Of a stretch of 64,000 nucleotides of DNA, positions 1-64,000 are shown in pieces. Location: the NCBI GenBank assembly GCA_021234155.1, contig JAJEKV010000001.1:19237382-19301381 (forward strand), given 5' to 3'. The notes beneath the pieces are model-generated. The model was not told the origin of the DNA and did not search any database. It saw only the letters and a program-made list of their open reading frames with translations. The position numbers and the translations under genes were made by a program. How positions within the stretch are numbered: the stretch's first letter is position 1; every line of letters begins with the position of its first letter. This DNA is from Isoetes taiwanensis (taxonomy: Eukaryota > Streptophyta > Lycopodiopsida > Isoetales > Isoetaceae).

Positions 1-1366
1 ACCCGTTCTTGTTTAGCTTCCCCTTATGTGAAGTTAGGAGCTCATACTTAATGTGGCCCACAAGAACTGGGTCGTCCTCGTTTTCTTCCTCTTCTTCCTC
101 TTCCTCCTCTAACTCTTCCACGACCTTGCCCTTCCCCTTGTCTTCTTGCTCCAGATAGAAGACGTTTCGCAGGATGCGTTCATCTAACTGATAGCACTGC
201 CATGCTAGTTTCTCTCCATCTGCTTTTCCCTTAAGCCTTTCATATTCCTTATCATCCATAATGGCTATCATAATAATAAGCACATGAGAAAGTTTACTTG
301 CTGTGCTGAAGTCACTGTCCTTGGTTTCATCTATGAGGATCGCCTGTCGTATGACTTTCACGCATTCTAAGTCATTTGCAGCACTTAGAGCATATGCATA
401 GGACATGTCGGAGGGACATATAGTGACGATTGTGTAATGCATTTCTGTCGTGCAACCACTGCATATGTTGAAGAACGTATTATAGTCTTCAAGTGACCAT
501 CTGGCGCCTCGACTATCAAGCACGAAGAGTGTGATATCATGAGGACCTTCACCCACTTCTGGCAAGGCACACTTGAAACCAGTGGACACTTGATAAAAAA
601 ATGTGGATTCCGTCTCCGGGGTCTGCTTCACCAACGCGACTTTTCGTTTCAAGTCGGATGCAACTTTTGTGTGAATTCCACTGATCTTTGCAACGTTCTT
701 CAACTTCTGCTGCTTGACAAAGTCCTTGGACCAAAATACATACTTCTTTAGGTCGTCGTTGGAGACGTTATACTTTTGCATTAGTCCTAACTCCGACAAC
801 GACCACTCTGATGTAAGCCTTTGCAATTCCTCACCAACTGCCTTCTTGAGCACTCTAATATTCTTCAGCTCGTCGCATGCATCTTCAAAGGATTCCATAG
901 CCTTTGTTGCTGAGGTTTTCTTGTAAAGGATTTCCTTTCTGATTAACCTATCCAAGACTGAGATGAGTTCTTGATCTTCTAATCCCTGGGCCTTCCTCAT
1001 CTCTGTTATATGGATATCAAAAATTGATGTGTCAACAGGAGGAAATCTTCCTTGTGAATCTGGCAACTTCTTCTCCACGTAGGGCGCCCCGAGGAATTCA
1101 TTCCATTTCTCCCATACGGGATCTGAAGCAAAACTATCTTGCGGGCATCCTTGGGCACGATTGGTTCTTCTAGCGGCATCACCCTTTTCATCTCCTTTTT
1201 TTTCTTTGATCTGGTGCTCTTGGTCTTGTCCTGTATTATAGTCTGACTAAGTGTCCTTTCCAGCAACTTGAATTCAGCGCTTTTGGACTGCCCCTGTCTG
1301 GTAGGCATTGGCTTCCCATATTCAATCCACTGGTTCCGAGCATGCCGAAGTTGCTCTATATAGGGA
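1..1366 (-). CDS. Element A ParB-methylase gene: exon with methyltransferase-like N-terminal half, running off the left edge
   Basis: An intron acceptor (TTGCAG) ends at 1,367. The exon opens with SPYIEQLRHARNQWIEYGKP, which matches the helical region after the ParB domain in the element B protein. The frame changes once within the A-rich run near 1,195-1,205 (a deletion, or a sequencing indel). After that one open frame runs without a stop from about 1,250 to position 1, over 400 codons. Recognisable parts are: SDPVWEKWNEF (compare RIWDLQNEI in B), MRKAQGLEDQEL (compare REMQGFNDMD in B), and HDITLFVLDSRGARW, which lies where B has QDFTLVIADLRYGF and where beta-class amino-methyltransferases carry D-P-P-Y. 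A very acidic stretch of glutamates follows at about 65-115. The SAM-binding half would lie left of the window. With its upstream exons this is one gene. The methylase assignment rests on alignment to B, so it is moderately sure. Confidence 0.6.
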
Positions 1367-1680
1367 CTGCAAGGAATAACTTCGTTAGCTTTATAATCGT
1401 GAATTCAAACAATCCTTCTAGTTTATAATCGCGCCACGCGCGATTTCATATTAGAAGGCAAATCGCGCCAGGCGCGATTTGCCTTCGCTAAATAGCAAAG
1501 GGTTTTTGAAATAGTAGATGGCTGGCGCGATTTTATATTAGAATACAAATTGCGGCGTGGCTCAACTTGTATTCTAATATAAAATCGCGCCAGCGCGATT
1601 TGCTTATTTGATGGGAAACGTCTACCATCCCAGGAACCCATTGCCTTCTACGAAAAATAAAAATGTGGGAAGAGAATTAC
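1367..1680 (-). other. Intron of element A ParB-methylase gene carrying palindromes
   Basis: On the minus strand the donor GTAATTC begins at 1,680 and the acceptor TTGCAG ends at 1,367. Joining the flanks (AAAAG with TCCCTAT) keeps one reading frame and continues the similarity to the element B protein, so the intron is well supported. Its interior is largely palindromic sequence. Confidence 0.65.
1427..1592. repeat. A-type palindromes and hairpin inside the intron
   Basis: There are three units. At 1,427-1,446 is an imperfect AATCGCGCC-A-CGCGCGATT. At 1,455-1,485 is a 31-bp palindrome centred on A1470, with core CGCGCCAGGCGCG (centre CCWGG) and arms AAGGCAAAT. At 1,523-1,548 and 1,567-1,592 are 26-nt inverted arms that end in TGGCGCGATT and enclose an 18-nt loop. 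The same core recurs at 4.5-5.2 kb and in element C. Confidence 0.9.
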
Positions 1681-2107
1681 CTTTTGTATAGGAAAGTTTT
1701 TCCCATGTCATTTAGGAGTGCGCTTATTTTTTCGAAGGTTTAAGCGGTGTTGTTGACCCGCTCGGGGAACCGGCGGTTTCGATGTATATCTGACTTATAG
1801 AACAACCGATTTCGGTATCGTGCCTTCTTGATGAGAATCTTCTGGGCCTCTATTGAATGCTGGCCATCTATTATCATAAAATGTATGTCTGGGTTCTCGA
1901 TGAAGTCCTCCGGCTTGCTCCGGATGATTACCTTTTTGTTCTCGGTATCGTAGGCACTACATCCGCAGCATTGGCACATACGGATTTTCGATCATCTTTG
2001 TTCAATATCTCCAAGGTCTTTGCTTGTCATACCTTCTGCTGATATAAATAGCTTTAGTGGACTGAAAAGCTTGCCCACGTTGATTTGGATGTGTGAAGTG
2101 AGGCCCA
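1681..2107 (-). pseudogene. Element A ParB-methylase gene: ParB-like domain exon
   Basis: Read on the minus strand from about 2,107, the frame gives INVGKLFSPLKLFISAEGMT, then SKDLGDIEQR, a TGA (about 2,003-2,005), and SKIRMCQCCGC. It continues with IIRSKPEDFIENPDIHFMII and DGQHSIEAQKIL. The segment D-G-Q-H-S-x-E-A is the hallmark loop of ParB-type domains (bacterial ParB has D/G-x-x-R/H around this loop), and it aligns with LGGNHSFKARRQ in element B. A second in-frame stop (TAA at 1,740-1,742) lies before TFEKISALLNDMGKTFLYK, after which the exon ends at donor position 1,681. The two stops suggest decay, though the domain remains readable throughout. The likely role is DNA binding or nuclease-like; the family does both. 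Confidence 0.6.
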
Positions 2108-2433
2108 AATGGATACTTGTCGGCATATTTTTTCGCTTTGCTCATTGCCTCCAACCGCCTGGCCTTGTCATCGTCACTTGTAAGGTCCTTTGTCCTTACA
2201 GTAGTTTCCCCCGCCTCTAGAGCTAGCTTCTTCCTTGTCCTTCACCGCTGTAAGTAGACACGGGGGCCTCGTGCTAATGGCTCGTCGAGCAGGTGTAAGC
2301 CCTCGCATATTCTTATAGGAGTCAATGGCTCGCCACACCATCCAGCCAAATTTGAAGAGGTTATCGGCCATGTCGCCCCGATCTTAAAGCGTCTCTCTTT
2401 AAAAGAGCTCGCGACCGCATCGATTGATCTTCT

Positions 2434-2957
2434 TTAGGCTTTTCTTATGTTTTTGCCCACTTCAACTAGCACGTAACGTAAAGAATCGTCCCGTACTTCA
2501 CATGTAATAAGAATTCCTCGCTTCTTCATTTGATCGGTCTCTCTTAACCTTGACATGAATATGAGGTCCGTCTTCCCACCAGTTTTGAATATCTCCACAT
2601 ACCATTCGACCCCTCTATAAGATCTTCTTCCGGACATGGAGGTTCTACGAGCCTTTATTATTCGGATGTATCTTCTAACGCCAATACATGCCGCAGTGCG
2701 TAATAAGTAACATCTTCTTCGTCCTTTGCCTTTTTCGATGTAGAGGTCTCGCCTTGCTTGGTCCTCCCTCTTTTGATTGTCTTTTGTGATCCCGCGGAAA
2801 TTACAAAGACATGGGTTAATCTTTTATGCTCAAATAAATGCCGTCGACACATATGCAACAAAACGCCGCTTGGCGCCGATTTGAAAATGAATGCACAAGC
2901 AAGTTCATTTAGTTTATTGGGAGTCCGGGGAGCAGCGGTAGCGTTTTGTCCCGTCAA
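2434..2957 (-). pseudogene. Element A ParB-methylase gene: N-terminal domain region
   Basis: Two overlapping frames are open here on the minus strand. The upstream one (2,957-2,658) includes a basic patch, KTIKRGRTKQGETSTSKKAK, and ends in ALRHVLALEDTSE. The downstream one (2,637-2,434) begins SGRRSYRGVEWYVEIFK and continues ILITCEVRDDSLRYVLVEVG. The segment G-V-E-W-Y-V resembles QTQWFVTRG at the start of the element B protein, so this is probably the same N-terminal domain. The frames do not join without a small intron or a frameshift. A further open piece lies at 2,371-2,174. I do not recognise the N-terminal domain. Confidence 0.4.
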
Positions 2958-3382
2958 AATGTAACAAATACGGCCATGCGCTTTTTAGAAGTGACCCGAA
3001 AGATAAAGAAACTAATGTAATGCCTAATTAAATCAAGCGCCCGGGCGTTTTGTCCGAATCAAAATGCTCAGGACACAACTAACTATAAAAATGCAACTTA
3101 AAGAGTTGAATCTTCATCGAGGAGGACACAACTAACTATAAAAAAACACAACTAGCTCTTGAATCTTTGTTCAACTAAGTATACAAGCTTCAAGCAAAGA
3201 CATCTGTAATTAAAGTACACATTAAGCATTTGTTTCCATACATTTTTGGGACATATGAACTCAAACATTAGAGGACACATGCTTCTTATTGGATAATAAC
3301 TATATTATTACAGAAGAACATCCTAAAAACCCTAACAAAAAAAAGGGACACGAGAGATCAATTACTGAGAAAAAAAAGCGGA

Positions 3383-3508
3383 TCAATTACCCGAGGCTTT
3401 GTTGGATTTGTGCTTTACGTGTTCAGCAGCCTCCGTGCTTTGCATTTGTGCTTTGATGTCGCCCACCTCTCTACCGGCCACGCCGCTGCGAGATCCTCTA
3501 GACGCCAT
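3383..3508 (-). CDS. Possible first exon of the element A ParB-methylase gene
   Basis: A short ORF begins at ATG 3,508: MASRGSRSGVAGREVGDIKA, then QMQSTEAAEHVKHKSNKASG. It ends at a GGTAATT sequence that could be a splice donor. It is the first good start codon upstream of the N-terminal region, in the same strand. Whether it is really joined to the exon near 2,957 cannot be shown from sequence alone. Confidence 0.3.
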   Translation of the reverse strand: MASRGSRSGVAGREVGDIKAQMQSTEAAEHVKHKSNKASGN

Positions 3509-3768
3509 TGAGCGCAAGTGCGGATAGTATGAGACTGGGATTTTGGTTTAAACTTATATGTATGCGTTCATAATCTTGGCCGTCAGATTTAAAACCGTAA
3601 ATTCAAATTCGCGTCCTTTTAAATTTATACCGCCTTAATTAACCGCCCGTCCCGCTCATTTACAAATTTAAAATTGTGTTTTTCTTTTTAGTGCAATTTC
3701 AAGAACCATTAATTATTAATTTCAAGAAACGCATATGTGGCAATCTACTACCACCTAATCGGCCACCT

Positions 3769-3875
3769 ACTATCAGAGCGCCCAAGATCATTCCTACTAT
3801 CAGAGCGCCCAAGATCATTCCTACTATCAGAGCGCCCAAGATCATTCCTACTTTCAGAGCGCCCAAGAACAATCT
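3769..3875. repeat. 27-bp minisatellite, four units
   Basis: The unit ACTATCAGAGCGCCCAAGAT plus CATTCCT is repeated three times almost perfectly from 3,769. A diverged fourth unit (ACTTTCAGAGCG) and a partial fifth follow. The next sequence (to 3,930) repeats CAATCCCATTCGAT twice. No coding role seen. Confidence 0.9.
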
Positions 3876-3929
3876 TCTATCAGAGCGCCTACAATCCCAT
3901 TCGATCGAGCCGCCTTCAATCCCATTCGA

Positions 3930-4510
3930 TGTCTGCTGAACTATGGTGAGTGTGATTCCATTCCGAATGCATTCTCTTGTTCTCTATTTTTCGTCCTCTA
4001 TTTTTTCCAATGAATTCTGGTTCTTTATCAGTGTCGGAGAAGAATGCTATCTTTTAACAGCAAACTTGAAGCGCCGAGTAGGCTTATGTAAAATCGAAGA
4101 TCTGAATCCAAATTCTATGTGTCATGGTGTTCCTCTTGGAAACAGTTTACGAAGATTTCCATTATAAACCGCAATTATGAAGATGAGGCTCTTCAAGAAG
4201 ACATCCCGGTGGCGTCTGGTTGGTGAAAGTGTGGGCACATTTGTAGCATGGCCAAAAGAACGTCTGAAAAAGGTATGTATATTTGGATATTCAAAAAAAA
4301 AAAGAATATATCATATCATCTGCGTGATGTTGTGAACTTTGAATTCTTTGATGGTCTTTAGCCAGTCTTATCAACCCCATGAAACTACACATTAATGAAA
4401 ATATGTAGTTTCTTGGGGTTGGTCATCTTGGCGGAGGGCATCACAGATTCAATGTTTTCGACATTGCATATAAAAAAAAAATAAACTAATGACGAAAAAG
4501 TATAGTGCAA
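3930..4510. other. Noncoding stretch in element A
   Basis: Only short open frames occur here and none resembles a known protein. An inverted pair around 4,365-4,430 (CAACCCCATGAAACTACA and TGTAGTTTCTTGGGGTTG) could form a stem of about 18 bp. Confidence 0.5.
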
Positions 4511-4514
4511 AATT

Positions 4515-4596
4515 GCGCCAGCGCCGAAGTTTGTATTCATATTCCAAAAAAGTTATGTACATTTCTTCTTCTGCAAAAATGCGCCAGGCGCGAATT
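4515..4596. repeat. A-type palindromes, left of the small ORF
   Basis: Two copies occur: a degenerate one at about 4,515-4,526 (TTGCGCCAGCGCC) and a better one at 4,579-4,596 (ATGCGCCAGGCGCGAATTC). Both contain the GCGCCAG core seen in the intron at 1.4-1.6 kb. Confidence 0.8.
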
Positions 4597-4606
4597 CTTT
4601 CTATCT

Positions 4607-5026
4607 CTACAATATGTCACACAGGCCCACTTCATCTGCCCAATCCCGCAAGAAGTCCCACCTGAACCACCCTGATATGACAGGATCCTCATCTTCCCTG
4701 CGGATGTCGAGTCTCCAAACCAGAGTGTTGTATCGATCCCTGATACTATAAATCAAATCCTTGTACTTATTTGTTGGCATGAGCCTTACTAAGAGCATGA
4801 GGAGTCTGATATGTCCATAGATGCGATGGAAGTGTACCCATGGCCCCTCTAATGGATTCTCCAACTCTCTTTGAACGTTTTGAACAGCACACTCAAGTAA
4901 TATCTTGTACAGGGTCCAGAGTTGATGGTCGTCCAGGGAACTAGAACCAGCCAGTGTATTTGAACCAGCCAGTGTCCATGCATAAGGAAAATCCATGGCA
5001 CTAGAACGAGAGAAAGTAATTAGCAC
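4607..5026 (-). CDS. Unrecognised 139-residue protein between palindromes
   Basis: A clean ORF of 139 codons. The second methionine (MDFPYAWTL) is an equally possible start. The protein has two copies of LAGS(N/S) near the N terminus, then a helical-looking middle (WTLYKILLECAVQNVQRE, YGHIRLLMLLVRLMP), and ends W-F-R-W-D-F-L-R-D-W-A-D-E-V-G-L. It is rich in tryptophan and leucine. A-type palindromes sit immediately on both sides. It shares its strand with the ParB-methylase gene and could be an upstream exon of that gene or a separate accessory gene. I see no counterpart in element B and assign no function. Confidence 0.45.
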   Translation of the reverse strand: MLITFSRSSAMDFPYAWTLAGSNTLAGSSSLDDHQLWTLYKILLECAVQNVQRELENPLEGPWVHFHRIYGHIRLLMLLVRLMPTNKYKDLIYSIRDRYNTLVWRLDIRREDEDPVISGWFRWDFLRDWADEVGLCDIL

Positions 5027-5036
5027 AGATCTATTT

Positions 5037-5172
5037 CACACGCGCCTGGCGCGATTTGTATAGAGCCGTATGAAATTGAAATGCCAAACTAAAAACGCGC
5101 CTGGCGATTTGATTTGATTAACCTAGTGGAAAACGTAACCCAAAAAAATAGAAATGCGCTGGCGTGATTTCT
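5037..5172. repeat. A-type palindromes, right of the small ORF
   Basis: Three copies: ACGCGCCTGGCGCGATTTGT at 5,039-5,058 (near perfect), ACGCGCCTGGCGATTT at 5,095-5,110, and TGCGCTGGCGTGATTT at 5,155-5,170. They decay progressively away from the ORF. Confidence 0.85.
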
Positions 5173-5206
5173 CCCATTCCAACATATTATTCTAACAAAA
5201 TGCATA

Positions 5207-5560
5207 ATGCAGAATGCAGAATGCAGAATGCAGAATTCAAAATATAAAGCCAGTATTAGTTCATTGTTTAGTTCATTGTTTTAGTTCATTATTTAGAGCA
5301 GATAGAGGAAGAGCTAGTGAAGATCTATGATCTATGATCATAGATCATAGATCATAGAGCAAGATCATAGAGCAGATATGATCTATGATCATTATTTACT
5401 TCATTATTTCAGATCATTAATTAGAACAGATAGAGGAAGAGCTCGTGAAATAGAATAACTTCATTATTTTAGATCATTAATTAGAACAGATAGAGGAAGA
5501 GCTAGTGAAATAGAATAAGAGCAGATCATATAGGCAAGATCACAGAACAAGATCATAGAG
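5207..5560. repeat. Microsatellite and short tandem duplications
   Basis: A (GCAGAAT)n run lies at about 5,210-5,238. It is followed by repeated blocks of AGATAGAGGAAGAGCTAGTG and runs of ATCTATGATCATAGATC, which are self-complementary. No coding signal. Confidence 0.8.
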
Positions 5561-6800
5561 CAGGATATTCTGATTCATGTAAAAGTAACTGATTAACTGA
5601 TTAAATTAATCGTGGTAAATATAACCGATGCATGTAAAAGTAAATAACATGCTTTACGTAAAATAACTAAAAAGAATGAGAGATACTAACCTATTTGTGT
5701 TCTGTACCCGAGAATTGAGCCTTTGACTTCGAGCCGAAACCAAAAGATCGAAAACCAAAGTAATAGCAGCTAGAAGCCGAGTAGCTTTAACACAAAAAAC
5801 CAAAGTTATTCAAAGTCAGAGAGATTGTACAGAGCCAAAAAACCTTGGAGAATTCTGCCTACAAACCTTGGAGCCGAAAACAACTTTGAGCCGAAAACCC
5901 TAAGCTCGAAAAGCCGAGTTTAAAGCATATAGAAGCCGAGTTTAAAGAAGATAGAAGCCTAAAAGTCGAGATTGATCTTGAGATAGAAGCCGAGAAGCAA
6001 ATAGAATTCGGATTGAAGCAGCATTGAAGTGTCTAGATAGCCGATTGAAGCGGATAGATAGCCGTAAAAGAAAAGCTCGAAAAGAGAAGCGAAAAGCTCA
6101 AAGCAGATAAACAAAAAAGCTCGAAGCAGAGATAGCGAAAAGCTTCACGTGAATGAAGTAGATAGATAGATCGAAAGCAGGAAATAAAAGCTCGAAAGCA
6201 GAATAATATAAAAAGCTTCGTAATGCAAAAAAAAGCAGAGTTGAAAGTGCACCATAAAAGTTATAAGAGTTCGAAAGCGCATTGAGTTTGAAGTTCGAAA
6301 GAGAGACGTAAAATTTGGAAAAGTGGGAAAGGGATTGTAAACCGGAAATAATAACCGCTTTAAAAATTTCAGTACCAGCGCCATAATAAGCGCCTTTGAA
6401 CATTTATTGCAAGGGTTATATAAGTTATAAGATTTAAGGTTAATAGTTTTAAGGTTTATAAGTTAAGGCTATTAGTTAAGGTTAATATTTTTAAGTTCAT
6501 AAATAAGGTTATAAGTTTAAAAGTTTATGAATTTGAATTTAGAAGTTTTAAGTTTTAGAAGTTTTAGGCTAAGGTTATATTTATTGAAGGTTAGAAGTTT
6601 TAACCTTACAACTTCTAACCTTAAAAGTGCTAACCTAAAAGCCTTAAAGTTGTTTTAAAGGTTACAACATTAAAGGTTATTATAAGTTAATATATTATAG
6701 GTTAACTTATTATTATTATAGATTAAGTTATTATAGGTTATTAAGGTTATTATTAAGGTTAACTTTCATTTAAGAACATGTTAGGAGATGTTATTTGGAT
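5561..6800. other. AT-rich intergenic stretch with simple repeats
   Basis: The first part (5.7-6.2 kb) is a degenerate repeat of GAGCCGAAAA and AGAAGCCGAG. The second (6.4-6.8 kb) is built of TTAAGGTTA and TTATAAG variants. The open frames at 6,098-6,403 on the minus strand follow from this composition and I do not treat them as genes. Confidence 0.6.
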
Positions 6801-6842
6801 ATGCTAACTTACTATAGGTTTTATTCATTTTAGGTCAATGGC

Positions 6843-7553
6843 ATGCAAAATGCTAAATCCCCCAAGGCCCCCAATGATGGTGATCAAGGCAAAGAAAAAT
6901 CCCCAACTAATGAAGATGACAAAGATGATGGGAAAGGAAAGGAAAAGACCAGAAATGAAAAGGATGAAGATGACAAAGATGATGGCAAAGGAAAGGAAAA
7001 GACCTCAAATGAAAAGGATGATGCCACAGGAAAGGAAATTGTACTTTATACTAGGGTCGATTGGAAAAACAAAAAGGTCAAGATCCTGCATGCATGCAAC
7101 AGAGAGGCAGTAGGAGAAGGGATTATTGTTCTAGCAGATCCTATCAATGCAGTGAATGATGAAAGATTAGGGGAGGACAGGTTAGGTGTGGCAATCTCAA
7201 AATTATATGACAATTGGAAGGAAAAGGGTTCAGGCAAACAAGAATGCCTAGCTTGTGTGAAGCAACTAGAGGTTCCAACTATTGTTGCATGGCCTAGGGA
7301 CAGTATTCAACTGGAGGGGAACTACACGTTTCCTATAGATGTAGAACCATTGTCAATAATGTTTACACAGTGTAGCAAGAGGCCACTTCCAACTTTCAAA
7401 CATTATCCCACCAAAAGATGCAAGTCGATTATGATTGTTCTCCGGGAAGCTATGATGAAGGTTAGAGGAGGTGAATGTTGTTGTTTTTCTTGTGTTAGAA
7501 TGTTCACAATGAGAGGAGTTGGTGGGAGCAAGAGCTACATATCAGGAACATAA
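6843..7553 (+). CDS. Acidic-repeat protein resembling the C-terminal domain of plant En/Spm (Ptta) transposon proteins
   Basis: A 236-codon ORF. Residues about 20-65 hold two imperfect copies of a charged repeat (DDKDDGKGKEKT followed by NEKD). Residues 66-160 read VLYTRVDWKNKKVK, then EGIIVLADPINAVNDERLG, and end IVAWPRDSIQLEG. This order (V-x-L-Y, then a D-P-x-x-x-V segment, x-L-G, then A-W-P-x-x-x-I-x-L) resembles the short domain often found in plant proteins annotated as transposase Ptta/En/Spm. The tail is cysteine-rich (CCCFSC). The start at 6,843 is the tool-like longest choice; another frame is open to 7,113 at the repeats. It may be the N-terminal part of the DUF7869 protein downstream or a neighbour gene. 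Confidence 0.45.
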   Translation: MQNAKSPKAPNDGDQGKEKSPTNEDDKDDGKGKEKTRNEKDEDDKDDGKGKEKTSNEKDDATGKEIVLYTRVDWKNKKVKILHACNREAVGEGIIVLADPINAVNDERLGEDRLGVAISKLYDNWKEKGSGKQECLACVKQLEVPTIVAWPRDSIQLEGNYTFPIDVEPLSIMFTQCSKRPLPTFKHYPTKRCKSIMIVLREAMMKVRGGECCCFSCVRMFTMRGVGGSKSYISGT

Positions 7554-7556
7554 GTG

Positions 7557-10118
7557 TGATAGCGGGAGGAATTTCAGTACACCATATTTGGCTATGCAAT
7601 TTGGGATGAAAGATCAAAGAAGAAAAGATTCCCATTGAATGGAAAGTGGATATGTTCAAAAGCATGGATGGCTATACATGGAATTCCAACCTCTTCTTGG
7701 CACAACCCGGCAAAAGAGACATGAAAATGGTAGTAAAATTGCATTGCATGGGAACACCGGCCTGGTAAGGCCTACCTCAAGAACTATAGCCAAAGGAAAT
7801 ATTTGAAAGATATGTGGATTTCAATGCGCAGAAAACATGCCACATAAGAGTAAGAAGGATGAGCAGGGGTAGAGTTATTGTTGAAAAGAGATTGCCATCC
7901 CATTGTACCTTAAGAGCATATTAGAGGAAATAAATGCATTGCTTGGGAACTTGGAGTGGCCTCTATATCCCAGCCCGGTTTTAGTAGGCTATGGAATAGG
8001 CATTTCAAGCATGTGACCATAGCAACTTCAAACAACTTTGCCAAGTGCAATTTATGTGCCAAGCTGAAGGAGACACTAGCTGCAACCAAGTCTAAGGGCA
8101 AAGATAAGGGAACATATGAAGGACCATATGACAGATCAACTATCATGTAGATCAACTTATTGGATGTGGAGGACCTTATCTGCAATGGAACCTAATAACT
8201 ATCTATGTATTGGGTAAAAGCATGTTAGGGTGTACCACTTTTGGAACCTGCAAAAGTACATACACTAGGTACTTCAGAACTGGGTACTTTCTCATTTTTA
8301 TTCTCATTAAAACTAGTACAAAGGTCCAAAATAAAAGTCAAGGATGCATTAATATTCAAAGTTAAGATAAAGATAATGCTACTGGAGACCAAAATATATA
8401 TAAAAGTTCTAAAATGTAACTTTTATTGAGACATTACACGGGTACCCAGTACCCAGTCCTGGGTACCTTTTTAGGTACTTTTTTGGTCACTAAATAATAC
8501 TTTTTAAGGGACACCCTAACATGCTTTTACCCTATTATACATGATAAAATGGACCAACAGAAGACTTGTCTTCCACAATTCAAGTACATTCCTAAGTCAT
8601 GTGGAAGATCATACCCTTTGCAGATTTCAATGACTGGGGCAATATTGCATGGGCAGTCTCAGACCTATTATGGCCATTTCAGTTTAGAGTTGTGGAGTGA
8701 TGGTCCAGATTTTCACATTGGGAGTATCATGAGGTGTTTAAGAAACTATGAGAAGGGTTACAATGGTCACCTACAGGATCCTACAGCTAGCCAGGCACTA
8801 CATAGTGCATTGTTGGATGGAACCCCTAATAGTATTGAAAAGTTTAGCAAGGCAAGATTTAGGAGGAATGGACCTAATGAACATGTTGGAGCTTCAACAT
8901 CTCGTGCTAAACCTCGAGATCTGCCCGAAAGTTCCTCTTGCAACTAGATAATTGTCTTTGGTCAAAATAAGAACGGTGGATGTTTTCTTTCCTATCCTAC
9001 TTAACAGTTTGTGGGTGTTTTTGAAAGAGTCAATTTGGGGTTCCTAATGCGGGACATACTCATGAGGATGTGGATGCATTGTTTGGAAAATATAGTCATG
9101 TATTGAGACAATGCCGGTTACCAACTTTCCCAGGCTATTGGAAATATTTCATGGATGTACAAATCCATCTCCTATAGGATCTATCATAGAAGAAGTGCCT
9201 GATTGGAAGAGTTTTGTGGATGGTTATGCTCTCGACATGGAAGGTCATTCTAGACCTCTTCAATTCACTTTTGGGTGAGAGAAGGGATTCCAATCATGCA
9301 ATGGAAAATGAGACCTTCCGGAGGAGAAGTGGAGAGGTGGGGCAGAAATTTGGCCTTGAGGGGATGCAAATGGCAAGCCTATGATACCTCCTGGTCAACC
9401 AAAAGCTCTAAAACCAACTGAAGAAGTCAAGCAATTGGGATTGACTAAGGATGGCATCAATGACTACATCAAGCATTGGCAAACTAATTCAGATGACACA
9501 AATCGTGCATTGATAGATTATTGGAAGAAGGTGATCAACTTGTTGGATGAGGTAGACACATCCTCTGAAGAGCTGAAAGAAGGGTGGTTCCCTAAAAGTA
9601 AGTGGAAAACATTAGCTGGCCGACGAAGATGATGGTACCATTAGTAGCATTGTGAAGGCATATGCTCCTCCTCAATCGATAAACACTATGTTGGTCCTAA
9701 GAAGGATAGGCCAAAATATCTAGGCATGGATTGTTATGAACCTTCTAATCGACGTGGAGTGCCACCAATTTGTAGTAGTAAAACCAAAGAGATCTAGAGA
9801 CCTATCCAGTGTGGTTGGGATGGACTATCTCGGATATTTGCAAAGAAGAAGGTGATGTTAACTTCAATAAGGTGCGCGTGGAATGGTGGTGTCCAGTACA
9901 TCAGTTGAGTAATGTCACCGATAAAGAAAGATATTGATTGTTGGACAAAGAGGTGGAGGAGAAATCCAAGTGATCCCGATCTTTGGCTAGACGTTGAAAC
10001 CCAGTATTGTACTCGTGGACTCCAAAAACTATTCCTAGTAAAACAAATGAGAGTTACAATACCTCAGGATGTAAGGAATAAGGTTCTCATATCCTTGGGG
10101 ATGCTAGTGGAAAAATGA
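7557..10118 (+). pseudogene. Element A DUF7869-type transposase-like gene, decayed
   Basis: The gene is broken into several frames but all landmarks of the element B protein occur in order. KWICSKAWMAIHGIP (about 7,650-7,690) matches the V-C-Q-K-C-F region. GNTGLVRPTSRTIAKGN is the G-N-T-G-x-R-P motif. FSRLWNRHF and CNLCAKLKETLA (8.0 kb) match FTRLWKSEF and CSRCAELKSQRE. MDQQKTCLPQFKYIPK (8,549) holds the first acidic residue, LLQLDNC (about 8,935) the second, and GHTHEDVDALFGKYS (9,052-9,095) the third motif. Near 9,840-9,930, DICKEEGDVNFNKVRVEWW matches DTVKEEGLVTKLKIHWL of the C-terminal F-W domain in B. A MITE interrupts the gene at 8,212. Multiple stops and frameshifts make it non-functional. 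Confidence 0.75.
8212..8532. mobile_element. 321-bp MITE inserted in the element A transposase gene
   Basis: Perfect 22-bp terminal inverted repeats occur at 8,212-8,233 (GGGTAAAAGCATGTTAGGGT plus GT) and 8,511-8,532. TATT directly precedes and follows the element, consistent with a 4-bp target duplication. The interior contains GGTACC-type self-complementary stretches (GGGTACCCAGTACCC at about 8,439). Removing the element with one TATT makes the flanking transposase frame continuous up to MDQQKTCLPQF, so it is a clean insertion into a once continuous exon. Confidence 0.9.
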
Positions 10119-10328
10119 AAAACAATTACTATGTATCTTTTCTACAGTTAATAAAAGTTGTGTACTACTTGAGTTCCATGATATATGATTTTGTAATTTG
10201 AAGTTAAGGTGTGAGTTTATATTCCCGTGTGTGATTATATGTTAACGTCTATTCTAGTCTAAGGGCAACAAAGTTACTAAAAAAGTGAATTTAACAAAGT
10301 TACTAAAAAAGTGCAATATAAAATTTAT

Positions 10329-10370
10329 CCCAAAATTAAGACATAATCCCAATTTAATTGAATGATGGTT
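10329..10370 (-). repeat. Terminal inverted repeat of element A (right end)
   Basis: Reading inward on the minus strand it begins AACCATCATTCAA and continues through TTGGGATTATGTC to TTAATTTTGG. It matches the left end of element C for about 42 nt with a few differences, and the right end of C over about 32 nt. Just inside it (10,262-10,315) CAACAAAGTTACTAAAAAAG is directly repeated with small changes. Confidence 0.8.
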
Positions 10371-12325
10371 TTCATCCAAGAACAAAAATTTTTTATAAGG
10401 GTTTAGAGAGTCATGTGCCTGCCGCTGTGCATGGCTGGCTTATTTGCATGGGTATCCATTCTTGTATAGCAAGCCTACTGCGGCTAGTTCATCACCAGGA
10501 TAAGTTTTTCTCTCAATGAAGGAAATGATCTGTTGAGCATATGCAAAATCATGATTTTTGAACCGAACACTCTATTTCTCAGGAACCGGCAATAGGGCTT
10601 CCTTCTTTCTAATCCCTTGTCTCAAACTCTTCTATTTATGCTCTTCTGCCTTTATCCTTCAGATGTCGGATCTGAATAATATATGGCTACGGTTTCTTCA
10701 GGCGCCTCTACAGATATGTGGAAAAACCGAGGCATATTCTTGAATTTGAGCAATTCCATCAGATTTTGCAACTGTAGATTACAAAGTAATTAATTTCTTA
10801 ATTTCGCCTCATTCCAGTTGACGCCTTGATCCTTTTGCAATCAGATCGCTCGTTATTGTCTTTTTATACCCAAAATGTGTCATATTTTTTCCACGAATTC
10901 ATCCGGGCATTGAAATACGGTCATGTGGGGCACATGCTTATGCCAGCTCAGAAGTTCTCCCGGAAAACTAAAAAACTCAACCCAAAAATCTAACCGGCAT
11001 TTTGTACCCAGCAGGAAAAAAATAGCTACGTGTCAATACGATGTAAGAGCACAGAAGAATCGAATCTTCGTAAAAAAAATTATATACATGTAGATTATAT
11101 TAAACGCATCGAGAATAGCACCTGAAATGCCTCTTATGAGCAATAAAAGCCTTGCAAATATATGACCATGTTGGCAATGCTATTTCGACTAAGAATATTT
11201 GAAACCCATTACAATATGATATTCATCTTGGATTAACATAGATTTTTAGTACAGATTGTGACGTGGGTTCCTAGAGGTTAACATGCATATACTCAATTGA
11301 TACTACCTTTTCCATAGGATGATTTCTACACTAATTGAAGGCCTATATAAAGACAATCTTCTACTTATATGTTGCAACATCGGGCATGCATTACCAAAAT
11401 TTTTGAACACCATAAAATCTTATTACAACTATTTTAGACTAACACAGACTCAAGATTAATACAAACCCCGTCTTATGCCTGGCAACACCGAAAGCACACC
11501 TTTACTAGTGGTCCTCTGAAATTATTCTCATTTGTACATCAATGCAGTTACTTAGGAGACCTGGAGATGAGTTTGAACATATAGTGGTAGGATATAACAA
11601 AGCTCATGGTCACAAATATTTAACATAATGAAAACAAGGTCACCACCTTGTCCTAGATGAAAATTGAAATAAGGCACACCGAGCAACACTAAAAATTAAT
11701 ATCTCTTCCAATGAAAAACGAGGAATACAACGCCTTGCAACCACATCAGAGGGCATCATCACCTACCGGATGAATGTCTATCTCTAAACCAGCACTCAGG
11801 ACAACAGATGATGACAACGCTAATGAAATTATACAACCATGATCACAAAACGAGCAATCCAATGACAATCGAAAAGGCATATGCTTTTGATGACAAGCTT
11901 GCCATAGAATTGTTTGGAAATATTGATTTCTTTCCAGACCCGCCATATGATGACATTTAATACCCTTATAAACTTCAAATAAAACCTACGATAAAGATAT
12001 ATTGCCTAACGTGCAATAAGAATAACAAGAAATACATAGGGCAAACAACAACCTTGTCAACTAGGTACAAACAACACAAATCAAAACCAAATCTCAAAAT
12101 GGCTATCCAATCACCTTGCCCTAATTTTCCCCCGCCTTTATTTTCTATAGCCTTTGGCATCCTTTTTGCTAGTTTTTTTTTTTCAAACAAAAAAATAACA
12201 TCTCCCATAACACACCCAAAACATCTCCCATAATTGGCTATCTTAACAATTGTCATGGGTATGCATTGAATTAAGGGTACAATCCCAATTGTTCTTGCAA
12301 ATCCTCATTCTTTCTAGCTAATTAA
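10371..12325. other. Spacer between elements A and B; no genes recognised
   Basis: All open frames are under 95 codons and none resembles a known family. The ORF at 11,975-12,256 on the minus strand has hydrophobic runs but no context. I see no repeats of note. Confidence 0.5.
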
Positions 12326-12348
12326 CAAGATTGCGAATTAAACGGGAG
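12326..12348 (+). repeat. Terminal inverted repeat of element B (left)
   Basis: CAAGATTGCGAATTAAACGG plus GAG, preceded by TTAA. It pairs with 20,438-20,460 in inverse orientation with five mismatches in 23 positions. Confidence 0.75.
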
Positions 12349-12705
12349 CAAATCATCGAAACGAGAGCAAAAGGAATATTCCTCAAAGATTCCCCTTTTT
12401 TTTACAAAAAAGGGGATAAAACGAGGTTAAAAAAAAAAAGGATGCATGAAATTCTATTTTGACCCCCCTCCCCCCCAAATGACTAATTTTTTTGTGCAAC
12501 GAAAGAATTGACTTTTTTAAAGTGTCACTTTTCTTAGCAAATAGAATGTTCTTGAAGTATGTTTTCAGAGAGAAACACTAATTTCAGAGGATAAAATATT
12601 TAACAAAAAAATTAAGTAAGTCTGTAACTGAAACTGTAGTATTCTCAAAATTTGAAGATAGAATCTTCATATTCACATGCAAAATTTACAGTCTTTTTCT
12701 AAGAC

Positions 12706-15700
12706 TCAGTTATGTACAAAAGTGTGAGGAGTGATGAGAGAGGGATCCAGGATGTCATCATATTCATTTATGCCATCCTCATCACCTTCACTTCTTTCAC
12801 TGTCACTCGAGGAAGTGCTTGAGTTATCTTCCTCATCATCACTATCAACAGATGGTGAAGCATTGCCACCACCACTCCCTTCTTCATCCTCTTCTTCGTA
12901 ATTACAAGCTTTTTTAAGCAAATTGATAGTCCTCTGGCGTAGACGATTGTCAGATTTCAATTTAAAATCATAGCACAATATAGTCACGTCATTAAGATTC
13001 AGCTCATCCCTACAACCCATCTTCTTGGACTTTCTCCCTTTTCCTTGGCTTCTCATTTCTAACTCATATCTACCTTCAAAAGCATTTTCTGAGCGTGTTG
13101 CAAGCCAATGAATCTTGAGTTTAGTGACTAAGCCTTCCTCTTTGACTGTGTCAAGCACTTTTTCTATCCAGAAAGGTCGACCTTTGTCATCCTCCTCAGT
13201 TGGAAGAGCAATCAGCATACCTTTGGTAATTTCTGTGATATTACCATGAGGCTCATTCCTGCGTCTTGGTCCGAGGTACATGACTCGATCCTCGTCTTCT
13301 TCTACTGCAGGTGCTAATGTAGCATTGCTTGGACCTGCTTGGTGCTGGGGTTGATGGAAGGTGTTAGGCATTGAAATGATTCTTGCAACTGTCTTAGAGC
13401 TATATTTTGTACAATAATTTTCTGTTCGAGAAAGAAATTACTCCACCACATCCGATCTTCTTCTAAGAAGTACTTAAAGCCTGAGGAAATTCCATTTTCA
13501 ATGGCTTTTAAGGATGACACTGGGGTACTTTTCTTCTGCTTGGACTCCTTAGGATTTTTGAGAGGAAGTTGCTCAGCACGTTCTATGAATGAAGTGTCTG
13601 GAATATATTTAAGGAAGCGTAATCCCTCTGGTGGACTCCAGTCCTTAGTTGTGGTATTCTTCTACCCCTGTAAGAAGCTTTGACAATCCTTCAAGTAGAA
13701 CTTGATGTGATGTTGAAAGGTGAGATTGAACTTGTTCACAGCTTGTTCTCTGTCTGAACGTTGAGAGAAAACAAACTCTCTGAAATCAGCAGTCTCTTTA
13801 AGAAGATCGATCACTGGAGTGGGAGTGTAAGAATCTTCAATAATTCGAACTAAAGTAGGAACAGAAAAAGCCTTCTTCCTTCTAAGGCGCACAGAAAATC
13901 TTCGAACATTTGGTCAATCTGATCACGAGTGTGGCCTACAAGTAAGAAACCGAGCTTCACTTTTCTAAAAATCCCTAGCTCCACTAACATGGCACAGTAC
14001 GCAAAGAGTGTTTGATTCTTGTTCTCCCTTGTAGTATTGTCAAGTTGCAGGTAAAGCACTGGTGGTAATTGCTGTTGCTCGCACAGGACCTTGTTAAGAA
14101 TTGTAATTGTGAGGTTCGGGTCACCATGCAAGTTTGGATACGTCAAAAATACTTTGCACTTTAGACTTCCTTTGAAGACCATAGCTCCTACAAGGTGGAC
14201 CTTAACAAAACATTCCTCTGGCACATCTTTAGGAATGTTCAAGAAATGCGGTAGAGTAGTTTTTTTTTGGTCCATTCCATCAATCACAACAGACATATAT
14301 TGCAGTGGACGTTCAAGAGCTTTTTTTCTGTGCTTGGCAAGCTTTCTTCTCTCTGCTGCTTGGTGTTCACGATGTCTGGCAAGGTTCTGTTGCACAATAT
14401 CTGTAGAAGAAATCAGGTCAAAGCATTTTCTTTAAAACAAGTGAGAGATTGGAGAACATGAGCTTACTTCTTTCGACCTCTGTCTTTGCAGTTTCTCGTT
14501 GACTCTTTAATTCTGCACACCTTGAGCAAACAGACATTCTATGTCTCCTGGGAATTTTCACAAGACCGAATTCACTTTTCCACAGTCTGGTGAAGTGTGA
14601 GTAAGGGATGTGCTGAAACCGAGTGCAAGTCTCTTTGTATTCATTAAAAACATCTTTTTTGGTGATGTTATCTGTCAAATGATACATGTTGCTGTTAGGC
14701 AGCTTCTCACATGTTTCTCTAAAATATTTCTCCATCCATGACACAGCAGCAAGGGCATGCATGGTTACAACTCTTCTTGGTCCACAATGATCATCAATTG
14801 CTGGATTTTTGTCCAGTCTTTTGTGTATTCTGGTGGACCCTAAACGGTGGACAACCATAAAGCATTTCTGGCAAACTTCTTCACGGTTAATGTAGTGCAA
14901 GAAGGTGATGCGGTCTGGTCTTACATGATAGGCCAAGTAGGCATTCTGGTCAGCCAATGTCATTGAACTGTAGTTGTCTCTAATTGCTCGTAATTTAGAC
15001 ATGTTAAATTTGTTGATACAACCCAATGAGCAGCATTTAGTTCTTAAAAGTCTTCTCATTTTATGCTCGTCCATAAGGTTTCTTCTTCTTACGGAGGAGC
15101 ATGCTCTCAAACCATAATCCACCTTGAATTTCTTGGTGGACTGGCTGGAGAATGTGTAATCTCGTTGCACCTCTCTGGTGTCTTCATCTTCTGAAGAGAG
15201 TTCTACTCTGGGGGTGACCTCCTCTACCCTTAGTGGTGTGCTTGTAGAGGAGAACAAACCACGTGAAGCTGTACCCGGATAAGGCGGAGGTACAGTGTTG
15301 AATGAAGGATATGGGCCACCATATGAAGTGCCAGCGAATGTTGTTGCAGCTTCTTCACAAGGAGTTCGTTCGAACATGTCTCTTACAGCCAACTGAAATT
15401 CTACAAACCCATGTGTCACGGTTGTGTGAAGAGGAGTAGATGCTGCAAGGTCGTCTTCATTTGTAGTGAAATCGTGGTGGGAGAAGCGATGGAGAATCTC
15501 GCGGTCTTCGGAACCTGCTGTATTCCTTGTTTGTGTAAGTGAAGAAGGAGAAACTACAAATGGCTGAGGTAGTCTGTTCCAAAAAATTTGCTGAGGTCGA
15601 GCCTTTGTAGTGTCGGGGGATGGTACAAATGGTGGTGGAAGATTGCTACATTACAATGTGTGAGGTGAAATTTGTGAAAGGACTTGGAGAGGGTTGGAAA

Positions 15701-15882
15701 GGTGGTGGCAGTCTACTAGTTACTGGACTGGGAGTGTCTTCGAGAAGCAACAAAAACCTTGCCGAGGTAGGAGTTGAAGAAGCATCCCCGCCTTGTGTTC
15801 CCTCTGATGTAGAGGTACTTGGGGAAACAAATGGTGGTGGAAGTTTGTTTACGAAGCGGTTAACCATGTTAAGCAACTGCAA
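12706..15882 (-). CDS. DUF7869-type transposase-like protein of element B
   Basis: I recognise the DUF7869 family, whose conserved acids look like an RNase-H/DDE integrase core. N-terminal part (15,882-15,420): proline-rich, repeated LPPPF(V/Q). Next come a Cys-containing region with CCSLGCINKF, VCQKCFMVVHRLGSTRIHKR and the pair CSRCAELKSQ. A 67-nt GT-AG intron lies at 14,401-14,467. The core has VVIDGMDQKKTTLPHFLNIP (first D), LYLQLDNTTRENKNQ (second D) and LVGHTRDQIDQMFEDF (third motif). Then KFNLTFQHHIKFYL, a F-W-I-E-K-V module like that in element A, and an acidic serine-rich tail (DSDDEEDNSSTSSSDSERSE). Frame changes occur near 15,650, 13,880 and 13,375, and a TAG at 13,662-13,664, so this copy is damaged or carries sequencing indels. 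Likely role: transposition of element B at TTAA. Confidence 0.75.
14401..14467 (-). other. 67-nt intron in the element B DUF7869 gene
   Basis: The donor GTAAGC starts at 14,467 and the acceptor TTCTACAG ends at 14,401. Splicing joins VER with NIVQQNLARHREH in frame. The presence of a spliceosomal intron argues against a bacterial contaminant. Confidence 0.75.
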
Positions 15883-15924
15883 AAAATTGTGGACTTGTCA
15901 GTAACTCAAAAGGCAGTTGGACTA

Positions 15925-16170
15925 AACATATTCGAGAATACAAAAAACTATTCCAGAATACTTTTTGGTGTGCAGCATCCTATTCCAGAATACACTTGTC
16001 CACACTGTTTGGACAAGACGTATTCCACCTCACATAGAAAAACATGACTGACAGTGGCCTACCTTTAAAAAGGAAATTTGAGCGCCTCCGTTGCGTATTC
16101 CGCTTTCAGAGTTTTAGTCGTCAGCCCGAGCGCCTTCCGATCTATATTGCTTTGCTGTATTCCGATTTAC
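15925..16170. repeat. Degenerate B-type palindromes and half sites
   Basis: Diverged copies of the B palindrome occur at about 15,928 (ATATTCGAGAATAC), 15,949 (CTATTCCAGAATAC) and 15,980 (CTATTCCAGAATACACTTG). Half sites GTATTCC follow at 16,019, 16,095 and 16,158. They lie between the two divergent genes. Confidence 0.75.
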
Positions 16171-16252
16171 ATAGCGAAAATAATAAACAGGTAAGCATGT
16201 AAAGTACATAGTACATCCTTCGTGTGCTTGCTGATTTCCTTTTGAAGGCCAA

Positions 16253-16489
16253 AGTGTATTCCGGAATACACTCTGCCCTTCAGTCGAAGAGCAGAGTGTA
16301 TTCCGGAATACACTCTGAGTGTATTCCGGAATACACTCTGCCCTTCAGTCGAAGTGCAAAGTGTATTCCGAAATACACTCTGCCCTTCGACTGAAGTGCA
16401 AAACACTTTGCCCTTTGACTGAAGGGCAAAGTGTATTCTGGAATACACTTTGCCTTCTTGTGTGAGCAAAGTGTATTCCGGAATACACT
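16253..16489. repeat. B-type palindrome array between the divergent genes
   Basis: Six copies of the 20-bp palindrome AGTGTATTCCGGAATACACT or close variants begin at 16,253, 16,295, 16,318, 16,360 (one change), 16,430 (one change) and 16,470, with a half site near 16,400. Between them CTGCCCTTCAGTCGAAG and its complement alternate, so larger inverted repeats also form. The copy at 16,292-16,317 is a perfect 26-bp palindrome. The array occupies the shared promoter region of the two element B genes. Confidence 0.95.
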
Positions 16490-16776
16490 TTGCCTGTCTC
16501 ATTGAAAACGCTTGTTGTTTTTAGCTTAAGCATACCACATTCTAGCTTAAACAGACCACTTTTTAGTCCAATTAGGGCACGAAAAATGGGGTTTGAGCGA
16601 TAATATTTTTGCTTTTTTTCCTGTTTTTTGGTGGCCTTTAGGGCGCAAGATTAGCAAATTTTATTCTGGAATACAGTTTTTGTCCCATTTCATGTCTTAA
16701 CAGTGCTGTGCCAAACGTTTCAGTGGCAGGCAAGAAGTAAGCAAGAGAGCATAAAAAAAAGCTCTGGCCACACCCA
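16490..16776. promoter_or_regulatory. Upstream region of the element B ParB-methylase gene
   Basis: It is AT-rich and holds one more diverged palindrome copy (TTATTCTGGAATACAG at about 16,661). I infer that promoter elements lie here only because the coding region starts at 16,777. I see no certain TATA box. Confidence 0.35.
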
Positions 16777-19700
16777 ATGAAGCAGACTGCTGACACGGAC
16801 GAGCCTGCGATTTACGAAAATTTTCAAACGCAGTGGTTCGTAACCAGGGGTGCGGGCGAAAAATACAGCATTCTCACATTCTTACACGTTTGCAAGAGCG
16901 CTGGCAATAAACGGTACGCGGAATCCGAGTTCCTCAACCTCGGGACAATAAAAGATGTCTCCGAGGTTGCCGGACAAGGAGGTCAGGTGGGGAGGATATC
17001 GTTCAAGACCTCCCAGGGCTACATCGTTGTAGACATTGCAACCTTTAGAATTGTCAGCGTGCAACCACCGGCGCTGTACAAATTCATTTCACATTACCGG
17101 ACAAAATGTAGCCTGGCTTCAATTATTAGACAGGTTTGTTCTAGTACGAGCGAGGACTTTCCTGTCAGTGAGTCTGAGAAAGAAGAAGAAGGTGGAAAAT
17201 CACCACCTTCCCCAAGCACTTCTGGGAGGGAATGAGATGAAAGACGGAAGAAGAAGTAGAGGAAGAGGCCCCAGAGCAGCCAAAGAAACTTAGCAGGCCA
17301 AGAGACACCATAGCCGCTAAGGAGCCAAAGAAGCGGAAAGTACATCAGCTTGAAATTGTAGAGCTCCCCGAGAAAAGCACAAAGAAAAGAAAGGGCAAAG
17401 GAAAAGCACCCGGGGTAGCAATTAAAGAAAAGAAAGTTGATAAGACCTCCGAAAGAATGGAGGTAATAAATAGAGATAAATTTGTACAAGGGGTGATCTA
17501 TCTTCCTGTGACTTGCATGAGGCTGCCCCCGAAGAATGAAGCTGGTGAAAGGCCACTTCAGGTTCGAAAGATTTATGCCGACCACTTAAGGAACCTGAAG
17601 GACAGAATCAGGAGCAATCCAAATGCTCATGTGGCCCCAATAGTTGTCCTTGTTGACAGGGATCAATGCACATCCCCCCAGAACTATGACAGAGAAAATG
17701 CAGACACATACACTCACTACGTCCTGGGAGGAAACCATAGCTTCAAGGCAAGAAGGCAGCTGTACAAAGAGAAGAAAAACCCCAGGTACCTCTCCGTCCT
17801 GTGCGCCGTTTACTGTGGTCTTACCGATGAAGAAGCGAAAATCATTGCCAACACCCACAATGCTGACAACGAGTACAAGCTAAAGATGAGCTTCGTCGAC
17901 AAGATTCGCTTTATGCACAGGGAGTATATTATATTTAAAGAAAAATATGGAGAAGATTTAAAGAAACCAGCATACTCTTTAGAACTGAAGGAAGCGTGCG
18001 TTGTGGAGTGCTGCCTCAAGTATGATGAGGCTAATAAACGGCAGTCTCTCATACCACATGACAACTGGTTTCAACTAGCCTTCAGAGACGGCAGAGTAAG
18101 TTTTTTTTGTATTCTGGAATAACCTTATAGCCCTTCCACTGACCTCGTTCTTTTCTGTGCAGATATGGGACCTCCAAAACGAAATTTGTACCATGTTCGA
18201 GAGAGGTGAATTGAAAAGTAAAGGAAAGGTCGCCGAAAAAAAGAAAGGTTCTGACGTCCCTAAGAAAGAAATGGCGATAATTGTTTGAGAGAAATGCAGG
18301 GCTTCAATGACATGGACTTACTCAAAGGCTCTGCGAGAAGGTCATAGATAAAGAATTTACTCTTGAAGAAATGTCAAGGAGCTGCACAAGTAAAGCACGA
18401 TGAGAACATTTGTTTGACTTTTTTCTTTGGTAGTACTGGCGTATTCGAATATACATGGGCTCAAACATGTTGGCCAAAGTGTATTCGGAATCTGATTTAA
18501 CCGGCGTGTAAGCCAAAGTGTATTCCGGAATACACTTTGTTTGTTGTAAAAAACTTACTGCCTATTGTAAAATGATCCCGTTGTTCCTACTAATATTTTC
18601 TTCTTACTAATGTTGCTCTATTGTACAACCAAAAAAACATCATCACATGTCAAACATGCTTGATGGAACAGTTAAACATTGACAGCTGGGAAAGGTGTAA
18701 AGAACTTTACCCCATCGCGACCTCGGACGAAAGGATTATTCAATACGCTCCAAATTTTGAAGGCTGGGTATGTTGTGTAGTTTTCTACTTTTTCTTTTTT
18801 CTTGTTACAAAGACAAACTGTTTTGCAGAGCAAAAAGAAAAACAAGGACCTGTCAGAGAGCTTTATGCATCTGGTCAGGACAGCGCGAGAGGAGAGGACG
18901 CTGGCAGACAGGCGTGTTTTGGATAATGAACCCTCCGAGTACGAACGGTTTACTATGTTCGATCAAAATAACCTGTTCTGTATAGTACACAGTGATTGCA
19001 CCAAATTAGCCGAAACAATAAAGCCCCAAGATTTTACCTTGGTAATAGCTGACCTTCGTTACGGTTTTAAGCTCAAAGACAACCGCTACGACGACCAGCC
19101 ATTTAAAAACTCTGAGTTTAACGCCTCCGTCGACGGTATTAAGCAAATTACCACGGCAAAACATTGGAGGCTGGTTGTATTTCACTCAAGCATGCAATCC
19201 GGCCTTGTGGAAGCCAGTTTCAAGAATCATTTTGGTTCCCCTACGCAAGCTGGTTATGAAAATCTGGTTTGGTAAGCTCTTATTCTGTAATACATATGTG
19301 CTTTTGTTTTCTTTACGTTCTTTTTCATTTAGTTACAACTGTTAGTTTCAATTAGTTAGTTAGGAGTTTCTATTCTGGAATACGTTTATTTCGGCTGTAC
19401 TGAAATCCTTTTTTATTTTTTTGTTCCTTAGATATAAAACAAATATAAATTACCACGGCGGAGGCCCTAGACTGTTAAGTAAGGTCGAATATCTCCATGT
19501 CGCTTATTGGAGTTTCGATGGCAAACATACAATGGAACACTTCAACACAGCGGCGTGGCCAGAACTTCTCAAACGTGTTGGAGTCTCTAGCAGTGTTGCA
19601 GAAGCTGCAGGACCCTAGTGCACAAGGAAGAATAGTGAATCACTATCAGAAGCCACAGAAGTTGATTAACCATCTTCTGGACATGTTCTCACGTCCAGGA

Positions 19701-20108
19701 GATTGGGTGCTCGACGCATTTTCTGGCTCTGGTACAACTATTGCTTGTGCACTTAAGAAGGGCCGTAATTGTGTAGCTGTTGATATTGACAAGGAGGCTG
19801 TAAACTTCATCAAGATGAGACTTTCTGCCTTACCAAATCTACCAGATGAGAATTAAGAGTTGGGGGCAAAGTCTAATTCTGATTTTGCTAAGATGACATC
19901 TTCCGAGATACAGCCTCCTTTTACAAGCTCCTTGGAAGACGAAGCTACGTTTGCAGAGCTGAAAGAAGTTGCTCTAGCTACAATACCGGAACAGGATCCT
20001 ACTACCAACACGGAGAAGCCTAAATCACCAGAGAAAGGTGAAAAGGTAGAATCTGAACAAGCAGAGACCAGCAAGAAAAATGAAGAAGATTTTAATCTAG
20101 ATCTCTGA
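16777..20108 (+). CDS. ParB-like domain fused to a bacterial-type DNA methyltransferase-like domain, element B
   Basis: N-terminal domain (16,777-17,235) contains QTQWFVTRGAGEKYS; its function is unknown. A charged linker in another frame carries PKKRKV, a classical nuclear localisation signal. The ParB-like domain (17,457-18,095) has IYLPVTCMRLPP, VRKIYADHLRNLKDRI and the loop LGGNHSFKARRQL. Introns lie at 18,096-18,162, about 18,390-18,671, 18,768-18,828 and 19,272-19,431. The methylase half has DFTLVIADLRYGF where D-P-P-Y is expected, then HVAYWSFDGKHTMEHFN, KPQKLINHLLDMF and the SAM site WVLDAFSGSGTTIACAL, CVAVDIDKEAVNFIKMRL. This is the beta-class motif order. An acidic tail continues in frame after a TAA at 19,854. 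Frame changes near 17,235, 18,286, 18,330 and 19,560 show damage or sequencing indels. The catalytic motif is altered, so activity is doubtful; element-DNA binding is a reasonable inference. Confidence 0.75.
18390..18671 (+). other. Intron of the element B methylase gene with a perfect palindrome
   Basis: The coding similarity stops near 18,389 (before GTAAAG) and resumes at about 18,672 with LNIDSWERCKELYPI. Inside are a perfect copy of the B palindrome (18,517-18,536; 26 bp palindromic at 18,514-18,539) and two degenerate ones (18,431-18,450 and 18,479-18,490). Splice phases do not match perfectly, so the exact ends are uncertain. Confidence 0.5.
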
Positions 20109-20437
20109 CGGATCATATGTTGTGGCTATTGATTGACATTTATTATTTATTGCCATTATTGATGTAACACAAAAACAGTTATAAAATTATTATTATTATG
20201 TTTACTAAATTTGTGCTTTTTGTACATCCACCTATATAAAATTACGTATTCATGTCTCAATTTTGCTATTTTCACATGCTTCACTCCAAAATACCAAAGT
20301 CGTGTCCAAAAAATACGGCAAAAATAGGCCAAAAAAAAGCTGATACTCCTGAAACTTTAAACCTCTCTTAAAAAAGCCTAATTTTTAAAGTGACGTGTTT
20401 TTTCTAAAGGAATCTTTGAAACGGGAGTGCTGCAACA

Positions 20438-20460
20438 CTCCCCTTTAATTTGCAACAGTG
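20438..20460 (-). repeat. Terminal inverted repeat of element B (right)
   Basis: Read inward: CACTGTTGCAAATTAAAGGG plus GAG, followed outside by TTAATTAG. The left end is preceded by CTAATTAA, so the flanks are also complementary beyond TTAA. Confidence 0.75.
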
Positions 20461-20464
20461 TTAA

Positions 20465-23445
20465 TTAGTCATGTACTAGTAACAGTGCCTAGAGTTGCTG
20501 GGGATTACTTGGGAACCTGTAAAATTATAAGTGAACAATAGGAAAATAATACAGTAATAACTCTGCAGTTAATTTTTTATAGTTGATATCTTGACAATTG
20601 CACATTGAAAAGGTAGTACATGGTTACTCATAAGAGATCCAGTGTTTTGCTTTGGTGGGTACGTGGTGAGTTAAAGAGCAATTTCATCCGTAGGATCTTT
20701 TTGTAGACTACATTTGGAGTGAATCTCCTGTTGTTTTATAGTAGTGCTCCTTGTCTTGAGGTGTCTTGGATATAGATCTTCATTATTATGCACCTTGAGT
20801 TGAGAATGCGACATAGATCTGGCCGTGCGTGAACTAGTATTGGCAGGTAGATGCCAACAGAGGCCATGAACTGCCCTTGTGGCTATCTATATACATATAA
20901 CACGTCCATTTGAAATTTAATGGTATATATGATGACATGTCCATTTAGTCTTTTCAAATGTCATATTAAAACAAGGTGATGCGCACGGAGGGTTGCCCTC
21001 CATGGCCGGAGGTTGAAGTGGCTTAAATCATACTTGAAAGTCATATTTTTACAATCAACAAAAATTGCTATTTTAAAACATTGACATTTTGTGTTGGTGA
21101 TGCCCACAGTATTGCAACTTTTTACCTTCCTCTAAATAAATAGGGTTAAGCAAAGACCTAGCATCCTGATGCTTGGAACTAACTGGAGCATGCACATTAC
21201 CTTGACATAGGGATTTTGACTTTTAGACTACGATGGATATTTTTGCAAGGGAAAATGCAGGTATAGCACATATAAGACATGGTACATGCTAGGTTATTTC
21301 TGCTAGGCCAATTAACGTTATTCTGTTGAAATTATTTCAAATGGTAATATTCTCTAATTTCGTTTTTTCACCGCCATGGTCCATGGATTTCTCACTTGAT
21401 TTTGGCATGGATCTGATTTTACATTAAATCAGTAAGAGGGTGACCTACATGGCACTATGTTGACCTACACATATGACATCATGCTAGTTAGGTTATTCTT
21501 GCTAAGCCTAACCATGAACTGGAATTTGGAATTCGTCCCAAAAGTATTTTCTGACAACTAACATTTGCAAGGAAAATAATGGACCCATTGTTTTCCCTTG
21601 TATTGTTCAGAATGAATGAAGCATGGCACATGTAGAACTTAAATAGCAAGATGGCATGTCGTTAAACCTTAAGGTGTGTCATGTTTTATATTTTAATATT
21701 GGATGATTGTCATGTTTAGACCTGCAATTTATTGTTGCATGATGGCAACGATATGTTGAGTAGTTCTAAGTGATCCTTACATACCATGGGTTAGGATCCA
21801 TGGTGTAGGACTTCGCTTGCTCCATGCTTTAAGTCCACTACACTTGCACTTTTCCATGAGGCAACAATTTGCATGGGTTCATGTATGGGTTCCATCGAAC
21901 AAAATTAGCATGCAACATCAGGTCCTATATCTACCACTAATATCATTTTCCCATGAGAATACATCCTGCAATTTATCGTGGCAGTGGTTCCAGAAAATGC
22001 AATGGCTGCTTAGTAAAGTAGTGTGAATATCAAACTTGCAATAATAGTTTGAAATTTGCAAAAGTTAAAGCCTAAGACATTAAAATTTTAAATGTAGCTA
22101 CAAAATAAGTCAAAGGATCCTATTTGAAAAAAGATGAACACCCAAATTGCAAGGTGCCACCATGTTGCTAGGGCAGCCATTGATTTAATATTTTAGGAGG
22201 AAGCAAGCTAATATTTCAATAGTATTATTTTGTCCTCAATTTAGTGAGCATGGCTGATCGTAACAAAATTGTAAAAAGAAAATTATATCAAAAGCAGCAC
22301 CTTTAACTCGGGATTGCTAGATGTTTTGGATCCTTATTCTCCTCTTTATTGACTTTTGACCAAATCAAATCCTTCTGCCCCAAATCTTCTAAAACTATAG
22401 AAAGATATGTTTGCTTCTTGGATCATTACCAAAAGAAACGAGCTTCCAGGCTGTTCGTTGTTTGCTTCTAGGCTTTGAAGAAATGCCTTCAAGAGTCACA
22501 GAACCATATAAGTTCCTCTGCTTAATAGAAAAGCTACACCTTGAGTTTTTCTTGTCACCTCCCCTTCAAGGGCATTATGGCTGGTAAATGGGCAGGGGAG
22601 CAGGGTTGCAGCTTCTTGCCTGAGTGCAATTCTTGCTTCTGCGTCTATTTCACGTTGTGATGCCGTGTACATTAGGCCAAGGTTACCACTTGGACAATAT
22701 AGCTAACATCAAGAGAGTCATAATTTCACACTAAAGCGAACAGTATCCCAAAATAGGCAAGCCAAGCAAGAAAAATGACATCCCTTATAATTTAAAGAAA
22801 TTCAAGTGTAATCATACTATTACAACTCCCCAATGCAGATTGCCTATAAGAGGCACCTACAGAACCTCATCATGTTTTTTTTGTCTAGAATAAATTAGTG
22901 CCATCTATTGATGCTGGTTTGTTATAATGCTTATGAGTGCATCCAACAAATTGGCTTCAACCTGATAGGAAACTTCTATTCAAATAGTTCTCCAACAAAC
23001 TGGAATCTGATAATAAATCTACCACTGAACATAAATATGAAGCACAGGGCCATAAGAGTATGCAATTCTAGATCACAAATACCTATACAACTATCTTGAC
23101 TTAAGTACTATCAAATGTGATACGGATGCTTCTGTTCAGCAGGTTCCTATTCCCTTGCTGAGGGTCGGAAAGAATGGCCTATGAAAATGGCGCATGCATT
23201 TTCTTTGTGAGCTCTCTGTAAATCATGTCTCGCTTGATTCTGACAGCCAAGCAGATGATTTTTGAACCAGTGGATTGCCCCTATCAGAGCATCATGCAGT
23301 ATCATCCGTGCATCTTTAACTTAAAACCCGGTGCTTTTTGCCCATCGCCCACATGCTTAAAATGCAGCAGAGATTGCATTCAGAACTAAAGACATAAAAA
23401 AGTTTGTGCAAAGATATAAAGGCATATTTCTCCTTCTCCGTTTTA
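20465..23445. other. Noncoding stretch; motif shared with two other sites at its start
   Basis: No gene recognised; all open frames are below 70 codons. The first 50 bases (TACTAGTAACAGTGCC, GTTGCTGGGG, TTGGGAACCTG) match sequences at 43,716-43,765 and, in the first part, 54,191-54,220, so a repeat end lies here. Confidence 0.5.
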
Positions 23446-23704
23446 TGCATATTCACACGGGGGATGACTCCGGGCAACGAGAGCTGTTGGATAGGCATAT
23501 TCACCCCTTATTCCTTAATCTACACCGTACACAAAGTTCCTCGTTTGTGGGGTATGGATTTTCAGAATTTGGTATACTGTATAACAAGAATCGCAAAATA
23601 CTATAAGATTTTAAGCAATATACTATATAGTGTTGATTTTGTACGTGCAAAACATAATTATAAGGGCTCTCGCTGCCCTACGTCACCCCCCATGTGAATA
23701 TGCA
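23446..23704. mobile_element. Small inverted-repeat element (about 260 bp)
   Basis: The left arm TGCATATTCACACGGGGGAT and the right arm, read on the minus strand as TGCATATTCACATGGGGGGT, continue to GGGCAACGAGAGC and GGGCAGCGAGAGC. The arms are about 40 nt with a few differences. No coding capacity. I cannot define a target duplication with confidence. Confidence 0.75.
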
Positions 23705-26700
23705 CCCAAACCAAAGGGGGTTTAAGGGGGAATTTAACTTTAAGGCGTGTAATGTAATGGTTGTTGTTATAGGTTAAAAAAATTTTTGCCCCTTCGGGGC
23801 AAAAAACAAACAACGTTACATCACACTTGGATGAGTTGATGTTATGTCGGATGTAAAACATGTAGCAATATGTAGCGGCCGTTCGTGATGTTGAGCCTAG
23901 GCCTCGTCCGTTTCATGCCATTCGTCTCATTGTAATATCTAGATCTAATATCTACCATTAAAAAAACATGTTAATAACTAGTAATGGTAGTAATAATATG
24001 AATTATAACACAAGCTTGTAATAGTAGTAAACCATAAAAACTAATATAGTAGATGTTATGATGTTAGATATTATAGCATTTTATTTTTACATAGAAACTT
24101 AAACAATGGCCATAATGTTGAAGCTTATTGAATGGGCAGTAGATAATGCTAGATATTGAAAGAAAGGCGACATTTTTAATTTTAAAGGGAAATAGTTAAA
24201 GGAAAGAATAGGATTTTTGAGACAAAGCAGATTAGGTCACGGTTAGGGTTAGGGGTTTCGCAATGGATCGATGACGGCAATTTGCTTTGCTTGAACACGT
24301 GGAAATCCGATTGAATAGAAAGATGTGAGGGCGAATCTAAGCGTGGTCCGCGAGATTTTGAAAACAAGGTTATCTTACCATGCTACAATAATTGGTTCCG
24401 GTGGGCTTCAGAGGGAAAGCTCAGCAGATATGGCTATGGCGGCTAGTGGCTCCGGTTTGGCCTATGGGGCGTGGTTTTTGAGTTTTTGTAGCTTGATATG
24501 AGCGGTAGCTAGTTAAGCGATGGAATCGGCGACAAGCAATCACTTATATGGAGAAATCGGCAACGAACATTGTTTACTTTCGGCTTTTTTATAGCGATTC
24601 TGATCGTCCACCCGGTCAGACCATTTTACAACAGATGTTCATCGGTAGCACCCAATACAATCGCCCGATAAAACTTGAAGATGTGGCTATGGCGACCAAC
24701 CCGTGTCAGGCGGTTCGGCTATAGCAGGCTAGATATTCATGGCTCCAGCCGCACTAAGTGGCCATTGCTTTTTGAGCTAAAGTTGAGGAAGAAAAAAAGG
24801 GAAAAAGCGCAAGATCTCGTCTCCATCTCCAATTTTGCATGCTAGGTATTTGGCTGCAGGTTTTGGTACCATTATAACACAACAGCCAGATCTGAAATGT
24901 TACAAAAGATGAATGAAGAACAAGAACGAGAATAAGAACGAGAATAGAATAAGATCATGAATTCTGCCATGAAAGATCATGAATTTTTTTATTCGCCATG
25001 CTGATGCTATATTCCAAATACGATTAAAACAGAATATCTAGCAAACAAAAAACATTGTTAGGAAAGAAAAAAACCAAAATCTTGCATACCAAAACTGTTG
25101 AATGACTGAGCAAGGCGGATGAACAGGACGGATCGATAACACCAAAGACAAGAACTTTTCGGAGAAGAGAACTTTACGGTTTCATGCATATGAATAAGGA
25201 GATCAAAATAACAACCGTTAGATTGTTGAAGGTAATCGGATCAACGCCCAAAAAGCCAAGACTCTAGAAATACTATTTAGTATGGCCCAATGAATACAAC
25301 ACTAAAATCATAGGAAAACCATGCCAAAAAGCGTATAAAATCACAAAAAAAAACCCTGTTATAATGCTAGATATTCTAGTCTATCATTACTAGATCATCC
25401 AAATGGAAAGCAAGAGACGGAGCTTTGCCCACTTCAGAGGCTGCTTGTAGGCTATTTATGTATCATTTTGACAGAAATTATAAGCAAAAGAAGGTGGGTT
25501 TCTCCAGAATACCTGTCAGCGCGAGTACCTTATCAGCTGAAAGTCCGCAGAAGCATAGAGAGTAAACAATGTGTACTGAATCTGTTCTTTAGCACTGCTA
25601 CAACACTGTCGCAACACCACTGCTGCACAATTTATTGATTCATGCTAAAAAGTTATTGCTGATTAACGCCATTATACTGAAAACTATTGCAACGAATGAA
25701 GAACTGAATGGTATAACCGTAACACCAACAACCGGCCCTTACAACCGAGACCCAGTGGTGCAGAAGAAAACCTATGAGATTTTTGCAATACCTGGGCAAA
25801 TTTTTTCTGGGCAGTAAGTTTTCAATGTTCTGTTTCAAAAAAGACACCAGAAGCTACATTTCGCATCAATGAAGGGCTCCAAATGAACTTAGCATCCACC
25901 TTGAAATAGATTCCAATTTCTGCAAACTATTATCCAACCTTTTACCAAGCAGGGCCTCTGAGCAGGAGAAAAACAAAGAGATGGTTCAAAAAAGGGGCAA
26001 AGAAGAATGCGGATGAGCAAGTGGGAAGGGCGATCCCATTATAACCAGAGTATTCAAGAGGAGGCAAGAAGGACCTATTATCGCCGGAAAGCGGACCTGG
26101 CATAGCAGATCTGCAATCTATGAAAATAATATGGGATCATGCCCTTTTGCCCCTAAAACGATGCATGCACGTTTCGGCTCTAGGATCGTCCTCAGCACAG
26201 AAGAAAAAGAAGGGTCGAGCTACGCCATAGCCACGCCTGCGAAGGAATGGGGCTGGATGACCGAGAGTTTATAGGCAGCAGCCAGTTTTGAGCAATCACC
26301 AGCATATACTAGGCATATACTGGCATATACCTGAATATGCCCACATACCCACATAAACGAGGGTTTGCCCCCTAGGGGCAACCCAAAAATTGTAATATAT
26401 TAACTAGCGGAAAAGCAGGGTTGGGGCGAAGGTTAGGGCGGGGATGGAATAGCTTCATTTATCAACACGATTGTACACGAGCCGAAAGTTGCTTGGCACC
26501 TAGAAGTAGTGTGGGGGCATGATAGGGAGAGAATGTGGATTTCAATGCTCCGTGATAGGCCCCTGCGATAGCATTTGGAAGGTGTCGTGAATTTGGATGC
26601 TACGTGATAGGGCTTTATAGTGGCATTATTGATCGATGCTACTGACGGCTTTCACGTTTGACGAGGTACACTATTGTCCCCTTTCTTTCTTTTTTTGATG

Positions 26701-29700
26701 GCAAGAATATGTATTAATATATGAATCTTACATTGGGTATCCCGAAATGAGATCTTGAAAGGAAGAATTACGACAAAGTGGGGATTACCATAGGACTAGT
26801 CGCCCTCGACGAGGCTTAGATTCTATATGGAGTTAGTGGCCAATTTTAAGCAGCAAGAGCTGAGGAGAGTACCCCACTGAGAATGGAGATCCCGCTTTCG
26901 TGCAGTTGCTGCTACGAAAGTTTTGTTCAGATGGAAATCTGCTGTCATGTCTCAGATAAGGACAGGATAAACATATTTGTCCACCAAGAACATGTCGCAT
27001 GGTTTTCGATCTCCAAATAGCAGTGCACATGACATCCATGCAGTTGTAAAAAAGGGATTATTACAACCAACCAAAAAATAAAAGGAAGCTAAACTAATTT
27101 TAGTATCCCAAACCATTCAAAGGACACCCCAAAAATCTTTTGGGGACCTTAATGTTAAGATGTCCTTTTACTCTTGATCCCCATCAATCGTTTTTTTCTT
27201 TTCATTTTATAATCTGTTATATTTAGTCACCCGAAGGCAATGCATTTGTCTTGCCCACAAACACAAACACTGACTACCAAGACTACCAACCACTGCACTC
27301 CATGTCCTTTTTGGAATGATTTTATTAACTAATCACTTTAACATGGGATGTTCAATAGATCTAACATGCAGGCATTGAATGTGATTTCAATAGTTTATTG
27401 TTCTCACAGATAGATGAAAAACATAACACAGGGTTAACTAGGAGTGCAAGTTTTTGGTTACAATAATTTACAAAAATTGCTACACATATACCTATACCTT
27501 TACAGCTATTTTTCCCCATCACCTCAATAAGAGGCAAATTTTGTAATGATGGTGTAGCCCTACCATTACCTTGGTTATACTATAACCCCAAAATCTACTC
27601 TATACGTAGTTTTTTGCTATTGTTTTTGCAATAAAACAACACTCAAAGACCACCCATATTAATGTTCCGAAAATGCTAGAAACAACGGTAGTTTGTTAAT
27701 GTAGTTTTTTCCACACAAAAAAACGCATAGTTTTCATGTGTGGTTTTTAGACAAAAACAGCGCGTGCTTTTCTGTGTGGTTTTTACCCGTGGTTTTTAGA
27801 GAAAACAACATTTAAATTTATACATAGTTTTCCCCCAAATAAAAAACAATATATAGTCTTTAAATGTGGTCTTCACCTAAAAACAATGCATATGTAAAAA
27901 ATTTAGCATAGTTTTCCTTTACGTGTCCATGTGTTGTTTTCATTGTTTATAGTGAAACCACGTGTTGTTTTCATACTGATACACATGTTTTTTTTCTATT
28001 GTAGAAATATCAAAACTTAAGAATTGCAGTTTTTTTGTTGTCAAGAGCAAAAAAATTGCATAATTGCAATAGTAAACAAATGAATTTTGGCATTATCTTA
28101 TGATGAAATTACAATGCATGCTGTCACATGTCAAGAACAGCCCAACAACATCTGTACACACAGAGTTATCAGAGCGCAATTGAGTTTAAACATATCAAGC
28201 TTGAGATGATACAAGTGATATCCAAGGCAATACATTTAAACCATCACATCCTCGTAGTTCTAGAAAGCTTCCTTTCAAAAGGGCTAGCCATACATCAGGA
28301 TAAGACATTGAGGGCAGGAATAATCAAATGATCCACCCTTATGCCTTGAAGCATGCTACTAAAACATCGATACAGCAAAACTCTTATTTGCTGCCATCTC
28401 AGCCAGATAGATGCAGCCAGGAGTCACTGCGTTTGTCTGTCTGCATTATGGAGTAATGCCTTTTGCTCGCCGTACTTCCCTCTGGTTTCTACCTCTCTGA
28501 TTCACATGCAAGCTTCTCCTACAAAAAAAAATCTTCAAGATCAAAGAAACAGAAGCAAATAATCCAAGAAAAAAAAGCAAATAGCCCAAGAAAAAAAGGG
28601 TTTGGATCCTAATACAAGAAGGATTTGGATTATTCAAGATGAGAAACAGAAGAACCAAAATAAGTTTCTTGTGCATTTTTTGTGGCAAAAAAAGCAGACA
28701 TTTAGCCTAACTCTGTTTCCTTCTTCGTACTATGTACCCATAAGAGCTAATTCTGGCACCATTCTGCTGCTTTACTCTGCAAGTTCAAGGGCAAGAGAAA
28801 TCCATGCAGCTAAGGGATAATCGCATGGTAGCAAATCAAACTTAGGCATTAATCGGGGTAACTAGATTCAGATCCAACAGCAGAATGAAGAGATTGGAGT
28901 GGATAATACCTGAGTATGGGCCATGCAGCTCAGACGATGCAGCAAGATGGCGAAATTTAATCGCCTCCTCCCTTTCGCAATGGGACCGCCAATTTACTAG
29001 CATGGGATCGGCCGCTTGTTGGAAGACCTATTCTAATGAAAACCGTGGCAAAGAGCTTCGCAATGCATGCATCATTATCCAAGAGAGGCAATGAAAGTTT
29101 TTACCTCAAAAAGGCCAATCCAATCGCCGGGAGAGCTTGAATGAAGAAGATCGAGCAAGCGGGATGCCATCTTATTTCTAAGTAAGAGTTTATGCAAGCC
29201 GGGAAAAAAAAGGGGGATGAAAAGAAAAGCTTCGCCCTTTGGTTGCCGGATTTGTCCAACGAAGATCTGGCCGCCATAGATGAAGCAGTAGATGGCTTCT
29301 GATCTGGCTTACTTCCATAGATGAAGAAACAAAGGTATCGCCATAGCTGGACTGGAGCAGAGCAAAGCGGTCGAGACGCGAGACAGGCAAATGAACCAAG
29401 GCGGGAACAGGCCCGTTAATTCGATCCACCAATAGAATGAGAGGACCTGGATCACAATCCAGGCCGTCCATTTTGGCGTAATCTCGGCGGTCAATACATG
29501 GGTTTTTATATATTTGTTAGTATTTAGCTCCCACACAATCACCAAATTGGCATAACTTCAATCTAGATATCTCTAGTCTTACTATGGTCCCAATAATGAC
29601 TATCAATTCTAGTTAACCATTGAAATATTAACTAGAATGTACTGTAGCATCGAGCATTGACCAAAATACTGTTTAACCATTGATTAAGTATTGGATGCAA

Positions 29701-30759
29701 CAAACTCGACTCTTAACACTTCTTTAGGCGCTCCTTTATTGAATTGATCCGAAATCTATACATTATGTGAATTCTATGTACATTTATCTGGGGTGATTCC
29801 TCTACGTTTTCTTTGTCGGTTTTAGTTGTTATATAAATGGAGCCATTCAAATGATGTTGCCTCCATATTTTATGCCTTTATCGACTCGTTTTGAGTAGCA
29901 AGTATATTTTACATTCCCATCGGAACAAACTGAACCTGTAAACTATTAAACCTTAATTTAATGGTTAATATATCTTCAACCCTTAAGTTTGAGCAACCGA
30001 GATCTAGTAGGTCATTCGTCTTTGCATAAGCATTGGGACTTAAAACCTTGTCGTGATAACTGCGGAGTTTAAATTCCCTTAAGCGATTCAACTGTATCAT
30101 CATGGATTAATGTTGCTAGTGCACTTGGAATATCCAGTAGCAATATCTTTAACTCAGATAATACGTGATGACCCTATGATTCTAACAATATTACACCTTC
30201 AGACAATATTGGAAATTTAAAATGTCCAATAAACATTGTGAAAGTATTTGTCGTCAATGACATCAACTAAGGCCTAGATTCCACTACGCCATCAGTTGCT
30301 ACAGGGACAAATCAGGGAGCCACAAGTAACTAACTAACACCATTATTGGTATTCCATTGCAGTCTGAAGCATGGGTGGAAGTCTCCGACATGACGTGAGA
30401 TATCACAATAATTACAGCCGAGGGATCTTGTCCGGGAGTTTCACAGAAATTTGCCAGCTTGAATAAACAAAGCCTAGATTTACAAACTACCGGAGGTGCA
30501 ATGTAATGTAGACCACGGTAGAGAAGCCCTAATTTATTGCCAACACCTGCTAGTTCTTGCCAACAGATCTAGAAATGGATTTGAGCCTAACTCTAATCAA
30601 TTTGGATTGTATATTTACCCTATGATGTGTCATTAACCATGACCAATACCATAGAAGGTTCTTTATGACACAACCATGACCAACATCTTTAAAGTTTTTA
30701 TAAACTTATCTGGCAATTATAGGCACCCATTGATTTTAGTAACATTTACCCCAGCTTAC
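23705..30759. other. Seven kilobases without recognisable genes
   Basis: I see no coding sequence longer than 97 codons and no similarity to known families. The 27.6-28.0 kb part is a degenerate T/G repeat of GTGGTTTTTAGA type. The rest is anonymous AT-rich DNA with plant-repeat character. Confidence 0.5.
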
Positions 30760-31215
30760 CTGGTTCTCAAGGAGGCTCAAACATGCAATCTAGGCTCCAA
30801 CATGCCAAGGTGGCTCAAACATGCTACCTAGGCTTTAACATGCCAAGGTGGCTTAAACATGCCGCATAGGGTCCAACATACCAAGGTGGCTCAACAATGC
30901 CACATGGGCTCCAACATGCCACCTTGGTGCCTATGTGGCAGGTTTGAGCCACCTTGGCATGTTGGAGCCTAGGTGGCATGTTGAAGCACACATGGCATGT
31001 TTGAGCCACCTTGGCATAGGTGGGATGTTGGAACCTAGATGGCATGTTTGAGCTACCTTGGCATGTTCGAGCCTAGGTGGCATGTTGGAGCCCACGTGGC
31101 ATGTTTGAGCCACCTTGGCATGTTGGAGCCTAGGTGGCATGTTGGAGCCCACATGGCATGTTTGAGCCACCTTGGCACGTTGGAGTCCACGTGGCATGTT
31201 AGAGTGGGTGTGGTA
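30760..31215. repeat. Minisatellite in inverted orientation (57-bp unit)
   Basis: From about 30,930 to 31,215 the plus strand repeats GTTTGAGCCACCTTGGCATG, TTGGAGCCTAGGTGGCATG and TTGGAGCCCACATGGCATG. A full unit is 57 bp, so open frames show repeated 19-residue blocks (CLSHLGMLEPRWHVGAH). From 30,760 to 30,925 the same unit occurs in the opposite orientation, so the two halves can pair. Confidence 0.85.
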
Positions 31216-31234
31216 TGTTTGTGTGCCAAACCAG

Positions 31235-31425
31235 TGTCTATCTTTGGTTCTTCATATCAATGTGTCTTCTACAAGTTGCCAAGTGATGGATGTCTTCAAG
31301 TTTCATGCTCTACACGCTCACACACACATGTATGAAGTCAAATGCTAGTGAGTGTGTCAAGCATGCATACAGCTCTTTTATGCCGCCATTTTGTGGCAGT
31401 AATGGCATGTGGACAACTTGGTCAT
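31235..31425. repeat. Dispersed repeat, copy 1
   Basis: This segment (TTTGGTTCTTCATATC, GATGTCTTCAAGTTTC, ACACATGTAT, GTCAAATG, TATGCCGCCATTTTGTGGCA) is similar in order to 62,110-62,280. The function is unknown. Confidence 0.6.
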
Positions 31426-31429
31426 ACAT

Positions 31430-31730
31430 GGATTTTTAGAAAACCATAAAAAAACCACATCTCAAAAAAACACTACCTTAAAAAACACCCATAAAAAAAA
31501 AAACATCCCTTCAAAAAACCATACCGCCTGAGAAAACAACACATCCTTAAAAAAGAAACTACACCTCCTTAAGAAACCACACATTCTTAAGGAAAAAAGC
31601 CACGGCTCCCTAAGAAAAACTACAGCATATCCTTGAAAAACCACACCTCCATAATACTACGTGTAGGTTTTTTTCAAATCTTCAAAAAAACAATCCGTAT
31701 TTTGTTTTTACCGTTGTTTTCAGCCGTGGA
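31430..31730. other. Low-complexity A/C-rich stretch
   Basis: Built from AAAAACCACA variants. The minus-strand frame of 60 codons over it is a composition artefact. Confidence 0.6.
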
Positions 31731-31984
31731 CCAAATGTTGGGGTTGTAAGATACTTCCAAGGTTTGATCATTCTGCTTCTCAGGAAAACTGGAGCCCCTA
31801 TTACTATGATGGAGTGACTGAGCTTGCTCTACAAATGAAAAAAATGATCTAACAAAGCTAGCACCTTTAGACAGATTAGACATGCTTGGTGCAAGAGATT
31901 CTCGTAGCCCAAAATGCCTAAAACGAGAATATGAACGTTGTACATGTTATCAGGAATAGACTCCAAAATGTACTAAGGCTAAGC

Positions 31985-32592
<608 letters not shown>

Positions 32593-33578
32593 AAACACAA
32601 TATATGACTTCAGCACTGCAAACAATAAGAACGGCAGAGCTTTTCAATATGGTGCAGCATGATAATGGAGTTAAAACCATCATTCAAAAAAATTGAGAAT
32701 ATGTCTTAATTTTGGTACTTTTTTCCGTCCGCGTTTTTTTTGTTTTTTATTCCCCGTCCGCCATTTTTTTTGTTTTTTCTCTCCATCCGCCTTTCTTGTT
32801 TTCGTTTTCAATTTTCAATTTTCAGATTCCCGCCCGTCCGTTTTCCCCCCTTTTTTTCATCTCCTATTCTTTTGCTCCCTCTCCTTATTTTTTTCCCTCC
32901 TCTAAATTCCCGCCCGTCCCTTTTCTTTTACTCCCTCTTCGCTTTTAGTTGCTCCGCCGGTTTTTATTTTTTGTGTTTCTTCGTTTCTCAACAAAGAGGT
33001 CCACGCCTCTTTTACCATATCGGGTAGGTTTTCCATAGGCTTTCCACATCGAGCTTTTCCACAGGGTTTTCCATCGAGCTTTTCCACATCAGAATCAGAA
33101 CAGGTGGGCGCTTGGGGACTTGGCGGATGGAACATTGGTGGATGAAGCACTTGGAGCCTGACCAGGGCTTAACAATACAATACTCTGTTATCTCTTCTGG
33201 ATACTGCTAGGTATACTACCAATATCTCATCTGTTATCTCTTCTAGATATTACTCTGTTATTGCTAGGTAGACTCGGCAGGATGGTAATAGTCCAGATTG
33301 CTGGAGAGAAGCCCTTGTAATTTTGACTTGATTCACAGTTGCTTGATGCAATACAAATTCTGATGTTGAATCAGCCCAAAAATGCTCAAAAGCACAATTA
33401 TTGAAGGGGCTTTGGGGTTGGGCATGATCTAACTGTCAAATCCGACCTACTTTGAAGTGTTGTATTTGCTAATTTCAAGATCAAAGCGGGGAAATTTGCT
33501 CAATTTTCGTGATGTTGCGAGGATTAAAATTTGCTCAATTTCGTGATGTTGCGGGGTTTTGTGAAGAGCCTATAGTTG

Positions 33579-33600
33579 AAATCGCTACCGGTAGCGATTT
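33579..33600. repeat. Variant palindrome in element C
   Basis: A perfect 22-bp palindrome: AATCGCTACCGGTAGCGATT flanked by A and T. It keeps the AATCGC arms of the A palindrome but has a different centre (TACCGGTA). A hybrid copy at 33,776-33,796 reads AATCGGCGCCGGTAGCGATT. Confidence 0.9.
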
Positions 33601-33624
33601 AAAGGTGAGTGCTGGTGAAAAAAA

Positions 33625-33676
<52 letters not shown>

Positions 33677-33684
33677 GAAAATGA

Positions 33685-33705
33685 AAACGCGCCTGGCGCG
33701 ATTTG
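33685..33705. repeat. A-type palindrome in element C (copy 1)
   Basis: AAAACGCGCCTGGCGCGATT: core identical to the palindromes of element A. Confidence 0.9.
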
Positions 33706-34064
33706 AGGTTAGCCTATTCCTTATTTTTGTCATTTTTGGACATTTTAAGGACATTTGAGAGTGATTGTCCTTGTTAAATCGGCGCCGGTAGCGATTTTGT
33801 ATTACTTTTCCATAAAAAGTTGTTCTTTTAAAGCTTTTTTTGTAGGATGTTTTTTGTTATTATTTTTCTCTAAAACTGGTTTTTTTAACTATTTTGTAGG
33901 ACATTTTAAGTATTTTGGGCGGGATAAAATCGCATCGGGAGCATTATAAAGACTCTTCACGTTTTGTAAAATCGTCTGTTTTGACCATTTTGTAGGACAT
34001 AAATTTTATTGTTTGTATAAATATTTGAGTTGAATCTGCATAAATGTAGTATGTTTATGTCCAC

Positions 34065-34087
34065 AAAATCGCGCCAGGCGCGATTTT
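34065..34087. repeat. A-type palindrome in element C (copy 2, perfect)
   Basis: A 23-bp palindrome with core AATCGCGCCAGGCGCGATT and AA/TT on the outside, differing from perfect symmetry only at the central A/T. A half site TCGGCGCGATT lies at 34,311-34,321, close to the right end. Confidence 0.95.
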
Positions 34088-34491
34088 CATTTCGAAAATA
34101 AGGACTTGCTTGCAGTTAGTTATTCAAATATACTTGTTATTTTACTCTACAAATTTCGCGGTTGCGGATAATTGTGTTTAAAATATGCAATTTTTTAGGT
34201 TTTTATGTTGCCAAAACATAAAATTTTTAGGTTAAATTCCATCGTATTTTACAAGTTTCATCAAATTCAACACATGGTTATATAGCTAAAATGGCCTATA
34301 ATAAGCCTATTCGGCGCGATTTGGGACCAGACATAATCCCAATTTAATTGAATGATGGTTTTAAGGTGAGCAAAAAAAGGGTTGAGAAGCTAAACCTGCA
34401 CGAACAGGAGATGTAATAGTGATCAGATATCTATTTTTCTTGCATATAAACTTGAATGAAGAGACAATTAAAATGGACAAGAAAGCACCAA

Positions 34492-35053
34492 CTGCATGTC
34501 CATGTTTCCATCCAAGGTCAGAGCTCCAAACGCAATGCCTTGCACTCCCATTTTACCAACCATCTTCACATCTTCCAATATTACCTACATGAGCTTTTGC
34601 CATTTAGCCTATTCAAATGCCACTTATTCAAAGCACAAAGCTAACACCCACATCAATTTCTGAAGTAATGTAGCAGAAATCTCCACCTCTAGGCCTGATC
34701 AAAACGTGGATTGGAATTCGGACGGCATCCTTTACAGTTTTGATCACTGTAAATCACATCCTAAATGCTAAAGAAAAGGCTGACTCGAGAAAACATGGAG
34801 GGTTATGTCGTATTACAGCCATAGCTAGGGGTTAGTCCATATACGAAAGTCGAGCATAGTTCAAGCCGGCCAGCTCCGCCTACAAAAGGGAGATAGATGA
34901 GGAGAAAATTATAGAAAATTTGTAAAATATGGAAGGTTGAAGGTTACCTTTCTCAGCTTGAAGAGCAGAGTATACTGAATCCACACAAGCCTCAAACACG
35001 AACTCGGACTCCGGCATCTGGGTTAGGGCTTCATTAGAGGAAAACATCGCCAT
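34492..35053 (-). pseudogene. cutC: CutC-like copper homeostasis gene, first four exons
   Basis: Exon 1 (35,053-34,948) encodes MPESEFVFEACVDSVYSALQ followed by AEKG, the CutC N terminus (E-x-C-V-D-S). Exon 2 (34,879-34,817) gives GGAGRLELCSTFVYGLTPSY. Exon 3 (34,746-34,652) gives [19 protein letters not shown] then [13 protein letters not shown], the family signature R-P-R-G-G-D-F. Exon 4 (34,584 to about 34,492) gives VILEDVKMVGKMGVQGIAFG then ALTLDGNMDMQLV. All exon joints keep frame with GT-AG ends. The rest of the TIM-barrel (the H-R-A-F-D region onward) is missing; element C begins about 130 bp further. It is a truncated gene or a captured fragment. CutC proteins are linked to copper tolerance. 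Confidence 0.85.
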
Positions 35054-35189
35054 AGTCCAATGTTTGGTAAATGGAAGTTTCGTAGGAGGATCAGAGCAGG
35101 CTACAATAAATAGAAGAAAGTCGAGCAAGCAGAAGCAGAGGAGGGAATCGGGATGGTCGGGGAAGACGAGAAGTGATTTTCAATGACTT

Positions 35190-35318
35190 TCTAATTTTCA
35201 TGGCCGTCCGATGCGAAATTAACAAATCTAATGGTTGAGATGAAAAACAGCTGACGTGGCAGGACACGTGGCATAGCTAAGAACGCAGGAAAGTGGGGGT
35301 TAGGCAACCCTGCTAAAG
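35190..35318. repeat. Dispersed repeat ending in GGTTAGGCAACCCTGCTA, copy 1
   Basis: It reads GGTTGAGAT, CAGCTGACGTGGCA, CACGTGGCATAGCTAAGA, then GGGTTAGGCAACCCTGCTAA. It matches the minus strand of 46,258-46,370 in order and spacing. It lies between the CutC start and the PIF-like element. Confidence 0.75.
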
Positions 35319-35330
35319 ATGATGTTCTAA

Positions 35331-38300
35331 GGGTACCTTCGCACCCGCCGTTAAGTTAGGAATAAGTTAACTTTTTTTTAACTGCCAGTTAAACTTATAA
35401 GAGACTCTTATGTTCGCACCAAGACTAAGTTAACTTTCCGTTAAGACTTTAACCTAACGGAAACTAGTTAAATCCTTTCAGACTAGAACAAGTTAGGTTA
35501 TTTTTTTTTTAACTTAACGATAAAATAAAAATGTGTTCGCACTTGCCTTAGTTAAGTTAGCGCTAACTTAATGCTAACTATAATTTCTACGCATATGTGC
35601 CTATTAAGTAGTCTAACTTAATGCTAACGACAATGGCTTCGCACATTCCTCTATTACGTTATTTTTTTTTTAACTTAATGCTAATGGCAATACCTTCGCA
35701 CATACCTCCATTAAGTTTTATTTTTATTTTCTATAGCGCTTCAAACAATTGTCCTCTTCTTGTGCCAACCCACCCTTAAGCAACTATTAAGGGACTAAAA
35801 GTGTAGTGTTACAACGATTTGAGATAGTTGATTAGTGGTTGCTTACTAGGATATTTGTTAAACAAGGCTAGTCTAGCAACCAAATAGTCTCCCAGAAATT
35901 GGGCTTAGGGACCTCATCAAGCACACATTACTAAAAAATAAAGGTGGACATTATTTGAATCTACCATTTGCAAACCTGCTTCTCTCAATGGGGGGCAGAA
36001 AAATGGATCACCGAAAATAATAGATGACAAACTTTAAGCTTGAGTCTCAGCATCCTATAAAGATATTTCCATTGTGCAATATAAGCTGGAGAAAAACTCC
36101 CTCACGGATATTCTTTTGTTGGTAAATCCATATTTACAAAAATGATCTACATGAAGTGATGAATAGTACTTCCGATGGTGATATGCAAATAACTAATTGA
36201 TTATCTAGTTCGCAACACGTTTTCTCGATTCTTTGAAGCAGCTCTTAAACTATTGGGCTATCTATCTTGCCCGGACCCATTGTGTGCAACCCATTGTCCA
36301 CATAGAAAATAGTTCTGTGATTGCCGATGCCAATGAGGATGGTAGAAAAGCTGCTGCATTCCCTACGTCCCTCTGAACATTAAACATAATAAATTTCAAC
36401 TTGCTTAATAAGTATGTTTGTTTCTTGTTTGTAATTCACAGACATGATGAGAAGTTAAACTTGCTTGAAGCTCCTTTTGCAAAGGAGCATTGGCGATTGA
36501 ATAGTTTATCATGTCATCAATAAACCCTATAGCTTTAGTCGCTCTGCTCCTCAAGGGTCCCGGCAAATGCAAGTAAGCACATTTCGGTTGTGCAATTTCT
36601 CCACCAAGGAAAATCACATGAAAACAATACAGGACATAATGCTAGGCCCTCGGCTTCCAACAAAAGCGGTGACCAAGAACAATTTTATGCGACTCTGAAG
36701 AAGGCCAGTAGCGTAAGCCACGATGCGGTGATGATGACAATACATGCTTCTTTATGAGCATTGCAATTTTTTTCTTTTGATGCATTGCCCATAAAACAAG
36801 CTCGAGAGGCATAAGCGGGTTCTTCTCCATATACAATTGCTCAATCCGTGCTTCTTGAGCAATAGTCGAAAAAACAAGTTCGCGAAAGTGCGGCGGTGAA
36901 TGCCCCTCCATATGAGGAACCGATTGGGCGCGGGCTCCTCATATTATCTTTGGAGCCGCTCATGGTGAGAGTTTAAAAGTAGTGTATGTGCGGGACCATC
37001 ACCAAGCACGTATAAAGCGGTAATAGCCGCTCGAAGTTCAAAGACCACGAATAGAATTTTGTTTCCCTTTGTTTGAGTCATTTACTTTCGGCAAGTCGAC
37101 CCTCCGATTCGATAAGAGCATTTTCGAGAAAGTTAGTTGTGTCCATTGTAAGAATATTCTTGCCAGCGGCACCATCGAGATAAGTTTTTCACCTTCCTCT
37201 AAGCATAGAAGGACTTCCTCCACCTTCCTTTACGCTAAATAAACATATATGTCGGGAAGCGGCTTTGTGCACGTTTATCTACCTCGTAATTCTCAACATC
37301 GTTTCCAACAAATCCATTCTCTTCAAAGCCATTCGAAGTCTTCACCTTCGTAGAGAAGGGGCGCACCTCTGCTAGTGTGTGTATAAGTGTAGCTTTGTGT
37401 AGAGAGCAAGTTTCGCATGGATAGCGGTTCACTCTCTAATCGGATATTTCAAGCGTGAAGTCTGCAAGTAAGAAAAAGCACAATAATTAGAATGGAGAAT
37501 ACGGTTAAATATATACTCAAGGTATACCATTACCCCAACACAACAAAGGGTTGCATACAAATGAGAACCCTATTTTCTTGGCGGATGTTCCTAGAGTATG
37601 TACCACTTAGCCAAAGGCGACAAGAGGCAAGTATTCGGGGGGCGTAATAGCCTAACCTATAGTCCTCGGTGAGGAGGCTTGCGGGTTTGCAGTACGTAAA
37701 GAAAGCAAGCAAATGAAAGAACTAAAAGAAAACCACTCCTCTCTCTGTTCACAGGTGGCCCTTAGGTTAACGAACAATTTACTTAAGAATAAAATTTTGC
37801 ATGCCACGAAGAAAAGGTCTAAAAGTAAAAGCGGTTTACGCCAAATTTCTGCAAGCGTCCTGTTCTCGGTGGGGCCTCAGAAAAAAGGCGATAGAGAAGA
37901 AAGTTCCATGCAGAAATTGACAAGAAAATGTGAGAAGTCAAACCCTATGGTGGCCAAAGATTTAGAGGAAACGGGACCAAAATGAACAAGGGGCCAAAAT
38001 TTGGAAGCAACATAGTATGTCCTTTCTTGAGCGGAAGAGGAATGTTAAGCCACGCCCAAGATTGCTCGAAGAAAGATACAATTGGGCAAAGAATCTTAGG
38101 TTGAGCACTTCTCTATCTGCAAAGACAACATCTAGTAAAGTTTACGCCCTAAGGGAAGACACATATAATGGTAGCCACGAGAATTGTGAGACTAGGATAA
38201 AATAGGACATTCACGAGTGCAAGTGAAAAACAAAGCAGACCAACAAAAACCACACAAGGGATTAGAAGCGGTACAGTCAAGATATGCAGATTTTTTTAGA

Positions 38301-38860
38301 ATGTGAGACCTCTGAGTAAATTTGAAATGGACAAAAACGTGGCATCTCTTTCAAACCCCGCAGCGTTTTCAATATTTGGACGATCAGGCAGCTCCAACTC
38401 CAAAGTCTCTGATTGTCGAGGGTTGAGGTCGAGTTTATGGTTGGTGTCTAGATAATTAAGAAGAAAGCAAAAGAAGGAAAAATAAGAATCACCTGATGAG
38501 AGAATGAATAGGAAAGGCAAGAGAATGAATCCGTAGCTGTATTTCATAGCCGCTTCTTGCTTCCTCTAAAGCCGTCGCCGTCGCCACCGAGCTCCAGCTC
38601 CGGAATAAATAACCGTGGTTAAAGTGACCTCGGAAGCTCACTTTAATTTTTAGTTCATTTTTATTTTTGCGTTAATTTTCTGTTAAATTCGTTAACCTAA
38701 ACCAAACTGGTCTCGTTTGGGTTAGAGATTTTAGGTTAAAAAAATTAATGGAATACTAATTATTTAACTTAACGAAACACTAACCTAACCTGTGGTGTGA
38801 ATCTAAAAACTGTTAAAAGCTTAACGGAATCCTAACTTAACGGCGAGTGCGAAGGTACCC
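35331..38860. mobile_element. PIF/Harbinger-like element, 3.5 kb, without recognisable transposase
   Basis: Terminal inverted repeats of about 31 bp: GGGTACCTTCGCACCCGCCG plus TTAAGTTAGGA at the left, and the same with one change (GCACTCGCCG) at the right, read inward. TAA directly flanks both ends (35,328-35,330 and 38,861-38,863), the 3-bp duplication typical of this superfamily. Both ends have many subterminal TTAACTTAA and CTAACG motifs. Minus-strand frames at 36,405-36,617, 36,642-36,911 and 37,235-37,432 and a signal-like MKYSYGFILLPFLFILSSG (38,547) do not match the DDE or Myb proteins of PIF elements. They may be captured host sequence. Confidence 0.85.
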
Positions 38861-39649
38861 TAAGCAATATAAAAAAAACTACATAAGTACAACACTTTGG
38901 CTATTTGAAATTGCCATGTTAGTTTTTTCTTCTTTCTTCTTAGATGCTCACTTCAATTAAAACCATAGTGTCTTTTTAACAAACTCCTATGTTTGATGAT
39001 TAAAAGAAAGATGATGTTTTATAGTTGATTTTGTTGTATTAAAGCTTGACACAACTACCAAAGACGTCCTAGCTTGACCAAGGTCTTAAAAATGTTTAAC
39101 CATAAGCAGTAGTATATGCTACCATCTATGGTGGAGTGCCAACAACTTTCTTTTATTTTATAACATAAAAGAATTGTATGGCCAAATACACAACAACCCA
39201 AAGTAGAGGCACATAAATAACATCGATAAATGCTAAGTTTGGTGTCTGCCTGCAATTGCAGCATATTTGAACTTCATAACAAGTCTATATCCTCCCAATC
39301 TCATGAGCAACCAAGAAGATAACGATGAATTGTTGGTCGTTGTGTATTTTACTGTGAACTATGAACTACTCATGAAGCACAGGTGGCTAGCGTTTCAATC
39401 TCATAAGCAATCAAGAAGAGAACGATGAATTGTGGTCTTCATGTATTTTACCTTAAACTGCACATGAAGCACAGAGTGGCTATCTAAAGTATAATATAGC
39501 TTATCAAGAAAAGAAGATTGAGAATAATAACTTCTAAGAAAATTGATAATACGAAAATTTTCTAAGAAAATATACCTCATATTTCATATACCCCTACCAT
39601 ATTTCTCTTATATATATATATAAGTGATTGTACTATGAGGGAGTGTACA

Positions 39650-40430
39650 AATTTTGAGCCATCCAGTGAAGATTCTATAAAGATTCTCTTAGATTCTTCA
39701 AGGCTTAGAAAAAATTTTCTTAGATTCTCAAAAACTTCACGAAGATTCCCTTAGATTCCTCTACATTCTCTTGAGATTCTCATAGATTCTTTAAGATTCT
39801 CTTGAGTTTCTCCTAGATTCTCAAAGATTAACCCAAATTTCCTCTAGATTCTCCAAGATTCTATGTAGATTCTCGTAAATTTCCATAGATTCTATGAAGA
39901 TTCCCCTACAAAACACATCCAATGTGAAAGATTCCCCAAGATTCTACAAAGATTCTTCTAGATTCTTAATATTCTACAAAGATTCCTCTAAATTCTCTAA
40001 GATTATATATAGATTTTATGTAGATTCCCCTAGATTCCTTTAGATATTATGTATATTCCCCTAGATTCCATTAGATCTAAGTACATTCCCCTAGATTCTC
40101 CAAGATTCCATTAAAGATCACGTAGATTCTCAAAGACTTTACGAAGATGCGCCTAGATTCTGCTAGATTTCCTAAGATTCTCTTAAGATTCCCATAGATT
40201 CCCTAATTCTGTTGAGATTCCTCTAGATTCCCCAAGTTTCTATGTAGATTCTCCCAGATCCCCGTAGATTCTATGAAGATTTTATCAAGATTCCCCTAGA
40301 TTCTCAAAGGTTTTATAAAGATTCGCTTAGATTCTTAAAGATTCTCTTGTGATTCCCATAGATTCCTCAAGATTCTATGAGATTCCTTTACATTCTTTAA
40401 GATCCTATGAAGATTCTCTAGATTCTCTTA
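39650..40430. repeat. AGATTC-rich degenerate repeat field
   Basis: Dozens of copies of AGATTCTC, AGATTCCCCT and similar, spaced 10-20 bp, without a fixed period. It is noncoding. Confidence 0.85.
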
Positions 40431-41675
40431 AATTCCCATAAATTCCATAAAATTCCAAGATTCCAAGAAGATTCTTAGTATTCGGTCATATTCACTTCAA
40501 CTACGACGAAATGATATCAAAGCACTACTCGTTGGAAAGTTCTCGACGAGAGGAATCCAATGGCATAGGCCTCACCTTCATCCGACCCCTTTGCTGCCTT
40601 TGAAGATAAATACAAAAAAGAAGCTTCCTCGAAATTCCTTCCATAAATGTTGGTGCCACCTTATTACTTTTTTATTAAATGAGGATGCCACCTCAACTCC
40701 TTTATTAAATAAATTGCAACTTAATAAACAAATTTAATGGCCAGGATTTCTCCTCCCTCTTTTTGATCCAAGGGCGAGATTGGCTACACCAAAAGCACCT
40801 TTAGGGACCTTCCTTGCACCTTCCCTAGAAAAATCAAGGGCTATGATTTTGCCTTCCCCCTTGATTCCGACGGTCTAGAGGCATGGTGCATGCCCCATGC
40901 ATGACCCCATGTAGATCCTAAGGCCATAGCTGTGCCACCTCATTGGCCCCCAAATAGACGGCCTAGATTGATTTGAATATGTAAACAATCCATGGGTACA
41001 TCGTTTCCCATGGACACATAGAATAATTATATTATATATTATGATTCCCTTGATTCTCTTAAATTCCCATAAATCCCATAAAATTCCAAGATTCCAAGAA
41101 GATTCTTAGTATTCGGTCATATTCACTTCAACTACGACGAAATGATATCAAAGCACTACTCATTGGAAAGTTCTCGATGAGAGGAATCCAATGGCATAGG
41201 CTTCACTTTCATCCGACCCCCTTGCTGCAAGTTACGGGCCTTTGAAGATAATTACAAAAAAGAAGCTTCCTCGAAATTCCTTCCATAAATGTTGGTGCCA
41301 CCTCATTACTTTTTTTATTAAATGAGGATGCCACCTCAACTTATTAAATAAATTGCAACTTAATAAACAAATTTAATGGCCAGGATTTCTCCTCCCTCTT
41401 TTGATCCAAGGGCCGAGATTGGCCACACCAAAAAGCACCTTTAGGGACCTTCCTTGCACCTTCCCTAGAAAAATCAAGGGCTATGATTTTGCCTTCCCCC
41501 CTTGATCCTAGAGGCATGGTGCATGCCCCATGCATGACCCCATGTAGATCCTAAGGCCATAGCTGTGCCACCTCATTGGCTCCCAAATAGACGGCCTAGA
41601 TTGATTTGAATATGTAAACAATCCATGGGTACATCATTTCCCATGGACACATAGAATAATTATATATTATGATAT
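40417..41675. repeat. Tandem duplication, unit about 631 bp
   Basis: ATTCTTAGTATTCGGTCATA begins at 40,471 and again at 41,102. The following 570 bases are repeated with few changes, including GATATCAAAGCACTACTC, AATGGCATAGGC, GACGGCCTAGATTGATT and ACACATAGAATAATTATA. Copy 2 lacks a short piece of copy 1 near the GATCCGA site and gains CAAGTTACGGG. Confidence 0.9.
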
Positions 41676-44600
41676 ATTATGATATGCGAAATTCAAGCAA
41701 GAAAAATACCCCCTCCCATATATGGGTACGGTTTTGGCCCCAAAAAAACCCCCTCCCGTACACTCACATGTTTTCTACGGTTTTTACTGAGTGCACCCCC
41801 CCGGGGTGTTGCCATGGACAAAGAGACCTGGAATGTTGCCATTTGCAAGTCTATCTACGGTTTTTGATATATTGTTGTCTGTTTTTGAAACTTTGGGCCC
41901 CTACTTGGTCTTTTGCCGAAATAACAATGAATACTTCATATTTTATGCAAAACGGAAAGAGTTTTTAAATCCTTAAAATAATGAAATTATTTTGATTCAT
42001 TACCCCATTATCTTGCCCTCAATTACCATCCATCATGAGGCTGTTTATATATCATTTGCGTTGAATATATGAGACAAAAAATCGAGGTGCCAAGAGGTAG
42101 ATAACATGTATTTCCAATAAAACGGGGTGCGCTATTCCGAGGTGAATGAATCTATATATGTCCAACAAAATGACCCTTGGAAAGAAAGTTTGAACTCAGT
42201 TGTTTCTCCCTAGAATGGCAAGTAATGTCAATTATCAATTTAAGTTTTTATCAGTATGTCTACATACAATTGCAGCATTAGACTCAATCTCATAATCGGC
42301 ATCAATCCAGACCCAGGATTGAAATGCAGTGCTTGGCTCCACTAAACGTCCCCAAGTGTCCGATATTCTACTTCGTAGTTGAAATCACCTATATATAACA
42401 CAACCTATCTATTGTTCCCTAAATAATGTTGAAGCGTAATCAATAAAGAGATTGTCTGACCAAGGTCCCTACAAATATTATTATCCTTTTAGTACCAAGC
42501 CTACGCCCTATCTATGCATTTGCCTCATAATCAATATATTACACACAAATGCCTATGTTCAAGGCTTCTAATGGTTCATTAGCTGCAGTAGAAATGTCAT
42601 CAAAATGACAGGTCCTGAGTGAATTCAAGTTCCACTAATTCATCTCACTAAGTCTTCTGTGAAATCATTAATGGTTCTAAAAAAGTCAATTATACTCACC
42701 AATGATACCAAATGTGTAAGCTACTTCTGGACCAACCGCTAGACAATGTAATGATATGAAGCTCATGCTTGCAGGGATAGCAAATGAATTGATAAGTTTG
42801 AAGAATATTACACATTGCTTTTCAAGGTGGTCTTTCGCCCTGTCCTTTATTCTGCTAAAGCCCCTGGCAAGATTGGACTATAAATTAATGCACCAGTTTG
42901 TCAAGAAAATTATTGGAAGAAGATGAAAGAAAATGGATTTTCTTCAATCAGCTAAGATATTGTCTTTCGTATCCAAGTTGAAGATCACAATGAGGATTGA
43001 AATGATTTGTCTAGGCCCAATACTTCCCAGATAAAACGCTTTAGCGGAGGATTCTAATGCAATATTCAAACAGACAATAGAATAGTTTCTAGAGGAAGTT
43101 CTCGAAAATCTCGCTAGATAATCATGAATTTGTACAAGCCTGATTCCATACAAGAACTTAAATCACATAACTCCTCATGGCCACATCTTAGATCTGAAAA
43201 TAAATTATGGATGCATCCCATGAATTGAAAAGCTTCTCTAGAACCAAGCATCAAGACATTATTTGTAATCTTTCTTGATCTTGCTCTAAAGGCTGCGGCA
43301 TCCAGCCTCAAGATTTTTAGCATAAGGCAGCAATGTGGATCTCTTATGGGTCTGGTCCCAGCAGAGTCTCGCCATAGTCGTGCTTGCTTTAAAGATCTAA
43401 TTGATTTCTGTAGGAATATTCAGGCATCAGACTGAGAAACAAAAACCAACTGAGAAACAATGCCTGGTTGTCGCTGTGGCTACTGGAAGCAAAAGCCTTG
43501 CTTTTCGGGATTGCAAAAACCCCTTGCTTTTCGGGGTTTGAAGAGTCAACATGCTGCTCCGGTCGACGACAAAAAAAAGGGGACAAAAAAAGAATTTGGA
43601 CCATGAGATCACGCTTAGAAAACAGAGCTTTGTTTGGACCGTTGGATCTGGTCGGGTCATTTGTGGCCATTAGATCTAGGGCTGGATCCAAATCCAGGAC
43701 TTACAGAATAACATTATTATACTAGTAATGGTGCCTAGCATTGTTGGGCATAAGTTGGGAACCTGCGTGGACGGAAACCTGTTCAGCTCACACTCCTTTC
43801 CATAAGTCTAATATAATAGAAACCAAGCCCACAGCGTTGCTGGGCTATAAGAGTTTTTTGTGCATTCGACACCTTTCCCCTTTCCTTTGTCTTTTGTTCT
43901 ATCTCCCGTTTCTTTTTTTCATCATTTTCTTACGCGCTTTCTTTTCTCCTTTTCCCTTTTCCCTTTTTCCTATTTTCCCTACACGTCTTCTTTTCCCCTT
44001 CTCCCTTTTTTTCCTTTTTAACCCCCTTCTCCCTCCCCTTTACTTCCCTTCTCTTTCCCCTTTTCCTTTTTCCCTTTCCCTATTTCCGATGGACGTTTTC
44101 CCTTCCCTCTTCATTCTTTTTCCACCCTTCCCAATTCTCTCGCAATCACGCCTTTATTACGCAATAACGGGCACATTAGCACATTTAAAGTAAATTTTTA
44201 ATGTACCTTCTAATAATGCTTCTTTTGTGGTTGTAGTTTTCTGTTGTTGATCCTTTCTGAAGTTGATCTTTATATCACAGTTTTTCTATTGTTGATCCTT
44301 TCCTATTATTGCGATCTTTTATGTCGCATCTTTTGCAGTATTTAAATGAAGGTTGCAAAAAAATTCCGATAATTTGGCATATTACAGGTTGCTACACACA
44401 ATAAACAAATTCTTAGGGAACTAGTCTTGTTGTACATAGAAAGACTACCGAACTTCAAGTTTGTTAGGATGATTGGAAGAATGAAACGGATGAAACTTCA
44501 TGATGGAGCCTCTTCTTTAGGGCTTATGTATTTGTTGGATGTTGATCAAGATCTCAAAACTTTGTATGGCATACCATTTTAATGTCTAGGAGGAGGATTT

Positions 44601-44750
44601 CAAAAAAAAATTCCCCTCCAATTTTCTCACCAGCAGTCTTGGCTAGTTATAATTAATTACATTTTAATCACTTTTTGATGCCTCTATGACAGCATGAACG
44701 TAGTTAATCCTGTTTATTGTGATTATGGGGAAGCCTGCGGCCAAGAGGAG
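41676..44750. other. No recognised genes; polypyrimidine tract
   Basis: Apart from a CT-rich tract (43,860-44,130), which opens a 150-codon artefact frame, I see nothing. At 43,716 the sequence TATACTAGTAATGGTGCCTA repeats the motif of 54,191. Confidence 0.5.
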
Positions 44751-44754
44751 ATCT

Positions 44755-46050
44755 TTCCATTGTTTTTTTGTTCTTTCCTTGCCACCCCGAGGGCCGCCAT
44801 CATCAACAAATCATAAGCCATCCTCACATCACTAAGAGGATGTGTATCGATTCACGGATCAATGACAACTTCAATTATGATCACCTTGCCATTGCTTGGC
44901 GATCTTTGCCGCACGCCATTTTTTCAAAATCTGAGCGCCAACTCTCATCATCCCAATCATGCATCACACGCTGCATCCGGTTCATAAACTATCCTTAGTT
45001 AATCCAAAACCGATTTAGCAAGAATTATTCGGTTTTGAAAACTTATATTATGTGATTGGTAGATATTTATGGATGCAAAAGGATAAGACTAATTGGCCAT
45101 TACCTTCATCATCACGGCATACGCAGCGGGAATGCTTTTGAACATGTCACCTTCAACATGTGAAACGCTGTAATAAGAAAAAAAAAACTCAACATGCAAC
45201 CTTAGCAATAATAACATTGAAGGCTAGCTTTGTACTTTTGATTTACTAACCAATTACTACATGCAATCACCTGGAATTTCAGGGGCATTAGCCAAAACAT
45301 GTGGAAGATCCAAATTCGTGCACTTGAGATTTGGATATTTCCCGACAATGGTAGCAAGAGTGAAGCCAAGTCCTCCTCCAACATCAACAAGTGAGGAAAT
45401 ATTGGCAAAGCCATGGTAATGCTCAAGAACGATAGACAAGCATATCTTGCTATCTCTGGCGCCATGGCCTCATTAAAAACATCATTGAAATTTGGGATTT
45501 TGGGATGCATATTCAAAGATCTCTATATTATGTGCTTTCTCAAATGCATAACCCCCTTCTAGGACACACTGCTCAATTCTTTGCCATCCGTAAAATCATA
45601 GCTCCATCTAACTCAAAGATAAGATATTTTGCAAGGGATGGCTTTGGTTCTTACTGTTTTTGAGCCATTGAAGCCTTAGTTAAACCATACCCAATATATG
45701 TGGCTCGAAACGTCCCGGATCTACGATTCCACGGAAGATTTTCTTCTTAACCAAGAATTGCATGATCCGGTAGAGGTATTCTTTGTTTCTTGTGTTGCTT
45801 GGAAGGCGGCTTGCAATATGGTCTAAAAAGCAGATCGCCATGGCGGTGTCGGCTATGATATCGCCGGCTTTAATTCCACGGCCGCCTTTACGGCCATGGA
45901 TATGGCGAACCCAAATGTGGCATTCGGATCGTACTTGACCTTCAAAGGATTCATCATCTTGGGGCGCCATGGCTTCAAGTTAAAAAAGGCCGTTAATCCA
46001 AGGTTAGGATGTTTAATATTTGTCCACGACCAAGCCCGACTATGCATATG
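44755..46050 (-). pseudogene. O-methyltransferase (COMT-type) pseudogene
   Basis: Pieces on the minus strand follow the order of plant caffeic-acid-type O-methyltransferases. FAISMAVKAAVELK and DHIASRLPSNTRNKEYLYRI (45.98-45.75 kb) are the dimerisation part, followed by GLTKASMAQKQ. LNMHPKIPNFNDVFNEAMAP, EIARYACLSIV and SSLVDVGGGLGFTLATIVGK then YPNLKCTNLDLPHVLANAPE form the SAM-binding motif (45.5-45.26 kb). HVEGDMFKSIPAAYAVMMK (45,170-45,106) follows, then RVMHDWDDESW, which keeps the catalytic-type histidine. Broken frames give SDVRMAYDLLMMA and RGGKERTKKQW near 44.76 kb. Frames change at least four times and stops occur, so the gene is dead. A GTAATGG donor after MMK suggests an original intron. 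Confidence 0.85.
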
Positions 46051-46257
46051 AGGGAAGACAACCGGGGCTCGGCAGCCAAGAGCGTCTTTGGAGGGCTGTA
46101 ACTCCGGTTCTAGGCACCCATTTGAACCATTTTGTTTTCTTGCATAGGTTAGGTCTCACTCAAGCTTTCCACGACCATCGTTTTTTTTTCTCCGTTATAG
46201 TTGGGAGTCGTTTTGAGCTTAGGCCATTGCATTTTTTTGAATCACACACTTGATATT

Positions 46258-46370
46258 TTTAGCAGGGTTGCCTAACCCAAGGTGACCAATTTGTCGCGAT
46301 TCTAGCTATGCCATGTGTCATGCCACGTCAGCTTTTTTCAATCTCAACCGTTAGATCTTCTAATTTATGG
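46258..46370. repeat. Dispersed repeat beginning TAGCAGGGTTGCCTAACCC, copy 2
   Basis: The reverse complement of the repeat at 35,190-35,318. It includes AGCTATGCCATGTG, CATGCCACGTCAGCTTTTTT and AATCTCAACCGTTAGAT. Confidence 0.75.
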
Positions 46371-46425
46371 ATCGACGGCTAAGAAAAATAGAAAACCCAG
46401 GTAATTCCTTCGGCCGGTCGCGGCC

Positions 46426-49400
46426 CTAATCATTCCGACCCAGAGGTGACCGGATGTCAAGCAGAGTATTTTTCATGGCATCCAATTCAATGTACTCTTG
46501 GTAATAGCAATCAGACCTCTTGATCCGATTCATGCCTTCTGGAAGCTCAGATGCCATTGCTTTCCTTGCTTTTTGCCTTGCTTCCATCCGCATTGCTTGC
46601 CTTGAGCTTGAAATCACAGAAATGGCTCGAGCAGGTAGAAGCTTGAAGATATTCGTTTGCTTGGAGCAGAGGACTTGGGATTCCTCCATTTTCTTTGTTT
46701 CATATACCAGGTATTTGCAAAATAAGCCCAAATCGATGCACGAAGATGGTCGAAAACAAGGGGGCCTCTTCTTTTACGGCCACAAATGCTGCAAATCCGT
46801 TGCATATTCATATCCCTCAAATTTATTTTGCATTGCAACTTTTCCAACTCTAGCCCTGTTTTGCAGCTTCCAACGGAATCTGGCAGACAAGTGTTGCAAG
46901 AGAATCCCTCATGCTGGTAGCTGATCAGAAGCAAGGTGCCATTAGCAAAGTTAAATATGTGGTAAGACCATTCTCTTTGATTATCAGAAAAGACGTGTTT
47001 TCTGTATTTTGAGTTTGTCGTAATTGACCTGTGCTTGGCAAAATCTCAACCAGTTTTCCAGGCAAGTCCTGCTAATTATGAAGCCATTAAGCTTAGTGTT
47101 TCATGTTTAGACGCTGCTCTTCAAGCCACTCTATTTCTTGCATTTCCTATCTGTGTCATGTTCATTGGTTTGGCGTGAATCAGAATCTGCATTTTTGCCT
47201 ATGAATGTGGTTCTGAAAGCAACAACCTGTTATTACCATTCACCTAAGCTCATCACTTAAGTAAAGAATATTCTCACGAAATTACGGTTGCACAGCCTTA
47301 AATGATGTAACCATTTCTATGGTATTAGGGTGGTTGTTTAGTTGTATATGTTATGGCACGAGCTGAGAAACTGCATTTTAAGGTTTGAGATGATATATTA
47401 TGCTGCAACATAGGTGCATTATAACTCGTCGGCATAACAGTTTTCTATTACTTCTATCAAAGTTCCTCTCTGCGCTAAATGAGCTCCTACAGGCTGCAAT
47501 AGCTTTTTGCAATGAGAGCAACCTATACATGTAATGTTTCATGTTACCAAACCCATTTCTTGGCTCTAATAAAATGTTGGCTCTCATATTGTCTTTAAAA
47601 TTTTGGACTGCACTTTATTGGCTGGATATCCGATGGAAGACTTCCTACATGCATTGAGCTGGCAGCTCGTGCATAATGTTCCAAAAATGCCAGTATGTTA
47701 TCTAAAACACCACTTTTTGCCATAAGCGAAAATTGCATAGGTTTATATATGGAAAATGGTTTCTTGCTTTGTTTGAGTTCTTTGAGTTGGTACATCTTCT
47801 CTACATGGTTTATAATCTAGTTCATTGCTTTAACTTTGGGCCGGTAAAAACTATGTGATGCACTTCTGGCAGTGTTGTTTATGTACCCGTATTTTACATT
47901 TACATACGTCCCGTACCTTCCTCACAGTACTATACGTACTATACCTATAAGTTGACAGGTCAAATTGAGCTCTTGTTTTATTAATACCGTACTTGACGTA
48001 TTGATACACACTATACGTATGATAACGTACTTTAAAAAAAAAAAGAGAGTCCAAATGACATTAGACCAATAGAATTGGTAAAATTATACATTAGAAAAAT
48101 ACATTATTATATATTATAGAATAAGAGTAAGAAACACGTTAGGAGAGTTTTAGACATTGGAGAAATTTTGGAATTGTAGTTAAAAACAAACAATCTTCTT
48201 GCAAATAAAAACCCAAAACTTCTCCCCCTCTTTCTTCTTATCCTAGCCGTAGAATCGGAATCAAGATGGAGATCTGAGACCCACCTTTCTCCTTGTTTTG
48301 TCATGGCGGGGAGGCGGACCTTCTCCTTAAATACGTAGCTTGCATTCATGCGGGGAAAGAAATCTGAGAGGTGGTGGCGGATTAATTGCTCGGATGCAAC
48401 AAATGAGCAACAATTGCTTAAATTTATTTAATACGTGGGTGTAGATTGCAAATTAGAATATATCACTCTTAAATAGATATATTTTGGATTGAAAACTTTG
48501 AGAAATACTTAATTTTCTAGAGTAATATATTTTGGTTCATTATTTAAAACTTGAAGTTCTTCATACTAGTTGTTATTGCAACTATTTCAACCGCAATACA
48601 AGAAATAATAGTTCTAATAATGTCTTTGTACATAAAGTGCATATTTCACATTATTTAATAAGTATTTTATAATCCAAAAACATATTTAAAGTATTTTTAT
48701 AAATGAGAGGTATGCATACGGTATTAATATGTTAAGTGCATTATAATACCCGTCTGCAGTACTAAGCGTGCGACAACTCAAATTGCTTTGAAGGCGCATG
48801 AAAACTTTGATGCATGAGTGTGGTGCAACTTCATAACAAAATTTTAATGGCTTATCCTCCTTCATATCACTTATTGACCAAGGCCAATCTCCATCTATGC
48901 TTCTGCAACCGCCAAAGGAGATCGGGATCAACATTGTTAGGCATGTCAACAATTGTATCCATTGGTATCTTGGCGGATGCTGCGACTAAGGTGAGGACCT
49001 TTATATCTGGTGTTTGGAAATAGCTTAATAGTGCAGCATTTGCACTAGCAAATGGAACTGGACTGCGCCAAAGTATGCTTGATGATCATCGATGTTTTCA
49101 AGAAATGCCTAAGCTATATTTCTTCATGGAATACTATGATCATAAACATAGTAAATTTGAAGGTGCCACGTAGCCGTCTTGCCAAATGCATTTTTATACA
49201 ATTAACTTGTCAAACATTCATAATTCATGTATAAGAAACGTTCTGATGTAGAAGAAAAAGGGTTTGTAGTTACATTTATGTGTGCCATCAGTGAAAATGT
49301 TTTAGCATGTTTCAGACCTGCTTTTGTGTTTTCTGCAACAACAGATTCAGACATTTGGTATTATTTTCTAGGTTTGTGGGGTTGGAAAGATCTTTTGAAC

Positions 49401-49587
49401 TTGCCTTGTGATGCTTTTCTTCTCTCAGAAGGATGGTTCTCCGGTTCTCAATACAATCATGTCACAACCTATTTTCTTAGTTGTATAGAATCGATTGCAT
49501 ATGAACAATTTTATTATCTAGTGTATTTTCTAGAGTTTGTTGGTCATTTTTAGCTTTGCAAATGCTAAGTCAATTGTGTCATTGCAG
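46426..49587. other. No confidently recognised genes
   Basis: Two overlapping frames (46,426-46,731 minus and 46,520-46,924 plus) exceed 100 codons but match nothing I know. TAC-rich simple sequence occurs near 47.9-48.0 kb (GTACTATACGTACTATACC). Confidence 0.5.
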
Positions 49588-49770
49588 CCAATGGAATTTG
49601 GAGACCTGCCTCCTTGGGCTGTAGATTTATCCATGAAGATACGCCATGATGTCATGTCATTTCTTGGTACAATAGCAGAGCCTAATATGCAGAAATTTGC
49701 TGAAGAAATACTATTAAGGCACGATTTGGATTCCCGCCCAGAAAAAATTCCAAGGAAGACAAACAAAAAT
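49588..49770 (+). pseudogene. Possible AlkB-like (2OG-Fe oxygenase) exon fragment
   Basis: After an acceptor (CATTGCAG ending 49,587) the frame reads PMEFGDLPPWAVDLSMKIRH, then ILLRHDLDSRPEKIP. F-G-D-L-P-P-W-A followed by L-S-x-x-I resembles the start of the oxygenase domain in plant AlkB homologues. The iron-binding H-x-D region is not present, and the frame continues only into noncoding sequence. This is a weak call. Confidence 0.3.
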
Positions 49771-50431
49771 AAAAAATTAAAGAATGCTTTATATATGTGT
49801 AGATTATATATCTCAAAATACAGTAATGAATGTTGCCTTCAGATTACTGTAAAATTCTATGTGTTTTATACGACAGAAAATCTTCTGGGTTTTGCGGAGC
49901 GGCGCCACTAAGTTTTCCGCCAGACTTTTTCCCCCTGTTCTTACAGAAACGCCGGAACTATGCTGCGCCAAATGAGAAATCCTTGAGAAAACTATGTTGT
50001 GCACAACGATAACTTGATAGGCTTGGGAAAGGGCTTTCATTTTTAAGTATTCAAGTGCCATATCACTGTTTTTGGTGGAACAGAGCTCAACACTTTGCAT
50101 GTTGCAGTTGTTAGATATTTGGTGATGGCATCTAAAAGCTTTATCATCTGAGAAGCCATCAAAAGACCCAGAAGATAATTTCTCAGCTGGGTTTTTGAGA
50201 AATTGAGAAGCAAAGAACGACTGCTTACAGTGGAAAGAGAACACGAGAAAGACTTGAGAACATGAAAAAGAGTTGAGTCTTTCACCCTATCTGCAAGTTT
50301 TCAGTTCTTTAGGGCATCAAAGATCCAAGAAAATCACAGTTTCATAGATTTAGCTATGGCAGAGCCACAAATCACATCTTGGCATCATAGATTTGGGATT
50401 TTTTATGTTCGTAATCCGAGGCAGCGTGCAT

Positions 50432-50661
50432 TATGCATGGGAAAATACCCCTCTCGAGTTTCCCGGGGAAAAATCTGCTCGGTGGCACTGCCCGCAGTGG
50501 CGTATGCACTCGCGGCTCCGCCGCTCTTGCGCCGGCACTGCTGACGGCGCTGCCTCACAGATTATTCTCCGAAAAATGCGAGTGCGTACGCCACTGCTGA
50601 CGGCGCTGCCTCGTAGATTATTCTCCAAAAAACCCTTGCAGGGTATTTCCCCTTATACATA
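50432..50661. mobile_element. GC-rich foldback element (230 bp)
   Basis: The outer ends are complementary (ATGGGAAAATACCC and GGGTATTTCCCCTTAT), as are the inner arms GCAGTGGCGTATGCACTCGC and GCGAGTGCGTACGCCACTGC. The right half repeats CACTGCTGACGGCGCTGCCT twice, 56 bp apart. The GC content is far above the flanks. Confidence 0.75.
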
Positions 50662-51224
50662 ATCATCCTTCTAAGAAGCAGATACATCCATTTTCAAAGG
50701 GCTTTTGGAGACAAAGTATTCTATTAGGCCATTGAATGTCAAAGCATCATCGATTCTCTGAGTAACTGTGGTGAGCAACAGCAAATCATCAATCATTGCA
50801 AATCGGCCAGCATAAAAATGCAATGGAAAATCCCATTTTTGCACAAACTTCAGGGTATATTTGCAAAAATCCGGTTGTTTCTAAGGCAAGTCGATCTGGC
50901 TATGCCCTTATGCGCGTTCATTTTGATGCCACAGGCATTCCCCATGTTCCGAAACCCTAAATCGATTTCTCAAGCCCTAAATCGATTTCTCAAATGGCTA
51001 TGAAAATTTTAAACGTTTGCATTATATTTTTGTCGTTGTTGCCATATTGCCACTAAGTCACCAAAATTAAATTTCGTGCCATTTTCAAATCCTTGCCAAA
51101 TTTGCAAAGGATCAAGGCGAGTATGGTGTGCCATCGTATACATGGCCAAGCCACTAAAATTAATCATAGAATGGCATTCTACAAACTTTGCTTTTTACCG
51201 TAGAAAAAATATGAGCACTCAAAA

Positions 51225-52358
51225 GTAATCATTCTCGAATAAGGGCTCGCATACAAACAGACAAAAGCTCCAGCTAGGCTTTTCATTCATCTCAGCAGAA
51301 TTCTACAATGGTTGAGAGTGGGTAGCTGCACATTTGCAAGCTATTCACAATGAAAAAGCACAGGAAATATCCAGTTATATCATCTGGACCCCAAAAAAGT
51401 TCTACAGATGTCGGTCAAGTGTACCTGCCGAGAGCTTATTGCTGGGATTAGAAAACCCTAAAACCCAAGTGATAAGCCCTCGACAAGGGGCTTGGACACA
51501 ACATAAGGCTGCAAAAAAACGCTCCCACAAAGAAGCCAGAAGAAAACGGAGTCGCGCATCCTCCTGTACCTGCATATCCACAAACTAAAACACAAAGATA
51601 AAAAAACAACAACCTGGAAAAGCGAGGGGCTGGTCACGCGTGCCATGCGACAAAAAACAACCTCGAAAAAGCGAGGGGCTGGTCACGCGTGCCACGCGAC
51701 AAAAAACAACATTTACAATAATATACACATTAAGGAAGGGTGTATGGGAGTCAAGGGAACTGCTGAGAGAGGAGAAAACGCCGATGAGAAGTCAATGAAA
51801 AACCTGCAAGAAATTGCGATCTCAAACAAACCAGAGCCCCAGAAAATGCAGGCATGCATGCATGCAAGAGATGCATGCTCGCCCATTCGAGAATACCGAT
51901 CCGATGGCTTGGACCGATGGCATTCTCGAATAAGGGCTCGCATGAAAACAGACAAAAGCTCTCGACAAAAAGAGAACTTCCTTATCAAAATGGGATCGGG
52001 GTCAAAGGTTGAAAGATGGCTAAAAAAGGGACAAGATCGGGGAAGAACATATCCCAACATGGAAAAAAATGCCAAACTGTCAAACCAAGCAGGGAGAAGC
52101 CCCTCCTATGTCTGGTATAAAAAAAAAAAAAGAGTCAAGGGAACTGATAAGAGAGGAGAAAATGCCGATGAGAAGTCGATGAAGAAGCTGCAAGAAATTG
52201 TGATCCCAAACGAACCAGAGCTCCCGAAAATGCATGCAGTGCATGCATGCATGCATGCATGCATCCAAGAGATGCGTGCTCGCCCATTCGAAAATACCGA
52301 TCCGATGGCTCAGTTCGATGGCATTATTTTCCCTCTATTAAATCACACCTTTCTATAA
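51225..52358. repeat. Duplicated segment with GCAT microsatellite
   Basis: GGGAACTGCTGAGAGAGGAG at 51,757 and GGGAACTGATAAGAGAGGAG at 52,138 start two copies of about 165 bp, both ending near CCGATCCGATGGCT. ATTCTCGAATAAGGGCTCGC occurs at 51,232 and 51,923. GAGGGGCTGGTCACGCGTGC is repeated at 51,624 and 51,674. A (GCAT)n run lies at 52,226-52,263. The 237-codon plus frame (51,645-52,358) is internally repeated, matches nothing, and is probably not a gene. Confidence 0.8.
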
Positions 52359-53818
52359 AATCAAAAGCCAACACAAGTTCGCATATGTACCAAAGGCATA
52401 TACGAAACCTCTTTTATAAAAATTGAAAGTTGTAAGTAAAAGGCATAAAACATTACCTATTTACTGTTTTGTCCATGGTGCTTTGTTGACAATCCATGAA
52501 TTGGTTCTCCTCCCTACATTAATGTAGATAGAGCTTCAACGTTGGATACTCTCATTAGATTTAAAAATATCAAGGTAAGTTTTGTAAGTTGTTTCTTGCA
52601 GAATAAATTCGGCAACTTGCTTAGCGCTAGGCAGCTAGGAAAGGCCAAAACATTTGGCGTCTATCTTGCACCGCCATCCCCGGATTGAGAAGAGGAAAAC
52701 ATTTGCAATGCTATTGCCGGATTGGAAGAAGTAGATGTCACCATCGGACCCGTTTCGCATTAGCTTTAGCTGTATCTTAGAGGCACCTACACCCTAACTA
52801 GCTTTCTGCTCATCGGGCCAAAGGCGGATTTTGATTCCCAAAAGTAGATGGCAGGCGTTTTTCCTTCCTTCATTGAAGTAACGGTAAAGCAGAAATCTTG
52901 AAATAGGTTCAATCTAATGCAGGATACCAGTTTAGGGATGCTTAAGAATGCCACCAAAAACACCCAGATGCCTCAAATTTGATGCATCTGGCCTTTTTCC
53001 ATCTGCAAAAACCATGCACATTTTCTGGTTTAATGAGTTTTCCGGATCCATTTTATCAATTCTCTTACTTTTGTCTGATCTAATGTCATTTCTTAGATGG
53101 GTAACTTCTCGACTTCTACATTATTGGAAAATCCTGAGCTGTGTTATCACCCTCACTCTCCCTACCGTGTTTGATCAGGATATTTGATGATGTCTCTAAC
53201 AGAGTATAAGCTGCCTTGGAATGATGCTGAAAATAAGAAGAGTTCTGTGATGGTCATAGGTATTTACAACCTTTTATGTGTGAAGGCCATTCAGGGACAG
53301 CTTAAGGTTGCCACAAAAGAAAGAGAAAATGGGTAAGAATGATGCTATTTTAGTCCATTTAATCTGAAGCATTGATTTTGTATTTTTTTTCTCTATTAAA
53401 ATTGCAATTTAGAAGATGATGCTAGACGGAACCGTCGAAAGGTAAACCATCTCAAGCTATAAGATAGATCATACAAATCATGTTTTTAGGCGTGTGTTTT
53501 CTTAATGATTGTCCTCGTCTTTTGGCAGATAGACACTATTGTTGATCTTCTGATGGATTGCTGAAGATGCCCATTATGCCTTTGAAGCGAATCTGCAAGA
53601 AAAATAATATTGTTGAGAAAAACTTTACCTGAATCTGACGTATTTCTAAGAAAATACCCACATTTTGCCATTCTGTAAGGATGATCATCTTTAATTTTAG
53701 GTGTGCTCACTTGGGGACAATCGGCCTAGCAACTACCATCGATCCCACAATATTTTTTTTTCAAGTGGTAACACAATGACCAACCTAAGCTAATCTACCT
53801 ACTAAATGCAATCTAATT
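52359..53818. other. No recognised genes
   Basis: Only short frames occur. I see no domain or repeat of note. Confidence 0.45.
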
Positions 53819-54187
53819 CTATTCAAACAAACTTAAGGCAACATGCTGCTGCCAATACCTTTTCAAATGCAAGATATTGATAGACTTAGGTAGCTCTCTA
53901 TCTTCAATAATAGATTTCAGCCAATAAGAATCCTTACCTGTTGCTCCAAGCACCTCAAAAGGACCTTCCCATAAGCTCTCAAACTTCGTAGCATCTCCCT
54001 TGCCTTGTTCCATTTAAGCACCAATTCTCCTCTTTTTAGAGTCTTGAAGCTTGTAAGTAGTCTTGAAGGCTGCTATACCTTTGGCTCTTTTGATAAGAAT
54101 GGCATTTTCCACCTTAACCATGTGCTCCTCTAGCTGCACCAATCTCACACACCTTTCCTTTGGTGCATCCTCTATTTCCAAATTAAA
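53819..54187 (-). pseudogene. Ty3/gypsy integrase C-terminal part
   Basis: Read on the minus strand from 54,187: FNLEIEDAPKERCVRLVQLE, EHMVKVENAILIKRAKGIA, then, after one frame change, GDATKFESLWEGPFEVLGA and DRELPKSINILHLKRYW. L-W-x-G-P-F and the final L-K-R-Y-W are typical of the integrase tail of plant Ty3/gypsy polyproteins. It continues the integrase fragment at 58.16-58.99 kb once the intervening insertion is ignored. Confidence 0.85.
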
Positions 54188-57100
54188 TCTATACTAGTAA
54201 TGAAGCCCGGCGTTGCCGGGCTTTAGCTACAACATGTTATTGTTCATGTAATTTGTTTGTTATTCGCACATGGAAATATCATCAGGTTTATTCAATGCGA
54301 CGTGGCAATATGGGCATAGTGTAAATGTACATGAGTCATAAGATGTGGTTGAGCTTGGTTAGTTAAGATTGCATTAGCTATACTGGTTATATCACATAAC
54401 TAAACAATAGTTGCCTGCCTTATTTTATAAGTAGACATGAATGGTTGGATACAAATCGGCCATTGAGGAAAAATGGTTGTGTGTTTATTATGAAAGAGTG
54501 CGATAAATTGGATCATTTGTTTTGTATGTAATACCTTCATTCTATATAAATGTAATTCCATCATTCGTGACAAAGTATCGGTAGTTGTTACGCATACTAT
54601 TTTGGTAGTTGTTATGCATACTATTTATATAAAGCATGTCACTTGGTGGCAGATACCGATTGAAACTTAAGAAGTTATATAATTATTTTGGTATTATTGA
54701 TAAAGAATGATCTCAAACATGAGAGCCAAAAAAGCTACAGAGATGCAACGACATCAAAAGAACGTTGAAGACCTCGGAATCATGTAATTAAGGGTATTGT
54801 TTCCCATGTCATAGTCATGCCAAAATCATGGCCTTCCATCTTTGCAAATTTAACTGCTCTTAAATTATGTGAAAAAGGAAAAGATCTTAGATGGATCAAT
54901 TGACTTGAATAACCTAGACAATGTGAGAACCTGTTTTGATATAACCTCAACAAAGGCATCAACGATATCTGGGGTAATATCAAATAAATACCCATCTAGA
55001 AGCTGCATGCTGCTTGAAAGGCATGAACCAATGAAGCAATGGAAACATATCTGTTTCAACGGCCATTTCTTACAATCAGAAAATTTAAAACCTTACCAAG
55101 CTAAGAGATTTGATAAGCATGTCACTACCAATTATAAGTTTCTAGAAGATAGTTGTCTTGTAAGATGCAGAGTAATAATGTTCAACTATAACTGTTAGCT
55201 GAAAGTATTAATTTAAGTAGGCATAGGAATACCACTTATCTCCATCCAGGCTTCAAGAACCTAACCATTGCCTTTATATCGATCCTTCTGCAATACCGAT
55301 CGTTCTGCAGTTGAGGGCACTTCAAGGACAATATAATAAGCAAGAGTTTCCCATTATGATATTGCAAACGTGAAAAGAAAGAAATCAGTATCTGGGAATA
55401 ACTTATAGCAATTAATATTAGAAGTCCCAAGATAGTAAGCACCATCGACAAACAATCTATAGCCCAAGAAAATGCAAAAAAACATGAATATCAATGCATT
55501 GCATGATTTAAATCAGAAGTCAAAAGCTACATAATATGCTTACCCATCGTCGAATTGCAGAATGATGTCAGAGCTAATGATGCACAAAATAATTGTGTAG
55601 CTTGTTGCTTTTGGATGGACATAAGATATCAAGCTCGCCCAAAGCTAAAGCTAGAACCTGCAGTAGTAGTGGTCCCTATAGCAATGAAGATGTAGTCCTA
55701 GATCAAAGTAGAGATTCAGCTATGCACTTGGTAAATATGCCATCGAACAGTTATAGCTACCTAATAAAGAGAACAACTTCTAAAACATGATCATCTCATG
55801 AGTTCTTATTATTTTGCATGAGTGCGACAATGCTTTGCAGCCTAAATGCTCTTAAACACAACATCGTTCTTGTGTTTATGCATTTCCAGCATATCATAAT
55901 GTAAGATTTTCCTGAACAGATAAGGTCAACAACAATAGAGGAGGATCTGCTGGATAGATAAGATCAACAACAATGGAGAAGACTTCAACTCAACTTTGAA
56001 AATTCAGTAAAACATATTATGAACCTCCAAGGAATGCTTCAAATTATTCCCATATTTCTTTTTGGAACAAAAAGGAGTCCAGTCCGACATTAATTTATGG
56101 TGATTGAAAGAGATTTTAGATAGGTATGAAACTCTTCTGCTCGACTGCAAGCAATGGCAGCGACAATGTCTATTGTTTTGCGCTTCCCTAAGTATCATAA
56201 ACATTGTCATCCTGTTTATAATAGGATCTAATTCTTACAGTTTCAGTCAGTTATTGGTCTTTTACAGCTTCAGAAAGACAATGGTCTGGTAATACCTGTG
56301 GAGATCATTGATACACAGATTGTCATTCCACATCAAAACCCAAGTGGGACATGCAATTGATGCCTGCTAACCAATGGGAGGAGCATGAGGAACTGCTGTA
56401 CTAACTTATCTTTTTGTAGCAAGAATGAATTTCTTAGACACAGAAGTAGCTCCAAATCAAGACAATTGCTCCAAATCAACACAACTGGAACTTTCTGTTA
56501 CAAAACACTATCAGGGTATCTAGTGGAGGTTTCCTATAGAATAAAGACGTAAAATGATCAATAAGTAAAGCTCATTACATTCTGCACATGGTCCTGTGAC
56601 CATAGGGTGTGGGGCTCACTATATTCTGCATGTGGTCCTCTAACAACAGGGTGTTTGACACCAAGAGATATATTCCTTTACATGCTGCACATGGTCCTTT
56701 GCACATTGTCCTCTGACAACACGATGTTTGAGACCAAAAAATATATTCTTGCAAGAGAATTCAGAAGCTCTATGCTCTTCTGTTAGAAAAATAAGAACAT
56801 GGCAAGTAGTTTGTATTGCACTGCACGTCAAGAATAACATAGAGAATTTACTTTAAACGTAAGCTACCATTAAATCTCCCAAAGCCACTAAAACTAACAT
56901 TCAAGAAAAAAAGTTAACTATAGTAAGTACTTTTATGAGACATCCAACTACACAAATGGGTGCTGCTCTCATGAAGTTGTAGGGGTAATTAGAGCACAGC
57001 TATTTCCAGAGGAACAATACTAAAATTTGACACACAGGATTTGTACCTATAACGTTTGGTTATGAGATATCAAATGAAAGACACAACGTAGTCATACCAA

Positions 57101-58158
57101 ACATATCTGCATGAATCTGGAGGATGCCGGCTTCATTGCAGCTTACACCTAAGCCCGTGCTTCCTCTTAAAACTGCAAGAATTAACCACCCATATGATTA
57201 TCTAAAGAGTAATCTGAAGAAATATATATGAAGTAAACTCGACAGGAGCTAATCCGTTCTAATGCTTACCCGCTTCTGGCTTTTTGGATGCGAACTGTGA
57301 GAGCCGACATGCAAAAACCAAGCCTTCCAACCTGCTCGCAATTCTCTTCGGAAAAACAGGTCTGATATTTGTCGGCGATGGATCAACACATTAGACTTGC
57401 TCCTCCGATATGTAGAACACTTGCTCTTGCAGGTTTGCCTCCACATTTAACCTCCATCGCTTCACCCCACAGACTGATGATGGAAGATAACAGTGGCCCC
57501 TGTGATGATGCTGTGATTTTGGGCAGATCTATGGCAAGTTCCCCTAGCTCTGTGGCCTTGCAAACATGCCCACATGCCCTGCAAACTCACCCACAAGCTT
57601 TTGAGCTTCAAATTTCGACCAGACACTCTGGGTCTGCGGCAAAATCGTCCTCAAGCTTTGCAAATTTGCCCACAAAGCTAGATCCCTGCAGATCCGTCAT
57701 GCAGCCACGCCTGTTTGCTTGCCAACAACCGGATTTGCCTCTGCTAAAATAAGCCATGCCATCACAATCTCATAGCCTCCTTACGCTGTATGCAAGGACA
57801 TCACAAAACCCTCGTCTGCCCTAAAAAAAATATGCTCGATCCTTGCATGTCAAGCTCTGGACAAAATACCATCATGTATACAGAAATCATCTCCGTTACC
57901 CACCGCCCATCTAACAGGGGAAAAAAATAAGAAATCGCCAGCTAAAATCTATGCGACAGATGCTTAACATTGCATTGCATGGATATAGGATCATTCGACA
58001 GCTTTGTAAAGCTTAAAAACCCCTTCTAAATAATAGCACGAAAACTTATCCCGATTTTTGGAAGGACGGAAATATTTTCTGGCAACCGGAAACCATGAAA
58101 TCTTAGGAAATCAATTAAAAAAAATTTCCAAAAATATTTTCTGCCATATCGGACAATC
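54188..58158. mobile_element. 3.97-kb insertion within the gypsy integrase
   Basis: CCAAATTAAA stands on both sides (54,178-54,187 and 58,159-58,168), and the integrase frame continues across the gap with one small shift. The left end reads TCTATACTAGTAATGAAG followed by a perfect hairpin GCCCGGCGTTGCCGGGC. I see no inverted repeat at the right end. The 10-bp duplication fits a Mutator-like element without long TIRs. The TC start would suit a Helitron, which makes no duplication. Open frames inside (57,369-57,752 is the longest, 127 codons) are not recognised. Confidence 0.6.
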
Positions 58159-58990
58159 CCAAATTAAAAAGATTGATGCCAATCTAAGAGAGGGTAACTT
58201 GAGCTCAATAAGGATAATAGACTCAATGCCATACACAAGGCTAAAGGGTGTGTGCTTGGTAGATGCCTTAATAGTGGTCCTATAAGCCCATAGAGCATCA
58301 TGAAGCTTGATGTGCCAATCTCGTTTTAAAATACTAATGGTTTTCTTGAGTATTGACTTAAGCACCTTGTTAATAGACTCAGCTTGGCCATTTCCTTGAG
58401 GATAGAAGATAGATAGATAGATAGCTCTTAGTGTGCTTGACTTTGAGGATAGATAGCCATGTCACTATGGCTTTGTTCATGAATTGGGATCCCCTATCAG
58501 ATATAAGCTTGAATGGGATGCCAAACCTAGCAGAAATATTTTCATGGAAAAACCTTGCAGTAGTAAAAGCATTTGCCTCTCTAAGTGGGACTGCCTTAGC
58601 TACAAGGATGTATTGGTGTTGTGCTGATGAAGGAGGGTCTATAGGACCCATGAAATCAAGTTACCACACTTGGCATGAGCCTAGAGAGGTTATAGCGGTG
58701 AGAGGGGATGGCTGCAACACTCTTTTGCCAAAGATTTGGCATTTATGACAACACTTAATTACATTATAGCAATCTTTCAAAGGAGTGGGCCAGAATTACC
58801 CTGATCTTAAAATCTTCTTGGCTGTTATATCAGCAGGAAAATGGCCTCCACCAACACCTTTATGGCATGCTTCTATGATCATCTTGGCCTCCTCAAGGTC
58901 CAGACATCTCAGTAGCACCCCTTCCTTGTCAACCTTGTATAAAAAATATTCTATCAGCCTAAACTTCTTGAAAACATGGAATAGAGTTTA
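58159..58990 (-). pseudogene. Ty3/gypsy integrase core and zinc finger
   Basis: Minus strand from 58,990: YKVDKEGVLLRCLDLEEAKM, IIEACHKGVGGGHFPADIT and VIKCCHKCQIFGKRVLQP form the H-H-C-C zinc-binding domain. Then come DFMGPIDPPSSAQHQYILVA (first D), FGIPFKLISDRGSQF (second D) and LHDALWAYRTTIKASTKHTP then YGIESIILIELKLPSLRLAS. The D-D-x-E core is recognisable. A TAA interrupts before DFMG and the frame shifts near 58,400. The (GATA)n microsatellite at about 58,407-58,421 lies at that shift. Confidence 0.88.
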
Positions 58991-60319
58991 GCTATGGCGA
59001 GGAAAAATATAAATTACCCTGCCAATTTTTGTCCTTTAGCTTCACAAAAATAATATAGTGACTCTATTCCATTAACACGAAATGACAAAACATAAAATAT
59101 GGAAACACACCTTGGAGACAACAGAGGGTAACCCTTTGTGGGCAGCATCTTGTTTTCTCCAACAACCATCACGTCATTTTGGGGACTTCATTGTGCCATA
59201 TGGCAAGACCACCACAACTACCTCTCCGGGAGTTCTCCATCTATCAAGCCCTTATTTTTCTATGCTCTATTCTATCATCTGTTAGCTTATGCTAATGCTT
59301 CTCCTTTTCTCAAAGGGCTGCTTGATGCATGTGAGACTGTATGAATATTTTTTTATCTCCACCCTATGGCACAAACTTTTATTAGAGCTAGTTGTTGTTG
59401 GATTGTGTCTCTAGTGCCATCAGTTCATCCGTTGACACAATGGTGTTGGAGATTTGCAGATGTGCTTACAACTTCTGCGTGGTATAATGAAACACGATTA
59501 TTGATGTGGAAAGAATTCCAAAAAAATTCCTCCTTTTGAGATGGTATCATGCAATTTGACAAAAAGTAGTCTTTGTTCTTTCTCCTGTGCCACAAATAGT
59601 GGCTTCCCAAGTTTGGGTGGTTCATGAGAATGTTAAGACAGAGCATGTGATGCATTCTATGTATAAAATCCTTCTTGCTGCAAAGACATTGGCCCGTCAC
59701 AAAAGTGGCCTTTATTGCTACCCGTAAATCAACAAAAACCAGTTTGCAAATGGGTTTGGGATATCTCGAGTTATTAGTTTTTGGTAATCCATAGATGTGT
59801 TCCTGGGACAATATGGAAAAGAGGAAATTTCATTTGGCTTCCGCATGGATCATCTAATCAATTTGGAGAAGAAGAAATCTCTTCATTTTCAAGGGTAATA
59901 GATGTCCTGATGCTCAAGTGCTCATTGAAGCTAAGCAATGCATTGTCTTCAAGAGAAAAGAGATCGACTCCGGCATCAATAATGCTTCTTGAGACAGGAA
60001 TTCTGTCATTTGAATTCTAGAGCTACAAAGTTCAGTATCATTCTTAGCCAGGAATATGGGTCACCGAGGCCCAAACTGGTACGTCAAGTATAAAGACTTC
60101 AAGAGAAATGGCATCGGATATGGAAGGAGGATGGATATCAGACCTAGAGGATTGGGCTAGGAGGATGGAGTGTGATCTGTGGACAGAGGCGGATAACAAG
60201 ATATGACAAGGCGGAAAGTCGCAGTTCAGATTTGGCATCACATATGGCACTTGTGCATACACATATTAGAACTTTATGCAAAGACTTGGGAAATTTGTTT
60301 TTTTCAAAATGTTTTGAAG
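58991..60319. other. No recognised genes
   Basis: A 128-codon frame on the minus strand (59,425-59,811) matches nothing I know. The piece ACTTCATTGTGCCATATGGCA (59,187) recurs at 63,230. Confidence 0.4.
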
Positions 60320-61735
60320 AAAATGTCTCTAGTTTTGTTCTTATATGCTGACGATGTCAACCTCCTGGCCTATACTCCAGAGGACATGCAACGTCACCTG
60401 GATGCTCTTGACACTTTTTGCCGATTCACTGGCATGCGAGTTAACTTGGCCAAAACTAGGGTGCTGCTAGTTTCATCATCCCGTCAGTCAAGGCTTCCCT
60501 CATTCACTTACCAGGGACAAGATGTAGAGGTGGCTCTGACCTACAAGTACTTGGGGATCGAGTTCTCTATTACCACCCATTGGGATGCTGCCATCAGGTT
60601 GCGGGTCACGGCGGGTTGGAAAGCACTATACACCATGCAAAACAACAGCCACAAGGCAGAGTTGTATGCCTGGGGCCACCAGTCACACTTGTTTCGGGTC
60701 TTGGTCGAGCCGGTCCTTTTGTATGGGGCAGAAGTATGGGGTCCGGTGATATCCCTCAACACCTTGAATGACCTCGAGTAGGTGCAGAAAGCCTTCTTGG
60801 CATGAGCCCTTGGGGTAAAGTCCACAGTTCCATACCAGATCCTACTCCAGGAGACAGGTTTTCACCCCCTTCAACGGGCTGCATTGGAACGCCATATCAT
60901 TTACTTCTAGAAGGTGGTCGCTATGGGCGATACACGTTTGCCCAACCTTGCTTTTGGCCATGGCGATGGGTCCCCACGCGTGAAAGCCTGCTGGAAGGAC
61001 AAGCAAACTTAGTGGTTCTCACGCTGGGGTGTACAGGCAAACAGATGCGTACATGTAAGGACAAAGAAAGATCACAAAGCACTTAAGTTGTACCTAAATG
61101 CTACTTTCCTTCGCAAGCTCTGGGATGCAGATGCTTTGACGCACGTTAAGCTGGCACACTATCAGCAGCAAGTCAATCCTAGACTCACGAGAGGCCCACA
61201 CCAGTACTTGTCCACCCAGTTGTCCATGAAGAAGCGCAGACTTATAGCTTCCATTCGCACGGGTGCACATCGCCTCCGCATTGAGACAGGACGTTGGGCT
61301 CGAGAAGCACGAGAGCAAAGGCTTTGCCAGTGTTGCCACCAGGGCGCCATTGAGGATGAATGTCATGCCCTCCAGATCTGCCGAGCGTTTGCCCATATCC
61401 GAGAGCGGTATGTTCGATTACTAGTGCCTGACCAACCGTTGCGTGAGTTATTGAATACGGCATCAGTGGGTTTGTTGGGGTCATACCTCCAGGAGGTTAT
61501 GGATGCACGGACTCAGTTGTGTCCTCCGGGACGGTATTGAACTGTTCTATACAATTGTACAGCGTGCCAGCATACTTATTACTGCTAAGGTTTTTCCCTT
61601 GAAAACCCTTTGGGGCGGGGGTTTTTTAATCCTATCAGTAATACGCTTGTTGCTCTCTTTTTGTTTGGGTCCCATAGGCCAATCGGTCTCCGTGGACGCT
61701 AAAAAATCTATTCTATTCTATTCTATTCTTAGAGA
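60320..61735 (+). mobile_element. 5'-truncated LINE (non-LTR retrotransposon)
   Basis: The reverse-transcriptase catalytic box LFLYADDVNLLAYTPEDMQR (60,338) is followed by FTGMRVNLAKTRVLL, YKYLGIEFS and VEPVLLYGAEVWGP. After one stop and shift come GVKSTVPYQILLQETGF and RAALERHIIYF. The C-terminal part (61,088-61,540) has RTGAHRLRIETGRWAREARE and the zinc-finger-like CQCCHQGAIEDECHALQIC. The 3' end is a pentamer run TTCTA/CTATT repeated about five times (61,706-61,730), a common LINE tail. The RT fingers, the endonuclease and ORF1 are missing, so it is a dead 5'-truncated copy. Confidence 0.88.
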
Positions 61736-63106
61736 GAAGAAACTAGTCTTGGACCATAGGAATACCCAAATTGGTGAACTTTTTTGCATTTTCTCAATAG
61801 TGGATGTGTGATGGATGTGTGATGTGCTTTGACTAGAAAAAGGACATTTTGCCAACTTTGGTTGGGGAATATGGTGATGGAGCATGGAAGTAGGAATTTT
61901 GAAGCATGAAGGGTGTTTCATGGATAGGGTCAAGATGGTAGGAATATGAGAGAAGCCTTGGGGAATAGGATTCATGCAAAAATAACTTGGATCTAGCCAC
62001 ATACCAATGAATCTTGAAGGGTCTTCCAAATCCTAGCAAAAGGGTCTTCAACTTTAAGCTCAATTCTTCTTGCTTGAATCTCAACCTTCTCGTATGATGT
62101 CCAATGAATGTCCTTCCCTTGGTTCTTCATCATAGGTGTCTCTTGGGGTCTTTAATGATGGAAGTCTTCAAATCTTGTCACTTGTTTAGCTCATGCACAC
62201 ATGTATTAGTCAAATGTCAACCAAATGTGCAAAGTATGTGCATAGCTTTTCTATGCTGCCAAAATGTGGCATCATGGGCCTTAGTAGATTTTTCTTTCCA
62301 ACCACCTTAACCACTAGTCCTTGCAAGTTAACCTGATCGGACCATTGCCTGCCGTCGGATTGCAATAAGGTTATTATGCATCACTGATAGAATATTCTTC
62401 TCCGAAAGAATATTCCAATGATTACTACAATAACTCCTCGAATATTCACCTCCTAAAGAATATTCCGAAGATTACTGCCATAATCACTGCATGCGCTCTG
62501 TTTCCGCCATAGCTATCCGCCATAGCAGCTGGTTCTTGCTCCTTTTCTTCAATCTGGCTCAAATCCAACCAGCTCCATTTCCGCATTTTCTTTTTCGGAA
62601 GGGATTCAGCCATCTACCATCCCTGGGCTCGTTATTTTCCGTCTTTCTGTCGGATTTGGGGTCAGGTCAAGTGCCGACTTTTTATTTTCATTTTTTAAGT
62701 GTATTTGCATTTTATTTGCAGATTGATGCAAAGTTTTCGCAGATTTTTCTTTGTAGAGCTATGTTGGATCGCCCGGCAGTTACATGCCAATTGACTATGC
62801 TTCTTGCTGCCTGAAATCAACGCAGCAGCAAAAATAGACGATGTGGAAGTCCTTTTATTTCTTTCTGACATTCAATCATCTGCACTGCTCGACCCTTCCA
62901 ACTAATGGCTAATATGAAAGGCAGATCCGTTTCATATGAAAGGCAGATCCGTTTCATCCTCTGCTCTGCCAGAATGAAGGTCGTTGTATTCTGTATTAAG
63001 CTTTTGAAGCTTCTTAATCCGCCATCTATCTCTCCCCCATCTGCATCTGCATCTCTGTTTCTGTTCTGCACCAGTTCGCTTCAACTTGCTCGGACTAGTG
63101 GTTAAG
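61736..63106. other. No recognised genes; repeat copy 2 at 62.1 kb
   Basis: The part at 62,108-62,285 is related to 31,235-31,425 (TTGGTTCTTCATCATAGG, GATGGAAGTCTTCAAATC, GTATTAGTCAAATG, CTATGCTGCCAAAATGTGGC). TATGAAAGGCAGATCCGTTT is tandemly doubled at 62,912-62,950. No coding sequence recognised. Confidence 0.5.
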
Positions 63107-63212
63107 GGAGGTCAACCCTCCCCTCTCGCAAATTATGGGAAACAAACCCTCTCGGCCTGCCAGCCTCGAGGGTTTATTTCCCATAATTTGCTTGAGGGGA
63201 GGGTTAACCTCC
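63107..63212. mobile_element. Foldback hairpin element, 106 bp
   Basis: Nearly perfect inverted arms: GGAGGTCAACCCTCCCCTC and CGCAAATTATGGGAAACAAA then CCCTC at the left, with their complement at 63,164-63,212 and a loop of about 15 nt. Only a few mismatches (for example GTCAACC/GTTAACC). Confidence 0.8.
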
Positions 63213-64000
63213 TCATCATGCCTTTGGGAACTTCATTGTGCCATATGGCACCGTCACAGCATCTCTTAATAGGCGGGGCGGGGTGGGGTGGGCAGGAGGA
63301 CGAACGAACAGACGGAATGATGGATAGGCAGACAGATAAGACAACATCTGAGATGCGTGGCATGGATTAGGTGCTCAGCTGGACATGTGGTTCATTATTA
63401 AAAAGGAAGTTTAAATGGTTATGAATCAGATTTGCGGTCTTTTGCTTTGATATGGCCCAATGGGAGGATTATTATGTCTTAACTAAATATAGCAACCACT
63501 TCCAATGCCATTCTTCACCATGCATCAATTGCATGCTTGCATACACAAAAACACACATAAAAACATAATACATCCTGCTTTCACACGCGCACATCTGAAT
63601 TGTTAGGGATAACAATGATTTATACCAGGCATAATATGGTCATCAAATCTTGAACATAAAATATTGAATTTCCCATGGTAAGCCAAAACCGAGTTTTAGT
63701 TGGTGAATCTTCCACATATTTCGTGGAGACAGGGTTGCCTCACCAATAGATGAACCATCCTCGAAAAAATGTAAGGTCATGATGACCGACATCATAATAA
63801 CATCCTCAAACATAGTTTTTTTTTTAAATCTAATGGGGATATCCATATCTAGAAATAGCAAAAGTATAATAAAGTGAACCTTCCATGGTAACCAAAACTG
63901 CATTTTTTCAAAGTGGATTTAGTGCTAATCCTGCATATGGGTATAATTGTTTACGTAGGATATCTACGAAAAACTTAAGATATCTTTTTCAATTCATGAT
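63213..64000. other. No recognised genes
   Basis: Short GGCGGGGCGGGGTGGGGTGG run near 63,272. Otherwise anonymous sequence. Confidence 0.45.

Follow-up and report, generated by a model that had tools for sequence, protein, structure and literature searches.

A Sola1-like DNA transposon of Isoetes taiwanensis that probably recognises and marks itself

The window, the whole 64,000-nucleotide stretch of Isoetes taiwanensis DNA that was analysed, contains a complete 8139-bp transposon copy (12324..20462), most likely a DNA transposon of the Sola1 group. Judged from its sequence, it is probably a self-recognising and self-marking transposon, with predicted binding and methylation of its own DNA. 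In the reading that we prefer, and to which we give about an even chance, a cut-and-paste Sola1-like element carries a ParB-methylase that would bind the element's own palindromes, mark adenines and counter host silencing.

Element boundaries and the gene pair

The element was delimited by comparing 20 left and 20 right ends, together with full copies. Because this comparison showed AACAAG and TGTT termini beside unrelated 4-bp duplications, the element was taken as 12324-20462, and the ends given in the preliminary description, 2 bp further inside, had to be moved. AACAAG starts 19 of the 20 left ends (the remaining one is truncated), and TGTT terminates all 20 right ends. The window copy runs from AACAAGATTGC... 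on the left to ...GCAACAGTGTT on the right. The inverted termini described earlier were found again as 31-nt arms with 84% identity (12318-12348 and 20438-20468).

End and full-copy comparisons identified the target-site duplication of the window copy as AATT on the left (12320..12323) and on the right (20463..20466). The TTAA seen there earlier is a look-alike, as the AATT duplication abuts the terminal AA of the element. The target-site duplication of Sola1 elements is 4 bp long, and 4-bp duplications, unrelated in sequence between copies, were found in all 15 two-ended copies counted. TTAA was the duplication in one of them (L052) and other tetramers in 14, so TTAA did not hold as the flanking target site. 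The C1043 copy (L001/L021/L041), which shares the window flanks, was left out of this count as a repeat; L042, L044, L047, L050, L051, L056 and L057 were left out with at most one recognisable end in the fetched stretch. For one copy, a clean TTAA empty site was present in three of the four paralogous loci compared. The empty sites fit a duplication of 4 bp, and the comparison of occupied and empty sites, proposed earlier as a check, gave this duplication as the boundary instead of a TTAA rule. A TTAA-targeting boundary was ruled out by the other copies and the empty sites.

Both genes belong to the element. Among the matches listed, DUF7869 and N6_N4_Mtase were neighbours within 20 kb in 24 pairs, of which 22 were divergent and lay 4.9-12.3 kb apart, with a chance expectation of about 0.54 for such neighbour pairs; places without a partner among these matches give no indication of the partner's absence. 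The gene pair is kept in four diverged families, in which the methylase pieces are 29-62% identical to those of the window and motifs IV and I persist. Thus, the proposal of a DNA transposon with its own bacterial-type DNA-modification gene, and the predicted co-location in divergent orientation, were both borne out. Rough first-look counts gave 1444 methylase and 9910 DUF7869 candidates in the genome. Forty scored places (of 1716 first-look genome candidates) matched 800 bp or more of the leftmost 975 bp with 93-100% identity. Across the palindrome arrays, the identity between copies shifts, and the element halves look exchanged. The window copy is damaged, with frames broken in both genes.

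The two element proteins

The interrupted transposase-like gene occupies the minus strand (12709..15867, exon pieces T1-T6 from frames and exon coordinates, with broken frames here). Its DUF7869 core (13665..14401, minus strand) matched PF25273 with an E value of 1e-37 and 130 bits against a curated cut-off of 26, in agreement with the first assignment. The core motifs VVIDGMDQKK, LYLQLDNTTRENKN and LLVGHTRDQID also occur in other copies and families. PDB profile searches with the core yielded no significant match, and a single-sequence AlphaFold model (pLDDT 42) was set aside, with no fold search. The DUF7869 transposase would recognise the AACAA-type inverted ends and create the 4-bp target duplications in a cut-and-paste reaction, with a putative DDE catalysis.

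The divergent second gene (plus strand) is predicted to encode a protein of three parts, in which a variable N-terminal domain is followed by a ParB-like domain and this by a DNA methylase of the beta-class N6-adenine type. Linker exons M2 and M3 (18163..18767, by exon coordinates) precede the methylase exon with motif IV (18829..19272, by motif comparison) and that with motif I, DAFSGSGTT (19433..20105). The latter matched the Pfam N6_N4_Mtase profile (E 5.5e-18), which bears out the methylase gene reported before; the gene is interrupted and lies on the plus strand. Motif IV (D-[LI]-PYG) precedes motif I (FxGxG), the beta-class order, and CcrM, MboIIA, RsrI and DpnA were among nine PDB profile hits. 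By motifs and profile, the methylase is of the beta-class N6-adenine type, with a predicted activity. Motif IV reads DLPYG or DIPYG in relatives and is altered to DLRYG in the window copy, whose methylase looks dead.

The element genes are under purifying selection. Pooled dN/dS among copies was 0.07-0.19 for the methylase gene and 0.42-0.57 for the transposase, ratios that are biased low by the input filter (translated matches with at least 72% identity over at least 25 residues), the skipping of stops and frame breaks, and some saturated dS values. L041, a duplicate of the window locus, and the duplicated T1 and T2 of L047 were excluded.

Relatives of the element proteins were sought in several collections. 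Against phage genes, the methylase part reached about 24-26% identity (best E 8e-3), the best match was a stand-alone methylase gene, and this search pinpointed no bacterial or phage donor. Viral contigs scanned with single proteins and genome contigs scanned with the ParB-methylase yielded no relative in searches that need short near-exact peptides, which distant relatives can escape. Alignment A1 gave one match in the viral contigs, to the methylase part only, with 24% identity.

The ParB-like domain (17268..18095, plus strand) carries the loop YVLGGNHSFKA. In line with the earlier assignment are the conservation of the loop between families and a match to the ParB-like phrog_1033 (E 7.7e-4). 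The other scores were weak, and the ParB assignment rests on such scores: Pfam scans gave no PF02195 match for this part; DUF6551 matched weakly (E 0.0094 or worse) in four of the five members scanned; and in one of the five, the unrelated IgA0_D2 scored better (E 2.8e-4). The PDB profile search returned no ParB for the ParB-like part, with the repeat protein k-cTRP5 as the top match (E 8.6e-4), and the phage collection gave no match to it. The single-sequence AlphaFold model of the exon (pLDDT 41) was set aside, and no fold search was made.

The N-terminal domain (16777..17229, plus strand) evolves fast in the copy comparison and belongs to no known family. It is a candidate specificity domain, against which it weighs that its identity falls to 42% inside family A while the palindrome stays unchanged.

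Family-specific palindromes and their reader

Each of the four families has its own 14-bp palindrome in many copies (GTATTCCGGAATAC, GTATAAATTTATAC, CTATGCGCGCATAG and GTATGAATTCATAC), with the general form [GC]TAT-N6-ATA[GC] and a six-base centre that differs by family. TATTC..GAATA occurs 12 times in the window element and not once in the remaining 55.9 kb of the window. Nine of the 12 lie between the genes (15929..16673, densest at 16250-16495), and the others in methylase intron 1 (18110..18121, the same place in relatives), intron 2 (18521..18532) and intron 4 (19371..19382). The palindrome array between the genes noted in the preliminary description was therefore found, and it proved, beyond that description, to be family-specific. 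Genome-wide, GTATTCCGGAATAC was counted 3720 times and CTATGCGCGCATAG 1551 times, with zero occurrences of the reversed control of each. Eighteen A-family stretches held 70 A palindromes and zero of type B, C or D. The B element contained 20 palindromes, all of type B, and the C element six, all of type C; the D element had five of type D and one of type B, and a further place (L063) two and one. Of the 20 DUF7869 places surveyed, four lacked palindromes of all four types. The own palindrome in each branch examined suggests that the element may recognise and mark its own DNA.

The position of the sites was uneven. In 17 A stretches (L047 was left out), 197 of 200 sites lay in the intergenic region or inside introns of the methylase gene, and exons contained none. 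The same two locations accounted for 21 of 22 sites of the B element, all 5 of the D element and 4 of the 6 of the C element. The transposase span was free of sites in the A stretches and in the B, C and D elements. In the preferred reading, the ParB-methylase would bind these palindromes, both in the promoter region that the two genes share and in the introns of its own gene, and mark adenines there. The marks would protect the expression of the element genes from host silencing, as VANC does for VANDAL elements, by another chemistry. To our knowledge, plants do not use an adenine mark for silencing.

The palindromes could equally well be bound by the transposase. Internal transposase-binding repeats are frequent in transposons, the transposase and the palindrome change together between families, and the C element has one palindrome toward each end. 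In this alternative, which we consider rather unlikely, the palindromes serve the transposase, or a regulator formed by it, as binding sites, and the methylase has other targets or acts in a general way. The concentration of sites in the intergenic region and the introns of the methylase gene and their absence from the transposase span argue against it, as does the similar placement of VANC arrays around the gene of the binding protein in the published account available (PMC5735166).

The ParB-methylase might instead bind the palindromes as a self-limiting switch, which represses both genes or couples transposition to replication via hemimethylation. Dam methylation ties the transposition of bacterial Tn10 to DNA replication in this way, and palindromic sites would become hemimethylated after replication. 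The divergent promoter region is rich in symmetrical sites with near-helical spacings (41-42, 30/32 and 40-41 bp), typical of cooperative regulators; these phases are descriptive, as the copies are related and some arrays possibly entered more than once. The high copy number does not suggest strong self-limitation, yet it is compatible with it, and we regard such a switch as unlikely.

It is very improbable that the arrays lack a protein reader and are by-products of tandem duplication or hot spots of recombination or hairpin formation. Tandem units are present in the window element, and the shifts of identity across arrays and the exchanged halves fit such an origin. It is countered by the single intron-1 site of family A, which lies outside any array and in which 10-11 of the 12 bases are the same in comparisons of three subfamily copies (other columns, 11-19 of 38), by the one sequence common to the sites inside a family and different between families, and by the site-free exons. 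An element of the piggyBac, Kolobok or Sola3 kind, to which the TTAA around more internal ends of the window copy and the true TTAA duplication at L052 would point, is practically untenable given the 14 other duplications.

Relation to known systems and significance

The closest system is Sola1-1_Ec32 of Ectocarpus. In this DNA transposon, the strand opposite the transposase carries a gene for a ParB-like plus N4C/N6A-type methyltransferase protein, which was suggested by the authors to bind and modify its own transposon (PMC12477816). The transposon-borne pairing and the idea of self-binding are thus already known. The Isoetes element has the same opposite-strand companion, by anatomy only, a feature that is not a general definer of Sola1. 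Sola1-1_Ec32 differs in being 21.5 kb long and brown-algal, in a comparison by description only. Its main text, as far as available, mentions no palindromes and no family-specific code (PMC12477816). We found no description of the family-specific palindromes of these elements in the literature, and they are the most novel part of the findings.

We know of no report that VANC is a methylase. VANC causes a loss of DNA methylation, whereas the Isoetes protein is predicted to add a methyl mark. Pfam scans of the Isoetes element proteins named no VANC family. In Arabidopsis, VANC motif arrays lie in upstream regions and introns of the gene of the DNA-binding protein and differ between families (PMC5735166), and the Isoetes element resembles them, by analogy, in its family-specific arrays of short motifs in non-coding parts. 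In the available account (PMC5735166), the VANC motif is a 9-mer whose copies are arrayed in a single orientation, in contrast to the 14-bp palindromes of Isoetes. VANDALs are MuDR-type elements. Phage fusions of a ParB fold to an N6_N4 methyltransferase (PMC12704722) have the same two-domain combination on mobile elements but are prokaryotic. Fungal DNA transposons with TET/JBP genes (PMC12730594) and dinoflagellate and charophyte retrotransposons with DNMTs (PMC5890265) likewise carry their own DNA-modification enzyme; they differ in using 5mC oxidation or C5 methylation, and the accessible parts of these reports do not mention family-specific palindromes.

More tentatively, a captured prokaryotic-type ParB-adenine methylase may serve self-recognition, with address and protein changing together at family splits, in an independently evolved VANC-like system. 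The prediction can be followed family by family, with four palindromes, four protein variants and thousands of sites in one genome, and negative controls are built in, since the families examined are largely without each other's palindromes. The Isoetes taiwanensis assembly was made partly from Nanopore reads, so raw signal for adenine marks may already exist. The findings touch on two open questions, the reason for transposon-borne DNA methylases and the existence of targeted 6mA in land plants. If true, the reading would add to VANC a second, independently evolved code of transposon self-recognition, with a different chemistry.

Element ends, target sites and flanking sequences

The inverted ends, DUF7869 transposase-like gene (−), ParB-methylase gene (+) and palindrome array first described for the element (here placed at window 12324–20462) were all present in the window sequence. 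Genome searches yielded at least 40 scored places that matched 800 bp or more of the left 975 bp, with 93–100% identity (1716 first-look candidates), and at least 40 scored places each for the right end (1532 candidates) and the methylase start (438 candidates). SBP domains, known as a plant-specific family, are numerous in this genome and were absent from all 14 control genomes. Twenty left and 20 right ends were excised and compared. AACAAG started 19/20 left ends, the remaining one being truncated, and TGTT terminated all 20 right ends; the flanks diverged outside both. The four bases preceding the left end reappeared immediately after the right end in 15/15 counted two-ended copies: AATT (window), TTAG, AGGC, TATT, ATAT, ATAC, CATT, GAAG, TTAA, ACAT, GACC and GCTA, with slightly altered ends in copies L054 and L055; and, in three diverged families, CTAC, ACTT (both read from printed ends) and CTCC. 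This count leaves out a copy on contig C1043, which has the window's flanks, and seven fetched copies with one or no recognisable end. TTAA, given as the boundary in the preliminary description, is thus refuted. Because the counted copies duplicate four varying bases at AACAAG/TGTT ends, the window's TTAA consists of AATT and the terminal AA.

The copy L052 (contig C976) sits within an open reading frame, presumably PPR-gene-like, which is open once the flanks are joined. The joined flanks matched paralogous places without the element. Of the four such empty sites compared, three (L083, L084 and L085; 97% identity) had a single uninterrupted TTAA. The other, L086 (91% identity), likewise matched the whole query, but no gap-free alignment was obtained at the insertion point. 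The C1043 copy (10006305–10014470) carries the window's element within the window's flanks, about 94% identical over its length, and would be either a segmental duplicate of the window locus or a second haplotype.

The left flank immediately beside the element contains an open frame (11961–12233, +; YCLTCNKNNKKYIGQTTTLSTRYKQHK) that resembles a piece of a GIY-YIG endonuclease and is perhaps a Penelope-type remnant. Reverse-transcriptase-like frames (YADDVNLLAYTPEDMQ...; 60197–60781 and 61013–61540, +) probably belong, by likeness, to a LINE-type element.

Linkage and properties of the two genes

The best 150 of 9910 DUF7869 first-look candidates and the best 150 of 1444 N6_N4_Mtase candidates were compared for linkage. 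Among the matches listed, 24 pairs lay within 20 kb, as against a chance expectation of about 0.54. The divergent arrangement claimed earlier was found in 22 of them, at distances of 4.9–12.3 kb, and was missing in two. Six pairs were cut out; five matched all twelve exon pieces, and L053 lacked M3 and M4 of the ParB-methylase gene. The best and fourth-best DUF7869 matches (L058 and L059) were picked regardless of any methylase, and both adjoined a ParB-methylase gene, again divergently. Relative to the window's protein, identity in L058/L060 was 49% for the ParB-like part and 37–62% for the methylase; the broken ParB and methylase pieces of L059/L061 were 29–48% identical. A fourth family has the same divergent pair (46% ParB-like, 41–43% methylase).

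The transposase core motifs VVIDGMDQKK (VVVDGMDQKK in family C), QLDNTTRENKN and LLVGHTHDQID are kept across families and are read as putative acidic catalytic motifs. The transposase C-terminus (12709–13371, −; KGMLIALPTEEDDKGRPFWIEKVLDTV...LKIHWLATR) was found again in families C and D. It resembles an SH3-type chromatin-binding module, but gave no Pfam family match. A distant DUF7869-like insert (24% identity in the core) seems to interrupt the ParB exon of an A-family copy (L051; C907, about 51.13–51.14 Mb; reversed-strand 5150–7100).

In the methylases of relatives, D[LI]PYG precedes DAFSGSGTT, the order of the beta class. The window copy has DLRYG instead, and its methylase is probably dead. 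A PDB search with the methylase profile returned nine sequences at E up to 0.01, including CcrM, MboIIA, RsrI and DpnA, which are adenine enzymes; the same type of search with the ParB-like part returned no ParB. This part matched phrog_1033 at E 7.7e-4 and, in 4/5 members, DUF6551 at E 0.0094 or worse, one member scoring higher against an unrelated family. These matches weakly suggest a ParB-like identity. A Pfam scan gave no known relatives of the N-terminal domain, which is the most variable part (42–45% identity in L052 and L054, versus 77–81% for the ParB-like part there; 18–22% at three places of other families). Pooled dN/dS values for 11 copies were 0.07–0.19 for the methylase and 0.42–0.57 for the transposase exons, filters and saturation biasing both low. 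We take it that selection has acted on both genes as proteins.

Family-specific palindromes and mosaic copies

Each family has its own palindrome unit: GTATTCCGGAATAC and near variants in A, GTATAAATTTATAC in B, CTATGCGCGCATAG in C and GTATGAATTCATAC in D. Exact counts gave 70 A units and no B, C or D in 18 A stretches, 20 B only in the B element, 6 C only in the C element, 5 D and 1 B in the D element, and 2 D and 1 B in L063, so that the types hardly mix. Of 20 further DUF7869 places, picked as probably non-A, B, C or D units occurred twice or more in 16 and not at all in four. In genome-wide counts, which cover the A and C units, GTATTCCGGAATAC occurred 3720 times and CTATGCGCGCATAG 1551 times, with no occurrence of either reversed control; by chance, a random 14-mer would be met about 6 times.

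Across 17 A stretches, L047 excluded, 197/200 sites fell within methylase introns or the stretch separating the two genes. None lay in exons or in the transposase span, the latter zero being less telling, as transposase non-coding sequence is scant. The corresponding counts were 21/22, 4/6 and 5/5 in the B, C and D elements. The lone site in methylase intron 1 kept 10–11 of 12 core bases among three subfamily copies, while the other 38 columns kept 11–19. Spacings below 70 bp were 41–42 bp in 68/112 cases (A), 30 or 32 bp in 44/97 (B) and 40–41 bp in 9/11 (C), which is near whole helical turns; these figures are descriptive, the copies being related.

Median pairwise identities in 12 copies with all parts were 91.2% (transposase), 78.8% (ParB part) and 76.5% (methylase). 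Nearest neighbours changed by part (L049–L056, 95.5/78.5/74.0%; L055–L056, 94.1/96.2/94.5%, in the same order). In A-family copies, inter-copy identity shifts at the palindrome arrays, at element positions of about 3990–4170 and 6190–6270. The halves seem to have been exchanged between copies, having partly different histories.

Relation to known systems

That this is a transposon with two genes of its own is established, and the gene-pair class is already known. PMC12477816 describes the pair in Sola1-1_Ec32, suggests self-binding and self-modification, and cites earlier green- and red-algal cases. In the accessible text of the open-licence literature searched, neither the palindromes nor a land-plant case came up. 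Within the reach of these searches, three things are new: the family-specific palindromic arrays, the scale in a seedless vascular plant, and the occurrence of the pair in four diverged families. The closest analogue of the arrays is provided by the VANC motifs, which, according to PMC5735166, are specific to each family, occupy introns and upstream regions, and change along with VANC. Self-marking would be the best mechanism for the element, a reading to which we give roughly even chances, and existing reads may allow it to be tested.
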